Positions 1 through 50,969 of a DNA stretch of 50,969 bases are shown here, in pieces; positions within the stretch are counted from its first letter, which is position 1, and each line of letters starts with the position of its first letter. The position numbers were made by a program, and so were the translations under genes. Origin of the DNA: Dysgonomonas sp. HGC4 (GTDB taxonomy: Bacteria; Bacteroidota; Bacteroidia; Bacteroidales; Dysgonomonadaceae); assembly GCF_001261715.1 (NCBI RefSeq), contig NZ_CVRU01000195.1:1-50969 (forward strand), written 5' to 3'. The notes under the pieces are model-generated. The model had not been told where the DNA came from and searched no databases. It saw only the letters and a program-made list of their open reading frames with translations.

Positions 1-288
1 TTCATATTCCTGTTTAATTAAGTTTTGATATTCGGGGTGGCGATCAATATAGGTTTTGGTATAAGAACAGAGCGGTGTGACTTTTAAATTATTCTTGGTT
101 ATATAAGTCAATAAATATTTTGTCAATGCACCAGCAATCCCTTGCCCTTCGTATTTTGATTCTACACCCGTATGAGTAACCACCAATACATTATCTTCTT
201 TATAGTAATTTATTACTCCTACTATTTCCTGATTTGACAAAGCTTCAAATCTTTCTTCTTCTAAATTATGCTTTATTTCGTATTCCAT
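1..288 (-). CDS. Small GNAT-family N-acetyltransferase (partial, runs off left edge)
   Basis: An open frame of 96 codons reads leftward from an ATG at 288 to the window edge with no stop, so the 3' end is missing. The protein reads MEYEIKHNLEEERFEAL... and contains the core GVESKYEGQGIAGAL, a Q/RxxGxA/G acetyl-CoA pyrophosphate-binding loop, followed by a hydrophobic helix and VTPLCSYTKTYIDRHPEY. This pattern matches the short YjdJ-like GNAT proteins (Acetyltransf_CG family), which are about 90-100 aa, so almost the whole protein is present. These proteins are assumed to acetylate small molecules or proteins in the cytoplasm; the substrate is unknown. It is divergent from trmB. Confidence 0.8.
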   Translation of the reverse strand, partial: MEYEIKHNLEEERFEALSNQEIVGVINYYKEDNVLVVTHTGVESKYEGQGIAGALTKYLLTYITKNNLKVTPLCSYTKTYIDRHPEYQNLIKQEYE

Positions 289-591
289 ATTTGTTATTTT
301 ATTAATTAAATAAAAGTATTTAGCTCTACACTTTAGCGTTGGCTGGCTATAACTGTCATACTTACCAAAGTTATAAAAAAGGTATAAGTCCTTAAAAGAT
401 TATGACACTTGTACCCTTATGTAAACAAATATATAACGAAAGAAGTTTAAGAAAGTGATTTAGCTTTCTTGTTATAAGTCTAATCAAGATATTTACAGTA
501 CACTCTTTTTAATGTATCTTTGTCTTTTAATTTGAGGTGTATACCTATTATTAAGTATCATAAAATATTATAGTTCTAAGAGAGTCGAAAT
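289..591. other. Divergent intergenic region between GNAT and trmB
   Basis: No coding frame is supported in this 303-bp AT-rich stretch. It holds the candidate trmB promoter (492-522). I see no further repeats or RNA structure. Confidence 0.5.
492..522 (+). promoter_or_regulatory. Bacteroidetes-type promoter for trmB
   Basis: TTTA at 492-495 (consensus -33 TTTG) and TATCTTTG at 515-522 (consensus -7 TAnnTTTG) are separated by 19 bp, the spacing of the Bacteroidetes sigma-ABfr promoter. Transcription would start near 528, giving a leader of about 60 nt before trmB. Confidence 0.6.
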
Positions 592-1350
592 ATGGGAAAG
601 AATAAATTAGCAAAGTTTGCTAATATGAATGAATATCCACATGTGTTTCAATATCCTTTTGCTGTATTAAAGGAAAAAGGATTTGAAATGAAAGGAAAGT
701 GGAATGAGATGTTTTTTAAAAACAATAATCCCATAATCCTCGAATTGGGATGCGGAAAAGGTGAATATTCTGTGGGATTGGCAAAACTATATCCAGAGAA
801 TAATTTCATAGGTGTCGATATCAAAGGAGCTCGTATGTGGTCGGGGGCTAAGCAGTCTTTTGAAGAGAAATTGGAGAATGTAGCTTTTTTACGAACTCAT
901 ATCGAACTGCTAAGTAATTTCTTTGATGAGGGAGAAGTCTCAGAAATATGGATTACTTTTCCAGATCCTCAGATGAATAAAGTAAATAGACGAATGACTT
1001 CAACACGTTTTATGAAACTATATGCACAGTTTCTTAAGCCCAATGGAGTAGTTCATTTGAAATCGGATAGTAATTTTATGTTTACTTATACTTCAGAAAT
1101 GGTAGATTTGAATGATCTGAAGGTGCTATTTAAGACAGATGATTTATATCATTCGGATTTAGTAGATGATATCTTAAGTATCAAAACATTTTATGAACAA
1201 CAGTGGATTGCACGAGGTCTGAACATAAAGTACCTTAAATTCGAGTATTTGCCTAAAGAAGATTGGGTAGAACCTGAAGTTGAAATAGAGCAAGATAGTT
1301 ATCGGAGTTATGGAAGAAGTAACTCTCAAATTCTAACAAAACGAATATAA
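592..1350 (+). CDS. trmB: tRNA (guanine-N7-)-methyltransferase TrmB
   Basis: TrmB uses S-adenosylmethionine to form m7G46 in the variable loop of tRNAs in the cytoplasm. The 252-aa protein has the Rossmann motif [14 protein letters not shown] (SAM binding), [13 protein letters not shown] (second acidic strand), and WITFPDPQ followed by the RR-containing substrate segment, all in family order. Length is normal to slightly long for Bacteroidetes TrmB. The ATG at 592 follows a purine-rich AGAGAGTCGAAAT. It is probably co-transcribed with mrp, which starts 28 nt after its stop; this trmB-mrp pairing is common in Bacteroidales. Confidence 0.95.
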
Positions 1351-1377
1351 ATAAGAATCCAACTAAAATAATATATA

Positions 1378-2496
1378 ATGAGTATAAAAATATATCCGAA
1401 ATTAGTTCTTGATGCGCTACGTAATGTGCGTTATCCCGGAACAGGTAAGGATGTCGTAGAAATGGGACTTGTATCTGATGATATTCATATCGAAGGTAAT
1501 AAAGTTAGTTTCTCTATGCTTTTCGAAAAGCCTAACGATCCTTTTATTAAATCTGTAGTTAAAGCCTGCGAAACGGCCATACTTACATATATAAGTCCCG
1601 ATATTGATATAAAGGGAAATATTGAAGTTAAAACAAACGAAGTTGCTCCTCCTCCCGCTGCTCCTAAGCTATTGCCTGAAGTTAAAAACATCATAGCTAT
1701 ATCATCAGGAAAAGGAGGTGTTGGTAAGAGTACTGTAACAGCTAATCTGGCAGTTGCATTAGCAAAACAAGGTTATAAAGTAGGTGTGCTTGATGCGGAT
1801 ATATTTGGTCCTTCTATGCCGAAAATGTTTGATGTGGAAGATGTTCAACCATTCTTGGAGCTTGTAGGGAATAAGGAAATGATAATTCCCGTTGATAAAT
1901 ACGGTGTGAAAATGTTGTCAATAGGTTTCTTTGTGAAGAAAGAGAGTGCTATTGTTTGGCGCGGAGCTATGGCAGGTAATGCTTTAAAACAATTGATAAC
2001 TGATGGTAATTGGGGTAAGCTCGATTATTTCTTGATTGACTTTCCTCCAGGAACAAGCGATATACATTTGACTTTGGTTCAAACCTTACCAATAACAGGA
2101 GCTGTAGTTGTAAGTACTCCTCAGGAGGTTGCTTTGGCTGATGCACGTAAGGGTATTGATATGTTTACCAATGAAAAAGTAAATGTACCGATTTTAGGAT
2201 TAGTCGAAAATATGGCATGGTTTACACCTGCTGAACTTCCCGAGAATAAATACTATATCTTTGGAAAAGATGGAGCAAAGAATTTGGCTGAGGAAATGAA
2301 TGTTCCTCTATTAGGTCAGATACCTATTGTACAAAGTATATGTGAAGGAGGAGATAGTGGTAGTCCGGTAGCTTTGAATGACAATTCGGTGACTGGCGAA
2401 GCTTTTGCTCTTTTAGCACAGCACTTTGTAGCTTCAGTAGACAAGAGAAATAAAGACGGTGATCCTACTCAAAAGGTTGAGGTGCATCTAAAATAA
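1378..2496 (+). CDS. mrp: Mrp/ApbC-type iron-sulfur cluster carrier ATPase
   Basis: Cytoplasmic P-loop ATPase of the Mrp/NBP35 family, which binds and transfers Fe-S clusters to apoproteins. The N-terminal ~90 residues form a MIP18 (DUF59) domain, then a Pro/Ala linker (APPPAAPK), then the deviant Walker A SSGKGGVGKST near residues 110-120, the DADIFGPSMP segment and LIDFPPGTSD. The usual C-terminal CxxC cluster-binding pair is absent: the region VENMAWFTPAELPENKYYIFG has no cysteine. I recall that Bacteroidales homologues look similar, so this is probably lineage-typical. It lies 28 nt downstream of trmB and is followed by a strong terminator. Confidence 0.93.
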   Translation: MSIKIYPKLVLDALRNVRYPGTGKDVVEMGLVSDDIHIEGNKVSFSMLFEKPNDPFIKSVVKACETAILTYISPDIDIKGNIEVKTNEVAPPPAAPKLLPEVKNIIAISSGKGGVGKSTVTANLAVALAKQGYKVGVLDADIFGPSMPKMFDVEDVQPFLELVGNKEMIIPVDKYGVKMLSIGFFVKKESAIVWRGAMAGNALKQLITDGNWGKLDYFLIDFPPGTSDIHLTLVQTLPITGAVVVSTPQEVALADARKGIDMFTNEKVNVPILGLVENMAWFTPAELPENKYYIFGKDGAKNLAEEMNVPLLGQIPIVQSICEGGDSGSPVALNDNSVTGEAFALLAQHFVASVDKRNKDGDPTQKVEVHLK

Positions 2497-2497
2497 T

Positions 2498-2542
2498 AGT
2501 AAATAAAAAAAGCTAGTCATATGATTAGCTTTTTTTATTTAC
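2498..2542 (+). terminator. Rho-independent terminator after mrp
   Basis: AAATAAAAAAAGCTA and TTAGCTTTTTTTATTT form a long A/T-flanked hairpin around a short GTCATATGA loop. The flanks suit termination in both directions, closing the trmB-mrp operon (+) and the GG-peptide gene that converges from the right (-). Confidence 0.85.
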
Positions 2543-2560
2543 TGGAAAAAGATCAAATTC

Positions 2561-2692
2561 TTATTTTTGATTTTCACTCTCGTAGTAAAACCACTCTCCT
2601 CCTGCATATACCCAATGTTTCTCACCTCCTCTGATCTTTTTTAAGTCACTATTTTCTAATTTTTTAAAATCTTTGACTTCTTTCTTTTTCAT
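2561..2692 (-). CDS. Double-glycine leader peptide (bacteriocin/pheromone-like precursor)
   Basis: A 43-codon frame between mrp and the histidine kinase. Residues 12-23 read LENSDLKKIRGG, an exact match to the double-glycine leader consensus (Leu -12, Leu -7, Ile -4, Gly-Gly at -2/-1) cleaved by C39-type peptidase ABC exporters. The predicted mature peptide is 20 aa, EKHWVYAGGEWFYYESENQK, rich in aromatic residues and without Cys. The start is Lys-rich (MKKKEVKDF). A TATCTTTA (-7-like) lies on the minus strand at 2742-2735, about 43 bp upstream. No exporter is adjacent; a degenerate C39-like protein lies at 49721. Function is inferred from the leader only; a random match is possible but unlikely given the spacing fit. 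Confidence 0.62.
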   Translation of the reverse strand: MKKKEVKDFKKLENSDLKKIRGGEKHWVYAGGEWFYYESENQK

Positions 2693-2888
2693 AATTGACT
2701 TTTTATTGATGTTTTTATTATACTTTCCTAGAAGTAAAGATACATCTGTTGTTCAGATGTTTATATAATAAAATAGTCATATTTTTCTCGAATAAGAGCT
2801 CTTTCAGGTTAAATCTTTATTGATGTTTTTCTTTCTTTTCTTTCTTATTTGTAATTATAAAATAGCAGCGTTTTATCTATTTTTGTCT

Positions 2889-2896
2889 TATATTTG
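2889..2896 (+). promoter_or_regulatory. Candidate -7 element of histidine kinase promoter
   Basis: TATATTTG matches TAnnTTTG exactly and would give a leader of about 43 nt before the ATG at 2946. No good -33 TTTG is seen at the right spacing. A second candidate, TTGA (2913-2916) with TATCTTTA (2934-2941), would give a nearly leaderless message. Confidence 0.35.
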
Positions 2897-2945
2897 ATTC
2901 TTTGTATAGTGCTTGAGCAATAAAATGATTTAATATCTTTACTTT

Positions 2946-4325
2946 ATGAAGTATACTTATATGACGAGGTTCTCTATCTGCGCAGTTGGAGTAATATTTT
3001 TATTACAAGCTTTGCTAGTTTATCGTCTGTTTCAGACGAATTTAGACTTGCTTCAACGTGAGTTGAATTTGACTACGCAATCAGTATACAATATGGATTT
3101 GAATGCACGCCTAGAATTAAAAGGGGGAACTAGTACGCCTGATGTTAAATATGCAGGAACGACACCTCCTCCAGGGGTTGATACTACAAAAATCACTCGT
3201 ATTGGAGGCGGTGCTCAAGAAAATAAAAAACATAGTAGAGATAAAGGATTGGTTTCTGCTATGAATTTAGCAATGGAGGAATTTGTAGGAAGAAAGTATC
3301 CTGTAAACTTGCATTCAATAGATAGTTTGGCTGGAACTTTGTTTAAAGAGAATAATATTAAATTGAAGTTCTATTCGGAAATTGTGGATGTAGATTCTAA
3401 TGAAGTATTAGAAACTTCTTTCTCTGGAGCTTCTAAGCCCTCAGATATTCTTTATTCTAAAGGTATCCCTCTGAATCTAAAACAAACGAAAGTACTTCGA
3501 TTAGTCCTTATTAGTCCAATGTGGGAGATTTATCCTCAGATGGCTTGGATGTTGGTTCTTTCATTATTGCTTTCTATATTCTGTATATACAGTTTACACA
3601 TACAAAAGAAAACTTTAGCGAAACAGAAACAATTGGCAAGCTTGAAAAATGACTTTTTCTCAGAAGTATCCCATGAGTTTAAACGTCCTTTGGCCGTTTT
3701 GCGTCAGACAATGAATTCTCTAGGAAATGAGAAGATAATTTTGAATGAGGAAAAAAGAACTCGCATGTTGAGGATTGGAGAAGAAGAGATTCTAAATATG
3801 ACAAGTCGAACAGAAATGTTCTTAAGTCTTGCTCAGGATGATGAAGGCCTTTTCGAATTGCATCCTACCGAATTTGATATTGTGAAAGTTGTTTTCGATT
3901 TAGCGGATAAGGCTGTTGATACAACGCCTGGGTCACCTGAAATAGATGTCGATAATGAATTGAAGGATTCTATGATTTTCGCAGATAAAGATCATATGGA
4001 ACATTTGGTTTCGAACTTAATAAGTAATGCAATAAAATATTCGAAAGACTCAATCGATATACATATTAGATTATACAATGAAAATAATAATGTCTGTATT
4101 TCGGTAAAAGATACAGGAGTGGGTATTTCAGAAGAGAACTTAAATGTTGTTTTCGAAAAATATTCGCGTGTTGGAAAAACGACTCATGCTAAAGGTCATG
4201 GAATTGGCTTAAATTACGTAAAACGTATTACTGAAAAGCATGGAGGAAGTGTCTCTGTTAAGAGCGAACTAGGTGTTGGTAGTGAGTTTATTGTAAAATT
4301 GCCCTTAGTAAAGAACGTAAAATAA
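2946..4325 (+). CDS. Sensor histidine kinase (inner membrane, two-component system)
   Basis: A 459-aa HK with a transmembrane helix near residues 8-28, a periplasmic domain of about 165 residues with a Gly/Pro-rich stretch (TPPPGVDTT, IGGG), a second membrane helix near 196-216, a HisKA domain with FFSEVSHEFKRPL (phospho-acceptor His about 243), and a HATPase_c domain with N box NLISNAIKYS, G1 DTGVGIS and G2 GHGIGLNYV. All catalytic motifs are present, so it should be active. The signal sensed is unknown. In related genomes I would expect the response regulator directly downstream; here the next host gene on this strand is the regulator at 37583, beyond the prophage, so the two are probably a separated cognate pair. 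Confidence 0.93.
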   Translation: MKYTYMTRFSICAVGVIFLLQALLVYRLFQTNLDLLQRELNLTTQSVYNMDLNARLELKGGTSTPDVKYAGTTPPPGVDTTKITRIGGGAQENKKHSRDKGLVSAMNLAMEEFVGRKYPVNLHSIDSLAGTLFKENNIKLKFYSEIVDVDSNEVLETSFSGASKPSDILYSKGIPLNLKQTKVLRLVLISPMWEIYPQMAWMLVLSLLLSIFCIYSLHIQKKTLAKQKQLASLKNDFFSEVSHEFKRPLAVLRQTMNSLGNEKIILNEEKRTRMLRIGEEEILNMTSRTEMFLSLAQDDEGLFELHPTEFDIVKVVFDLADKAVDTTPGSPEIDVDNELKDSMIFADKDHMEHLVSNLISNAIKYSKDSIDIHIRLYNENNNVCISVKDTGVGISEENLNVVFEKYSRVGKTTHAKGHGIGLNYVKRITEKHGGSVSVKSELGVGSEFIVKLPLVKNVK

Positions 4326-4331
4326 TTATTA
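4321..4331. repeat. 11-bp direct repeat at left prophage border (candidate target duplication)
   Basis: AATAATTATTA occurs here, overlapping the histidine kinase stop codon, and again at 37498-37508 just upstream of the response regulator promoter. Both copies are followed, reading inward, by three variable bases and GGCA. This suggests the insertion junction. The sequence is AT-rich and nearly palindromic, so coincidence is possible, and 11 bp is longer than the usual 5-bp Mu duplication. Confidence 0.4.
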
Positions 4332-4416
4332 GAGGGCAGAACAAAAACGGCAAAATAGTTTAAGATGTTAAGATGTTGATATAAAAGAGGTTCAAATAAT
4401 AGAATGATAACACCTC

Positions 4417-4449
4417 ACTGGTAAAAGACTGGTAAAAGACTGGTTAAAA
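4417..4449. repeat. Three tandem 11-bp repeats near prophage right end
   Basis: ACTGGTAAAAG is repeated at 4417 and 4428, followed by ACTGGTTAAAA at 4439; a period of one helical turn. A further loosely related unit (CGGCTCGAAAA) follows. The role is unknown; it could bind a protein at the phage end. TGATAAC half-sites of the terminal repeat type lie nearby at 4405, 4532 and, inverted, 4543-4550. Confidence 0.6.
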
Positions 4450-4468
4450 ACGGCTCGAAAACCGCATG

Positions 4469-4522
4469 AATAAAGCACTTTGATGGACACCTAGCGGTGA
4501 ACCATGAAAGTGCTTTATTTTG
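4469..4522. terminator. Long near-perfect hairpin, bidirectional terminator
   Basis: AATAAAGCACTTT (4469-4481) pairs with AAAGTGCTTTATT (4507-4519); inside, ATGG pairs with CCAT and CACC with GGTG around a TAGC loop, making an almost continuous 21-bp stem with A/T flanks. It would end the leftward phage operon finishing at 4610 and rightward read-through from the histidine kinase. Confidence 0.75.
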
Positions 4523-4580
4523 TGTCTATATTGATAACACTCTGTTATCATCAATATACGCACTTTTTAAGAAAAGGATG

Positions 4581-4609
4581 TGATAACAAATGTGTATGAA
4601 TTGAATTGC
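4581..4609. repeat. Bipartite terminal repeat, prophage right end (probable transposase site)
   Basis: TGATAACA at 4581-4588 and ATTGAATTGC at 4600-4609 are separated by 11 bp, the same 29-bp arrangement as units 1 and 2 at the opposite end (37384, 37417). Just outside it, TCAATATACGCACTTTTT (4551-4568) resembles, in inverted orientation, the outermost sequence of the other end (TTCAATATAAGCATTTTT on the minus strand). These are likely MuA-type transposase-binding sites. Confidence 0.65.
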
Positions 4610-4729
4610 TTATTTTAAAGTTCTTCTAGCTAATATTCTTATAAGATCTTCCATGAATTTATTAGCTTTTAAAATAGCTTCCTTTTGAATAGGACGAATA
4701 TATATATTTATATTGTATGTTGGTTTCAT
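4610..4729 (-). CDS. 39-aa phage protein, terminal gene of leftward operon
   Basis: A 39-codon frame starts at an ATG (4729-4727) that overlaps the TGA of the preceding gene as ATGA, a strong sign of translational coupling. The protein (MKPTYNINIYIRPIQKEAIL...) is basic, ends IRILARRTLK, and has an N-terminal strand followed by a helix. Its stop abuts the terminal repeat at 4581-4609, so it is the last phage gene at this end. No family is recognised. Confidence 0.55.
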   Translation of the reverse strand: MKPTYNINIYIRPIQKEAILKANKFMEDLIRILARRTLK

Positions 4730-5097
4730 AAGATTTTTCCAGTTAAAGTAAAATATAAGTTTTGAAGTGAGTGAAGATCATATATTGTTGTACGTTTGAA
4801 GCAATCACCCCATACAATATAGAAATAGCCATCTTCTTCTGTTAGACGAAACAATATATCTTTAGTGAAAATATTCTTATTCTTTCTAAATTTAAATGAT
4901 AGAAGTATATCTTCTGTTAAAGAAATAGGTTCAATCAATTCAAGGTTTACAATAGTAGTTGGTTGGTGTGGGTTAACTAAAGTAATACTATATTGGTAAG
5001 GAGTACTTTTTATATCTGATAGGACAATTCCTAAAACCTGATATACTATACTATTATAGATAACTTTATTTCCAATTCTTAATTCATCTGCTTTCAT
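4726..5097 (-). CDS. Conserved Bacteroidetes phage protein (MKADELRIGN family)
   Basis: A 123-aa protein with the recognisable N-terminus MKADELRIGNKVIY, a central IPLTE-like motif (EPISLTEDILLSFKF) and C-terminus DLHSLQNLYFTLTGKIL. This architecture recurs in Bacteroidetes phages and conjugative elements; its function is not known. It overlaps the next gene upstream (5094) by 4 nt as ATGA and the 39-aa gene downstream in the same way. Accessory position after the late operon. Confidence 0.8.
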   Translation of the reverse strand: MKADELRIGNKVIYNSIVYQVLGIVLSDIKSTPYQYSITLVNPHQPTTIVNLELIEPISLTEDILLSFKFRKNKNIFTKDILFRLTEEDGYFYIVWGDCFKRTTIYDLHSLQNLYFTLTGKIL

Positions 5098-5348
5098 AAG
5101 TTTGTTTTATTTGGTGGTAAATCACTTTGTAGTTGTAATGAGCGTCTGACATCTCCTGTTGATATAGTTTCTTTTTTTGATATGATAACTTTGTGTGTAA
5201 CATAGTCAAAATCATTGAAAGGATGCTTTTCTAGCTTTGATTTGCTTGCACCCAGATCATCTAGGTTGCTATCCTCAATCAGAGCAATCAGTGAGGAATA
5301 TACCTTAATCTTTAAAGGCTTCTGATATATACGAACAAATACTTTCAT
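5094..5348 (-). CDS. Hypothetical phage protein (84 aa)
   Basis: An 84-aa basic protein (MKVFVRIYQKPLKIKVYSSL...) of unknown family. Start overlaps nothing upstream (1 nt after the 5350 gene) and its stop overlaps the start of the 123-aa gene as ATGA, so it is part of a three- or four-gene coupled cassette. An N-terminal beta strand rich in aliphatics is the only feature visible. Confidence 0.65.
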   Translation of the reverse strand: MKVFVRIYQKPLKIKVYSSLIALIEDSNLDDLGASKSKLEKHPFNDFDYVTHKVIISKKETISTGDVRRSLQLQSDLPPNKTNL

Positions 5349-5349
5349 G

Positions 5350-5544
5350 TCATTCTATAATTAATTGCAGCTCAGCCCCTGCACACCCATCTCCACTTGA
5401 ACCAAATACAAGTGTATGTGATTCTCTCATTATGCAAACTTCTTCACCGCTTTCATCTTTGGTATAAATACTTATTTCACGGCTTCTGCCACTTGCTCCT
5501 TTTTCTAACTTCTGTAGTAATTTTATTAATTCTGTAGTTGTCAT
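5350..5544 (-). CDS. Hypothetical phage protein (64 aa)
   Basis: A 64-aa acidic protein beginning MTTTELIKLLQKLEKGASG and containing SGDGCAGAEL near the C-terminus. It has the look of small Bacteroidetes phage/accessory proteins, without a named domain. First gene of the small cassette running to 4610; a strong hairpin terminator (5553-5600) separates it from the late operon, so it either has its own weak promoter or depends on read-through. Confidence 0.6.
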   Translation of the reverse strand: MTTTELIKLLQKLEKGASGRSREISIYTKDESGEEVCIMRESHTLVFGSSGDGCAGAELQLIIE

Positions 5545-5552
5545 ATATTATA

Positions 5553-5600
5553 GAATAAAAAAATAATATGCAAGTATAGTATATTATACTTGCATATTCT
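5553..5600 (-). terminator. Terminator of leftward late operon
   Basis: A perfect 13-bp stem (ATATGCAAGTATA 5566-5578 with TATACTTGCATAT 5585-5597) and a 6-nt loop is followed on the minus strand by TATTTTTTTATT. It sits just after the stop of the 5628-6146 gene. Confidence 0.85.
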
Positions 5601-5627
5601 ATTATTTTTTTGATAAAATACAAATAG

Positions 5628-6146
5628 TTATTCTATTTCTTTTACCAGTTGTCCTTGTAACCTGATAAGCTCAATTATACCGTATTCAATTTCTTCAGGT
5701 GTGCCTGTCAAATCTTGCAGATAGGCTTCAAAAGTATAGGATTGATTGTGGTAATTTACTACTTGTGTATCTACTATTGCTTCATTGACAAACTCTAAAC
5801 GGCTTGTATTACCTAGTCTTGTACCTTCAAGAAGCTCTTGTATAATGGTATGATATAGGAATCTTTTTAAACCGCTTGCATGCTCTATCATTACATTTGA
5901 TGCATCAGGCATTTCATCTGTAACAACATGCAGTATCATAGTTACTAATCGAGGTTTGTTTCTTCCTTGTCCTACAAGTTGATAATCTACAAATATGGCA
6001 GGTAATGAAAAATATTCATATTGATCTGGTTCTTCAGGCTGTGACCTGTACAGATCAATAAAGAAATGTGATTCGAGGTCATATTTTTCAAACTCTTCTT
6101 TGTTCTCCTCAAATAGTTTATAGAGGTTCAGTAATGGTTGTATCAT
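5628..6146 (-). CDS. Putative phage tail-completion/neck protein
   Basis: A 172-aa acidic protein beginning with a helix (MIQPLLNLYKLFEENKEEF), then beta-rich LPAIFVDYQLVGQGR and MILHVVTDEM, then a helix and a C-terminal Glu-rich part. The layout resembles tail-terminator or neck proteins that follow gpG in Mu-like head operons, but no family is certain. It is the last structural-type gene before the terminator, 6 nt after the gpG-like gene. Confidence 0.6.
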   Translation of the reverse strand: MIQPLLNLYKLFEENKEEFEKYDLESHFFIDLYRSQPEEPDQYEYFSLPAIFVDYQLVGQGRNKPRLVTMILHVVTDEMPDASNVMIEHASGLKRFLYHTIIQELLEGTRLGNTSRLEFVNEAIVDTQVVNYHNQSYTFEAYLQDLTGTPEEIEYGIIELIRLQGQLVKEIE

Positions 6147-6152
6147 AATTAG

Positions 6153-6722
6153 TTATCTTAAAGCCCTTCTGAATCGGGCTATTGTATGTAATTCTATTCT
6201 TCTGATCAATGTATAACTTTCACCTAAAAACTGGCGTTGTGGTATCTTTAAATTCATTTTACGTTTGTGTGCTCTTACTGTAAACGATTTTACAGTCTGC
6301 GTTTTTACCTTCTCTGTACGTCCAGCTCTGGTGCGTGTATGTGCTTTTCTTCGGTGCGATTTTACTGTATGTGATCTTACATTGACGGTTTTATTTATTT
6401 CACCGCCTGCATTGTGTATTTCTGCATACTCAACATCTGTACCTATTATTACTTCATCAATTGTTGCTTTGATCTTTCGAATACTTCTTTTTAAGCGTCC
6501 TTTGTCAACAAGTAATGTCTGGCTTCTCCTTTTTGATCGACCTCGCACTTTTTTGCGAGGCTTCCAAGGGTGTTTTGTTCTATCCAGCCACGCTTGTTCT
6601 CTAAAACGATCTTTACTGAAGTTTACAGCTATTGTTGCTATTTCAGGGGGTAATCGTTGGTAAGTTTGCAATACAGCATCTAATCTGCTTGTAAAGCTTG
6701 TCATATCTACATTATATGCCAT
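6153..6722 (-). CDS. Phage virion morphogenesis protein, Mu gpG-like, with basic repeat insertion
   Basis: The 189-aa protein has the N-terminal helix and WLDRTKHPWKPRKK segment, LLVDKGRLKRSIR, VIIGTDVEYAEIHNAGG and the C-terminal IPQRQFLGES motif of the gpG/virion morphogenesis family (a head-completion/tail-assembly factor). Between IHNAGG and IPQRQFLG, where family members usually have a short loop, lies an insertion of about 55 residues made of imperfect HTVKSHRRKAHTR and QTVKSFTVRAHKRK units, rich in His, Lys, Arg and Thr. The protein is extremely basic overall. The function of the insertion is unknown; nucleic-acid contact is an inference. Confidence 0.8.
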   Translation of the reverse strand: MAYNVDMTSFTSRLDAVLQTYQRLPPEIATIAVNFSKDRFREQAWLDRTKHPWKPRKKVRGRSKRRSQTLLVDKGRLKRSIRKIKATIDEVIIGTDVEYAEIHNAGGEINKTVNVRSHTVKSHRRKAHTRTRAGRTEKVKTQTVKSFTVRAHKRKMNLKIPQRQFLGESYTLIRRIELHTIARFRRALR

Positions 6723-6731
6723 ATCATTATA

Positions 6732-8603
6732 TTATGAAGCTGTTTCTGCACCTCTTATAACTCTCATAAACATTTCTGTCATTTTACGCTCAAATTCGTC
6801 TACACTTAAGCCGTTAAATGTTTGGTGTGTTGGTGAAAAACCTTTTATAAAACTGTCAATATTGATAGTGATATTCTTAGTTTGAGTACCGCCTTTAATA
6901 CCTTTCATATCATCGGCTATTGTAGTGCTGCCTGTACCAGTTGTGCTGCCTGTATCGCCTGTTATAGCTGTAGGTACACCTGAAAAGTCGCCTGAATCAT
7001 CATTCTTTTCAACATCAACTTTTATTCTTTCCCTAATATTATCCATATTAGGCATCTTGAAGTTGGTGAGCTTGTTATAAGCACCTTCAAAGTTTAAAGT
7101 GAATACATCATATAAGAGACTTCCAATCTCAACTAGCATATCTTTAAGCCACATTAAATAAGGTCTAACAGAACTGTATAAGTCTTTAAAGCCTCCTTTC
7201 AAACCTGTGATCTTACCAAGCCATTCACCCAATTTGCCAACTACAGCAGAGATAATAGAATACAGATTGTTAACTATATTCACTATTAAAATAATACCTC
7301 CATAAGTGATTTTAAATAGAACTTCGAAAACTAAGCCTAAACCGCTAATAAGGTCACGGAACATTTCTGAACTTCTATACAAATCTTTCCAGTATTGAAT
7401 GATACCTAGTACTTTTTCACCAACTTGAGAAAGAATAGGTAAAAACAGTTCTCCTATATGTATCATTTCAACTTTAATCTGGTTTTGAATTATTTTCCAG
7501 CTTTCGAGTGGTGTTAATGAATCAGTATAGGCTTTTTCCATTGAGCCTGCAGAGTTGGTTGTAGCATTTATAGCTTTTTCAAGTGCTGGTATATCTTGCA
7601 TTAATGAAGAAATACCTAAAGTTCCCATCTGATCAAGACCTAGTTTATCAAATTTGATCATTCGATCTTTATCAGACAAACCTTTCATTTGACTATCCAG
7701 TTCTTTGACTATGTCTAAAATTGGTTTGATTTTTTTTGTCATTGGGTCAAAAACATCTATACCTATTGATTTGAACCCTGACACGTACTTACCTGTTGCT
7801 TTATCAATTTGCCCTATGGCTATTTTCTGAGAGGATAACGCACGCATAATACCTTCTAAAGAGGTTGCAGACTTTTCTACACTTAAACGTCCTGTAAGCA
7901 TTGCAAAAGCACCTGCAGTTTGTTCAAGTTCGTAGCCTACATTCTTTGCGAGTGGTATTACTTTGGGTAGGTATTGTGATATGTCTTTAAACTCTGCATT
8001 ACCTTCTTTTACTGTTTCGAAAAGAATATCATACACACGAGTAGCTTCATAGCCTGTTGACATCATAACTGCAGTACCTGCAGCTGCAACAGTTTCAATT
8101 TCTGAGAAACCTGCTTTTGCAGCTCTCAAAGTTGGTTCTAATGTATCTAAGGATTGTTTGACACTAAGACCTGCAGATATAATTTTACTGAATGCTTTGG
8201 GTACTTCTTCGAGTTCAGCCACATTTCGACCACCTATCTCAAGTAATTTGTCTGAAAGTTTACCCAGCATTTTTTTAGATAGTTCTGCAGTGACGTTTAT
8301 TTCTGCCATTTGCACATGCCAGTCATTTGCAGCCATTGTACATTTTACAATAGCTGCACCAACAGCGGCTATGACTGCACCAACTGCCATGTATGGGTTG
8401 GCTAAAGAACCCAAAGCCCCAGACAGAGCAGGTACTTGAGCCTGAATAGATTCAAATATCTGGGAATTTCGGACACCGAAAGCATTTAAACGATCTTGCA
8501 TACCTCCTACAGCCCTTGTAACCTGCCTGCGTGCTGTATCAAGACCACGCCTTAAGTTGTTTCTTAAGTCTATAAGTAATTGTAATTTAGCAACTCCTGC
8601 CAT
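6732..8603 (-). CDS. Phage tail tape measure protein (TP901 type)
   Basis: A 623-aa protein whose first ~350 residues match the TP901 tape-measure core: helix-rich N-terminus, Gly/Ala hydrophobic segment near 75-110, then GISSxxM/TGRL-type helices (FAMLTGRLSVEKSATSLEGI). Hydrophobic segments near 415-450 are typical. It sets tail length inside the tube and may help DNA pass the envelope. It is encoded on the leftward operon next to head genes, whereas sheath, tube and baseplate genes are rightward about 10 kb away; in Mu these all lie in one operon. Confidence 0.92.
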   Translation of the reverse strand: MAGVAKLQLLIDLRNNLRRGLDTARRQVTRAVGGMQDRLNAFGVRNSQIFESIQAQVPALSGALGSLANPYMAVGAVIAAVGAAIVKCTMAANDWHVQMAEINVTAELSKKMLGKLSDKLLEIGGRNVAELEEVPKAFSKIISAGLSVKQSLDTLEPTLRAAKAGFSEIETVAAAGTAVMMSTGYEATRVYDILFETVKEGNAEFKDISQYLPKVIPLAKNVGYELEQTAGAFAMLTGRLSVEKSATSLEGIMRALSSQKIAIGQIDKATGKYVSGFKSIGIDVFDPMTKKIKPILDIVKELDSQMKGLSDKDRMIKFDKLGLDQMGTLGISSLMQDIPALEKAINATTNSAGSMEKAYTDSLTPLESWKIIQNQIKVEMIHIGELFLPILSQVGEKVLGIIQYWKDLYRSSEMFRDLISGLGLVFEVLFKITYGGIILIVNIVNNLYSIISAVVGKLGEWLGKITGLKGGFKDLYSSVRPYLMWLKDMLVEIGSLLYDVFTLNFEGAYNKLTNFKMPNMDNIRERIKVDVEKNDDSGDFSGVPTAITGDTGSTTGTGSTTIADDMKGIKGGTQTKNITINIDSFIKGFSPTHQTFNGLSVDEFERKMTEMFMRVIRGAETAS

Positions 8604-8689
8604 AATATTTGTATATTAATATAATGTTTGTATATTTGTATCGGTTTGGCTTGAGGGCTTAACCTCCACAAAAGCGGTTTTAACTTCGG

Positions 8690-9748
8690 TTATTGTCGCT
8701 TTTGTTCTGTTTTATACTCAAGCTTCTCAGTGTTATTAACCAGCCACACGGTTAAATCTTCTTTACCTTCATAGTGCTTTAATTGCCCCTTTATGATCTG
8801 ATCAGCTTGGTTTATATCCATGCTTTCGGGTATATGTATTACAATGTGTTCAGCCTGCTTTTTGCCGTTTTTAATTGCATTCTGAATAGATGATTTACTA
8901 CCATTTGAAGTTTCATATTCAATCGGTTTTTTATTATACATTGCATCAGGGTTCTTTTTAGGAAACTTTTGTAAATAGCTTTCAGGCAAATAAAGCTTTC
9001 TTGCTTCTGCATCTTTCTCAGAAATGATCGGTAATAGCTTAATCTGGGCTTTCTTGTCATACTTTTTTAAAAGCTTACTTATATCTATATTTTCAATCAG
9101 TTCTTTATCTCCGTGAAGTGGGTGTATCTCAAGTGAAATACCTTTACCAAAATCAACATCTATAAAAGTGTTTTTAGGTGGTAAATAAGATAATGCTTTG
9201 GTTATTTCTGCTCTGGGTACACCTGTGTAATACGGGTGATTTTGTGGATAAATAAGCCCTGTATTAGCTAAATTGGTTTTAAACATTTCAGGTATACCCA
9301 CATCAGGTATATTTTTATCCAGTGTTACACGTCCATATCCTGCGAGTTCCTGTACTGCTTCGCATCTACAGCCCCAGCCGTTAGGTGGGTAATGAGTAGT
9401 CCAAAAGCTATCCTTAAGAGGTCTTATTATACCATCAAGTAACTGATGAGCTGCACGTACGTGATCATCACCGACCGTTTGATATTTAAGGTTTGGTATT
9501 ACATCAGCCTCTCTTTCAAATTCAGCCCATCTGGCAGCACTCTGTGAAGCTGCAATAGCAAAGTTATATTCAGTCTCAAGCCACGTTATATTGTATTGAT
9601 CTAGTATACCTTCTGCAGCTTCTTTAAAGTCTGAAAATGAACGTACTTTACCTTCATTATCTTTTAATGCAAGGGTTAAATCTCGCATTTGTTGATAGTT
9701 CTTTGATGCACTGAAGTTCCACACGTCACGCACCAGATGAGTCAACAT
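8690..9748 (-). CDS. MuF-type minor head protein with C-terminal BECR-like toxin domain
   Basis: The conventional start is the ATG at 9748 (352 aa), but the frame is open and protein-like up to about 10019 (see next entry), giving about 441 aa, close to Mu gp30. Residues ~60-160 carry the MuF (head morphogenesis, SPP1 gp7-like) motif: VGDDHVRAAHQLLDG, WTTHYPPNGWGCRC. Residues ~205-352 (IKLLPIISEKDA, KNPDAMYNKKPIEYET, IQNAIKNGKKQAEHIVI) resemble the CdiA-CT/PBECR nuclease toxins found at MuF C-termini. MuF is injected or packaged with the head, so the toxin part could reach a recipient cell. No separate immunity gene is obvious between it and the tape measure. Confidence 0.85.
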   Translation of the reverse strand: MLTHLVRDVWNFSASKNYQQMRDLTLALKDNEGKVRSFSDFKEAAEGILDQYNITWLETEYNFAIAASQSAARWAEFEREADVIPNLKYQTVGDDHVRAAHQLLDGIIRPLKDSFWTTHYPPNGWGCRCEAVQELAGYGRVTLDKNIPDVGIPEMFKTNLANTGLIYPQNHPYYTGVPRAEITKALSYLPPKNTFIDVDFGKGISLEIHPLHGDKELIENIDISKLLKKYDKKAQIKLLPIISEKDAEARKLYLPESYLQKFPKKNPDAMYNKKPIEYETSNGSKSSIQNAIKNGKKQAEHIVIHIPESMDINQADQIIKGQLKHYEGKEDLTVWLVNNTEKLEYKTEQKRQ

Positions 9749-10019
9749 TTCTGCATCAGGTGTAGTAAAGTCTGCTTGAGATTGAAAAGAATCAATAACA
9801 CTGCCTGATAATGTTCTGACAGTTAAATCAAGTAAGCTGTCAAGGTCTTCACCTTTGCTGGCACGCTCTAAAATAGACTGTCTTAGCTTGCTAAGCTCAT
9901 CTGTGTACTGAAATGGCAGACCTTCTTCAGCTACTGGATGAGAACCTTTACAGTGTGGGCAAATGTCTTTATATAATTGAATGGGAACATAGTTTGCCCT
10001 TGCTTGTTCCCTTATCGAA
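9749..10019 (-). other. In-frame N-terminal extension of MuF gene without normal start; portal/MuF junction with slippery heptamer
   Basis: Upstream of the ATG at 9748 the MuF frame stays open for about 90 codons and contains no ATG, GTG or TTG. It encodes plausible protein including YKDICPHCKGSHPV (zinc-knuckle-like). The portal frame ends GGA AAT TTT CGA TAA; the sequence A AAT TTT there is an X XXY YYZ heptamer, and a -1 slip leads straight into the MuF frame (TCG ATA AGG GAA). Options: -1 frameshift making a portal-MuF fusion, initiation at ATA overlapping the portal TAA, or a one-base indel. Confidence 0.55.
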
Positions 10020-11235
10020 AATTTCCACTAAAAGCTGTTGGTGTTTTGCCTGTATCTAATACATTACTCGCTGCTCTTTTACCTATGATCGGTAAATTAT
10101 AAGTCTTTCTTAGTTCTTCTTCATCCATCTCATAACCCAGCTCCATAGCTTCTCTAGCAATATTCCACTGTTCGCTCAATGTTTGATCTTCTGTTTCGTC
10201 AAATACATATTCATGCTTCGTATTATCAAAGTTGAAACCTAGATTTTGGAGTATCGGAAAAAGTTGATCATTTATGCAGAACATCATATTTCTACGATCT
10301 GCCAATGCAATTTTATCATCAAGTGTTTTCTCGTGTATTTCCGTTTGTGATCTGTTTGCACCTTCATCAACCATTGTTGTCGAACCTACCATTCTTTTGC
10401 TTACTTCATTGTTTTGAAGCTTTGCATTTTCGATATACGTTTTTTCAGGATTACCAGCGTTTGCTAAATCGTGTATGGTGATTGTTGTTCCGTACGGTAA
10501 AACACCAGTACCAGAATCACCTAAATTTTGTAATGACTTTTCAATCTTTGGAACTTCTGCAGTATTGTTGGTTGTTGCTGTGATCAGTGGTTTACTGAAT
10601 CGCTCTGTAAATTCAGCATATGACTGTAAAGCGTTACGCTTCCAAATTACATTGGGTATGACATCATTGATAAGCCCAAATTTAGAAGGGTGCATAATCT
10701 CTATCACATTGGGAACTTCGAGATAATTCACATATTCATTGCCTGCAACCTCTAAGTACATTCGTGCCTTTTGAGGACAAATGTTTCTTCTTGGTATGAT
10801 GCTGAATTTTGGCAGATCATTTATTCTGAAAAATTGTGCTACTGTGTATTTTTTAAATACAGAATCAAGTGCATTATCTAAGAACTCAAAAAACCATTGC
10901 TTGTTTAAAAAGTCGGTTTGTTCGTCCAGTTCTTTTTTAGTTGTCTTATCTCTTACATAACCTCTATGGTTGAGCGTTGCAGATTTACGCACATCAATAA
11001 CAGATGCAAGATGTGCATCAAGTATCAAGTCCTCAATAGTATCTTGCATACCGTACCAGCGTGGGTCATCGGGGCTTTCTGCAGCTCTTAAGTGTTGTCT
11101 CCAACCGTCTATGTCTTTTCGGTTTCTATCTGTAAATTCTTGAGCGATGGTAAGAGCCATCTCACGAACTTCTTTTTTGGGTGCTGCTTGTGAAACAGGA
11201 CTTTTACCCCAGTTGAAAAAATCTTTAAAGCCCAT
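10012..11235 (-). CDS. Phage portal protein (DUF935, Mu gp29-like)
   Basis: The portal dodecamer forms the DNA entry vertex of the head. The 407-aa protein has the DUF935 pattern: DDPRWYGMQDTIEDLILDAHL, SVIDVRKSATLNHRGY, the VPNVIEIMHPSKFG segment, and MVGSTTMVDEGANRSQTEIH near residue 290. It is shorter than Mu gp29 (about 512 aa) but similar to Bacteroidetes versions. It lies between gp36-like and MuF genes, as in Mu-like head clusters. Its last codons contain a -1 slippery heptamer and may yield a longer fusion. Confidence 0.9.
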   Translation of the reverse strand: MGFKDFFNWGKSPVSQAAPKKEVREMALTIAQEFTDRNRKDIDGWRQHLRAAESPDDPRWYGMQDTIEDLILDAHLASVIDVRKSATLNHRGYVRDKTTKKELDEQTDFLNKQWFFEFLDNALDSVFKKYTVAQFFRINDLPKFSIIPRRNICPQKARMYLEVAGNEYVNYLEVPNVIEIMHPSKFGLINDVIPNVIWKRNALQSYAEFTERFSKPLITATTNNTAEVPKIEKSLQNLGDSGTGVLPYGTTITIHDLANAGNPEKTYIENAKLQNNEVSKRMVGSTTMVDEGANRSQTEIHEKTLDDKIALADRRNMMFCINDQLFPILQNLGFNFDNTKHEYVFDETEDQTLSEQWNIAREAMELGYEMDEEELRKTYNLPIIGKRAASNVLDTGKTPTAFSGNFR

Positions 11236-11255
11236 TTAAAGTAAGTTTAAATTGT

Positions 11256-11699
11256 TTACCATCTTTGATTTTCTTGCGGTTTGCTGTTTATGCGTACCTC
11301 AGTGTATTGATTGCCGTTTTCATCAACAACAGGTGGCAAGTCAACAGGATTAGTACCGTTACCTACATCTTTAAGCCAGTCAATTACATCTTGGTATCGG
11401 GTTGATCGGTGTTCTGGTATATCCTTCATCCCTGTTTGACTGTACAGGTGATATAAAGCAATGTCGATTGTTGCAGTTACAATATACTGATCACGTGTAT
11501 CTTTTTCACCTTCTAAAATGGGTGCAAAAATCAACCTGCAATCATAGCGTTTGCCTATCCTGTTGCGTATTTGTGCCAATGCTGTTTGTTCGGCTCTAAA
11601 CAGTTTAGGACTGTTGTAAAAGTCGGTTGCGGTCAACAAACGAAGTATTTCGTTTTTTATCTGCATGTCATAATCTGACTCTAATATAAATCGTGCCAT
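11256..11699 (-). CDS. DUF1320 protein (Mu gp36-like head-tail connector)
   Basis: The 147-aa protein follows the gp36 pattern: start ARFILESDYDMQIKNEIL, a helical core with AEQTALAQIRNRIGKRYD, a second helix TATIDIALYHLYS and a final conserved DVIDWLKDVGNG. Such proteins join head and tail at the neck. It begins one base before the terminase stop and is followed after 20 nt by the portal gene. Confidence 0.85.
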   Translation of the reverse strand: MARFILESDYDMQIKNEILRLLTATDFYNSPKLFRAEQTALAQIRNRIGKRYDCRLIFAPILEGEKDTRDQYIVTATIDIALYHLYSQTGMKDIPEHRSTRYQDVIDWLKDVGNGTNPVDLPPVVDENGNQYTEVRINSKPQENQRW

Positions 11700-13250
11700 T
11701 TAAAAGCGGTTTTTACCCGTTGTTCGGGGTGTAGTTCTTATTTCAAATTTCTCTATAAAAGTGGCTTTGTTAAGCTCTGATATTGCAGACTGTAACGCAT
11801 CAGGTGCATCATCATTTGCACCACTTCCTTTCTCGAAAGCAAGCAACTGATCAATCATATTTACAATGTCCTGTTTGTTCTTTAAAAGCTCATTGAAGAA
11901 TACATTGAGACGCTCAAAGAAACCTGCCATTGATTCAATACGATCAAACTTGTTATGCTTTTGCCCTTTATCAGCTGTCACTGGTATGTAGTAACCACGG
12001 CTGTCACCTTCCATATCAAAGTCGTTCACAAACTCATCTTGTGCAAATAACCCCTCTATCAAGTATCTGACATTGTATTTTTGAAGCTGTAACTTTTCGT
12101 ACAGGTCATACAACCATGTTGCAGCTACAGCACGAGAAGTTTGACGAACAAAAGCGTCTATGATATGAAATTCACGACCTTTTTTACCAACCAAAACGAG
12201 TGCTTTATAATCACCTTTGTCTTTGTAAGACAAGTCACCATACAGGCACAAACTATCATACATGTGCAATGGCAGAATCTTTTTATACTGCATCCATTCA
12301 GGGTTGAATATTGTACCATCTACAAGAGGTATGCACATATATTCACGCATCCACGCTCTGTAAGGTGTTGCTGCACGTTTCTCTCTCCAGTACTGAGCCG
12401 TATATTTTGCAGACCACGAAGGTGTAAAATCAGCATCCAGTACTGCAGGCGTTTTGATATGATAAAATGTTCTTGGTAATCCTTGTTCTTTGGCTGCTTT
12501 ATTGGCTATTTCAGATTGCTCTATCAGTTTGGCTTGTAAAGAGTTTTTATGTATAAGGTTGTTGTTAAAAACAAACCGTTCATTTCCTTTATCAAAACAC
12601 CCCCATAGCGAACTGGTTATATAGTCCATTCCTTCACGTATCAAGCGATCATTGTTACACATTTTCAGTGTGTCAATATCATCACAGGCGATATAGTCGG
12701 GGCGGTGTTCACCATTACGCAAACCTCTGGGGTCTTGTCCGAAACCGATTGCCTGAAACTTTACACCGTCCTTTGTCGTGAAATTGCCATCAGCCCAACT
12801 GCCATGCTTAAATTGATCACCATAATCATTTTTTAATCTGTCATTGTGTGTAAGTTCTGCCTGAACATCTGCAAGCAATTCTGTTGCTTTCTCATCATTG
12901 CGACCAACTAACAACATGAACCACATTTCCTTTTTAACCAGTGCCAGAAATAACGGTACACCTAAGACCGTTATCACCGATTTTGCACTACCTCTAAAAG
13001 CATCATTCAGCAGTTTTATAATGAATTTAAAGATTAGCAGATCAGCAATTTTTTTGTGAAAAGGAGCTGATTCACAAGTAGCATAGTGAGGAAAATAGTA
13101 AGCCCACCATTTAAGAAAATCAGCCTCAAGTGATTTTATACGCTTGTATTTTTGATCAGGTGTTTCATTTATATTTATAGTTGCAGCTTTTTGAATCAGT
13201 ACACAATGATCATCATATTCACGCTGAATCTTGTCATAGTTAATTGCCAT
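11700..13250 (-). CDS. Terminase large subunit (Mu gp28-like)
   Basis: ATP-driven DNA packaging motor and nuclease. The 516-aa protein has a Walker A variant AFRGSAKSVI at residues 84-93, Walker B PDYIACDDIDT near 190, and the RNase H-like nuclease half with LYGDLSYKDKGDYKALV (first acidic residue) and C-terminal NDDAPDALQSAI (last acidic residues). The ATG overlaps the small-terminase gene by 11 nt. Mu-like phages package by headful and cut host DNA outside the phage ends, fitting the absence of cos or pac signals here. Confidence 0.93.
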   Translation of the reverse strand: MAINYDKIQREYDDHCVLIQKAATININETPDQKYKRIKSLEADFLKWWAYYFPHYATCESAPFHKKIADLLIFKFIIKLLNDAFRGSAKSVITVLGVPLFLALVKKEMWFMLLVGRNDEKATELLADVQAELTHNDRLKNDYGDQFKHGSWADGNFTTKDGVKFQAIGFGQDPRGLRNGEHRPDYIACDDIDTLKMCNNDRLIREGMDYITSSLWGCFDKGNERFVFNNNLIHKNSLQAKLIEQSEIANKAAKEQGLPRTFYHIKTPAVLDADFTPSWSAKYTAQYWREKRAATPYRAWMREYMCIPLVDGTIFNPEWMQYKKILPLHMYDSLCLYGDLSYKDKGDYKALVLVGKKGREFHIIDAFVRQTSRAVAATWLYDLYEKLQLQKYNVRYLIEGLFAQDEFVNDFDMEGDSRGYYIPVTADKGQKHNKFDRIESMAGFFERLNVFFNELLKNKQDIVNMIDQLLAFEKGSGANDDAPDALQSAISELNKATFIEKFEIRTTPRTTGKNRF

Positions 13251-13728
13251 TCTCCTGCTGAATTTTGAATGTTAAAAACATCTTGTGATACTGTGTCATT
13301 TGTGCTGCAAGTTTCGGTTCTCTCTCACACACAAATTTGTCAAGCTCAACAAGTACATCACGAACTACAGCAGGGCTTGCTTTCTTGCTTATGTAGTCGT
13401 AAGCTTTCATAACCTTACTCAGTGAATCTGCATCTACTTCTTTTATTTCCTCTCCTTTTTCATTCTTTCTGGTTATACCGTTTACGTTTCGCATTGCAGC
13501 CTGTAGCAACGTTTTCTTAAGTTCTGCAGGACCTGTAGTAAATAAGTCTTTTGTATCATCCCATTCATATTTATCACGCCATTCATAAATGGTTTTGATA
13601 TTCCTTTCCAGTTCATCAGCAATAGCTTGAGGTGATATACCTTTTTCCACATACAACCATTCTGCATGTTTGATCTCACTTTTTGTTGCAGCTCCTTTTG
13701 TAGTCTTTTTAGTCTCTTTCTTAGCCAT
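13240..13728 (-). CDS. Terminase small subunit-like protein (Mu gp27/DUF1804-like)
   Basis: A 162-aa protein with a Lys/Thr-rich N-terminus (KKETKKTTKGAATKSE), a helix-turn-helix (EKGISPQAIADELERNIKTIYEWRDKYEWDD) and a helical C-terminus. This matches the small DNA-recognition terminase subunits of Mu-like phages. First gene of the leftward late operon. The ATG at 13728 is preferred; a different frame over the same bases (13482-13796) is a shadow. Confidence 0.85.
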   Translation of the reverse strand: MAKKETKKTTKGAATKSEIKHAEWLYVEKGISPQAIADELERNIKTIYEWRDKYEWDDTKDLFTTGPAELKKTLLQAAMRNVNGITRKNEKGEEIKEVDADSLSKVMKAYDYISKKASPAVVRDVLVELDKFVCEREPKLAAQMTQYHKMFLTFKIQQENGN

Positions 13729-13785
13729 TGTTCAGCTTTTTTAAGAACAATATTACCCAGATTATCAGGCTGTTTGCAAACCACG

Positions 13786-13823
13786 AATAAAGCCATTTAA
13801 CTATTTAATAAAGTGGCTTTATT
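13786..13823. promoter_or_regulatory. Inverted repeat between divergent late operons
   Basis: AATAAAGCCA (13786-13795) and TGGCTTTATT (13814-13823) form a perfect 10-bp inverted repeat with an 18-bp spacer, located between the divergent late operons. No consensus Bacteroidetes promoter is evident here, so this may be an activator site or a hairpin in a leader. A related TGGCTTTATT occurs at 33500-33509. Confidence 0.45.
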
Positions 13824-13886
13824 GTTCGTTAAAACAGCTTTGTATCTCATAGTTCTATGTAATGCAAAGTGATATACTTTAGCAAT

Positions 13887-13918
13887 CTCAAAACGCTTTA
13901 AAACGGCTCAAACAATGC
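13887..13918 (+). repeat. Ten-bp phased AAACG repeats upstream of protease gene
   Basis: CTCAAAACG, CTTTAAAACGG and CTCAAACAATGC follow each other with a 10-bp period (AAACGcttta, AAACGgctca, AACAAtgctt), ending 14 bp before the ATG at 13933. Similar phased elements precede the starts at 20284, 28418 and 33464. Possible regulator site or translation signal. Confidence 0.45.
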
Positions 13919-13932
13919 TTATGTAAACGATT

Positions 13933-15030
13933 ATGCAGATTAAAGAACTAGATAAAGAACATGTTGAAGCAAAGCTGTACGGTAATATCGGGGGCTTTTT
14001 CAATAACGGTGAAACCTTCACGGCATTACTAGAAGGCTTTGAGGCAAAAGGCTATAAAGAAGTAACCTTCAGGATGCACTGTTACGGCGGTTCAGTACTC
14101 GAAGGCAATGTTATGTACAATGCTTTGCTAAACTCGAAAATGAAGATAAACATCATCATTGACGGTGTTGCAGCTTCAATGGGCTTCTATCTGCTGCCTT
14201 CTGTAGCAAACGTGTATATAGTTGAAAATGGTTTCGGTATGGCACACAGAGCATCAGCCCCAGAGACGGGCGATGCTGATGCACATTTACTTGTTGCAAA
14301 ACTTCTGCAGGATATGGAAAGCAGTTTCATAAAACGACTCACAGAACGTACAGGAATGACAGCAGACGAAATAAAATCAATGTGGTTTGATGGTCGTGAT
14401 CATTGGCTTAATGCTGATGAGATGGTGAAGTACGGACTGGCACAAAAGAAACTGCCAGCAATCGCAAAAAACATACAAGTACTGGATAGTGAAATAGTAA
14501 AAGGTATGACTGCAGAGGCTATGTATAACCGTTTTGCAGCACAATTAGATAATCAAAATATTAATTCAAAAAGTGATAAAATGAAACAAATTCTTATTGA
14601 CACTTATAAGCTTGAAGGTGTAACTGCTGAAAGTAGCGATGCAGACATAATGGCAAAGATGAAAGAAAAGACTGAAGGCTATGAAGCTTCAGCAAAAGCC
14701 AAAGAAGCAACGGTTATTAAAGCCCTGCTGGATAATGCGAAAGTTGCTGCAGGTGATCAGAGAACTGCGTACGAGCTTATTGGTGCTACAGCAGGTATTG
14801 AAGCTTTAACTGCAATACTACCTAAAGAAGCCCCTTCTGCGATTGTACAACCTATTGCCAGCCTTATAAAGAGTGAAGTTGTTGGTGAAGCTGTCGGTGC
14901 ATCTGCAGTAGTTCAAAACTGGGACTGGTATCAGGCAAATGCTTCTGCTGATTTAGAGGCTATGCAAACTGCAAACCCTACACAGTTTAACGCTTTGTAT
15001 AAAGCAAAATATGGCGTTGAACCTGCTTAA
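13933..15030 (+). CDS. Head maturation protease (ClpP/S14-type) fused to scaffold
   Basis: The first ~200 residues are a ClpP-like serine protease: RMHCYGGSVLEGNVMYNAL, the nucleophile in DGVAASMGFY (Ser82) and the catalytic His in FGMAHRAS (His105). The remainder (about 215-365) is a charged helical region typical of scaffold, removed by the protease during capsid maturation. An internal ATG at 14581 (Met217), after AAAAAGTGATAAA, is well placed to start a separate scaffold protein, as with nested scaffolds of Mu (gpI/gpZ) and lambda. First gene of the rightward late operon. Confidence 0.9.
   Translation: MQIKELDKEHVEAKLYGNIGGFFNNGETFTALLEGFEAKGYKEVTFRMHCYGGSVLEGNVMYNALLNSKMKINIIIDGVAASMGFYLLPSVANVYIVENGFGMAHRASAPETGDADAHLLVAKLLQDMESSFIKRLTERTGMTADEIKSMWFDGRDHWLNADEMVKYGLAQKKLPAIAKNIQVLDSEIVKGMTAEAMYNRFAAQLDNQNINSKSDKMKQILIDTYKLEGVTAESSDADIMAKMKEKTEGYEASAKAKEATVIKALLDNAKVAAGDQRTAYELIGATAGIEALTAILPKEAPSAIVQPIASLIKSEVVGEAVGASAVVQNWDWYQANASADLEAMQTANPTQFNALYKAKYGVEPA
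14581..15030 (+). CDS. Possible nested scaffold protein (internal start)
   Basis: In-frame product of 149 aa beginning MKQILIDTYKLEGV at Met217 of the protease-scaffold. It covers just the scaffold-like helical domain (SSDADIMAKMKEKTEGYEASAKAKE) and ends at the same stop. Supported by domain boundary and precedent only. Confidence 0.45.
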   Translation: MKQILIDTYKLEGVTAESSDADIMAKMKEKTEGYEASAKAKEATVIKALLDNAKVAAGDQRTAYELIGATAGIEALTAILPKEAPSAIVQPIASLIKSEVVGEAVGASAVVQNWDWYQANASADLEAMQTANPTQFNALYKAKYGVEPA

Positions 15031-15064
15031 TAAAACATTTAATTAATCATATAAAACTACTAAA

Positions 15065-15970
15065 ATGGCAAATGTTTATAGAGAAGTCTGGACTGGTGAA
15101 GTAATTAAAGCCTTTGAATGGGGTCTTAAAGATACCTTTCTTGATGGGGTACAAGATTACAGTAGACATGTAACAGGAAATGATGAAGTACAAGCAATCC
15201 ATTCTATTTATTTCGGTGTTCGTCCTGATGTTTTGATCAATAATACTACATATCCTATCTCCATTCAAGAGCTGGATGGTGACGATATTACTATCACATT
15301 AGATAAATATCAAACAACAGTAACACCCATTACGGATGATGAACTGTTTGCCTTATCATACGATAAGATCAAAACGGTTAAAGATTCGCATTCTGATGCT
15401 ATTGTTGAAAACAGGCTGAGAAAAGCTGCACATGCATTAGCTCCTTTGAATCATGACATTCAACACCCCGTTTTGTTAACAACTGGTGAGCTTGTGGGTA
15501 ATCGCAGACGCTTACGCTGGGAAGATATTATTAATGTACGTTCAGCCTATGCTAGAGCAAAAATTAAGATTGAAGGTTTACGCTTTATTCTTTGCCCTGA
15601 TCACGTTAACGATTTGTTAAATGAAGAAAAATCATTGTTTGGTAAAAGCTATGCAAACTTTCAAGGTGGTGTTATCACTAATCAGCTAGGTTTTGAGTTC
15701 AGAGAATATGAGCTAAACCCTTACTACAATGTAGCGACAAAAACAAAAGTTTCGCTGGGTACTATTCCTGATGATGATGTACACTCTCAAGCTTCTTTTG
15801 TTTTTCCTCTCAAAAAAACAGGTCGTGCTACAGGCTTAACCAAAATGTACTGGTCAGAAGCAAAGAACGACCCAACGATGCAACGCAATCTCGTTTCTTT
15901 TCGTAACTATTTTATTGCTATGCCTCTTGTATTAGAAGGCTTTGCTGCAATTATATCACCTAAATCATAA
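15065..15970 (+). CDS. Major capsid protein
   Basis: A 301-aa protein directly after the protease/scaffold gene, in the invariable position of the HK97-fold major capsid protein. It starts ANVYREVWTGEVIKAFEWG, has TPITDDELFALSYDKI and RYILC-like strands, and ends with NYFIAMPLVLEGFAAII. These resemble major capsid proteins annotated in Bacteroidetes Mu-like phages. No separate decoration gene is evident unless it is the following 111-aa gene. Confidence 0.85.
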   Translation: MANVYREVWTGEVIKAFEWGLKDTFLDGVQDYSRHVTGNDEVQAIHSIYFGVRPDVLINNTTYPISIQELDGDDITITLDKYQTTVTPITDDELFALSYDKIKTVKDSHSDAIVENRLRKAAHALAPLNHDIQHPVLLTTGELVGNRRRLRWEDIINVRSAYARAKIKIEGLRFILCPDHVNDLLNEEKSLFGKSYANFQGGVITNQLGFEFREYELNPYYNVATKTKVSLGTIPDDDVHSQASFVFPLKKTGRATGLTKMYWSEAKNDPTMQRNLVSFRNYFIAMPLVLEGFAAIISPKS

Positions 15971-15976
15971 AACGCT

Positions 15977-16312
15977 ATGACAGCTACAGCAGAACAAATT
16001 GAAAAAGGCAAAGAAATAGCCAAAGACTTAAAAGTCAAAAAGCTTTATCTAAATGATAAAGGTGAGTTTTTCACGTCTCAGAACCTTGCAAGCTTATCAG
16101 TGAAAGCAGACAAAAAGAAGTATACCACGCTCGACTATTCAACTACATCACTGGCATCTGCAGATGAACTTGAAGAGCTTGCACAAATATACGCACTTGA
16201 AACTGTAGAAGAAGTTGACGAGATTCTTGATGTTGAGCTAGAAGGTGAAGGGCGTCGTGAAATAATAGAAGCTTGCGAGACTCGCAAACAACAACTTCAA
16301 AACCCTGAATAA
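15977..16312 (+). CDS. Hypothetical virion-operon protein (111 aa)
   Basis: An acidic 111-aa protein (MTATAEQIEKGKEIAKDL...) with LYLNDKGEFFTS near residue 25 and a Glu-rich helical C-terminus (LEELAQIYALETVEEVDEI). It lies 6 nt after the capsid gene and 2 nt before the sheath gene. Function unknown; a head-tail joining or capsid accessory role is suggested by position only. Confidence 0.7.
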   Translation: MTATAEQIEKGKEIAKDLKVKKLYLNDKGEFFTSQNLASLSVKADKKKYTTLDYSTTSLASADELEELAQIYALETVEEVDEILDVELEGEGRREIIEACETRKQQLQNPE

Positions 16313-16314
16313 TT

Positions 16315-17559
16315 ATGACAAGTTTACGTGGAGTCACAATAAAAGAAGGCAGAATAGGCACAAACGTTGCAGGCGATAACCGAGAATTTGGTTTAATCTG
16401 CAACGGTGTAGCCGTGGCTGGAAAGGCTTTGCTGTCTACAACTTATAAACTGTTGCGTCCATCCGATGCAGAAGCAATTGGAATTGATGAAGCGTACGAC
16501 ACAACAAACAAAGTAAGAGTATACAGGCACATTACAGAGTTTTACCGCCGTGCTGGTGAAGGGCGTGCATTGCACATTCGCTTAGTACCTCAAACCGTAA
16601 AGCCTGCAGAAAAGATTGCAGATGCAAAAGCATTGATTATTGATGCTGAAGGCAGAATTTCCGATTTAGGCGTTGCGTACAATCCTGTTGCACCTTATAC
16701 CGATACTTTGGTTGATGGTATAAATGCAGATGTGAGAGCAGCAATACAACCCTTACAAAATTTAGCGGTGTGGGCTGATGAACACGATATGCCTTTACAC
16801 GTATCGCTTGAAGGTCGTGCAATGGGTACTGATCTATCAACCGTTATTGATCTGAGAGCCTTAAAAGTAGGTGAAGCAACACTGGAAGCTACAAAGGTTA
16901 CTTTGATTGCTGGTCAAGATTGGACGTATGCAGATACCCTTGATGATCTGGGCAAAAAATTTGCCGATGTAGGCACATTTTTAGGTGTTATTGCTTCTCA
17001 AGCTTGGAACAGAAACCCAGCAGAAGTTGCAACACAGAACCTTACTGATGCAACCCGTAATATCTGGGTTGTCGGTGGTTTGAGTTCACATAAAAAATAC
17101 AGTGAAGTATTTGATAACCTCGAAACACTGAACGCAAAAGGGTACGTCTTTCCTATTCGCTATCAGGGCTTATCGGGTTACTGGTGGAATGATGGTCACG
17201 TGTGTGCTCCTATTGTCTTAGATAACTTAGGAAACATCAACCAACACACTATTTACTACAGTCATACAATGGATGAAGCAAAGCGTGCTTTGCGGTTGGT
17301 CTATCTGCCTGAAGTGAAAAAGCCAGTGCAGCTTGAGAAAGGCAAACTGCCTGCTACAATAGTAGGTTATTTTGATGCAATAGGCGATCAGAGATTTAAT
17401 CAGTTAGCAGGTAGTAATCTGATTTCAGAAGGCAAAACATACACCGATGCAGATAGTGATCTGTTGATAGAAAAGACGCTTAAAATACGCTTTGCAGTTG
17501 TACCAACAGGGTGTGTTAATGAGATAATTGGTACTATAAATCTTAAAAATCAAGCATAA
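16315..17559 (+). CDS. Contractile tail sheath protein (DUF2586-like)
   Basis: A 414-aa protein with sheath-like features: N-terminal GVTIKEGRIGTNV, an internal domain with VSLEGRAMGTDLSTVIDLRAL, LGVIASQAWNRNPAEV, and the C-terminal NRMVYLPEV-like and KIRFAVVPTGCVNEI strands. DUF2586 proteins are the sheath of Bacteroidetes contractile phages. Followed after 2 nt by the tube gene, the normal order. This makes the phage a myovirus. Confidence 0.85.
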   Translation: MTSLRGVTIKEGRIGTNVAGDNREFGLICNGVAVAGKALLSTTYKLLRPSDAEAIGIDEAYDTTNKVRVYRHITEFYRRAGEGRALHIRLVPQTVKPAEKIADAKALIIDAEGRISDLGVAYNPVAPYTDTLVDGINADVRAAIQPLQNLAVWADEHDMPLHVSLEGRAMGTDLSTVIDLRALKVGEATLEATKVTLIAGQDWTYADTLDDLGKKFADVGTFLGVIASQAWNRNPAEVATQNLTDATRNIWVVGGLSSHKKYSEVFDNLETLNAKGYVFPIRYQGLSGYWWNDGHVCAPIVLDNLGNINQHTIYYSHTMDEAKRALRLVYLPEVKKPVQLEKGKLPATIVGYFDAIGDQRFNQLAGSNLISEGKTYTDADSDLLIEKTLKIRFAVVPTGCVNEIIGTINLKNQA

Positions 17560-17561
17560 CA

Positions 17562-17972
17562 ATGGCTAGAATAAGAAGATTAGGAGAAGTGTATTCAGCT
17601 GGTGATGTAACCGTAACCCTTGATAATAATTATAACATTGACCCTTCAGCAATCAGTTACGGTTACGAATATGCACATGAGTATCAGAGAGGGCTTAGAC
17701 GAGAGCCACGAGGCTGGCGAATGGGGCAGAAAGATCAGGAAGGTAGTATAACACTGCCTTTGGATATGTCAACAGAACTGGAAAACAAATATGGTGATCT
17801 AGCATTTATAAGACCATTTCCTATAAATGTAGCATTTGCCAATGCTGAGAATGAAATGATTTACGATCGTGTCTGGGCTAAGTTTAAAGGAAACAAAAGA
17901 AACGTCACAGGCGATGGAGAGCTTGAAAACGAATACGAATTATTTATAATATCAATCGACTTAAACATATAA
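17562..17972 (+). CDS. Tail tube protein
   Basis: A 136-aa protein after the sheath, beta-rich, with AGDVTVTLDNNYNIDPS, a basic RGLRREPRGWRMGQKDQEGS turn and IRPFPINVAFAN. Size, position between sheath and tail chaperone, and predicted beta content fit the inner tube subunit of contractile tails. Confidence 0.8.
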   Translation: MARIRRLGEVYSAGDVTVTLDNNYNIDPSAISYGYEYAHEYQRGLRREPRGWRMGQKDQEGSITLPLDMSTELENKYGDLAFIRPFPINVAFANAENEMIYDRVWAKFKGNKRNVTGDGELENEYELFIISIDLNI

Positions 17973-17977
17973 AAACA

Positions 17978-18313
17978 ATGAGTGATAAATTACCCGAAGG
18001 CATTACTGCAGAAATGATTGCAAATGCAAAAACTAAATACGGTCAAAATAAAGTGAAGCTAATCGATCTACCAATTGATGAAGATAACACAGCCTATAAA
18101 ACAGTTTTAGCTACTGTTCCAACACGTGCTATTATCGGTCAATATATGCGATGGGATGCTAGCGACCCTAAAAAAGCTCAAGAGATTCTGGTTAAAAATT
18201 GCTTGCTGTCTCACAAAGACGAAGTTTTAGCCGATGATGGGCTTTTTTACGGGGCATTAAACAGTTTGTCTGAACTTATACCAGTTCGGAAGGGTATCAT
18301 AAAAAACTGCTAG
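17978..18313 (+). CDS. Tail assembly chaperone, short form
   Basis: A 111-aa protein (MSDKLPEGITAEMIANAKTKYG...) with RAIIGQYMRWDASDPKKAQEIL, between tube and later tail genes, where lambda gpG-like tail chaperones lie. The stop TAG (18311-18313) follows the slippery heptamer A AAA AAC at 18301-18307, so a fraction of ribosomes should continue in the -1 frame to 18552 and make the long form. Chaperones of this type bind the tape measure protein during tail assembly. Confidence 0.85.
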   Translation: MSDKLPEGITAEMIANAKTKYGQNKVKLIDLPIDEDNTAYKTVLATVPTRAIIGQYMRWDASDPKKAQEILVKNCLLSHKDEVLADDGLFYGALNSLSELIPVRKGIIKNC

Positions 18314-18359
18314 AGCAACTACCTAGAATACCTAGTATAGACAACTTAGATAGTTGCTC
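18301..18359 (+). promoter_or_regulatory. Programmed -1 frameshift signal (heptamer plus stem-loop)
   Basis: A AAA AAC in the zero frame (ATA AAA AAC TGC TAG) is a canonical X XXY YYZ slippery site. A 5-nt spacer separates it from a perfect 9-bp stem GAGCAACTA (18313-18321) / TAGTTGCTC (18351-18359), an ideal stimulatory element. Confidence 0.88.
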
Positions 18360-18552
18360 GCAAAAAGGTGATTTTGAAGCACTCTTTTACATGACAGATG
18401 CTATGATCAGGTTCTACTTCAAAGAGAACCCTGATACATTGAATGATTTTGAGTATATAAAAAGATATAGAGAACTGACTTGGCTCTCAAACGAAGGTTT
18501 TTTAACAGGTATGAAACCACAGGATAAAAAGGAAAAAAGATATGAATTTTGA
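18307..18552 (+). CDS. -1 frame extension of tail assembly chaperone (long form)
   Basis: After slippage at 18301-18307 the reading frame continues as LLEQLPRIPSIDNLDSCSQ... for 81 codons and stops at TGA 18550-18552, 11 nt inside the following gene. The fusion (17978-18307 joined to 18307-18552) would be about 191 aa. The extension has no ATG near its beginning, contains a helical FEALFYMTDAMIRFYF segment and ends KKEKRYEF. It explains the otherwise empty 228 bp before the next start. Confidence 0.85.
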   Translation: MLEQLPRIPSIDNLDSCSQKGDFEALFYMTDAMIRFYFKENPDTLNDFEYIKRYRELTWLSNEGFLTGMKPQDKKEKRYEF

Positions 18553-19147
18553 TTTCTCAGGCAGATACACAAACGCTTTTGGCTATGTAGCTACTAATGT
18601 AAGCAGTAAACTTGCTGAAGCAGGTTTTCAAACAGCTTTAGAGCGAAATGATAACAAGTATCAACAATCTGTATTTGTCAAAGATAAAAATATCAGCTTC
18701 GATGAAGTGCTTTTGTACAATGATTCTGAAGAATACCTATTTGCCTATCGTGTACTTGCTGAAGAATACAATCAGGTTTTTGCCACGCCTCCCATGTTTA
18801 GCCTTACCCGATCAAAAAAGCTGGTAACGACTCTTTTAAATGACAGCGATATTGAGGTAACTGAACGCTATTCAACAGAGCCGTGGCAAATCACTTGGAA
18901 AGGCTTACTTATCGACATGGAGAACCACCAGTTCCCAATTGATCGGATGGAAGCTATAAACGATATATTCGAAGTAAACAGTGTCTGGAAAGTATCTAGT
19001 GAGATACTTGCAGCACTCAAAATCAACTCAATTATTATACTGGATGTGAGTATAGAGTTTGTAGAAGGCTATGAAGATACAATAGCCTATACTTTTACAA
19101 CACGTGCTACAAAATCAGCCGAATATCAACTTATAAACGAAAACTAA
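18542..19147 (+). CDS. Phage tail/baseplate protein (DUF6046-like)
   Basis: A 201-aa protein (MNFDFSGRYTNAFGYVATN...) with TPPMFSLTRSKKLVTTLLN and a long beta-rich C-terminus. Similar proteins are found between the tail chaperone and the hub in Bacteroidetes phages, where a LysM/gp53-type baseplate connector is expected. The start overlaps the frameshifted chaperone frame by 11 nt. The precise role is uncertain. Confidence 0.7.
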   Translation: MNFDFSGRYTNAFGYVATNVSSKLAEAGFQTALERNDNKYQQSVFVKDKNISFDEVLLYNDSEEYLFAYRVLAEEYNQVFATPPMFSLTRSKKLVTTLLNDSDIEVTERYSTEPWQITWKGLLIDMENHQFPIDRMEAINDIFEVNSVWKVSSEILAALKINSIIILDVSIEFVEGYEDTIAYTFTTRATKSAEYQLINEN

Positions 19148-19178
19148 GGTTACACACCTTTTTATCAAATAACGGATT

Positions 19179-20195
19179 ATGAAAAAAATACTATTAACAT
19201 CGTGTGCTATGCTAATGTTCCTCAATATGTCTGCAAATGTGACGCTGGGAAATGTGTTGCTAAAGAATATCAACCAGTTTGAAATTGATGAGAATATTCT
19301 TGAAATGTCGAACACTGCAAAGATTACCATTCCACGCAATTATGGTAAACTGAAAGGAAAAGCAATACTTGAACAAATAAAAGCTGGTGATAAAGTAACG
19401 CTTGAGGCTGGTTATGACAATGTTTTCAATCGTGAGTTTACAGGCTATATCAGAGAAATAGAAAGTGATATACCTCTTATCATTCATTGCGATGACGAAA
19501 CTTACCCACTCAGACAAACTAATTTTATCAAAAGCTATCAATCTGCAACACTCAAGCAAATACTTACTGATATTATACCGTCAACTATGACTTTTGAATG
19601 TCCTGATGTCAATATTGGCAAATATCAGATTGACAATGCCAGTGCCTTTGCCGTGATGCAAGATTTAATGAAAACATACGGTTTATACAGTCGCTTACAG
19701 GATGGAAAAATAAATGTAGGGTTAGCATACGATTTCGGAGATAAAACCACAACTCACATTTATACAATTAATTCACCTGCAGACCGACCTTTCACCACAA
19801 ATGTAAAAAAGAACGATCTGAAATTTAAACGAAAAGAAGATTTTAAAGTACGTTACAAAGCTATTTCGAACAATCCAAATGGAAAGAAAACAACCGTTAT
19901 AGTAGGAAATAAAGAGAAAGAAGCCTCAGAACGTACACTAAACTTTGCTGGTCCGCTTACTGAAAGCCAGCTACGTGAAAGGGCTTTAGCTGTAATGGCA
20001 AAAACGGTATACGATGGTTACACAGGTGATATTACAGGCTTTGGATTACCTCTCACACATGCTGGTGACTCGCTTGATATTCGGGATGCCTTAGAACCTG
20101 AGCGAGCTGGCAGGTATCTTATTGAGAAAGTGAATATAACATTTAATGACTCATCAGGCTATTCACGCAAAAACACACTAAGCTTTAAGGTGTGA
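19179..20195 (+). CDS. Baseplate hub protein (gpD/gp44-like)
   Basis: A 338-aa protein of the late-control-D/Mu gp44 hub type: FEIDENILEMSNTAKITIPRN, GDKVTLEAGYDN, FTGYIREIES, and the C-terminal AGDSLDIRDALEPERAGRYLIEKV. The hub closes the tail tube and holds the spike. The first ten residues MKKILLTSCAMLMFLNMSA look like a signal peptide, which makes no sense for a virion protein; an internal start at the Met in CAMLMFL, or simple coincidence, is more likely. Confidence 0.82.
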   Translation: MKKILLTSCAMLMFLNMSANVTLGNVLLKNINQFEIDENILEMSNTAKITIPRNYGKLKGKAILEQIKAGDKVTLEAGYDNVFNREFTGYIREIESDIPLIIHCDDETYPLRQTNFIKSYQSATLKQILTDIIPSTMTFECPDVNIGKYQIDNASAFAVMQDLMKTYGLYSRLQDGKINVGLAYDFGDKTTTHIYTINSPADRPFTTNVKKNDLKFKRKEDFKVRYKAISNNPNGKKTTVIVGNKEKEASERTLNFAGPLTESQLRERALAVMAKTVYDGYTGDITGFGLPLTHAGDSLDIRDALEPERAGRYLIEKVNITFNDSSGYSRKNTLSFKV

Positions 20196-20239
20196 TTTAA
20201 CGCATTATTTTGAAGCGAGTCGATAAAAGACACGCAAAG

Positions 20240-20283
20240 ACTTTGTAAAGCGATTATAAACGATTTTAAAGATAGTTTAAAGT
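20240..20283 (+). repeat. Ten-bp phased TTTAAA repeats upstream of spike gene
   Basis: CTTTGTAAAG, CGATTATAAA, CGATTTTAAA and GATAGTTTAA follow each other with a 10-bp period and end at the ATG of 20284. This is the only sizable gap inside the rightward operon. Similar to the arrays at 13887, 28389 and 33467. Confidence 0.45.
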
Positions 20284-20832
20284 ATGTCAGGACAGCTAGA
20301 GCAAGCTATATCATTAGCAATACAAGCACAATCACAAAGATCACAGATAAAAACAGTAAGCTGGGGTGTGGTTACAGAGGTAACAGAAACAACCTGTACT
20401 GTAGAACGTGACAACGCTCCAACATTGTACGGTGTTTTGCTCAATGCAATTGATGATGATCTGCAAAGCTATGTAACAGTATATCCTCTTTTGAATAGCA
20501 ATGTACTGGTTGGCATAGTTGAGAATCTGAAAACAGAAGCTGTCATACTTAAATGCTCTGAGGTTGAAAAGATCAAAGTAAAGATAGGAACGCAAACATT
20601 ATACATAGATAAGGAAGGTTTTATATTCAATGCTGGTGATAATAAAGGCTTAGTCAAAATTGTTGAATTGGTTGACTGGATGACAAAGCTACATACAGAT
20701 ATACAGACACTGAAACAACTCTTATTAACACACCCTGTAACGGGTAACGGCAATCCTCTTGCTTTGATCTTCAACCCTACTATCGAATCACCAACTATCG
20801 ACATGTTCGAAAACAAAAAGATAACACAATGA
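20284..20832 (+). CDS. Baseplate spike/gpV-like protein
   Basis: A 182-aa protein with a helical N-terminus (AISLAIQAQSQRSQIKTV), an OB-like stretch WGVVTEVTETTCTVERDNAP, LYGVLLNAIDD and short strands LKCSEVEKIKVKIG suited to a beta-helical spike. Position after the hub and before gp25/W-like gene agrees with the membrane-piercing spike (gpV, Mu gp45). The start of the next gene overlaps by 4 nt (ATGA). Confidence 0.75.
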   Translation: MSGQLEQAISLAIQAQSQRSQIKTVSWGVVTEVTETTCTVERDNAPTLYGVLLNAIDDDLQSYVTVYPLLNSNVLVGIVENLKTEAVILKCSEVEKIKVKIGTQTLYIDKEGFIFNAGDNKGLVKIVELVDWMTKLHTDIQTLKQLLLTHPVTGNGNPLALIFNPTIESPTIDMFENKKITQ

Positions 20833-21149
20833 TTGGCATTTTGGTTGATGAAAACAATGAGCTTAAAATCACTGTAAAAAGAGATGCAAACGGTATGATA
20901 ACACAAGGTTTGCAGCTTGATAATATTGATTTTCAGCGTTGCAAATTCATTATAGTAGCTCAGAAAGGCGAATTTAAACAAGTGCCTACGCTGGGGCTTG
21001 GTATAGATAACTATTTAAAGAAACCTATAACATCACACAGCAGGCAGCAATTTATCACAGAGCTAAAGTCTGAGCTATCCAGTGACGGTATAACAGCCCC
21101 TATCAGAGTCGATGGTAACGATATTTCAAAATTTGATATAGATATATAA
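20829..21149 (+). CDS. Baseplate wedge protein (gpW/gp25, Mu gp46-like)
   Basis: A 106-aa protein with LQLDNIDFQRCKFIIVAQKGEFKQVPTLGLGIDNYLKKPI, matching the gp25/gpW fold in which early strands lead to a conserved glycine-rich PxxGxxxxxYL segment. Part of the baseplate wedge. ATGA overlap with the spike gene. Confidence 0.78.
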   Translation: MIGILVDENNELKITVKRDANGMITQGLQLDNIDFQRCKFIIVAQKGEFKQVPTLGLGIDNYLKKPITSHSRQQFITELKSELSSDGITAPIRVDGNDISKFDIDI

Positions 21150-21151
21150 TT

Positions 21152-21619
21152 ATGAAACAATATTTTATAGATAAGTGCATGCAGTACCTGCTTAGTATTT
21201 GTACAGGTCTTTTGCTGGCTGTTGAAACTTCACTGCTGTTTTTTATACCCTGCCTTGCTGCAACGGCTTTAGATGTGTGGTCTGCATACTGTCTGGGCAA
21301 AAGGGTACATATCAAATATCCTGAACGATCAGACGGTAAATTTAAAAGCGAATACAAGTTCAGGATAATGTATACCATGATTGTGGCTTTCATACTGATT
21401 ATTCTGGCAAATTATGTGGATATGTATGTAATCAAAAATACAGATGCTGCAGTACGCTTTGTTTTAGCTGCTTTTTTCATCTATCAGGGTATATCCATAC
21501 TTGAGAACTGGAGTTCTGAGAATGATGATAAGAGAGCGAAAGTTTTACAAAAAGTACTGGTTAACAAAGCTGAAAGACATTTTAATGTTGACCTGAGCGA
21601 TTTAAAAAAGGAGGACTAA
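21152..21619 (+). CDS. Phage holin (holin_4 / TcdE-like)
   Basis: A 155-aa membrane protein with hydrophobic segments near residues 11-45 (LLSICTGLLLAVETSLLFFIPCLAATALDVWSA, here described over more than one helix), 73-88 and 95-113, and a charged C-terminus. The layout resembles toxin-secretion/lysis holins of Bacteroidetes phages. It stands immediately before the muramidase and spanin genes, forming a lysis cassette inside the tail operon. Confidence 0.8.
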   Translation: MKQYFIDKCMQYLLSICTGLLLAVETSLLFFIPCLAATALDVWSAYCLGKRVHIKYPERSDGKFKSEYKFRIMYTMIVAFILIILANYVDMYVIKNTDAAVRFVLAAFFIYQGISILENWSSENDDKRAKVLQKVLVNKAERHFNVDLSDLKKED

Positions 21620-21623
21620 CAAA

Positions 21624-22217
21624 ATGGCGAAAGTTGAATTATTAGCCCCTTTTATCAAAAAATGGGAAGGCGGTTTTGTGAATGATCCGATTGACAGAGG
21701 CGGTGCAACTAACAAGGGTATAACACTTCGTACTTTTATTCATTACCGAAAACTAAAAGGATTACCGACTCCGTCCATTGAAGACCTAAAGAACATTTCA
21801 GATGAAGAATGGATGGATGTACTGAAAATAATATTCTGGGATTGTTGGCAGGCTGATAAGATCAGCAATCAATCAATAGCAAACATCTTGGTAGATTGGG
21901 TGTGGGCTTCAGGCGTTCATGGTATTAAAATACCTCAAACAATACTGGGTGTTAAAGCTGATGGAATTGTAGGTAAAAACACATTAGCAGCATTGAATGT
22001 CTTTCCTTCTGAGAAGTTATTTAATCTGATATTTCAAAGAAGAGCAGACTTTATAAACGGTATTGTTAACCGATCTGTTGAAGCTTATGAAAAGAAGATC
22101 GGACGCAAAGCAACCGAAAAAGAACTGCTTGCAAATACGCAAAAACGATTCTTAAACGGATGGTTAAACCGCTTAAACAGCATAAAATTTACAGAACAAT
22201 GGGAAAAATATTCATAA
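21624..22217 (+). CDS. Endolysin: GH108 N-acetylmuramidase
   Basis: A 197-aa protein with the GH108 signature WEGGFVNDPIDRGGATNKGI, where Glu15 in KWEGG is the catalytic acid, followed by the peptidoglycan-binding (PG_binding_3) part with LGVKADGIVGKNTLAALN. It cleaves the glycan backbone of peptidoglycan. No signal peptide, so export depends on the holin. Its 3' end overlaps the spanin start by 19 nt. Confidence 0.92.
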   Translation: MAKVELLAPFIKKWEGGFVNDPIDRGGATNKGITLRTFIHYRKLKGLPTPSIEDLKNISDEEWMDVLKIIFWDCWQADKISNQSIANILVDWVWASGVHGIKIPQTILGVKADGIVGKNTLAALNVFPSEKLFNLIFQRRADFINGIVNRSVEAYEKKIGRKATEKELLANTQKRFLNGWLNRLNSIKFTEQWEKYS

Positions 22218-22696
22218 TAGGGCTTTGCTTTATCGGTCTGGTAGCTTGTAAGACTCAAGCCCCTACTTATACACCACCGATACAAATACCAGTTTTTACG
22301 AAAGAAAAGGTAACAGAACGCTTAGTTCCCTATGCTTTACCTGCAGACAGTACTATTATAACAGCCTTATTTGAGTGTGACAGCCTCAATAAGGTGAACA
22401 TGAAAATGTTTGAAGAACTCAAAGCAAGAGGTCTGATCTCAAGCTTTTCTTTTGAAAACGGGATATTAAAGTTTCGTCTGATACAGCCCCCAGATACAAT
22501 TTATATACAGGTAACAGACACTATAATAGAACGTGATAAACCGATCACCTATTACATACCATCACAGCCTCTTGTGGTCTATAAACAAACAGATAAGCAG
22601 GTTGTAGAAGGCTGGTTTGGTAAAATATTCATGTGTTTATTAGGGCTGGGGTCAATCATTGGAGTAATAGTATTTATATGGAAACGAAAGTTTTAG
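22199..22696 (+). CDS. Putative unimolecular spanin (lipoprotein with C-terminal membrane anchor)
   Basis: From the ATG at 22199 (better than an upstream TTG/GTG-type start) the 165-aa protein begins MGKIFIIGLCFIGLVACKT, a lipoprotein signal with lipobox LVAC (Cys17). A periplasmic stretch of about 115 residues follows, and the C-terminus has a membrane helix (MCLLGLGSIIGVIVFIW) ending KRKF. Outer-membrane lipid anchor plus inner-membrane helix in one chain is the layout of u-spanins such as T1 gp11, which fuse the two membranes in the last step of lysis. Position right after the endolysin supports this. Confidence 0.72.
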   Translation: MGKIFIIGLCFIGLVACKTQAPTYTPPIQIPVFTKEKVTERLVPYALPADSTIITALFECDSLNKVNMKMFEELKARGLISSFSFENGILKFRLIQPPDTIYIQVTDTIIERDKPITYYIPSQPLVVYKQTDKQVVEGWFGKIFMCLLGLGSIIGVIVFIWKRKF

Positions 22697-22953
22697 ACGG
22701 TCAATCTACTATTGATATTGCAATACAAACAGGTGGCTCTGTAGAGTCGGTTTTTGATCTGGCTATAAAAAACGGCTTAAGTATAACCGACTCTCTAAGC
22801 CCTTCGCAGGTGCTTACAAACCCTGTAGTAACTAATGCTTTGGTGTTAGAATATTACAACATGAAAGGGCTTAGACCTGCAACAGATACAGATAGCGAAA
22901 CAGAACAAGGCATTGAGTTTTGGTATATAGAACATGACTTTATAGTTAGTTAA
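22678..22953 (+). CDS. LysM-like tail protein (gpX-like)
   Basis: The ATG at 22678 gives 91 aa and overlaps the spanin gene by 19 nt. QSTIDIAIQTGGSVESVFDLAIKNGLSIT resembles the LysM-like repeat of small tail proteins (gpX family) that join hub and tube. Beta-alpha-alpha-beta pattern, acidic. Followed 3 nt later by the J-like baseplate gene. Confidence 0.65.
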   Translation: METKVLDGQSTIDIAIQTGGSVESVFDLAIKNGLSITDSLSPSQVLTNPVVTNALVLEYYNMKGLRPATDTDSETEQGIEFWYIEHDFIVS

Positions 22954-22956
22954 ATT

Positions 22957-23820
22957 ATGGCACGTACAATAGCAGAAATAAAAGCAGATATAACAGGCAG
23001 GTTTACTGCACACCCTACTATCATCAATATGTATGGGCTTAATCCTGATCGAACATTCGAACAGCAATTTTCGCCTGTAAGCCTCGAAAGCATTTTGTTT
23101 TATATCGTTGCTGCATCTATGTGGACGCTTGAAGTTCTATTCGATAATCTTGTAACTGAGATAATACGAATAATAGACAACCTTAAGCCTCACACCGCAC
23201 GATGGTACGCAAATAAAGCAAAGCTGTTTCAACTAGGTCACAACCTGATACCAGATACAGACCAGTACGATAATGCAGGCTTAACAACAGAAGAAATAGA
23301 AGCTTCACGGATTATTGCACACAGTGCAGTAGTCTCTTTTCAAAAGCGTTTGGTTCTTAAAGTTGCTAAAAATGCAGGTGACGACCTTGCACCTATTTCT
23401 CCTGTTGAATTGAATGCTTTCGAAGATTACGTCTTTCGTGTGAAAGATGCAGGAGTTCAAATTGAAATAATAAGTAAAGAAGCTGATAAGCTGAAATTGA
23501 GACTGCATGTACATTTCAATCCTTTAGTTCTCAATTCAAACGGTCAGCGTTTAGATGCTGCGAGCGATACACCTGTTGCCGATGCTATAAGGCTATTTCT
23601 TAAGAATCTACCTTTTAACGGTGTTTTTGTACCAGCCTTTCTGGTTGATGCTTTACAGCGTGTTGATGGTGTTGTTGTGCCTACTATTACGCTCGCAGAA
23701 TATAGATATAACAATCAAACAGGTGATATAGGTATTATATATCAACCCTATGCAGGTTATATGCGTATAGCTGATGCTGATTTAGAAATTACTTACGAAG
23801 CACAGAGCGAAATATTATGA
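22957..23820 (+). CDS. Baseplate assembly protein J-like
   Basis: A 287-aa protein with ARTIAEIKADITGRFTAHP, SILFYIVAASMWTLEVLFD, RWYANKAKLFQLGHNLIPDTD and VADAIRLFLKNLPFNGVFVPAFLVDALQRVDGV; this last part is the typical gpJ C-terminal domain. These wedge proteins link the hub region to the tail fibres. Overlaps the next gene by 4 nt. Confidence 0.8.
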   Translation: MARTIAEIKADITGRFTAHPTIINMYGLNPDRTFEQQFSPVSLESILFYIVAASMWTLEVLFDNLVTEIIRIIDNLKPHTARWYANKAKLFQLGHNLIPDTDQYDNAGLTTEEIEASRIIAHSAVVSFQKRLVLKVAKNAGDDLAPISPVELNAFEDYVFRVKDAGVQIEIISKEADKLKLRLHVHFNPLVLNSNGQRLDAASDTPVADAIRLFLKNLPFNGVFVPAFLVDALQRVDGVVVPTITLAEYRYNNQTGDIGIIYQPYAGYMRIADADLEITYEAQSEIL

Positions 23821-24299
23821 AGATATATAGCATTGATTATTCACGTCTCAGCAGGTTATTATTACCTACGTTCTTGAGAAAAGAGGTATTGATAATCATT
23901 CTTAATTCGATGTTAGGCGGTGTAAGAAGTATTTATTCTCGCTTCTTGCTTTTCAGAGACGAAAATCTTTATAGACTGTCAATCACACCGCAAATTTTCT
24001 CACTTGAGAGATTGCTGAATGACCGTTTTGACACCGATCAAAGGCGTATATATATTACAGATGGTGAGTTCTACAAAAGTAAGTACCTCTATAAGAGAAA
24101 GGAAAAACAACCCATTTTTATACGAACCAAAGCCGAAAATAAGCCGATTTACATTAATACATCGACTGAAACGGAGAGTAAAGGTGTAGATTTTATAGTA
24201 TGTGTACCATCTACTTTAAGATATGATGATGCAGTATTTAAAGGGCTTTTAAATGCCTACAAATTAGTAAGTAAAACGTTTTATATAAACAAAATATGA
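23817..24299 (+). CDS. Baseplate/tail tip protein (gpI-like position), function uncertain
   Basis: A 160-aa basic protein (MKIYSIDYSRLSRLLLPTFLRK...) lying between the J-like gene and tail-fibre genes, the place of gpI/gp48. It contains LLNDRFDTDQRRIYITDG and a run of Lys/Arg-rich strands. ATGA overlaps on both sides show tight coupling. Family assignment is by position. Confidence 0.65.
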   Translation: MKIYSIDYSRLSRLLLPTFLRKEVLIIILNSMLGGVRSIYSRFLLFRDENLYRLSITPQIFSLERLLNDRFDTDQRRIYITDGEFYKSKYLYKRKEKQPIFIRTKAENKPIYINTSTETESKGVDFIVCVPSTLRYDDAVFKGLLNAYKLVSKTFYINKI

Positions 24300-24985
24300 G
24301 TAGTCACAAAAGATTCGATTTTACCAAGACGGGCGGTTTTCCTCTCGATCAGGATTCCCTTTCATGGATGCAACAATCATATACAGAAGCTTTACAAGCT
24401 GTTGCTAGTCTTATAGGTGACAGTGTAATAGTGTCGGGTTGCGTGATTGCAGGTAACACCATTAGCGATGGTTGGGTTGTTCTTAGTGGCGTGTTATACC
24501 CCTTTGTAGGCGGTGTTATAGGTGATATTAGCAATGAGACAATAACAGTCAAAGAAATGGCGACTTCATTGGAATTTGAAGATGCAAATTTCAAAGAAGT
24601 ACAATTTCACAGATATTGCACATTTGGTACTTCAACAATACTATTTAATAGCCTAACGAGGCTTAAAACCATCAAAGAAATGTCAACACGTTTTCAGTCT
24701 ATTTCTGATTCTGTTGAAGTACTGAATAAGCAGATCATTACGGGCAAAATTTATGTTGATTTACCCTTAGAGGGGGCTAAAGGTTTAAAAGTGTCGGTTG
24801 CAGCACCAGAAGGGGTTAATCCTCTTGAATATGTTGGTTTTTTAAACTTTGGTCTTATTGATAGGGTTACAAGTTGTTATTATTCACCTACACTAACCCT
24901 GATAGAGTTTTATATAGTTCGAGAGTCAACAAACTATGGTCAATCGGGTACGTTTGATTATGTACTCATTAAAAAACAACACTAA
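24296..24985 (+). CDS. Tail fibre-associated/collar-like protein
   Basis: A 229-aa protein with an N-terminal TKTGGFPLDQDSLSWMQQSYTEAL motif seen at the start of many Bacteroidetes phage tail proteins, then beta-rich VSGCVIAGNTISDGWVVLSGVLYPFVGG, which resembles a trimeric fibre attachment domain. It overlaps the large fibre gene by 1 nt and probably connects it to the baseplate. Confidence 0.7.
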   Translation: MSSHKRFDFTKTGGFPLDQDSLSWMQQSYTEALQAVASLIGDSVIVSGCVIAGNTISDGWVVLSGVLYPFVGGVIGDISNETITVKEMATSLEFEDANFKEVQFHRYCTFGTSTILFNSLTRLKTIKEMSTRFQSISDSVEVLNKQIITGKIYVDLPLEGAKGLKVSVAAPEGVNPLEYVGFLNFGLIDRVTSCYYSPTLTLIEFYIVRESTNYGQSGTFDYVLIKKQH

Positions 24986-27903
24986 TGGCAATTACAGAGA
25001 GACAAGCAATAAAAAACTGGTTCATTCGCAGTGCTATGCCTACACGTTTACAGTTTTGGGCGTGGTTAGATTCCTTTTGGCATAAGAACGATCAAATGCC
25101 AATTGATAACGTTGAGGGGCTTGTACAGATATTAGCAGAAATAAACTTAGCAATGAATAATGCTGCTAAATTTAAAGGCTATTTTACGTCTGCAAGTTCA
25201 TTACAGGCAGCGCACCCAAGCCCACAAATAGGTGATACTGCATGGGTGGGTATTCCTTATCCTGGCGTGGTGTATAAATGTAATGTTGCAGGGGTATGGT
25301 TAGCTACAACTGATACACCACAAGCCCCCGTTATTAACTTGGCTGATTATGCGAAAATTACAGATGTAGCAAAAAAAGCTGATCTTATAAGAATAACCGA
25401 TAATTTCAAAGTTGTATATTCTGAGACAGGGGAAATGCCTCAAATATCCGTATCCGATGAACTCAAAGAAGTTATACCCTTTTCATCAACAGGTGCAACA
25501 GTATCAAATGCAACGTTTTACTACCTAAACCAAGATAGTTTAAGAGGGCAGTTTATCAATCAAATACGGTTAAATGTGTCCGTTGCAGGTTTATTAACTA
25601 TTATCATAGCCAAAGACATCAATACACCAACATTTGAACGTCTAAGAAGTTTAAATGTAATGGTTACGGGAATAGGTGAACAAATAATAAACATCCCGTC
25701 TATATTCTTATTGAAAAATGAATTTCTAGGAATTGGAGAAACATCCGATTCTTGTAAATTTCTTGTAAATACAACAACTTCTAACCCCGTAGCTGGAGGC
25801 TATTTTTATCAATTTGAAAATACAACAGGTGTTTATCCGAAACGAGATATAACAATAGGGGTATCGGTATTAGGTGCAACTACCGAAAACCCCTCGGATT
25901 TAATCGCTAGAACATCTGGAAACGATATAACTAATCAGTTAATAGCAAGCCTAGCACGAGCAACGATTAACACAACAACGGGTGCAATAGTATATACAGG
26001 GGCGTATCTAATAGCAGATAGATGTAAATTGAAAAAAAATACAACTTATACAGTTGTAGGTCATAACTATATAGTGACTGATATAAACCCTACTATCTAT
26101 TTGTATAATTCAAAAACATCTGATGCAGCAAGTTTTAAGAAATTCAATAAAAAACAAGGCAAACCCTTTACATTCACAACGGATGATACTAATATATACT
26201 TAGCGATGTATATACAAGTATTACCCTTATATGATAGCTTAAATACAATTAGATTAATAGAAGGCAATACCTCAGTCGATCTAATCGACACAAGAAATAG
26301 AGCAATTAAAAGAAATATACTCAACGACATAACAGCCTCTAATAATTTAGTCTCAAAGTATGTTAATGTTAGAGCTTATGTAAATACACAAACGGGGTTC
26401 TTTTCATCATCTGGTAATGTATATAGATTAACACAACCTATATCCGTATTAGAAGGTGATATATTATCAATAACAGGCACGTTAAGAGGTGCAACAGGTG
26501 TTGTAGGATATGACGCAAGTATGAGGTATGTATCAGAAATTAATCCGACAACAGGTTTTCCAAAATCACAGATACTAGATGTACCTGTGTATAATGGAAG
26601 TACGGGTACAAGTACAGAATATCTGATAAACAATTATGAAGTGACTATACCAACAGGTATATTATTTATCCAAGTTTCAATGACAGGAACAAATGATATT
26701 TTAATCACTAAAAAAAGCAACCCAAACATTTTAGAAAATGTTGAAAGCAGTTCAATAGGTGAAAAAGTAGAAGAAATAGATAAGAATGTAAATAACATTA
26801 TCTATCGAAGTGGTAACCCGCCACGCTCTCAAAAAACACACCAAATGTGTGGGCATAGAGGGTTACGTATCGGAGCAATACCCGAAAATTCATTGTCGGC
26901 AATTGCCTTTGCTGCAAAATGCGGTTTGCATAGTGTCGAGATAGATTGTTCAACAACTAGTGACGGGAATGTAATATTATTACATGATGATAATTTTGCG
27001 AGAGTGGCAACCTCCAACAATCCATTAATACCGACATTAACAAACTCATACACACTAACATTAGAAGAAATACAAAATACATTTACATACATTTCTACTA
27101 ATGCAGCTTATAGGACTGTTATACCATCAATACGAGAGGTCGCAGATTTATGTTATGAACTAAATATTACACCTATTTTTCACATTCGCCTGTTGGGTTA
27201 TTCGATGTATACAATTAAGAACTTCGTTGAAACCTGCAATTCGAGAATGGGATTATATAATTTCATTATAGCACCCGAACCACCTTTTGATGATGTGTTT
27301 AGATTCTTGTATTCAAATACTAGAATGCTAAAAGTTATGTACAATGCTAATCCGTCCGAATCAGAAGTACAAACGATGTTTGATAATAATTTAGGGTATG
27401 ATTCAGCAGTACTTAGTTATATACCAGAATTGGTAAAGCGATTCAGACAACAAAGCTTAGATACATTTACTTATGATGTGACCAACAAAACAGTAACAAA
27501 ATGTATTAAAGATAAGATTTCCTTTATTGCTGCCGATTATGTGATCTTAGATATACCACATAAGTACATGATCAATAAGTTTTCAAGTTCGAAAATATCC
27601 GATTTTACCAATACGGGAACTGTTGACGGTACATTAATAACTCTACCTGTCTCTACAAAATTGACTCTAAATAATGCCAATTTAGAACTCTTAGAGTATG
27701 GAGGAATTACCGTAAAACTTGAAGCAGTTGGAAAATTCACTATCTCAGGAAACTTTGCAGCCGAAGAAGAGAACACGAATAAGCAATTCGAACATTATCA
27801 ATTCGGGAATATCTTCATAAATGCAAAACCAACTTTTGTATTAACCGCTGTCACTGAAGTTAAAATAAAATCGCTAGATATAGAAGTAGGAAACTTTAAG
27901 TAA
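24985..27903 (+). CDS. Tail fibre/tailspike with glycerophosphodiester phosphodiesterase domain
   Basis: A 972-aa protein. Residues 1-150 resemble baseplate-binding fibre N-termini (RQAIKNWFIRSAMPTRLQFWAW); a long beta-rich shaft follows. Residues ~615-860 form a GDPD TIM barrel with CGHRGLRIGAIPENSLSA (His624 and ENS), VEIDCSTTSDG (Glu652, Asp654) and VILLHDDNF (His667), all the catalytic and metal residues of the family. A final ~100-residue beta domain ends the chain. The enzyme part probably cleaves glycerol-phosphate-containing surface polymer during adsorption. Such domains are best known in phages of Gram-positive hosts. Confidence 0.88.
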   Translation: MAITERQAIKNWFIRSAMPTRLQFWAWLDSFWHKNDQMPIDNVEGLVQILAEINLAMNNAAKFKGYFTSASSLQAAHPSPQIGDTAWVGIPYPGVVYKCNVAGVWLATTDTPQAPVINLADYAKITDVAKKADLIRITDNFKVVYSETGEMPQISVSDELKEVIPFSSTGATVSNATFYYLNQDSLRGQFINQIRLNVSVAGLLTIIIAKDINTPTFERLRSLNVMVTGIGEQIINIPSIFLLKNEFLGIGETSDSCKFLVNTTTSNPVAGGYFYQFENTTGVYPKRDITIGVSVLGATTENPSDLIARTSGNDITNQLIASLARATINTTTGAIVYTGAYLIADRCKLKKNTTYTVVGHNYIVTDINPTIYLYNSKTSDAASFKKFNKKQGKPFTFTTDDTNIYLAMYIQVLPLYDSLNTIRLIEGNTSVDLIDTRNRAIKRNILNDITASNNLVSKYVNVRAYVNTQTGFFSSSGNVYRLTQPISVLEGDILSITGTLRGATGVVGYDASMRYVSEINPTTGFPKSQILDVPVYNGSTGTSTEYLINNYEVTIPTGILFIQVSMTGTNDILITKKSNPNILENVESSSIGEKVEEIDKNVNNIIYRSGNPPRSQKTHQMCGHRGLRIGAIPENSLSAIAFAAKCGLHSVEIDCSTTSDGNVILLHDDNFARVATSNNPLIPTLTNSYTLTLEEIQNTFTYISTNAAYRTVIPSIREVADLCYELNITPIFHIRLLGYSMYTIKNFVETCNSRMGLYNFIIAPEPPFDDVFRFLYSNTRMLKVMYNANPSESEVQTMFDNNLGYDSAVLSYIPELVKRFRQQSLDTFTYDVTNKTVTKCIKDKISFIAADYVILDIPHKYMINKFSSSKISDFTNTGTVDGTLITLPVSTKLTLNNANLELLEYGGITVKLEAVGKFTISGNFAAEEENTNKQFEHYQFGNIFINAKPTFVLTAVTEVKIKSLDIEVGNFK

Positions 27904-27911
27904 TTAATTAT

Positions 27912-28244
27912 ATGAAAGTTAAATACACTAAGCATTTCCCAATCAAAGGATATGCAGCTATTAATGTGTTCGGGTTCGTATTTGCACGGAATGAGTACAA
28001 CCCGTTATCAGTCAAACTAACCACACACGAAGCTATACACACGCTTCAAATGAGAGAGTTGTTATATGTGTTCTTTTATGTATTATACGGCTTAGAATGG
28101 TTGGTAAGGCTAGCACAGTACCGCAACACGAAACAGGCTTACAGAAACATATCTTTCGAACGTGAAGCATACGACAAACAATCTGATAGCGAGTATTTAA
28201 AGCATCGAAAGATGTATAGTTTTATGAGGTATATAAGGGAGTAA
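27912..28244 (+). CDS. Small HExxH zincin-like protein
   Basis: A 110-aa protein, MKVKYTKHFPIKGYAAINVFG..., with THEAIHTLQMRELLYV (HEAIH, an HExxH zinc motif), a hydrophobic helix FYVLYGLEWLVRLAQY and ISFEREAY, whose Glu could be the third ligand as in gluzincins. Related short proteins are widespread in Bacteroidetes chromosomes and phages with no known function. Last gene of the rightward late operon, 8 nt after the fibre gene and followed by a terminator. Confidence 0.72.
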   Translation: MKVKYTKHFPIKGYAAINVFGFVFARNEYNPLSVKLTTHEAIHTLQMRELLYVFFYVLYGLEWLVRLAQYRNTKQAYRNISFEREAYDKQSDSEYLKHRKMYSFMRYIRE

Positions 28245-28265
28245 TAAGAAAGCCCCCATCTTTAC

Positions 28266-28373
28266 ACAGCTTGTTTCTCAGGCAAAGCTGTAATAACAAA
28301 GGTGCAGACACACCACGACAGAGGCTAAATGCCTTTGATCGGTGTGTCTGCACCTATTTTTTATTTACCTGAG
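28266..28373 (+). terminator. Terminator of rightward late operon within a larger inverted repeat
   Basis: AGGTGCAGACACACC (28300-28314) and GGTGTGTCTGCACCT (28341-28355) form a perfect 15-bp stem followed by ATTTTTTATTT. A smaller hairpin ACAGCTT...AAAGCTGT precedes it (28266-28289), and TTTCTCAGG (about 28274) can pair with CCTGAGA (28368-28374) outside it. A strong terminator; the extra pairing could make it part of a stable small RNA. Confidence 0.9.
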
Positions 28374-28388
28374 ACCACAAAGATAATA

Positions 28389-28417
28389 TTTAAAAACAGT
28401 TTAAAACAGATTTAAAA
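28389..28417 (+). repeat. Eleven-bp phased TTTAAAA repeats upstream of methyltransferase
   Basis: TTTAAAAACAG, TTTAAAACAGA and TTTAAAAATG run directly into the ATG at 28418. Same style as the arrays before 13933, 20284 and 33464. Confidence 0.5.
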
Positions 28418-29269
28418 ATGAAAAAGAATTACACTACAGCTCCGTTACCGTTTCAAGGACAAAAGAGACGTTTCATTAATGCCTTTGGTTTAGCAATGAC
28501 TGAGCTGAAAGCCAAACAAGAAGTAAAAATAATAGTCGATTTATTCGGGGGGTCAGGCTTGCTTTCGCATACTGCAAAGAAAATATTTCCTGAAGCAAAA
28601 GTTATATATAATGACTTTGATAATTATAGTTTACGCCTTAAGAATATTGCGAAAACAAACAAACTGCTTGCTGATCTGAGGCTTGTTTTAGGCGTTCACC
28701 CAAGAGAAAAGAAGATTCCAGCAGAAGTATGTAAAACAATGTTAGATCGTATTGAAATTGAAGATAATGCAGGGTTTGTAGATTACATTACACTATCCTC
28801 TTCGCTTCTTTTTTCATCTAAATATGTAACTGATCTGAAAGAGTTAAAATCAGAAACTCTATATAACAATATCAAAGCCTCTGATTATGATGTTAATTCA
28901 ACTGAATATCTTGCAGGTTTAGATATTGTGAAGTGTGACTACAGGCAGTTATACAACCAATATAAAGATGTTTCGCATGTGCTGTTTCTGGTTGACCCAC
29001 CTTACTTAAGTACAGATACAAAAACATATCAATCGGATAAATACTGGAAGCTCAGAGACTATTTAGATGTACTAAATGTTTTATGTGGTTCGAACTACTT
29101 CTTTTTTACATCAAATAAGAGTTCATTAATTGAGTTGTGTGAGTGGTTTGCTGATAACAGGGATATAGGTAATCCTTTCAAAAATTCAGTGCTGAACACG
29201 CAAAATATAACGCTTAATAAGTCTGCAGGATATACAGATATGATGCTCTATAAGTTTGTAAAGGTATAA
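28418..29269 (+). CDS. DNA adenine-N6 methyltransferase (Dam/D12 class)
   Basis: A 283-aa orphan methyltransferase with APLPFQGQKRRF (SAM-binding motif X region), IVDLFGGSGLLSHTAKK (motif I, usual FxGxG), YNDFDN (motif II) and the catalytic LFLVDPPYLSTDT (motif IV DPPY). It methylates adenine in a short target; the specificity is unknown. No restriction partner is present, so protection of phage DNA from host restriction or gene control is likely. It is an isolated rightward gene between the late and early regions with terminators on both sides. Confidence 0.9.
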   Translation: MKKNYTTAPLPFQGQKRRFINAFGLAMTELKAKQEVKIIVDLFGGSGLLSHTAKKIFPEAKVIYNDFDNYSLRLKNIAKTNKLLADLRLVLGVHPREKKIPAEVCKTMLDRIEIEDNAGFVDYITLSSSLLFSSKYVTDLKELKSETLYNNIKASDYDVNSTEYLAGLDIVKCDYRQLYNQYKDVSHVLFLVDPPYLSTDTKTYQSDKYWKLRDYLDVLNVLCGSNYFFFTSNKSSLIELCEWFADNRDIGNPFKNSVLNTQNITLNKSAGYTDMMLYKFVKV

Positions 29270-29274
29270 AGCAA

Positions 29275-29296
29275 AAAGCCCCTATTATGGGGCTTT
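29275..29296. terminator. Bidirectional terminator
   Basis: AAAGCCCC and GGGGCTTT pair around TATTAT. It lies between the converging methyltransferase (+) and DnaA-like gene (-), whose stop overlaps the stem, and has T-runs on both strands. Confidence 0.88.
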
Positions 29297-29803
29297 CTTT
29301 ATTTCAGATGCAGACCAGTCTATATTGACTATTGCTTTTATCTTTTTCGTGCCTCTGCAGATCGGACACGTACTGTCTTTATCTTCAATATCGTTGTAAC
29401 TGCCTACATGTATGTAGCCTAACCCGTTACAGCGAGGACAGTCAAAATGATCAAATATAAACTCTTCGTGTGCTTTGCCTTCAGCGTTAAATAAAGAAGG
29501 GCGTGTAAGCGTTATCGTGCTGTTTGCTATACTCATGCTTGATTGAATTAAATGTTTTGTTCTATTGTATATATCGGTAACATCAAAATCTTTTATCTCA
29601 AGTAGTCCTTTGATTCTACCAATTGAAGTGAGAACTGAAGAATGATATTTGTTATTTAATCTTGCTATTGCTGTGTATGAATATCCTGATTTGTATAAAA
29701 TAAGCCAGTATATTTGTCGAGCATTTACAATCTCTTTAGTCCTTCTGTTACTCAGTATTTCAGATTCTGGAATACCTACTATTTTTGAAAATTCAGTTAT
29801 CAT
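29285..29803 (-). CDS. DnaA domain IV-like HTH protein with DnaJ-type zinc finger
   Basis: A 172-aa protein. Residues ~10-75 (ILSNRRTKEIVNARQIYWLIL, YTAIARLNNKYHSSVLTSIGRI) match the DnaA C-terminal DNA-binding domain, including the ARQ and HSSVL-type signature (usually DHTTV). Residues ~120-160 carry two DnaJ-style zinc motifs, CPRCNGLGY and CPICRGTKK. There is no AAA domain. It is the last gene of the early operon, the place occupied by late-gene activators (Mor/C) in Mu, so a transcriptional or replication-related DNA-binding role is inferred. Confidence 0.8.
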   Translation of the reverse strand: MITEFSKIVGIPESEILSNRRTKEIVNARQIYWLILYKSGYSYTAIARLNNKYHSSVLTSIGRIKGLLEIKDFDVTDIYNRTKHLIQSSMSIANSTITLTRPSLFNAEGKAHEEFIFDHFDCPRCNGLGYIHVGSYNDIEDKDSTCPICRGTKKIKAIVNIDWSASEIKKAP

Positions 29804-29815
29804 TGTATTTTTGTT

Positions 29816-29998
29816 TTAGATTATTCTTGCTTGCCTCCCAAAACCATACTCATCACACAGGCGTTTTATTGCTGTAATCTCAATGCTTTCGGGGTATTGA
29901 TGATTGTAAAAAATCGTACATGTACGTGTGTCTATATTTATCCCTTTCTGCTTTCTGACCCTGTATATAAGGCAATACATGATGTTTTTATTTTTCAT
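29816..29998 (-). CDS. Hypothetical early phage protein (60 aa)
   Basis: A 60-aa basic protein (MKNKNIMYCLIYRVRKQKG...) with TRTCTIFYNHQYPESIEI in the centre. No family recognised. It is 12 nt upstream of the DnaA-like gene and is preceded by the first tRNA-like element (30032-30074). Its size, spacing and clean start support it as a real gene. Confidence 0.6.
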   Translation of the reverse strand: MKNKNIMYCLIYRVRKQKGINIDTRTCTIFYNHQYPESIEITAIKRLCDEYGFGRQARII

Positions 29999-30031
29999 AT
30001 TGATGTCTTTAATAAAAAAATAAGGATTGTT

Positions 30032-30074
30032 TGTTCCTATGCTGGGAATCGAACCCAGCTTGAACCGTTTAGGA
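30032..30074 (-). ncRNA. tRNA-like minihelix 1 (acceptor + T-arm) between early genes
   Basis: On the minus strand, directly after the TAA of the 30075 gene: TCCTA can pair with TAGGA (acceptor-like, 5 bp), linker CGGTTCAAG, T-arm CTGGG-TTCGATT-CCCAG (perfect 5-bp stem, canonical 7-nt T-loop), then CATAGGA and ACA. No anticodon or D stem is present, though the linker has GG as in a D-loop. Elements 2 and 3 are built the same way. Confidence 0.6.
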
Positions 30075-30257
30075 TTATAGGTTATTGATTCCTTCTGAAA
30101 TTATGTTAGTTAACATAGCTACAGCAGTTGCATTTTCGTTGACTTCTTCAGTAATAATATCTCGTGCTATCCATTGCCCATCAGATTTTGTTGCATGGAC
30201 TACAGCAGATAAACCTTGATGATCTGATATTGTAATAACTATTCTCTGGTTATCCAT
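30075..30257 (-). CDS. Hypothetical early phage protein (60 aa)
   Basis: A 60-aa protein beginning MDNQRIVITISDHQGLSAVVHA, beta-rich then helical (NATAVAMLTNIISEGINN). No family recognised. It lies 6 nt after the 117-aa gene, and its stop directly abuts tRNA-like element 1. Confidence 0.6.
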   Translation of the reverse strand: MDNQRIVITISDHQGLSAVVHATKSDGQWIARDIITEEVNENATAVAMLTNIISEGINNL

Positions 30258-30263
30258 AATTGT

Positions 30264-30617
30264 TTATATTTTAAATGTTTTATTCTTTCTTAAAAAGGCG
30301 TGTTCCATTGGCGAACAATCAACTTTAGACCTCTCGAATTGTCTCAAAACTCTGTCTATATCCATTATTGTGCGATCATTCATTTGAATAAACTTTATGT
30401 AATCGGTTTTTTGCCCTTGTAAGGATATAACCGCCCATGATGGTGAATAATGATGTAAGTCTACACTAATATCAAGATTAGAAAGTAAGTTACTTACTCG
30501 GTCAGCTTGTTCCTTTAAGGCTTTGCGTTCTTTTTCGCATTGTCTTATTTCAGATGCAATTTTGCCTAATTCATAACTGAAAACCCATTGAAAAAACTTC
30601 TTTAAATACTTTCTCAT
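30264..30617 (-). CDS. Hypothetical early phage protein with coiled coil (117 aa)
   Basis: A 117-aa basic protein starting MRKYLKKFFQWVFSYELGK, with a probable coiled coil at 20-50 (ASEIRQCEKERKALKEQADRV) followed by a small beta region. The amphipathic aromatic N-terminus might touch membrane. Function unknown. Located in the tightly packed early operon. Confidence 0.65.
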   Translation of the reverse strand: MRKYLKKFFQWVFSYELGKIASEIRQCEKERKALKEQADRVSNLLSNLDISVDLHHYSPSWAVISLQGQKTDYIKFIQMNDRTIMDIDRVLRQFERSKVDCSPMEHAFLRKNKTFKI

Positions 30618-30628
30618 AATTGTTTTTT

Positions 30629-30907
30629 TTATAATCCGTTGTTACATAAGTAAATTATTTCATCAGCAAAGTCTATAAAAGTTTCTTCACACTCATAATT
30701 GATTGTTGGGTTGAAACTATATTCAGGTTTAGGGTCAATCACCTGAAACCCGTAATTTTCTAGCTGCTTTAGTCTCTGAGCCTCTTTAACTGGAAGATCA
30801 TATTTATCAATCTTAATAGTCTTTTTGATAGAGTTTATATCATATCCACGAGAACGAAAGAAACGTACTAAAGCATATTGATACTGTTTAAATCTGTCTG
30901 CAGCCAT
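30629..30907 (-). CDS. Hypothetical early phage protein (92 aa)
   Basis: A 92-aa protein: helical N-terminus MAADRFKQYQYALVRFFRSRGYDINSIKK and acidic C-terminus (NYECEETFIDFADEIIYLC). No family recognised. It starts 4 nt after the stop of the 59-aa gene and is separated by 11 nt from the next. Confidence 0.65.
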   Translation of the reverse strand: MAADRFKQYQYALVRFFRSRGYDINSIKKTIKIDKYDLPVKEAQRLKQLENYGFQVIDPKPEYSFNPTINYECEETFIDFADEIIYLCNNGL

Positions 30908-30911
30908 AGTT

Positions 30912-31091
30912 TTAGATATTATTTAGAGTGATAAATCTTTGAAATTCTTCTTCTAGTTCCTCACAATCGTATACAGGTTCTGTGCTTTCTCCTATGCGTA
31001 TATACCAGCCATCATAGCCATATCGTTCATAAACATTATCATCTGTATCAACTCTTAGAAAAGATACATTAGTGACTTTTTCTATTTTCAT
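30912..31091 (-). CDS. Hypothetical early phage protein (59 aa)
   Basis: A 59-codon frame (MKIEKVTNVSFLRVDTDDN...) whose ATG lies inside the 3' end of the DUF3164 gene (23-nt overlap) and whose stop is 4 nt before the next start, filling what would otherwise be a 160-bp gap. It is acidic, with GYDGWYIRIGEST and a Glu-rich helix. No family recognised. Confidence 0.6.
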   Translation of the reverse strand: MKIEKVTNVSFLRVDTDDNVYERYGYDGWYIRIGESTEPVYDCEELEEEFQRFITLNNI

Positions 31092-31752
31092 AGTTAGGAC
31101 ATGTTTTTTCTATTGCACTCATTGATAGTGGTAAGCTTTGTTCTTCACCGTTTTCGTCCTTATAACGAACCTCTATAAACATACAAGAGGGTGACGGTCT
31201 GTAAGCCTCTTTAATAAGTGTGATACCGTCCATAAAATCAGCATTGTTTGATTTGATAGCCATTTGTTCAAGCTCCAACACTTTAGACGCTTTTAGATTT
31301 CCTTTTTTATCGGGTTTTAGCAGGCGTATAACACCCTCTACAAGCGTTGCACTGTTATCATCCTTTGCCAATGTTCTCAAGTAGTCCTGTACTTTGCAAA
31401 CCCCTATTTCAACTTCATCAGCCCAGCCTTCATTGACACGATTACCCAGCTTGATAGAAATTGAACCATCTTGAGTGGTGAAGGTGTTGGATGATCTGTC
31501 TGATTTGGTCTTGAAAAGATCATCTTTCATCTGAATAAGACCGTCACAGTTGTTAAACACAGTCTTTTTAGCCTCAAGCATTAAGCCAGATATCCTTTTG
31601 AGTAATTCAAATTGAACTCTGATAGTCTCATCTTTGATTTCTTTGTAGGTTATCTTATCTTCTTTGATCTTAAGAGCCTTTTCTTTTTCGGCTTTCTGAG
31701 CTTTAAACTCTTTAAATTCTGCTAGTTCAGCAGGTGATAATACATTTTCCAT
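31069..31752 (-). CDS. DUF3164 family protein (early region of Mu-like phages)
   Basis: From the ATG at 31752 (an upstream ATG at 31776 would overlap the preceding gene) the protein has about 227 aa. It begins MENVLSPAELAEFKEFKAQK and contains TTQDGSISIKLGNRVNEGWADEVEIGVCKVQDYL, characteristic of DUF3164, which is found in the early operons of Mu-like phages such as B3 and D3112. Function unknown; presumably linked to replicative transposition. Confidence 0.88.
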   Translation of the reverse strand: MENVLSPAELAEFKEFKAQKAEKEKALKIKEDKITYKEIKDETIRVQFELLKRISGLMLEAKKTVFNNCDGLIQMKDDLFKTKSDRSSNTFTTQDGSISIKLGNRVNEGWADEVEIGVCKVQDYLRTLAKDDNSATLVEGVIRLLKPDKKGNLKASKVLELEQMAIKSNNADFMDGITLIKEAYRPSPSCMFIEVRYKDENGEEQSLPLSMSAIEKTCPNYENRKSH

Positions 31753-31756
31753 ACGA

Positions 31757-31993
31757 TTAAATATTATTAAATTCATCTTCTATTTCTTGTAGTTCCGATG
31801 CAGGGTTACGCTCATTCAACATGTTGTTAAATTGTACATAACTGCATAACACAATAGGTTTTATATGTAAGTCAAATACTCTTTTTCGAATACTTGTTTC
31901 ATTCTCATGCTTTGCCAAAAGTTCTTGTACCAGTACGCATTTACGTAAATAAGCACGCCTGCGACCTAACTGCATTTTTCTCATCTTACTCAT
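31757..31993 (-). CDS. Hypothetical early phage protein (78 aa)
   Basis: A 78-aa protein with a very basic N-terminus (MSKMRKMQLGRRRAYLRKC) and an acidic C-terminus (ELQEIEDEFNN). No named family. It starts just downstream of tRNA-like element 2 and ends 5 nt before the DUF3164 start. Confidence 0.65.
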   Translation of the reverse strand: MSKMRKMQLGRRRAYLRKCVLVQELLAKHENETSIRKRVFDLHIKPIVLCSYVQFNNMLNERNPASELQEIEDEFNNI

Positions 31994-32012
31994 AATCTAT
32001 TGTGTATTTTTT

Positions 32013-32064
32013 TGTGAGTGTGACAGGAATCGAACCTGTAAACGTTACCGTCAAACACACACCC
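32013..32064 (-). ncRNA. tRNA-like minihelix 2 (acceptor + T-arm) between early genes
   Basis: Minus strand, 8 nt after the TAA of the 32072 gene: GGGTGTG pairs with CACACTC over the canonical 7 bp (one G-U), an 18-nt linker contains GACGGTAACG, the T-arm is ACAGG-TTCGATT-CCTGT with a perfect 5-bp stem and 7-nt T-loop, and ACA follows the acceptor strand. Stem lengths 7 + 5 equal those of a real tRNA. No anticodon arm. Confidence 0.65.
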
Positions 32065-32071
32065 TGTCACC

Positions 32072-32542
32072 TTAATTTGCTTGTGCTAACCTTATCAATT
32101 TTTCACGCTCAAGCTTATCTTTTGCTAGTATTGCTTCGAGTTTTGGTATAAGTAAGTCCATTTCATCAGTTGACATTTCACCCAGCGTTTTACCTGCTAT
32201 TTTCGGGTTTCTCATAAACTTGTTTACAGCCTGCCAATCAGTAGTATTAATGCCAGCCTTTTGCAATCTTAAAAGAATAGCTGATCTACGTTTTTTAAGC
32301 TCTCTATCGGCTATGTAGGCTTTCTTTTCAACCCTTTCTACCTGCAGTGTCATTTCTGATACAGTCTGCTCCATTCCTTTAATCATTTGTGCATAACCCC
32401 TAGGGTTTTTCTCTAAAAATTCAGGTAATGAGGTTGTAAGCATATTACTGTATTGCCATACCAGTGCATCCTTTTCAGCACCTTTCATTTGATTAAGCAA
32501 GCCGTAAAAACGACCGTGTATATTTTGTGATTTTGTTGACAT
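32072..32542 (-). CDS. Conserved early protein of Bacteroidetes Mu-like elements (156 aa)
   Basis: A 156-aa, largely helical protein: STKSQNIHGRFYGLLNQMKG, MLTTSLPEFLEKNPRGYAQMI, AGINTTDWQAVNKFMRNPKIAGK and EMDLLIPKLEAILAKD. I recognise this as a conserved protein of Bacteroidetes transposable phages and elements, comparable in position to Mu gp16/GemA, but a function is not established. It follows MuB by 1 nt. Confidence 0.75.
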   Translation of the reverse strand: MSTKSQNIHGRFYGLLNQMKGAEKDALVWQYSNMLTTSLPEFLEKNPRGYAQMIKGMEQTVSEMTLQVERVEKKAYIADRELKKRRSAILLRLQKAGINTTDWQAVNKFMRNPKIAGKTLGEMSTDEMDLLIPKLEAILAKDKLEREKLIRLAQAN

Positions 32543-32543
32543 A

Positions 32544-33464
32544 TTAATTATGATTTAAGCGTTCACGTTGAATAACTCTTTTTAAGCGTCTTTTGTCTTT
32601 AATTACAAGAATCTTACTACCATCTGAAAGGATACGTTCAATAGGCTCACAGGCTTTAAAAACCTCCTTTTGCAGTGTATCATCGGTGATACCGTTAACA
32701 GCACATATTTTGCGAGTATCAGCAAGTGTTGCACCAACGGTTTTAATGTATTTGCGACCAAAACGGCTGTCTACTTCATCAAACCCCGTTTTATTAAGTC
32801 TTACACCTTTTTTGATCTGATGTTCAAGATTTTCAGTACCCAGTGCTACAAGCCCTGTCATACCTTCAAGCTCATTAAATAAATGTATGATCATACATGT
32901 AGCTGCAGGTTTCAAAGAATTTGCCTGATCAATGATTAAAAGAGGCTTTTTGTCTGCCATTCCTTTAATAGTATCAGTTATAGTTTCAATAAACTCAGTA
33001 GAATATCCGTAACCTTTAGGTATTGTTGCACCAACTTCTACAGCTATTTTTTCAAGAAATTTACGTGCACCCCATTCTTTACAGTTTATTTTAAATACAG
33101 CCTCCTTTTTATGCCAGTTAAGGTATATATCCGAGGGTGCAGTTTTACCGCAGCCAGCGTTATCTGAAACCCCAATGAACATACTTTCATTCTTAGCATC
33201 GCTCAGCACCTCGGTAATGATTCTAAAGTCTGTAGTTTCAGTTGCAATGTTCCACCCACTATTGTCAAAACTATAATCAAGTGCCAAAGCAATTTTTAAA
33301 TACACATCATCACCTTCAGCCAAATAAGTACCACCACGAAGCTGTGAAATAGCTGCTTCTGAAATACTGCACTTTTTTGCTACTGCACGGTAAGAACCAA
33401 GTCTTGTTTTTTCATCTTCAATTAGTTGAAGAATTTCTTTTTTTTGTACATTTGTCATATTCAT
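32544..33464 (-). CDS. MuB-like AAA ATPase (transposition target selection)
   Basis: A 306-aa protein with an N-terminal helix-turn-helix (GSYRAVAKKCSISEAAISQLRGG), Walker A GVSDNAGCGKTA (residues ~98-109), Walker B KPLLIIDQANSLK and a C-terminal helical domain. MuB binds DNA with ATP, gives target immunity and stimulates the transposase. It follows the transposase gene, the standard Mu order. Confidence 0.92.
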   Translation of the reverse strand: MNMTNVQKKEILQLIEDEKTRLGSYRAVAKKCSISEAAISQLRGGTYLAEGDDVYLKIALALDYSFDNSGWNIATETTDFRIITEVLSDAKNESMFIGVSDNAGCGKTAPSDIYLNWHKKEAVFKINCKEWGARKFLEKIAVEVGATIPKGYGYSTEFIETITDTIKGMADKKPLLIIDQANSLKPAATCMIIHLFNELEGMTGLVALGTENLEHQIKKGVRLNKTGFDEVDSRFGRKYIKTVGATLADTRKICAVNGITDDTLQKEVFKACEPIERILSDGSKILVIKDKRRLKRVIQRERLNHN

Positions 33465-33466
33465 TG

Positions 33467-33509
33467 AGTTTTAAAGGCTCTTTAAAGTCGGTTCAAAAGT
33501 GGCTTTATT
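33467..33509 (-). repeat. Phased TTTAAA repeats upstream of MuB start
   Basis: Reading the minus strand: AATAAAGCCA, CTTTTGAACCGA, CTTTAAAGAGC, CTTTAAAACTC precede the ATG at 33464, with a period of about 11-13 bp. This resembles the arrays upstream of 13933, 20284 and 28418. Also includes a TGGCTTTATT box shared with 13814-13823. Confidence 0.42.
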
Positions 33510-33526
33510 GAGCTTTTTTGTTTATA

Positions 33527-35509
33527 TTAATATTGATTTCTGGCTGTTATTACTACATCTTCATTATCCCATTCATTTAGGAGAAAAGCAGATTCTGCAG
33601 CTTCGTATGCTGGCTTTTTCATAATACCGCCTTGCATAATGGCAACTTCACCGTAATTATCTTGTTGATCAGGCAATTCAATAGCTTTTATTGCAGCTAT
33701 CTTAGTTTTTCTGTCAGCTTCTACTTTGTTAGCAATAGATTTAATCTTACCCACTGCACGCAAATCTTTATTCGGTCCGAAACGTTGTGCAGGTTTTATT
33801 TCTGAGAATGTGCCTAGATAAGTATCACCGTCAAACAGATGCACCTTACTTAAATCTTCATAATCGAAGCAATTAGTAAGCTTCACGCCAGTGTATTTTT
33901 CAATCAGATCACAATCATCAATACCATAGTAAAAAGTTGCACCTTCGATCTGTGTAGTAATCATATAGTTTGATATTTGCACACCTTTATTAAGTCCAAA
34001 CATGAAGCACCACGCATAATCAGGAATACGATATACATTTGGTTTCTCGCATTCTTCATGCAATTGAAGCGGTGACTGATCTATGTTTTTGAATTTATTT
34101 GAATACTCAGAAAATGGAGTATTTATATAGCTTGTTAAAATCTTGTTAGTTTCGTTACAAGCTTTGTCATAATTAAAGTCGTTTTTGCTAGCCCATTGTC
34201 GCATGCTTGCAACATATTCTTTGCTTCTGTGTGCGTATCTGCGAGTAGATTTAATACCCTCACCATAATACAGTTCGCTATCCATCATAAACACGTCTTG
34301 TAACGTACCCCACCAACGCTCTATATTTGCTTTTCCTTCAGCTTTGTGGGTAACAGTCATTACAGTACCAGCCATTCTGAACTGTGTTTCAATAAATTTC
34401 CATTCAGAAGTGTTGTGTCCAGGAAAGCGGTCATAAATAAACTCATAAGGCAAATAGCCAGCATTACGCACAGCGTTTGCCAAAGCGTTTGTTACAGCCG
34501 TTGCACTCTCATCATAGCAATATTCCCAACCCATCACCATACCGCTCATAACATCACGTACAGCAATGATGTACAAGAACTTTTGTCCTGTAACCTTTTT
34601 GCCTTCTTTGTTGTAATAAGTTGCTTTATGATCTATGATATTAACACGAGTACCATCAATTTGCCAGCAGTCACCAGCAAATAAAGCTGATTGAGTAGGT
34701 GTATAGACTCTATATTTATGATTGTGACGGTTGTTTGCACCGTATCTTTGCTGTGTAATGTATTGCGTTTCAGGTAGTGCTAAAAAGTCACTAACCCAAC
34801 GTTTAGAAGGAAAATCACTAATTTGCGACTGTAAACACATTCTGCGTGTTTGTCTGAAAATATATGCTGCAGAATAATTCTTTTGAGACTCAATAAGACC
34901 GAATAACCAACCTTTAATAATGTCGTTATTAGCGAACTTAGCACGGTTTGCATTGCCTTTATTCTTTTCGAAAATAAGGTCAGTTATAGCTTTACCTTCA
35001 GCATATTCTTTGATCTTGTCACGCAGGTTTCGCCATGTTTTAGGCAGGTGTTTAATTTCTTGCAGTTCAACTTCTTTTGCCAACTTTTCAAAGAAGGCTG
35101 ATTTTGAAAAAGAAATACCATTTAATGATATATAGATGCTTGCATCATTGATTATAGCTGCAGCAATAGTTAACTCATCAGAACTGAATTTAGATTGAAA
35201 TTTCTTATATGAACTGATTTTTGCAGCTTGGATGATTGATGTAATATCATCGTTTGTTTCCCTTGCACTATCTATTAGTGCTGCAAGTGGTAAAAGTTTA
35301 GTTTGTATAGCAATAGGTAAGTAATTGTAAGCGAAATAATCTTTGTTCAAAATCTTCTCATATTTCCATGATACAGATTTGGAAGTATTAAATCTACTTT
35401 TAGCTACTCGCAAATAGTTATAACCAACATCAGCATGCTTTAATATATAATCTTGGGATAAATATATCTCTGAATTATAATTTATTATGTCGCCTGAGTT
35501 TACTTGCAT
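33527..35509 (-). CDS. MuA-like DDE transposase
   Basis: A 660-aa integrase/transposase catalysing replicative transposition of the phage. The catalytic core has CWQIDGTRVN (Asp ~285), FIYDRFPGHN (Asp ~360) and EGKANIERWWG (Glu ~397). A DNA-binding N-terminal part (YLRVAKSRFNTSKSVSWKYEKI) precedes it and a Mu-transposase C-terminal beta domain (around YRIPDYAWCFMFG) follows. Length and order match MuA (663 aa). Its recognition sites are probably the bipartite repeats at 4581-4609 and 37384-37492. The start lies 14 nt after tRNA-like element 3. Confidence 0.95.
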   Translation of the reverse strand: MQVNSGDIINYNSEIYLSQDYILKHADVGYNYLRVAKSRFNTSKSVSWKYEKILNKDYFAYNYLPIAIQTKLLPLAALIDSARETNDDITSIIQAAKISSYKKFQSKFSSDELTIAAAIINDASIYISLNGISFSKSAFFEKLAKEVELQEIKHLPKTWRNLRDKIKEYAEGKAITDLIFEKNKGNANRAKFANNDIIKGWLFGLIESQKNYSAAYIFRQTRRMCLQSQISDFPSKRWVSDFLALPETQYITQQRYGANNRHNHKYRVYTPTQSALFAGDCWQIDGTRVNIIDHKATYYNKEGKKVTGQKFLYIIAVRDVMSGMVMGWEYCYDESATAVTNALANAVRNAGYLPYEFIYDRFPGHNTSEWKFIETQFRMAGTVMTVTHKAEGKANIERWWGTLQDVFMMDSELYYGEGIKSTRRYAHRSKEYVASMRQWASKNDFNYDKACNETNKILTSYINTPFSEYSNKFKNIDQSPLQLHEECEKPNVYRIPDYAWCFMFGLNKGVQISNYMITTQIEGATFYYGIDDCDLIEKYTGVKLTNCFDYEDLSKVHLFDGDTYLGTFSEIKPAQRFGPNKDLRAVGKIKSIANKVEADRKTKIAAIKAIELPDQQDNYGEVAIMQGGIMKKPAYEAAESAFLLNEWDNEDVVITARNQY

Positions 35510-35522
35510 TTTTTTTGTATAA

Positions 35523-35567
35523 TGTTCCCTTGCAAGGAGTCGAACCTTGCAATAAACCGTTAAGGGA
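35523..35567 (-). ncRNA. tRNA-like minihelix 3 (acceptor + T-arm) upstream of transposase
   Basis: Minus strand, overlapping the stop of the 35560 gene: TCCCTT pairs with AAGGGA (6 bp), linker ACGGTTTATTG, T-arm CAAGG-TTCGACT-CCTTG with perfect stem and a canonical 7-nt T-loop, then CAAGGGA and ACA. The linker shares ACGGTT with element 1. The 3' end is 13 nt before the transposase ATG. Confidence 0.62.
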
Positions 35568-35793
35568 TTAGAGTTTCTTTTGATTTTCTTACAACTGTAT
35601 TATCATTGTCATCTATTAAATGACAGTTCGGGCAATAGTGCTTTTCATCGTGTTCAATCCAACCTGTGTTACTCTCTAAAGCTGCATCTTTAGCTTCTTC
35701 TTTCTTAGTGTGTAATGTCCAGCCGTTAAAGTCCTCATAAATCGTTTCACAGCCATCACAGGATATACCATACATTATTTCTTTGATATACAT
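35560..35793 (-). CDS. Small zinc-ribbon-like early protein (77 aa)
   Basis: A 77-aa protein with CDGC near residue 12 and CPNC near residue 54, spaced as a two-CxxC zinc ribbon, and WTLHTKKEEAKDAALESNTGW between them. Similar small proteins are frequent in Bacteroidetes phages. The last codons and stop overlap tRNA-like element 3. Possible DNA- or protein-binding adaptor; function unknown. Confidence 0.68.
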   Translation of the reverse strand: MYIKEIMYGISCDGCETIYEDFNGWTLHTKKEEAKDAALESNTGWIEHDEKHYCPNCHLIDDNDNTVVRKSKETLIP

Positions 35794-35804
35794 AATAGTG
35801 AGTA

Positions 35805-35951
35805 TTAATAGTTATTGTTATCTGTATCTTGTAGTTTGCAAATCTCTGCAGACTGTGCATCTTCTTCAGCTTCACGCTTCCCTTCGAGACTTGATAATGC
35901 TAATGTCAATACGATAATGATTGTTAGGTAGATTTTGTCTTTAGTTTTCAT
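35805..35951 (-). CDS. Small membrane protein (48 aa), coupled to Cro-like gene
   Basis: A 48-codon frame beginning MKTKDKIYLTIIIVLTLALSS. The ATG (35951-35949) overlaps the TGA of the Cro/Ner-like gene as ATGA. One hydrophobic helix (residues 7-21) is followed by an acidic tail (REAEEDAQSAE). It could be a membrane protein or a cleaved export signal. Function unknown; second gene of the early operon. Confidence 0.58.
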   Translation of the reverse strand: MKTKDKIYLTIIIVLTLALSSLEGKREAEEDAQSAEICKLQDTDNNNY

Positions 35952-36178
35952 AAGCTTTGTTCTTCAAATTGTAGTTGTGTTTTGTAGAATTTCTTAGCAA
36001 TCTCAATTACTTCTTCATTTGCAGTTCTATTGCCATTTAGCATAGATCGAACTGTAGCAGGTGAGTATGAAGTTTCACCACGTTCTAAGCGTAACTTGTT
36101 AACTAATTTAGAAATACGCACAGCATCACCATGCTGTTTAATATTTTCAATGCTGTTAAGAAACTTTGCTGCATCCAT
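35948..36178 (-). CDS. Cro/Ner-like DNA-binding protein (first early gene)
   Basis: The ATG at 36178 (76 aa) fits the promoter better than the farther upstream frame start at 36265, which would lie inside the divergent repressor gene. MDAAKFLNSIENIKQHGD is followed by an HTH-like segment RISKLVNKLRLERGETSYSPATVRSMLNGNR. Position, size and divergent orientation to the repressor are those of Ner (Mu) or Cro, which turn down early and repressor promoters. Confidence 0.72.
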   Translation of the reverse strand: MDAAKFLNSIENIKQHGDAVRISKLVNKLRLERGETSYSPATVRSMLNGNRTANEEVIEIAKKFYKTQLQFEEQSL

Positions 36179-36180
36179 AT

Positions 36181-36236
36181 TTTTTATAACTTTGTTTCGA
36201 TATTGATACAAATATAGGCGAGATAATTTGTCTAAA
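36181..36236. promoter_or_regulatory. Overlapping divergent early/lysogenic promoters and operator region
   Basis: Minus strand: TTTG (36240-36237) and TATATTTG (36216-36209) are 20 bp apart, a near-ideal Bacteroidetes promoter for the early operon. Plus strand: TTTG at 36191-36194 and TAATTTG at 36224-36230 form a weaker promoter for the repressor. The two overlap completely, so binding of repressor or Cro/Ner here would control both. Confidence 0.65.
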
Positions 36237-36245
36237 CAAATAAAC

Positions 36246-36989
36246 ATGCAAGAAAATTCGTCCATTAAGCGAAATATTTTGCAATTCCTCGATTTTAAAG
36301 GGATTTCAAAGTACCAATTTTATAAAAATACTGGTATAACGAGAGGTGTGTTAGACTCTGACGGTGGTATGAGTGAAGATAATACAGCGAGATTTATCGC
36401 TTATTATCCAGAAGTAAGTATTGAATGGCTTATAACTGGCAAAGGTGATATGTTGAAAAATGAACCTAAAGAGTATACTCAGAAAGAAGAGATAATTAAT
36501 ACTTTAGCAGAGTCTGAATCAAATATCAAAAAATATAATTTCAAATCTGATTATTTCAATATTAACAATCAACTGATACCACTATATGAAATAGAGGCTG
36601 TTGCAGGATTAAATACGTTATTTAGCAATCAGATAGATCAATCACCGATAGATTATATTTCAGTACCAAATGCACCTAAATGTGATGGGGCTTTGTTTGT
36701 TAGAGGTGATAGTATGTATCCTATTATGAAATCAGGCGATATTGTTTGTTATAAGCAGATTAAAGACACTCAAAACAATATACGATTTGGTGAAATATAC
36801 CTGCTTTATATAGATGATGGTGATGATGAATATTTGACTATAAAATATGTACAATTGTCTGATCGTGGTAAGGATTATGTAAAGCTTGTAAGCCAAAATC
36901 AATATCACGCACCCAAAGATGAACACATCTCACACATCAAAGGATTAGCCATCATTAAACTATCTATTCGTTATAACACAATCTCTTAA
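36246..36989 (+). CDS. S24/LexA-like phage repressor
   Basis: From the ATG at 36246 (a TTG start at 36228 lies inside the promoter) the protein has 247 aa. N-terminal HTH (ILQFLDFKGISKYQFYKNTGITRG); then a linker with Ala120-Gly121 in EAVAGLN, the expected self-cleavage site; then the S24 protease part with RGDSMYPIMKSGD (Ser156) and YLTIKYVQL (Lys200). It should keep the prophage silent and be inactivated by RecA-stimulated self-cleavage, giving SOS induction. Transcribed divergently from the early genes. Confidence 0.92.
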   Translation: MQENSSIKRNILQFLDFKGISKYQFYKNTGITRGVLDSDGGMSEDNTARFIAYYPEVSIEWLITGKGDMLKNEPKEYTQKEEIINTLAESESNIKKYNFKSDYFNINNQLIPLYEIEAVAGLNTLFSNQIDQSPIDYISVPNAPKCDGALFVRGDSMYPIMKSGDIVCYKQIKDTQNNIRFGEIYLLYIDDGDDEYLTIKYVQLSDRGKDYVKLVSQNQYHAPKDEHISHIKGLAIIKLSIRYNTIS

Positions 36990-36990
36990 A

Positions 36991-37386
36991 ATGAAGAATA
37001 AAAAAGGCGGTTTAATAGCAATTATAGCTGTATTTGTGGTTTTAATGGTATTAGGTTCAATCCTAAGAATAACAGATGAAGATAAGAAAGTGACAGACTA
37101 TGCTGATCTATCATCAGCAGCTCAAGTCTTTGCCGAAAAGATTCTAGTGAAACAGTTAAAGCACCCAGATGGTTGGGAATATGAGTATAATAAAGTAATA
37201 AGGGAAGATAGTGCTAAATATTCTTTTCAGGCTGTTATACTAGCTCAAAATAGCTTTGGTGTTCGTTCTCGCTTATCGTACCTACTCCAACTTCAATATG
37301 TAGGAACTAAAGATCACTCAAGAAGTTTGAAAGAATACTCAAAGGCTTCAAACTGGAAAATACTTCGCAACGACCTCTCAGAATGA
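36991..37386 (+). CDS. Membrane-anchored protein in lysogeny operon (131 aa)
   Basis: Starts 1 nt after the repressor stop, so it is expressed with it in the lysogen. One N-terminal transmembrane helix (GLIAIIAVFVVLMVLGSIL) precedes a soluble domain (YADLSSAAQVFAEKILVKQL, WEYEYNKVIREDSAKYSFQA). It is the last gene before the prophage end. No named family. A role in superinfection exclusion or another lysogen trait is inferred from position only. Confidence 0.72.
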   Translation: MKNKKGGLIAIIAVFVVLMVLGSILRITDEDKKVTDYADLSSAAQVFAEKILVKQLKHPDGWEYEYNKVIREDSAKYSFQAVILAQNSFGVRSRLSYLLQLQYVGTKDHSRSLKEYSKASNWKILRNDLSE

Positions 37387-37492
37387 TAACAAAAATGTAC
37401 GCATTGAATTGCTAGATGATAACAATAAATGCGTACATTGAATTGCAAAATGATAACATTTTTTGCGATTAAAAATGCTTATATTGAATTGC
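37384..37492. repeat. Three bipartite terminal repeats, prophage left (repressor) end
   Basis: TGATAACA starts at 37384, 37417 and 37451; ATTGAATTGC starts at 37403, 37437 and 37483. Units 1 and 2 are 29-30 bp with variable centres; unit 3 has a 12-bp longer centre. A fourth copy lies at 4581-4609. Such clustered repeats at the end of a Mu-like phage are probable transposase-binding sites. Confidence 0.75.
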
Positions 37493-37497
37493 CGATT

Positions 37498-37508
37498 AAT
37501 AATTATTA
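37498..37508. repeat. 11-bp direct repeat at right prophage border
   Basis: AATAATTATTA, second copy of the sequence at 4321-4331. It lies between the outermost terminal repeat (ends 37492) and the response-regulator promoter (from 37514). Candidate target duplication, not proven. Confidence 0.4.
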
Positions 37509-37513
37509 ATTTA

Positions 37514-37542
37514 TTTGAGTAAGTTAAACTTTACTATCTTTG
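37514..37542 (+). promoter_or_regulatory. Promoter of response regulator
   Basis: TTTG at 37514-37517 and TATCTTTG at 37535-37542, 17 bp apart, match the Bacteroidetes promoter. It begins within 6 bp of the presumed prophage border, so the response regulator keeps its own transcription. Confidence 0.7.
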
Positions 37543-37582
37543 TGAAACAGATTAATTTTTTTTAAGCACATTTTACAAACTT

Positions 37583-38266
37583 ATGTCTATGGCAAATATA
37601 CTATTAGTAGAAGACGATGAGAATCTAGCTTTTATGCTATCAGAGAATCTGGAAGTTGAAGGATTTGATGTACAACATGTGAAGAAAGGCGAATATGTAA
37701 TGGAGACAATTGACGAGCAACCTATCGATCTTATATTGATGGATGTCGATTTAGCTGGAGAAATGAATGGGTTTGATGTCGCGGAAAGAGTCAGACTATC
37801 AAATTCGTCTTTGCCTATCATATTTACCACAGGCAAAACACACTTTAAAGATATTGAACGTGGATTGAAATTAAGACATGTTGATTATCAAAAGAAACCT
37901 TATGGAACAAAAGAGTTGTTGGCTCGAATAAATAATCTTTTAAATAGAGTGAGCGAATCGGGGTCAAAGAAGTTTGTCTTCTCTGGTTTTTCATTTAGCC
38001 CGATTGATCAAGTTATTGAATATGATGGTCAGGAACTGAGAGTCGCAAAAACTGAAGCGGCATTTTTACGTCTTCTTTGCGAAAATGTAAATGGAGTTGT
38101 TACCAAAGAAAGTATTGTCTGGTTGTTATGGGGTGAGCAAGATGTATATCAAAAAGAACATTCTCTAAATAATTTGACTCATAAGATCAGAAAATATCTT
38201 GAAGGGAATCCTTATGTAGAATTAGTTACAATATCGAAAGTAGGTTATAAACTTATGGAAAGATAA
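37583..38266 (+). CDS. OmpR-family response regulator
   Basis: A 227-aa cytoplasmic regulator. Receiver domain: LVEDDEN (acidic pocket), LILMDVD with phospho-acceptor Asp54, switch Thr in FTTGKTHF and Lys105 in YQKKPYG. C-terminal winged helix (~135-227): LRVAKTEAAFLRLLCENVNGVVTKES, WLLWGEQDVYQKEHSLNNLTHKIRKYL, VELVTISKVGYKL. Probably the partner of the histidine kinase at 2946-4325, from which it is now 33 kb away. A second in-frame ATG lies two codons downstream. Confidence 0.93.
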   Translation: MSMANILLVEDDENLAFMLSENLEVEGFDVQHVKKGEYVMETIDEQPIDLILMDVDLAGEMNGFDVAERVRLSNSSLPIIFTTGKTHFKDIERGLKLRHVDYQKKPYGTKELLARINNLLNRVSESGSKKFVFSGFSFSPIDQVIEYDGQELRVAKTEAAFLRLLCENVNGVVTKESIVWLLWGEQDVYQKEHSLNNLTHKIRKYLEGNPYVELVTISKVGYKLMER

Positions 38267-38288
38267 TATCGTATATATATGTATAAAG

Positions 38289-38322
38289 AAAGAGGAATAT
38301 AATTTAAATTATATTCCTCTTT
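38289..38322. terminator. Perfect 34-bp palindrome, bidirectional terminator
   Basis: AAAGAGGAATATAATTT and its exact reverse complement meet without a spacer (38289-38322), with T/A-rich flanks. It separates the converging response regulator and ppc genes. Confidence 0.85.
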
Positions 38323-38347
38323 TCATTTTATGATACCATAAATGAGA

Positions 38348-40984
38348 TCAACCAGTATTTCTCATTCCAGCTGCAATTCCTGAAATTGTAACCATGAGCG
38401 CCTGCTCTAATTCATCTGGGTGTACTTCATTGCTTCTTACTCGTTGTAATAATTCAACTTGAAGAAGGTTCAGCGGTACTGTGTAAATATTCCTCATAGC
38501 TATATTGCTTGCTATAAGAGGTAAATTTTCCATCAGAGATTTATCATGAGCAATGTTCAAGATCGTATTAGTATCTTTTGCTAATTGCTCGCGTAACTCA
38601 GTACCTAAGTATTGTATGTTTTTATCTACTAATCGCTGATCGTAGTAGGCTGCAATACGACTATCAGCTTTTGCATATACCATTTCAAGCATACTTATAC
38701 GAGTATTAAAGAAAGGCCAATCCTGATACATTGTTTCCAATATATTCATTTTGCCTTCATCAATAATCTGTTGTAAGGCTTGTCCTGCTCCTAACCATGC
38801 AGGAAGCATAAGTCTGTTTTGTGACCAACCGAAAATCCAAGGTATAGCACGTAGGCTTTCTACGCCACCTGTCGATTTACGTTTAGCAGGACGTGAACCT
38901 AATGGAAGTTTTGCCAATTCAGCTTCGGGTGTTGCTTGATAGAAATAGGGAATGAAATTATCATTGTTTCTAACAAGGTCTTGATATATTTTGCATGAAA
39001 TATTAGATAGCTCATCCATCGTTTGTCTCCACTCTTCTTTTGGTGCAGGTGGAGGTAATATATTTGCTTCTAATATTGCATCTACATACAGTGACAATGT
39101 TGTGATCGCTAAATCAGGTAAACCTAGTTTAAAACGGATCATTTCGCCTTGTTCAGTAACGCGAAGTCCTCCTTTTAGAGAACCTGGAGGTTGAGAGAAT
39201 AAGGCTACTTTAGCAGGACCTCCCCCTCTACCGATTGTTCCCCCTCTACCATGAAACAAAGTAAGTGTTACTCCGGCATCATTACAGGTTTTAAGTAAAG
39301 CTTCTTGTGCGCTGTATTGTGCCCATCCTGCTGCTAATGCTCCAGCATCCTTGGCTGAATCGGAATATCCGATCATTACCATTTGCTTATTTCCGATAAT
39401 GCCTCTGTACCAGCCGATGTTTAGCAATTGTTGCATAACATCAGAGGCATTGTTAAGGTCATTAAGAGTTTCGAATAATGGAGCTACCGGTAATGTGTAA
39501 GGACAACCTGTGTCTTTAAGTAACAAATGTACAGCCAAAACATCGGAAGGAGTACGAGCCATTGAGATAACATAGACGGGGATTACCCCTTGAGGAGTCT
39601 CTGCAATTACTCTAAATGTATCTATTACCTCTTTAGTTTCTGCACTAGGCTGCCATTGTTGGGGTATTAGCGGTCTTTTTGAAGAAAGTTCTTTTATTAA
39701 AAACGTTTGCTTCTCTGTTTCAGACCAAGCTGCATAGTCTCCCAAACCTAAGTAAAGAGTTAATTCGGATAATGCTTCGGTATGTCTGGTACTTTCTTGA
39801 CGTATATCTATTTTTACTAATGTAACTCCAAAACATTTTATACGACGAAGTGTATCCAAAAGTTTGTCATCAGCAATACTTTCCATGCCGCAGGCAATCA
39901 GAGAGTCGTAGCATTTGATGAGTGGTTCCCATAATTGTTCGTTATGGAAAATAATGTCATCAGTTATTGTTGTATGCTTTCCTTCGATCGTTTCATCAAG
40001 AAAGATAATTGTCTTCTTTAGTTTTGATCGGAGTTTCTTCATCAAAGCTCTGTATGGTTCTTGTACTTCGGCATCGCCCAGATAGTCTCTGAATTCAGCC
40101 GTACAATTAAACATTGACAATTCTTTAACCAGTACTTCTATATCTTTTAAGAATAGGGTAGCTGCACGTTTACGGCTTTGAAGTAATACATCTTTTGTGA
40201 CTACTGCTGTAACATTAGGATTACCATCGCGGTCGCCACCCATCCAGGATGTAAAATGTATGGGACGAGCATCAACTGGAATTTTATATCCGATAGAGGC
40301 TTCCAACTGTTTATTGAATTCTTTCAGGAAAGAGGGCACGGCAGACCAAAGGCTGCTTTCGATAACATCGTAACCCCATTTAGCTTCTTCGTTAGGCGTT
40401 GGTCTGTCTTTTCTTATTTCAGCAGTAAACCAATACTGAATAATAAGCTGTTTTAGACGACTCATTATATGTTCTTGCTTGTAGCTTACAATATCATCGT
40501 GGTCTAATTGCTGAAGACAATCGCTTACTTCGTTAAGATTGTTAATCAAAGAACGGCGATTTATTTCAGTTGGATGAGCAGTAAGAACCAAGTCTATTGA
40601 TATTTCATCAATTGCTTTTCTTATCTCTTCATCATTTGCACCTTTACCTTTTAAGGTCTCATAAATACGAGCAAAGTTTACAGGATTTTCTTTTCCCATT
40701 GCATGTTGCGATATTGTATCGTATTGCTCTGCAGTATTTGTAAGGTTTAAAAACTGATTGAATGCTTGTGCTACAGGTAAAAAATCTTTATCAGGCAGAT
40801 TTTGAAGAGTTTCTACCAACTTATCATGTGCTTGTTTATCACCATTGTGTGAAGCTTTGGATAATTGGCGAATTGTTTCAACGCGTTCATAGGTGCCTTC
40901 ACCCAGTGCTCCCTTGATGGTTTCACCAAGTAATTTTCCGAGCATTGCTATGTTGTCGTTCATCAAAGAATTTGATTGACTCAT
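38348..40984 (-). CDS. ppc: Phosphoenolpyruvate carboxylase
   Basis: Carboxylates PEP with bicarbonate to oxaloacetate, a replenishing reaction of central metabolism. The 878-aa protein has the catalytic [14 protein letters not shown], the conserved [23 protein letters not shown] and [14 protein letters not shown] motifs and the C-terminal [10 protein letters not shown], all in order. Length is normal. A 14-bp hairpin (41014-41059) lies between it and the upstream gene, so it is probably a separate transcript. Confidence 0.97.
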
Positions 40985-41013
40985 AGTTTCTTGTTTTATG
41001 TTATTTATTCAAT

Positions 41014-41059
41014 ATATCTCCTTTGTAGAAAGAAATTAATCAAAATACAAAGGAGATAT
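41014..41059. terminator. 14-bp inverted repeat between the P-loop gene and ppc
   Basis: ATATCTCCTTTGTA (41014-41027) and TACAAAGGAGATAT (41046-41059) pair perfectly with an 18-nt loop. On the minus strand there is no good T-run after the stem, so it may be a terminator or a leader structure for ppc. Confidence 0.6.
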
Positions 41060-41100
41060 TGTTAATAAGGCTTAGTATACTTTATAGTAAACCACAACCT

Positions 41101-42837
41101 TTAGTCATTTATAAGACTGAACAATTCTTCTGCCGCTAAACGGGGTCCTTCTTTTGTTCTGCCCTCTATAGCCAGAGATGTATGGATCTCTCCGATCTTA
41201 ACACCGTTTTCGTTCATTTTACTAAAGTACTGACGTACCAACTTCTCGGCAAGCTCTCTTTCTTGAACAGGTCCGAATGGATTTGCAAAATAAGATTTTA
41301 CTAAGCCTACTTCTGTTGTTGTACCTTTAGCCTTTCTAGCTCCATCCTCAAATACTTGAATAGCCTGATCAAGGTTATCCATGAATTTAATTTTCTGATC
41401 GGTTTCAGTATAATTGTTGGCGTAAAGCATATAATCTACTTTATATCCTTTAGAAATAACTTCGTAGGTTGAAACGGGAATAGTTACACGAGCATTCACT
41501 TTATCGGGATTGGTATATATTCCACGATCTAATTGTTGGTAAGCATACGAAGGATCTAAATCATCTACACGAACAAATGCTCCTATTTCAGTACCGTATC
41601 CTTTTACCGAACCGTCAGCTTCTATATTCAGATATCCCATATCATCGAAAATGATGCGCATGTGTCTAATATATTTTTCATTCAGGTTACGGAATGCTTC
41701 CAAACTCTCAGATTTTCCTGCACCACTATCACCCATGATGATAATGTTTGATTCTTTTCCGTTTTTCAGTGCAATGTTTACCATCGCTCCGTGTATTGGT
41801 AAACGACCCAACTCCATTTGTTTCACATTGTGAAGAGTTAGGAGCATTTTTTTCATATAGCCAAAATAGTCGATATCGTCGCAATAGTTTGCATATCCGA
41901 TAAGAATGTCATTCTGTTTGTCTTTATAATAGAATGTGCGTTTTTCTTCATGCCCATCAGCATAACCGAATACGTAGATCATATCGGGCTTTTTACCAAT
42001 ATAGCTGCTTGGTGTTGCCAATTCGAATAGATTAGACAAACCTAAGCCATGATCGATAAAGTCTTTGTGGAAATAGACGAAAGTAAGCATATTACCTACC
42101 CAAGCAGGGAATACAAACCATTCGTCATCATTCAAAGAAATGTTTGCTATGGGGTTCGAAGAATGTTCGTGGAATATTCCGTCACGAGTATTTCTTTTAG
42201 TGTATGTAATCAATGGTGGTTGAAATATCACAGTGCTTATAAATGGTACTGCTGATAGTCCTTTGTATTCGATTGGGCAATTCCATGATACTTCGTCATT
42301 AAGAATAAGTCCAGCATTAGCACCTGCAATTAACTGGCGATATACTCTGTGTTGAAATCCCATAACGGTCTCTTCAATGCGGCGATAAGTCGCAAGAATA
42401 AGATCGTTGAATTGAGAGTTTGCCTGAGTAAATCTAACATCTTGCAAACCTTCTCCAAGGCTTGAATTGCGAACAACTGAGATGCGGTCTAAGCGTCTCC
42501 AATATGAATATAATAATTCGATAAGTTCAATGAAAAGGTCTTTGTCAGCAAAGCAAACCGAATATCTGTTGTCTACTTTTACTATTTCGTTCTCGTCACA
42601 AACTGTAAGGAACTTGAATACTTGTACAAGTGATTGAGCAAATTCGTCATCGTTATTATTAAAGTACTTGATATAATAGTCATATATAATGACATTGTCT
42701 TTCTTTAATACTTGAATAAATGAGTCGATTACTTTCTTGAAACCATAACTATTCAAAAGTTTCTGACGGTTATCACAATATTTCAGCGAGAAGTTAATCA
42801 TCGCTTTTCCTCGACTGATTGTAAATTCGTTTAGCAT
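41101..42837 (-). CDS. P-loop protein of the HPr kinase/PEP carboxykinase type
   Basis: A 578-aa protein. The N-terminal half has no recognised domain. The C-terminal half (~residue 330 on) contains GRLPIHGAMVNIAL and IIIMGDSGAGKSESLEAF, a P-loop like that of HPr kinase (GxSGxGKSE) and ATP-dependent PEP carboxykinase, then IIFDDMGYL (acidic metal site) and YGTEIGAFVRVDDLD. Homologues in Bacteroidales are often labelled PEP carboxykinase-like. Substrate unknown. The neighbour is ppc, which acts on PEP. A TAAATTTG -7 box lies at 42933-42926 on the minus strand. Confidence 0.78.
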   Translation of the reverse strand: MLNEFTISRGKAMINFSLKYCDNRQKLLNSYGFKKVIDSFIQVLKKDNVIIYDYYIKYFNNNDDEFAQSLVQVFKFLTVCDENEIVKVDNRYSVCFADKDLFIELIELLYSYWRRLDRISVVRNSSLGEGLQDVRFTQANSQFNDLILATYRRIEETVMGFQHRVYRQLIAGANAGLILNDEVSWNCPIEYKGLSAVPFISTVIFQPPLITYTKRNTRDGIFHEHSSNPIANISLNDDEWFVFPAWVGNMLTFVYFHKDFIDHGLGLSNLFELATPSSYIGKKPDMIYVFGYADGHEEKRTFYYKDKQNDILIGYANYCDDIDYFGYMKKMLLTLHNVKQMELGRLPIHGAMVNIALKNGKESNIIIMGDSGAGKSESLEAFRNLNEKYIRHMRIIFDDMGYLNIEADGSVKGYGTEIGAFVRVDDLDPSYAYQQLDRGIYTNPDKVNARVTIPVSTYEVISKGYKVDYMLYANNYTETDQKIKFMDNLDQAIQVFEDGARKAKGTTTEVGLVKSYFANPFGPVQERELAEKLVRQYFSKMNENGVKIGEIHTSLAIEGRTKEGPRLAAEELFSLIND

Positions 42838-42979
42838 TGTTTATTCGGTTTTGTTTATAATTTTAGTTATTAGAATCTATTTTGATAATCCTGTTTTGAT
42901 ATTTTCTTCAACAAAAATCTAATTTCAAATTTAATCATTTTACTTGTATTAGAAGAATTGATAAAAGACTTATTTTGGT

Positions 42980-43198
42980 TTACTTACTGATTGCTTTATT
43001 CTTTGCCTTTTCTTCATGTGATTTCTCAAATTGATCATTTAGATCTTTAAGACAATCAAAGCATAAACAGTTTCCATAAGTTGTCTTAATGTATTGTCTG
43101 ACACCCTCTGCTAGGTTGATTCTTGAACAATTACACAATTCAATTTTATCTACTCTACAGGTAAAGTTTATTGAACAGCAAGGGCATATTTTATCCAT
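42980..43198 (-). CDS. Cysteine-rich CWC family protein under cobalamin riboswitch
   Basis: A 72-aa protein with CPCC, FTCRVDKIELCNCSRINL and YGNCLCFDCLKDLN: nine or more cysteines in the pattern of the Cysteine-rich CWC family, probably binding metal. In Bacteroidetes such genes occur among cobalamin-related genes. Here the gene lies downstream of a B12 riboswitch (43373-43608), with only a 33-aa frame between. Role in cobalamin or cobalt handling is inferred. Confidence 0.78.
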   Translation of the reverse strand: MDKICPCCSINFTCRVDKIELCNCSRINLAEGVRQYIKTTYGNCLCFDCLKDLNDQFEKSHEEKAKNKAISK

Positions 43199-43236
43199 CC
43201 TTTGTATTTAATGTTTCTACAAGTTTTTCTCTATGG

Positions 43237-43338
43237 TCAGATTATTTGAAAGATCTGATCATGTCTTTGTTGATAGCTTTTTTCTAAAGCATCTTTGTCT
43301 TTTTTAGTTTCTATCATTGTTGTAATGATATGTCGCAT
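43237..43338 (-). CDS. Short reading frame between riboswitch and CWC gene (33 aa)
   Basis: From an ATG at 43338, immediately after a small hairpin AACTCT-CGGGAAAT-AGAGTT, a charged helical peptide MRHIITTMIETKKDKD...FQII can be made. The frame continues upstream into the riboswitch, which is not expected to be translated. It may be a real small protein or a leader peptide; weak evidence. Confidence 0.4.
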   Translation of the reverse strand: MRHIITTMIETKKDKDALEKSYQQRHDQIFQII

Positions 43339-43372
43339 CAACTCTATTTCCCGAGAGTTTCTTGCTCGTGTT

Positions 43373-43608
43373 TTTTGGCAGGTCTTCTGACTTACTTCAT
43401 TTCTAAACATCCTTCCCATCTTTTTAGTCAGCATTTATCAGGTCTCAGTTATCAACAAGTTTGTTGTTTACTGTTTTTGCTTACTATTCGGACAGTGGCT
43501 AGAGTATTGTTTAGAAACTCTTAATGAAGCTTACAGCAGCGGGTCTGTTCCAGATTTACACCGGATTCCCTTTTCATTACTCTATCTGCGATTGTGATAG
43601 AATAACAC
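43373..43608 (-). ncRNA. Cobalamin (B12) riboswitch
   Basis: The minus strand carries AAAAGGGAATCCGGTGTAAA, GACCCGCTGCTGTAAGC, GCCACTG and, at the 3' end, AGTCAGAAGACCTGCC (B12 box, 43392-43377), the conserved segments of the cobalamin riboswitch in order. When bound to cobalamin it would reduce expression of the CWC operon. The hairpin AACTCT/AGAGTT just before the ATG at 43338 could be part of the expression platform. Confidence 0.93.
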
Positions 43609-43990
43609 CAAAATCAGTGTAAAGATAATAAAATGTATGATTGATGCTACACTCAGAAACAAAAAAATCTTCCCTTAATGAAGGAAAGATTTTTTGTTCC
43701 AAGAATGTGCCTATAGGAGAAGGAGAGTCCTATATTAAATTGAGATATTATGGATTGTGTTTTCCTGGCACTTTTTTTAGACTTACTGTTAGTAATTGAT
43801 ATTCGTTATATGTATGTGTATGAAAAACCTCGTTCTTAAGTGCAAAGAACGGCATAAAGACTTGATAGGGGTATAACCAAAATCTCTTTTTTTTCTTAGA
43901 ATTGATCCTTTTTTTCCTATTCTCTGTCAATAGAGAACGCCCATACCTACAATCGTAGATATGGGCGTTTGTCTGTTATGAGATTTATTC
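43609..43990. other. Intergenic region with two hairpins, no convincing gene
   Basis: Hairpin AAAAAATCTT-CCCTT-AATG-AAGG-AAAGATTTTTT at 43661-43695 with T-runs on both strands, and hairpin 43936-43969. A 60-codon frame (43748-43930, -) is Lys-rich and overlaps the second region; I do not accept it as a gene. Confidence 0.5.
43936..43969 (-). terminator. Terminator after outer-membrane barrel gene
   Basis: AACGCCCATA pairs with TATGGGCGTT and CTAC with GTAG inside, around AATC. It lies 22 nt after the stop of the barrel gene. Confidence 0.75.
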
Positions 43991-45763
43991 TTAGAATTTT
44001 AGGCTTATACCTCCAAGAGCATTAATGCCTTGATTGGTATAACCGTATTGTCTTTCGTATTTTTGATTCATTACGTTGTTTGCTCTTACAAAGAATGATA
44101 ACCAATCTAATATATTATAAGTTCCTTTAATATTCAGTTCGTTAATGTTATCCATTTTGGAAGAAGCTTCGCTTACATACATTTTGCGTCCACCTTCGAA
44201 TATATAATTAACTGATAGTGTAAGATTATCAATGAATGAAAAATCTGCATTAAAGTCGAAAGTTAAAGATGGTAATCCCCAAGCTTCTTTCTTTTCAGGT
44301 GCATTATCTGTTAAAGTATATTTGCTGAGGTTGTAAAAATGTGTAGTTGCTTTCAACGAAAGATCGGTATAAGGGATTAACTTAGTTTTTAATGCTCCAC
44401 CGAAATGACCTTCGCCCAGATTAGCATACAACATATCTGAAACATTACCCCATGATGCAGCATCGTATGGTACAAATAAATGATCGTCTTTAGTATATTT
44501 ATATCCTCCGAAGATATCAAATTCAAGACCGCTTACGATTCCTGATCTAACTCCGATCTGAGCATCATATAATGTTTGAGAAATAAATACACGAGATGTA
44601 GGATTTATATATCTATTCTCCCTATTCATTTCTACAAAGTTATTGTCGTTAATACCACCACCTACATTAAAGTACAATAAACTCTTCTCGTTGAAGTTCC
44701 AAGATGTTTTGATGGAGGGAGCAACTACAAATTTGTTCTCTATATCTGAAGCCCAATTAATATTGACCCCGAGTGATAGTTTGAAGTCTCCGCCATCAAT
44801 ACTATAATATGGTCTGGCTTTGAATATAGTCAGATTATGAAACGGATCTGTGTCTAACAAAGGCAAAAAGTCGATATTGCTAAACGATTGAAAGAAAACA
44901 CCTCCTTCAACACCTGCTTTATGATCTGTTTGAACTGGTGCTGCAATATTGACCATCGCATCGAATATGCTTCCTGATACACCATCATAGTTTGTATCAT
45001 AGCCATATTTAGATGTGAAGTTGTTGTATTTTACATTTGCAGAATAATACATTGCATTGCTATGTTCAGTTGATGTAATTCCTGTTTCAGCCTCAATAAC
45101 ATTTACTCCTTGGTTATGCTTCATAAGTCCTTCATGAAAAGAAGCATTTTCGCCTAATATATTACTAAATACATATGGATTACCATAGTAATTAAAAGTA
45201 TTGTTGAAAAATGAGCCATTCAAGTGCCATGTTAATGATTCAAATTTGTGGCTATACTTAGCTTTTATCAGGTTCTCCATGTTTTTGGCTTTCGCTTCAT
45301 CAAGATAAGAACTCGGGTTTAGGTATTTAATCTTACCATCGGTAGAATTGTGAGTCGCAAAAAGATCGAATTGATCGTTCTCTGAATCTACAATTCTATA
45401 TCCGGCTGCACCATCTAAGTTAGAGTACATCCCAGCTCCGAATAGAAAGTATCCTCTGTGTTTGCTAAAAGGAATGTCTGTTTTTATATCTCCCGAACCG
45501 GTATCTCCGATGGGATGAGAGGTGATACTGGTATTAGGAATACTATTTTCAAATTTTATATCATATTGCTTCTTTGCCGGTTCGTGAAGAGCCGGAAGCG
45601 TATTGATTTTTGAAGCATCCTGTATCGTGGGAGTGTATTCTCTTTCGAGAGATACCTGACGGTTTAGGGTTGTATCTTTAGCCGCGGTTTGAGCTGCAAT
45701 GTTTACTGATGCAACGCTTAGTCCCAATGTGCTAATAAATAAAGTTTTATATAATGTATTCAT
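43991..45763 (-). CDS. Outer-membrane beta-barrel protein (TonB-receptor-like, no plug)
   Basis: A 590-aa protein with signal peptide MNTLYKTLFISTLGLSVASVNIAAQ, a short periplasmic part (LEREYTPTIQDASKINTLP) and then alternating aromatic beta strands to the C-terminus, which ends NALGGISLKF with the terminal Phe of outer-membrane barrels. The C-terminal strands (WLSFFVRANNVMNQKYERQYGY) look like those of TonB-dependent receptors, but no plug domain is present. It is 85 nt downstream of the large TPR gene and may work with it in the envelope. Substrate unknown. Confidence 0.82.
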   Translation of the reverse strand: MNTLYKTLFISTLGLSVASVNIAAQTAAKDTTLNRQVSLEREYTPTIQDASKINTLPALHEPAKKQYDIKFENSIPNTSITSHPIGDTGSGDIKTDIPFSKHRGYFLFGAGMYSNLDGAAGYRIVDSENDQFDLFATHNSTDGKIKYLNPSSYLDEAKAKNMENLIKAKYSHKFESLTWHLNGSFFNNTFNYYGNPYVFSNILGENASFHEGLMKHNQGVNVIEAETGITSTEHSNAMYYSANVKYNNFTSKYGYDTNYDGVSGSIFDAMVNIAAPVQTDHKAGVEGGVFFQSFSNIDFLPLLDTDPFHNLTIFKARPYYSIDGGDFKLSLGVNINWASDIENKFVVAPSIKTSWNFNEKSLLYFNVGGGINDNNFVEMNRENRYINPTSRVFISQTLYDAQIGVRSGIVSGLEFDIFGGYKYTKDDHLFVPYDAASWGNVSDMLYANLGEGHFGGALKTKLIPYTDLSLKATTHFYNLSKYTLTDNAPEKKEAWGLPSLTFDFNADFSFIDNLTLSVNYIFEGGRKMYVSEASSKMDNINELNIKGTYNILDWLSFFVRANNVMNQKYERQYGYTNQGINALGGISLKF

Positions 45764-45848
45764 TATCTTTTAATTTAAGTATAGTAAATATTTTACTGCT
45801 TTATAGTTGTATCTTATACTCGAATAAAGCAATGCAAAGGTCTACGCC

Positions 45849-48800
45849 TTATTTATTTAATTGAGTTAAACGATCATTTATCATTGTAGCAATATCCGCT
45901 TCGTTTCCGGTATAATTAGCCTTCAAGCTTTCAAGGTATTGCTTCGCTTGGAATTTATCTCCTTTTGCAAGATAGGTATCCGACAATACAATGATAGATT
46001 GTGCCATCCAGTAAGCGTGAGGTGTTCCTTGTTTCATCAATGCAAGAACTTGTTGCTCTGCTTTGTCGTAGTTACCGTTTTTAAGGTATGTTTTAGCCAG
46101 CAGGTATTGAGCTTCGGCTCCATATACACTACGAGTATCGCTTGCTGCTTTTTGAAGATCGTCTATAGCCTTATTGGTCTCTCCTGTATTGAGATATGCT
46201 TTAGCTCTGTAAAGGCGTGCTTCACTTACTACTTCGGGTGATGTTTTTCCTTGAGATAATAAAGCTGTTGCAACAGTAATTACTTCTACATCTTTATTTA
46301 GGCTATTGGCTACTTTAAGCATGCCCAACTGAGCTGTACTCTTATCATCGGCACTGGTGGCTGTGCGCATCATTTCTTTATACGCATTGTATGCCGCTTG
46401 ATTGTTGCCTTTGCTTAATTGTATTTCTCCAACAAGAGCGAGTGCTTTATTCAGATTTTTAGAATTGCCCGAATTGATGGTGTTGTTGAATGCCTGAAGT
46501 GCAGTGTCGTAATCCTTCTTGTTGTAGGCTATTGCTCCAATATAATAATGTGCATCTCCTGCAAACTGACCTTGTGGATAAGCTTGTAAGTACTTATTCA
46601 TTGCATTAGCTGCTTCTCCTGCATGACCTTTCATGTATATGTTTTCGGCAGCAAGGTAAGACAAAGAGTCTTGACGACTGGCAGTAATTATAATACCATT
46701 TCCTAAAGAGTTTGCAAAGCTGGCATATGAACTAATGTCATTGATGTCACGATAAATACCCTCGAGACTTTGTATGGCGATACGGGCTTCTTCTGAGTTC
46801 TTATGATTTTGTACCACTTGTTTATAAGCGTCTATTGCTTTTTGTGGATTATTGGTATTGTAATAAGACTGACCCAATTGTACGCCTGCTTGTGGTGCAA
46901 CATTCGAATTGGGGTAATCGTTTAATATTCTAGTCAGAATTGGAATTGCATCCGCCTCACGATTTAGCATGATCAAAGCACGACTCTTCTCGTACATTGC
47001 ATCATCATAGTATTGCGAGTCTGGATATTTTCTCATCATCACATCCAATGCAGCAATCTTGCCGTTATAGTTGTGTTGTAAACCTAGTACAAATGCTTTT
47101 TGGAAATCTGCATATTCTGCACTTTGAGGATTGTTGATGGAAGCTTGTGAGTATGCATTTTCTGCTTCAATAAAATTGCGGTTAAACAAATGTGTATCTC
47201 CAATACGATTCCAAGCATCAGAATAAGTCAATAGCTGCCTGTTTCTTTCTTGTGATGTATATTGTTTAAAGTAATTTAAAGCATTAGAATATTGTTTTAA
47301 ATTGAAGTATGTATAACCAAGATTGTACAGTGCATTAGTATAGTTATCGTCCGAAGCATTACATACCGAAAGATATGTTTGATAATCTTTTATTGCTGCC
47401 GGATAATTATTCTCACGATAATATGTCTCGCCACGCCAGAAGTACGATTCGTTTTTAGACTTAACGTCATAGTTCCCTAAATTGATTGAAGCGTTGAAAC
47501 GTTGAATTGCCTGATCGTAATTTCCATCGATAAAATCTTGTGCTCCAAGTTGAAACAGAATAGTCTGCTTAGTCTCAATTATTTGTCTTCCCGGATTACG
47601 CATTTTGTCGATAACCGCAAGCGCAGCCTGATAGTTCTTGGTTGAAAGTAAAGTTGCAGCTAATTGGTTGTTTATCTCATTTGCATATTTCGAGTTAGGG
47701 TATTCGTTTAAGAAACGTTGTAATACTGTAATCGATTGGTCAAAAACAGACAATGATGTTTTATGAACCAACATTGCGTAATTGTATAATGCTACTTCGC
47801 TAATGGAAGGGTCGAATTGTACACGCGATGCTGCATCAAAAGCCATTAAAGCATTTGCATTGTTATTTACTTTTAAATAGTTTTGTCCCAATAGCATATA
47901 AGCAGTTTGTCCAAGCTTGTCTTCTGTTGAGGCTGCAAACTGTAAAGCTTTTATTGCATTCTGATAATCTCCTATCTGTGTATATGCAGTTCCTAGTTGT
48001 AGCATATCTTCTGCAAATGGTTTAGATTCGGATGCCAGATATTGCTCGTAATTCGAAATAGATTCATTTATATTGCCTTGTCTGTAATAAGAATTGCCCA
48101 GAATACGATGTATTTCGGCAGAGTTTTTATTATTCGGGTATGTATTCAGATAATTATGTCCTGCATTGATTGCTTCATTTAGGTTGTTTTTCAAGAACAG
48201 TCCTTGTGTTATAAAGAATAACGATTGTTCTTTATATTCGGGGCTATTTTTTAGGCGTTCAAATGTTGCAAGAGCATCATCATATTTACCTTCTTGAAAA
48301 TCGATATATGCTTTGTAGTAAGTTGCAGGTTCATAATATTTATTGCTGTTGCGTGCTAATAGCTCAAATTGATTGGCTGCAACAGATCTTTTGCCTTCTT
48401 GAAGATTGGCAAAGGCAGAGCGGAAGGTGTAATCTTCTTGCTCTTTTGTTGCTAAATAGGCAACGTCAGCCTGTTCGAACCAATATAGAGCTTTAGACCA
48501 GTCTTTTTCGTTGAAGTAAGACGATCCTATGTAGAAGCAAATATCATTTCTATGATAAGATTCAGGGTATGTGTCCAAATATTCACGTAGGATATTGACC
48601 GCATTCGGCTTGCCTGTAAAATAAGATGCAGCTGCAATCATGTAATCAGCTTCCAACTCGGCATTCTTATCTTTAGATAGCCTTTTAAACTCAGTAAGAG
48701 TATTTTGAGCCCCTACGAAATTATTGTCCAAAAACATCTCTTTGCCTTGTAGAAACAAACGTTCGGGCAATTCATTATTTATTCCCTTTTGGGCATAAGT

Positions 48801-48854
48801 TAACTGTAGGGTAGATGCTATTCCTATCCCTGTAATAAGTAGTATTTTCTTCAT
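45849..48854 (-). CDS. Large secreted/periplasmic TPR-repeat protein (1001 aa)
   Basis: Signal peptide MKKILLITGIGIASTLQLTYAQ followed by more than 20 tetratricopeptide-type repeats across the whole length (for example ALYWFEQADVAYLATKEQED, AIKDYQTYLSVCNASDDNY, AIDAYKQVVQNHKNSEEARI). Probably a periplasmic or outer-membrane-associated scaffold. The ATG overlaps the Nudix stop by 4 nt and the barrel gene follows, so nudix-TPR-barrel form one operon. The TPR plus barrel pair is conserved in Bacteroidales as far as I recall. Confidence 0.88.
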   Translation of the reverse strand: MKKILLITGIGIASTLQLTYAQKGINNELPERLFLQGKEMFLDNNFVGAQNTLTEFKRLSKDKNAELEADYMIAAASYFTGKPNAVNILREYLDTYPESYHRNDICFYIGSSYFNEKDWSKALYWFEQADVAYLATKEQEDYTFRSAFANLQEGKRSVAANQFELLARNSNKYYEPATYYKAYIDFQEGKYDDALATFERLKNSPEYKEQSLFFITQGLFLKNNLNEAINAGHNYLNTYPNNKNSAEIHRILGNSYYRQGNINESISNYEQYLASESKPFAEDMLQLGTAYTQIGDYQNAIKALQFAASTEDKLGQTAYMLLGQNYLKVNNNANALMAFDAASRVQFDPSISEVALYNYAMLVHKTSLSVFDQSITVLQRFLNEYPNSKYANEINNQLAATLLSTKNYQAALAVIDKMRNPGRQIIETKQTILFQLGAQDFIDGNYDQAIQRFNASINLGNYDVKSKNESYFWRGETYYRENNYPAAIKDYQTYLSVCNASDDNYTNALYNLGYTYFNLKQYSNALNYFKQYTSQERNRQLLTYSDAWNRIGDTHLFNRNFIEAENAYSQASINNPQSAEYADFQKAFVLGLQHNYNGKIAALDVMMRKYPDSQYYDDAMYEKSRALIMLNREADAIPILTRILNDYPNSNVAPQAGVQLGQSYYNTNNPQKAIDAYKQVVQNHKNSEEARIAIQSLEGIYRDINDISSYASFANSLGNGIIITASRQDSLSYLAAENIYMKGHAGEAANAMNKYLQAYPQGQFAGDAHYYIGAIAYNKKDYDTALQAFNNTINSGNSKNLNKALALVGEIQLSKGNNQAAYNAYKEMMRTATSADDKSTAQLGMLKVANSLNKDVEVITVATALLSQGKTSPEVVSEARLYRAKAYLNTGETNKAIDDLQKAASDTRSVYGAEAQYLLAKTYLKNGNYDKAEQQVLALMKQGTPHAYWMAQSIIVLSDTYLAKGDKFQAKQYLESLKANYTGNEADIATMINDRLTQLNK

Positions 48855-49384
48855 AAATTCATCATTTGTATTTTTTCGATCCCATGTTTAACAGAGCGTA
48901 GCCCAAATAAAGAGGGATTTAAATCGGATAACGGTAAAAACTTAAGTGCAGCCACATCATCGTTAGCGGCAAATTTAGCATTGCTGTCTACTTTGCACAA
49001 GAAGAATAGGTCGGTTGTCTCAACCTCAAAGTCAGAATACATATATAGATTCGGCAGAGAGAATAAATATTGAACAGAAGATACATCTAGTCCAGTCTCC
49101 TCTTTTACTTCTCTGATAACGGCCTCTTCTGCAGTTTCCTGCATGTCTACAAAGCCCCCTGGAAGATCATAGGTTCCTTTTGCCGGTTCATGAGCTCGCG
49201 TAGCTACCAGTATTTCATCTTTCTCATTGATGATGACGGCTACTGTTGCAGATGAGGGGTTGAAGTAATAGATGAATCCGCAGTCCTGACAACGTTTAGA
49301 TTTGAAGTTGTTGTCGACGAAGTGGTTCGATCCACATTTGGGACAGTATTTGAATTGATAAAGAGGATGTTTTCTTTCTAACAT
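48851..49384 (-). CDS. Nudix hydrolase with N-terminal zinc ribbon
   Basis: A 177-aa protein: zinc ribbon YCPKCGSNHF...RCQDCGFIYY (residues 14-40) and a Nudix box GGFVDMQETAEEAVIREVKEETGLDV near 95-120 with the full GX5EX7REUXEEXGU pattern. Such proteins hydrolyse nucleoside diphosphates linked to another group, such as NADH; the zinc-ribbon architecture resembles NudC but the protein is shorter. First gene of the operon. Confidence 0.9.
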   Translation of the reverse strand: MLERKHPLYQFKYCPKCGSNHFVDNNFKSKRCQDCGFIYYFNPSSATVAVIINEKDEILVATRAHEPAKGTYDLPGGFVDMQETAEEAVIREVKEETGLDVSSVQYLFSLPNLYMYSDFEVETTDLFFLCKVDSNAKFAANDDVAALKFLPLSDLNPSLFGLRSVKHGIEKIQMMNL

Positions 49385-49720
49385 AAAACTTCTGTATTAA
49401 ACTTCTATATAACACTGTGTACAAATATAGCTATTTATAAGATACATGTTTTATGTATAGTTATTGTTTGCAATAAAATTAACGCATGCCTAAAGCTTAA
49501 TTATTGTTTCTGTTTGTTAATGTATGTCGTTTTTGGCTTTCTAAAAGTGCGATTATGTTCGTAAATCACTTTTTTCTATGTTAAATATATAAAATATGGC
49601 TCGGTTTTGCCTAAACATAAGAAAAGATGACAAAAAGGTTATAGCATTACTTGGAAATTTATTGTTTCTTTGTAATAAAGTTGGTTGTTTGAATATAAAT
49701 TGTTAAAATACATTTCTGTT
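49385..49720. other. Divergent intergenic region
   Basis: Contains TATATTTG on the minus strand (49429-49422), a perfect -7 element for the Nudix operon about 38 nt before its ATG, without a clear -33. Toward the plus-strand gene, TTTCTTTG near 49667 is a weak candidate -7. No gene is seen. Confidence 0.5.
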
Positions 49721-50164
49721 ATGAATGTACGTAGTACCTACATGGTGAATCTCGTGTCAACATACCTTTCGTTATGCAATGTTGTGCATAATAGAAAAGT
49801 GATTGGCGTTCAGCTAGATTTTGAGCAAAAAGATTCTTCCATTCTCGCAATATCCAATATTTTAAAAGATTATGATTTGAGTTGTAAAACTTATTACTCT
49901 GATTTTGAAACTCTAAGAAAAGATAAGCGTAAAGGAATACTTCATCTGAGAATCGATGGAGGTCGTTATGTTGTGCTGAAGAGCTTAGGGACTGAGGGTA
50001 ATGTCGTTTTTTACGACCCTGTAATCAATAAAAATATTGAAATTTCGAAGTTTGCATTTCAAAAATTGTGGAGCAGCATCGTAATATATTCCGATGTAAT
50101 GCCCTCTGCAAATGAGAATGAGGCGAGTAAGGAAAGAATCACTAGAAAAAGTGTACAAGACTAA
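49721..50164 (+). CDS. Stand-alone C39-peptidase-like protein, catalytically degenerate
   Basis: From the ATG at 49721 (147 aa; an upstream in-frame TTG at 49685 is less likely). The fold pattern SSILAISNILKDYDL, LHLRIDGGRYVVLKSL, NVVFYDPVINKNIEISKFAFQKLWSSIVIYS is that of the C39 domain found at the N-terminus of bacteriocin exporters and of Bacteroidetes VKOR fusion proteins. The catalytic Cys region (QxxxxDCG) is missing and the catalytic His of H-[FY]-VVL is replaced (GRYVVL); the Asp of YDP is kept. It probably binds GG-leader peptides without cutting, or is a remnant. No exporter is nearby. Confidence 0.6.
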   Translation: MNVRSTYMVNLVSTYLSLCNVVHNRKVIGVQLDFEQKDSSILAISNILKDYDLSCKTYYSDFETLRKDKRKGILHLRIDGGRYVVLKSLGTEGNVVFYDPVINKNIEISKFAFQKLWSSIVIYSDVMPSANENEASKERITRKSVQD

Positions 50165-50679
50165 TTTCTTAGTAGTTTAGGAAATGTCTTTAATGCTTCT
50201 CTAAGGTAGTTTGTGTGAAATAAAGAGGGGGAAGAGTTGAAATTTTATCATATTTTAAATGTGTTTGTTCTATAAGATTTTTATAAAGCATAATTTCTGT
50301 TGACTTATTGTAGTTGTTTTCTTCTCTTATATTACTATGATGCTGTGTTTTTACATTTGTAACTACAAAGCGTGATAGAACTGTCCGTTAGAGAAGCTGT
50401 TATCTCCTTCTAATCAAGAATGTGTTGTTTATCTGAGAGTTAAATGTAGCGGAAAGTGTTTAACTTTTCGATTCGCGCACATGCTCCGAGCACTTTTCTT
50501 GTAAGATATTTTGTTTTCATATTGTCTAATTAGAGCTGAAAATGCATATACAGTTTTTGTATATCACTGTTAAAAAAAACAGATGATTATGTCTTAGTCG
50601 TGAGTCATAATAAAGCTGTAATACACAATGCGAGCTCGTAAATGATGAGTTTCTTAATTTAAGTAAGCTCACTGTATAT
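50165..50679. other. Non-coding stretch after C39-like gene
   Basis: No acceptable reading frame of useful length on either strand. A perfect -7 element TACATTTG occurs at 50352-50359 (+) without a clear -33; together with the strong terminator at 50680 it could delimit a small RNA of about 380 nt, but this is speculative. Confidence 0.35.
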
Positions 50680-50744
50680 ACTGAAACTTTCATTTAACTG
50701 TTGTCTAAAAAAGATAATGATTAAATGAAAGTTTCAGTTTTTTA
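50680..50744 (+). terminator. Strong terminator with 18-bp stem
   Basis: ACTGAAACTTTCATTTAA (50680-50697) pairs perfectly with TTAAATGAAAGTTTCAGT (50721-50738), followed by TTTTTTATTT. It ends a plus-strand transcript, either the C39-like gene message or a separate RNA. After it (to 50969) I see only AT-rich sequence and no gene. Confidence 0.88.
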
Positions 50745-50969
50745 TTTCTATCCCTCTCGTTTTTTAACTAATCTCATTTTTTTACAAAGAGAATAAGGAA
50801 GATAAAATTAGAAAAAAGTTATAATCGCAAACTTATATCTGATTTGTTGTAATATCCTAGATGTGAAACTTGCAATATTCAGATATATTGTTGTTTAAAT
50901 TGATATGTGCAATCTTTATTAACGATTAGTTCTTGTTCCTCTTCTATTAATAGAGATCGTGATGTAAAA

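Follow-up and report, generated by a model that had tools for sequence, protein, structure and literature searches.

The window analysed here is a stretch of 50,969 nt from Dysgonomonas sp. HGC4 that carries the early operon of a Mu-like phage on its minus strand. Short tRNA-like elements, referred to here as E3, E2 and E1, lie at three junctions between the early genes. In the order in which the minus strand is read, the features are as follows.

35523..35567, minus strand: E3, TCCCTT / AACGGTTTATT / GCAAGG-TTCGACT-CCTTGC / AAGGGA / ACA
33527..35509, minus strand: MuA-type transposase gene, downstream of E3 (phrog_310, 5.6e-26)
32544..33464, minus strand: MuB-type transposition ATPase gene (phrog_296, 9e-28; AAA_22, 3.3e-08)
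32072..32542, minus strand: g156, adjoining E2 upstream (phrog_14123)
32013..32064, minus strand: E2, GGGTGTG / 18-nt linker / ACAGG-TTCGATT-CCTGT / CACACTC / ACA
31757..31993, minus strand: g78, an ORF adjoining E2 downstream (61.5% identity in Dysgonomonas sp. ZJ279)
31069..31776, minus strand: DUF3164 gene (PF11363, 1.1e-12)
30075..30257, minus strand: 60-aa ORF from the ORF list, its stop codon abutting E1
30032..30074, minus strand: E1, TCCTA / AACGGTTCAA / GCTGGG-TTCGATT-CCCAGC / A / TAGGA / ACA
29816..29998, minus strand: 60-aa ORF downstream of E1 (52.7% identical relative in Dysgonomonas sp. 520)

E3 adjoins the transposase gene on its upstream side. The product of that gene also matches rve (3.7e-06, 27.6 bits, under the Pfam cut-off of 32.6), and a tblastn search with it against the INPHARED phages gave no match. 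A tRNase-type toxin, which the first-pass annotation had supposed the phage to encode, was not identified among the window proteins scanned, which represent part of the ORFs.

All three elements were located exactly where the first-pass annotation had placed them. They share an acceptor stem, a T-arm, a linker with the D-loop GG, and a 3′ A-C-A. E3 combines a 6-bp acceptor (TCCCTT/AAGGGA) with the mini-D loop A[ACGGT]T and a 6-bp T-arm; E1 has the same mini-D loop and T-arm length, a 5-bp acceptor (TCCTA/TAGGA), a single unpaired A and a 3′ ACA. The D-arm of E2 reads directly as GTT-TGACGGT-AAC at 32056–32044, and its stems are indeed 7 + 5 bp as described earlier, one pair being G-U. E2 is a tRNA without an anticodon arm, with nothing else missing. 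The linkers, earlier given as 9–18 nt, measure 10–12 nt in E1 and E3 (varying with the chosen stem ends) and 18 nt in E2. As to the upstream stop codons, the acceptor of E3 overlaps a TAA (35560–35562), whereas E1 begins 0 nt and E2 7 nt after a stop. Counted from the acceptor, the next listed start codon is 16 nt away in E3, 22 nt in E2 and 36 nt in E1.

The T-arm with its TTCRANY-type loop and the D-loop GG are features of tRNA. There is no anticodon arm: the entire linker spans 10–18 nt in E1–E3 and 10–12 nt in 248 of the 295 scored elements described below. Tools for known RNAs do not call the elements. ARAGORN found 0 tRNAs and 0 tmRNAs in the window, and none of E1–E3 reached the RF00005 gathering score, the sole match to this model being E2 (26.2 bits, under the cut-off of 29). 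Rfam 15 gave no match at E1–E3, its single match in the window being a cobalamin riboswitch elsewhere, and nothing over the gathering score in nine element-rich loci (125,172 bases). Literature searches listed no published description of such elements.

A descriptor scan of the window recovered five T-arms, each with some acceptor, and ACGGT was present in E1–E3 only. In 100 first-order Markov copies of the window, the mean number of T-arm plus acceptor matches was 0.61, and none had ACGGT. A looser pattern, allowing three mismatches, gave 22 matches in the window vs 15.2 expected, with 6 of the 100 shuffles as high. The exact core pattern occurs in the whole 4.49-Mb assembly at E1–E3 only. 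Scored with the models R1 and R2, E3, which is in both training sets, reached 52.4 and 56.3 bits, respectively; against R1, E1 (37.2 bits) and E2 (25.5 bits) were scored from outside the training set.

E1–E3 are members of a large class of elements, with 383 distinct candidates found outside ARAGORN tRNA calls. A first viral pattern applied to loci L002–L121 gave 129 matches, of which 63 were kept after 66 inside ARAGORN tRNA or tmRNA calls were dropped; the scored set began with 330 distinct elements, and 295 remained once the 35 scoring <17 were dropped. The secondary structure is conserved across the class. In alignment A5, built from the best 150 of 167 matches and comprising 134 distinct rows, 98.3% of pair cells were paired, vs 53.1% in shuffled alignments, with 669 double changes vs 208. 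Pairing is also kept in related phages, where its absence would have refuted the first-pass interpretation. Because copies chosen by a model are biased toward pairing, a sequence-only control was also run. It gave 76 distinct matches, and the 56 sharing one spacing were counted with fixed geometry. Acceptor pairs were Watson-Crick in 266 of 280 cells, compared with 96–130 when the partners were slid by one or two positions. Among the non-Watson-Crick cells of both stems, G-U (17) outnumbered A-C (4), with six others, the pattern expected of sense-strand RNA.

The linker also has structure. In the class defined by GGCA, whose commonest T-loops are TTCGAGT and TTCGAGC, an extra pair closes the GG loop in 117 of 117 copies (shuffled mean 56), formed as A-U in 73, C-G in 33 and G-C in 11; a search pattern used here fixed the A of the closing pair and left its partner free. 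In rows of the AYGGT class with a first base other than A, the closing pair is present in 32 of 46, vs 17 in shuffled rows. Given this closing pair, the linker is a miniature D-arm, making the element a tRNA without its anticodon arm. GG was built into the patterns that fetched many of the loci; when a scan dropped this requirement, 280 of 383 candidates had their first GG at linker index 3 and 12 of the 383 had no GG. The earlier description of the elements as tRNA mimics is strongly supported by the conserved pairing, by the position of ACGGT within the mini-D-arm, and by elements at corresponding junctions of relatives.

Such relatives include a phage of Dysgonomonas sp. ZJ279, which has elements at two matching junctions (those of E3 and E2) and one more in a comparable region. 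The E2 homolog, GTT-AGATGGT-AAC, lies at the same junction as E2; another ZJ279 element lies downstream of DUF3164, and no relative of the genes that flank E1 was found there. A search of relatives at E 0.05 listed matches in 14 of 61 genomes, with full elements recognized by eye in six, including the window's own. Of the remaining loci, seven are overlapped by tRNA calls from ARAGORN and two are weak. A survey of the phylum placed elements in at least 2 of 296 genomes, again including the window's own, which is a lower bound because of the strict filters and the few candidates scored per genome. The first-pass annotation considered Mu-like phages only; the range of the elements is wider, taking in Streptomyces, Gordonia, Mycobacterium and Microbacterium phages as well. 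They can be numerous, with 14 matches in one 71-kb record and 10 elements in Streptomyces phage Izzy.

The elements are placed in the longer gaps between genes. In Izzy, an element is present in 10 of the 12 gaps of ≥70 nt and in none of 12 shorter gaps; in Gordonia phage VanLee, the corresponding counts are 8 of 8 and 0 of 12. These annotated phages were scanned with a looser descriptor (threshold 11), with which two of VanLee's eight elements scored 16.8 and 13.5. The descriptor overlooked the tenth element of Izzy, which the models recovered (R1, E 0.017; R2, E 4e-6). Among Bacteroidota-type elements, 75 of 129 start 0–3 nt after the stop codon of an open frame, vs 1.4% of random positions, and the downstream start codon of an open frame is usually 12–57 nt away. 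In Izzy, the stop-to-element spacing is 8–39 nt and the downstream start lies 25–70 nt away; in VanLee, the start lies 31–51 nt away and the junctions carry a GAAAGGAG-type leader of their own. Of 220 matching phage records, 60 were listed, and in these no annotated feature lies under an element; in a spread sample of records, a few elements coincide with an annotated hypothetical protein or with a genuine tRNA.

The 3′ end of the elements partly resembles that of the host tRNA genes, which have C74 in 33 of 33 genes read, C75 in 5 and CCA in 4. The nine elements that the model found here and in five related genomes all end N73-C-A, the last columns of the model being mildly biased that way. 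C74 is present in 91 of 104 GGCA-class elements, plus 7 with a helix possibly over-called by one. In the mixed GGT/other class it is less frequent, at 83 of 179 plus 27. The combination of a purine at 73 with C74 occurs in 89 of 104 and 74 of 179, respectively, and CC at 74–75 in 5 of 283 elements. The stack of acceptor on T-arm is 12 bp in 109 of 129 Bacteroidota-type elements and 11 bp in 89 of 104 GGCA-class elements, tRNA having one more. Position −1 is A in 76% of the Bacteroidota type and 57% of the GGCA type; among the 33 host tRNAs, 15 have T there and 11 have A. The window's assembly encodes both a class-A RNase P RNA (RF00010, 255.4 bits) and RNase Z (TIGR02651, 305.7 bits).

Predicted folds of isolated elements were mixed. 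The acceptor and T-arm form in the minimum-energy structure of four of the eight elements folded (E3, E2, and those from Izzy and VanLee). They do not form in that of E1, where GUUC of the linker pairs with GAAC, or in two ZJ279 copies that are mutually identical; the ZJ279 homolog of E2 has them as the centroid only. Across the folded elements, z-scores relative to shuffles range from −3.22 to −0.88, with −3.04 for E3, −3.22 for E1 and −1.46 for E2, which is hardly more stable than its shuffles.

Several known systems are similar in part. The elements share with tRNA genes (RF00005) the T-loop, elbow GG, acceptor and N73-C74, but lack an anticodon arm and fall below tRNA thresholds. The tRNA-like domain of tmRNA has an acceptor, a T-arm and a reduced D-arm with no anticodon arm; the elements are far smaller, and without a tag reading frame. 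In the organelle tRNA punctuation model, tRNA-like structures within long transcripts are cut by RNase P. mascRNA is larger than the elements. Like mascRNA/menRNA, organelle tRNA punctuation and t-elements, the elements lie within long transcripts. The release of mascRNA from MALAT1 is by both RNase P and RNase Z (PMC4919922). Organelle punctuation and mascRNA are eukaryotic or organellar and, unlike the elements, are not repeated between the genes of bacterial viruses. The RNase P model substrates of McClain and Altman, hairpins of acceptor stem, T-stem and T-loop, have the same minimal architecture, and E. coli RNase P RNA cleaves such hairpins at the canonical site (PMC11143913); they are synthetic, whereas the elements are natural, lie in phage gene runs, and have an additional, covarying mini-D-arm. 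E. coli RNase P is described as requiring a -CCA adjoining such a T-stem hairpin (PMC5723415). Phage RNAs given as RNase P substrates include phi80 M3 RNA and P1/P7 C4 RNA (PMC11143913). M3 RNA was rejected as such an element, being an annotated oop homolog, with no minihelix found in phi80 by the descriptor. The early region of phiC31 reportedly has terminators without poly-U; these were also rejected, as the descriptor scan gave tRNA calls only and R1 matches were weak (≤16.2 bits). No element was found in the 31 kb read of Streptomyces phage R4. Lactococcus P335 phages have a 7+5-bp tRNA-like structure with a longer arm ahead of the late genes, set aside as probably a decayed tRNA because ARAGORN calls tRNA-Ala there in TP901-1.

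We consider it probable that the elements punctuate the transcript as tRNAs do, being cleaved by RNase P and/or RNase Z of the host. Among the roles proposed in the first-pass annotation, an early-mRNA processing site fits best, given the placement, the 11–13-bp stack, the D/T elbow and the host-tRNA-like 3′ end. The early polycistronic mRNA would carry, at a gene junction, a minimal tRNA-like RNA of acceptor stem, miniature D-arm and T-arm. This RNA could fold into a tRNA elbow with an 11–13-bp acceptor/T stack and a 3′ end like that of a tRNA gene (N73-C74). Mistaken for a tRNA precursor, it would be cleaved by host RNase P at the 5′ flank of the acceptor, by RNase Z just after base 73, or by both. 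The transcript would thereby be divided into individual mRNAs that have defined ends and are free to differ in stability and dosage, and an RNA of 40–45 nt would be freed. The near-absence of C75, the weaker C74 in the mixed class, the 11-bp GGCA stack, the −1 base and the fold failures are points against punctuation.

An unlikely alternative is that the elements are an uncleaved or 3′-terminal protective structure. The elbow and stack would then keep exonucleases away from mRNA ends, possibly once CCA has been added, much like the 3′ tRNA-like structures of plant viruses. Many elements directly follow a stop (75 of 129 within 0–3 nt) and so could end the upstream mRNA, and C74 could begin CCA completion. 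However, a plain hairpin would suffice for protection, and the covarying mini-D-arm and T-loop suggest a tRNA-recognizing partner. Moreover, the elements lie inside same-strand gene runs, such that an end must first be made, and downstream T-runs are mostly short. It is rather improbable that the tRNA-like fold acts in translation, contacting the ribosome that terminates nearby and either promoting reinitiation on the next gene or insulating it. The tight coupling to stops in Bacteroidota and the nearby starts there and in Izzy and VanLee are consistent with such a role; the group-dependent stop spacing, often 0–3 nt in Bacteroidota and 8–39 nt in Izzy, suggests no single fixed ribosome geometry, and VanLee junctions have a leader of their own.

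Multiple copies per phage and a conserved tRNA surface would also suit a decoy or sponge for tRNA-directed enzymes, such as host defense nucleases or modification or CCA enzymes. This role, raised in the first-pass annotation, is improbable: a decoy need not be sited after stops, or in nearly all long gaps and zero short ones; without an anticodon arm, it would be useless against anticodon nucleases. The position of the elements in gaps between genes makes it a poor fit. The E2 score with the tRNA model, a loose ARAGORN tRNA-Ser call across one element, and the Lactococcus P335 sequence resembling a decayed tRNA might suggest the remains of real tRNA genes, but the geometry is uniform, the pairs covary and placement matches between phages. 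This reading, grouped here with that of a terminator or DNA-level element, is also opposed by the T-runs, which reach four or more within 12 nt downstream in 11 of 295 distinct elements and never exceed three in the other 284, and by the excess of G-U over A-C mismatches; within 15 nt, such runs follow 29 of 129 Bacteroidota-type elements, which are AT-rich. Taken together, the readings as tRNA remains or as a terminator or DNA-level element are very improbable.

For punctuation by host enzymes, the broader implication, toward which we lean slightly, is an undescribed and widespread class of RNA: anticodon-less mini-tRNAs in the operon gaps of Mu-like Bacteroidota phages and tailed Actinomycetota phages, at which host enzymes cut viral mRNA gene by gene. 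If true, annotation would have overlooked a general rule of how phages express their genes, one that would be the phage counterpart of mitochondrial tRNA punctuation. The ends of mRNAs would be predictable from sequence, and the setting of unequal gene levels within one operon by a phage would become testable. Selection would keep just those parts of tRNA that processing enzymes touch, such that the elements would provide a natural mutational catalog of what RNase P and RNase Z recognize.

The three elements named in the first-pass annotation, E1 to E3, are present in the window as it described them: tRNA-like minihelices at junctions between early phage genes, with an acceptor stem, a linker and a T-arm, and with no anticodon arm. 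The genes around them encode a MuA-type transposase, a MuB-type ATPase and a DUF3164 protein, which identifies these surroundings as the early region of a Mu-like phage. The features are as follows.

28418-29269, plus strand: D12-class adenine DNA methyltransferase gene, adjoining the early operon and facing toward it
30032-30074, minus strand: E1
32013-32064, minus strand: E2
35523-35567, minus strand: E3
43360-43627, minus strand: cobalamin riboswitch (83.8 bits), far from the early operon

A descriptor scan (T-stem of 5 bp, a TTCRANY loop and an acceptor no shorter than 5 bp) returned five T-arm/acceptor candidates in the window, with ACGGT present in E1–E3 only; no candidate with ACGGT arose in 100 first-order Markov copies of the window. 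A core pattern matched the window's 4.49-Mb assembly at E1–E3 only. ARAGORN called no tRNA in the window, and the riboswitch was its sole Rfam match at gathering score, with none at E1–E3. At a loose threshold, E2 scored 26.2 bits against the Rfam tRNA model, under the cut-off of 29. A rival 8-bp hairpin at E2 (GTGACAGG/CCTGTCAC, window positions 32062–32069 with 32020–32027, minus strand) could compete with the folding of the element; by eye, it is absent from the homologue in a related phage of Dysgonomonas sp. ZJ279, and therefore may be of chance origin.

E1–E3 belong to a class and are not an isolated curiosity. In viral contigs, an initial sequence-only pattern (ACGGT, 4–20 nt, GGTTCGAYTCC) matched at least 120 stretches. 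These held 129 matches, 66 within tRNA or tmRNA calls and 63 outside, and many of the latter have an acceptor, short linker and T-arm as in E1–E3. A covariance model built from 15 elements including E3 finds E1 (37.2 bits) and E2 (25.5 bits), both outside its training set, and within the same contigs it picks up extra copies missed by the sequence pattern. More loci were fetched with two additional patterns, and the descriptor gave 414 matches in 341 loci plus the window (330 distinct, 295 scoring at least 17). One 11.6-kb contig stretch carries 12 copies on a single strand, with varied stems. Whole-record searches, whose counts include a few partial or near-threshold matches, gave 14 in the phage of that stretch, 10 in Streptomyces phage Izzy and 3–9 in each of nine further phage records; the sole bacterial genome searched gave 5.

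Pairing is kept among the copies: an alignment of 134 distinct ones has standard pairs in 98.3% of cells, versus 53.1% with the 3′ letters shuffled, and both sides have changed in 669 cells versus 208. Because copies chosen by a model lean toward pairing, a second test used 76 distinct sequence-only matches, 56 of which share one spacing and were read in one fixed geometry. Their acceptor pairs are Watson-Crick in 266 of 280 cases (G-U 6, A-C 3, other 5), falling to 96–130 when the partner is slid by one or two positions. Taking both stems together, there are 17 G-U cells and 4 A-C cells, the bias expected of a sense strand that folds as RNA.

The linker amounts to a miniature D-arm. In a scan without a GG requirement, only 12 of 383 elements lack GG in the early part of the linker, and 280 have it at index 3; many of the loci had been fetched with GG-containing patterns, and of the 45 elements that fit neither loop class some may be chance matches. 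The bases on either side of the GG loop, which is five nucleotides long, covary. Among GGCA-class elements, the closing pair is Watson-Crick in 117 of 117 (A-U 73, C-G 33, G-C 11), with the A of the A-U rows fixed by the fetching pattern and its partner left free; shuffling gives a mean of 56 and a maximum of 72, and shifted controls give 55 (under its own shuffled mean) and 19. For the AYGGT class, the test was limited to elements whose first base is not A, since another pattern had fixed A, and 32 of 46 pair (shuffled mean 17, maximum 26). On direct reading, three D-stem pairs (GTT ... AAC) are possible in E2 and its ZJ279 homologue, and four (GCTC-TGGT-GAGC) in some elements of Gordonia phage VanLee. 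The elements are thus tRNAs cut down to their acceptor, D- and T-parts.

The distribution is patchy, like that of mobile elements, and does not point to a general feature of the hosts: among the window's genome and its relatives, 61 in all, 6 hold full elements by eye, and a thinner survey of 296 genomes of the phylum gave 2 under strict filters. A Bacteroidota-type pattern matched 31 stretches in 84,980 species genomes, all 31 of them in Bacteroidota, judged by the organism names in the record titles. Of 83 Bacteroidota-type loci (stretches of 1–15 kb, plus the window; several from the same contig), 59 encode a relative of MuA, MuB or DUF3164 within the stretch analyzed. One actinobacterial-type element used as query hit 220 phage records at E ≤10, a list that includes ordinary tRNAs among weak Escherichia and other matches; 128 matched over at least 80% of the query, and 109 of the 220 were Streptomyces.

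As to placement, the ZJ279 phage, whose MuA and MuB are 65% and 63% identical to those of the window phage, has elements at two corresponding junctions, before MuA and between relatives of g156 and g78, the genes flanking E2. Its third element lies downstream of DUF3164, like E1, and no relative of the E1-adjoining genes was found there. The first and third of its elements match each other exactly; their stems are paired and differ from those of E3 and E1. An element also lies shortly upstream of a MuA relative in Dysgonomonas sp. 520 (locus L146) and in the phage of L386, and none does in loci L018 and L209. Of the distinct elements of Bacteroidota type, 75 of 129 begin 0–3 nt past the stop codon of a frame that stays open for 40 codons, versus 1.4% of random positions. 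By phage annotation, and with a threshold set after the gaps were seen, elements occupy 10 of 12 gaps of at least 70 nt in Izzy and 8 of 8 in a 6-kb stretch of VanLee, and none of the 12 shorter gaps in either. LittleCherry and Rope (Mycobacterium phages) and PhillyPhilly (a Microbacterium phage) each carry one element in the stretches read, between annotated genes.

Several further observations concern copy arrangement and other tRNA-like structures. Several VanLee elements (L481) are followed by a leader in which a similar ribosome-binding stretch, GGCACCCAAC..GAAAGGAG, recurs, as though each gene came with a standard cassette. Two identical copies 5.3 kb apart in one phage (L474, 11894–11938 and 6569–6613) suggest copying between junctions. 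Tandem elements ~150–200 bp apart occur in L475 (1963–2155), where no relative of the window's early proteins was found, and L170 (1083–1778). Many T-arm-only matches to the covariance model in contigs L097, L066, L065 and L073 are perhaps tRNA arrays. Escherichia phage N4 (L477) has odd tRNA-like structures at 2869–2935 (8-bp acceptor, T-arm, 31-nt arm, encoded CCA) and 2952–3028, in a 1.5-kb stretch that has no gene annotation, next to four tRNAs called by ARAGORN. Lactococcus P335 phages (L122, L123, L124) have a tRNA-like sequence between the late activator gene and HNH/terS; the PLgT-1 version has ~7+5 bp with a small hairpin arm, and ARAGORN calls that of TP901-1 tRNA-Ala. Rfam 15 has no family at threshold in 125 kb of element-rich loci, and searches of the open-access literature turned up no account of phage elements of this kind.

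The 3′ ends of the elements resemble those of host tRNA genes. The window's assembly has 39 tRNA matches, and 30 loci from among them gave 33 distinct host tRNA genes; all 33 have C74, five have C75 and four encode CCA. All nine model-found elements of the window's genome and five relatives end in N73-C-A, an end that the model's last columns mildly favor. With copies from the pattern with fixed ACA excluded, C74 is present in 91 of 104 GGCA-class elements (7 more if the helix is over-called by one) and 83 of 179 in the remaining mixed class (27 more on the same basis), and CC at 74–75 in 5 of 283. Ten tRNA calls in GGCA-type loci have C74 in nine cases and C75 in one.

The secondary structure, conservation and placement of the elements are established. 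The acceptor, D- and T-parts that the elements keep are just the parts of tRNA contacted by RNase P, RNase Z and the CCA enzyme, and the host genome encodes class-A RNase P RNA and RNase Z. Acceptor/T-arm hairpins are RNase P model substrates (PMC11143913), and mascRNA and a t-element are excised from longer transcripts (PMC4919922). Counting against cutting, E. coli RNase P is reported to require -CCA on hairpins of this kind (PMC5723415); the GGCA class stacks 11, not 12, bp; the mixed class shows C74 less often; and acceptor plus T-arm is the minimum-energy structure in four of eight elements folded alone, E1 not among them, by a program that leaves T-loop/D-loop contact out of its model. 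The elements might instead have a protective, translational or decoy role. Because of the retained tRNA parts, the host-like 3′ signature, the junction placement and the precedent, we infer cutting, in which host tRNA-processing enzymes would cleave the phage transcript at the elements.
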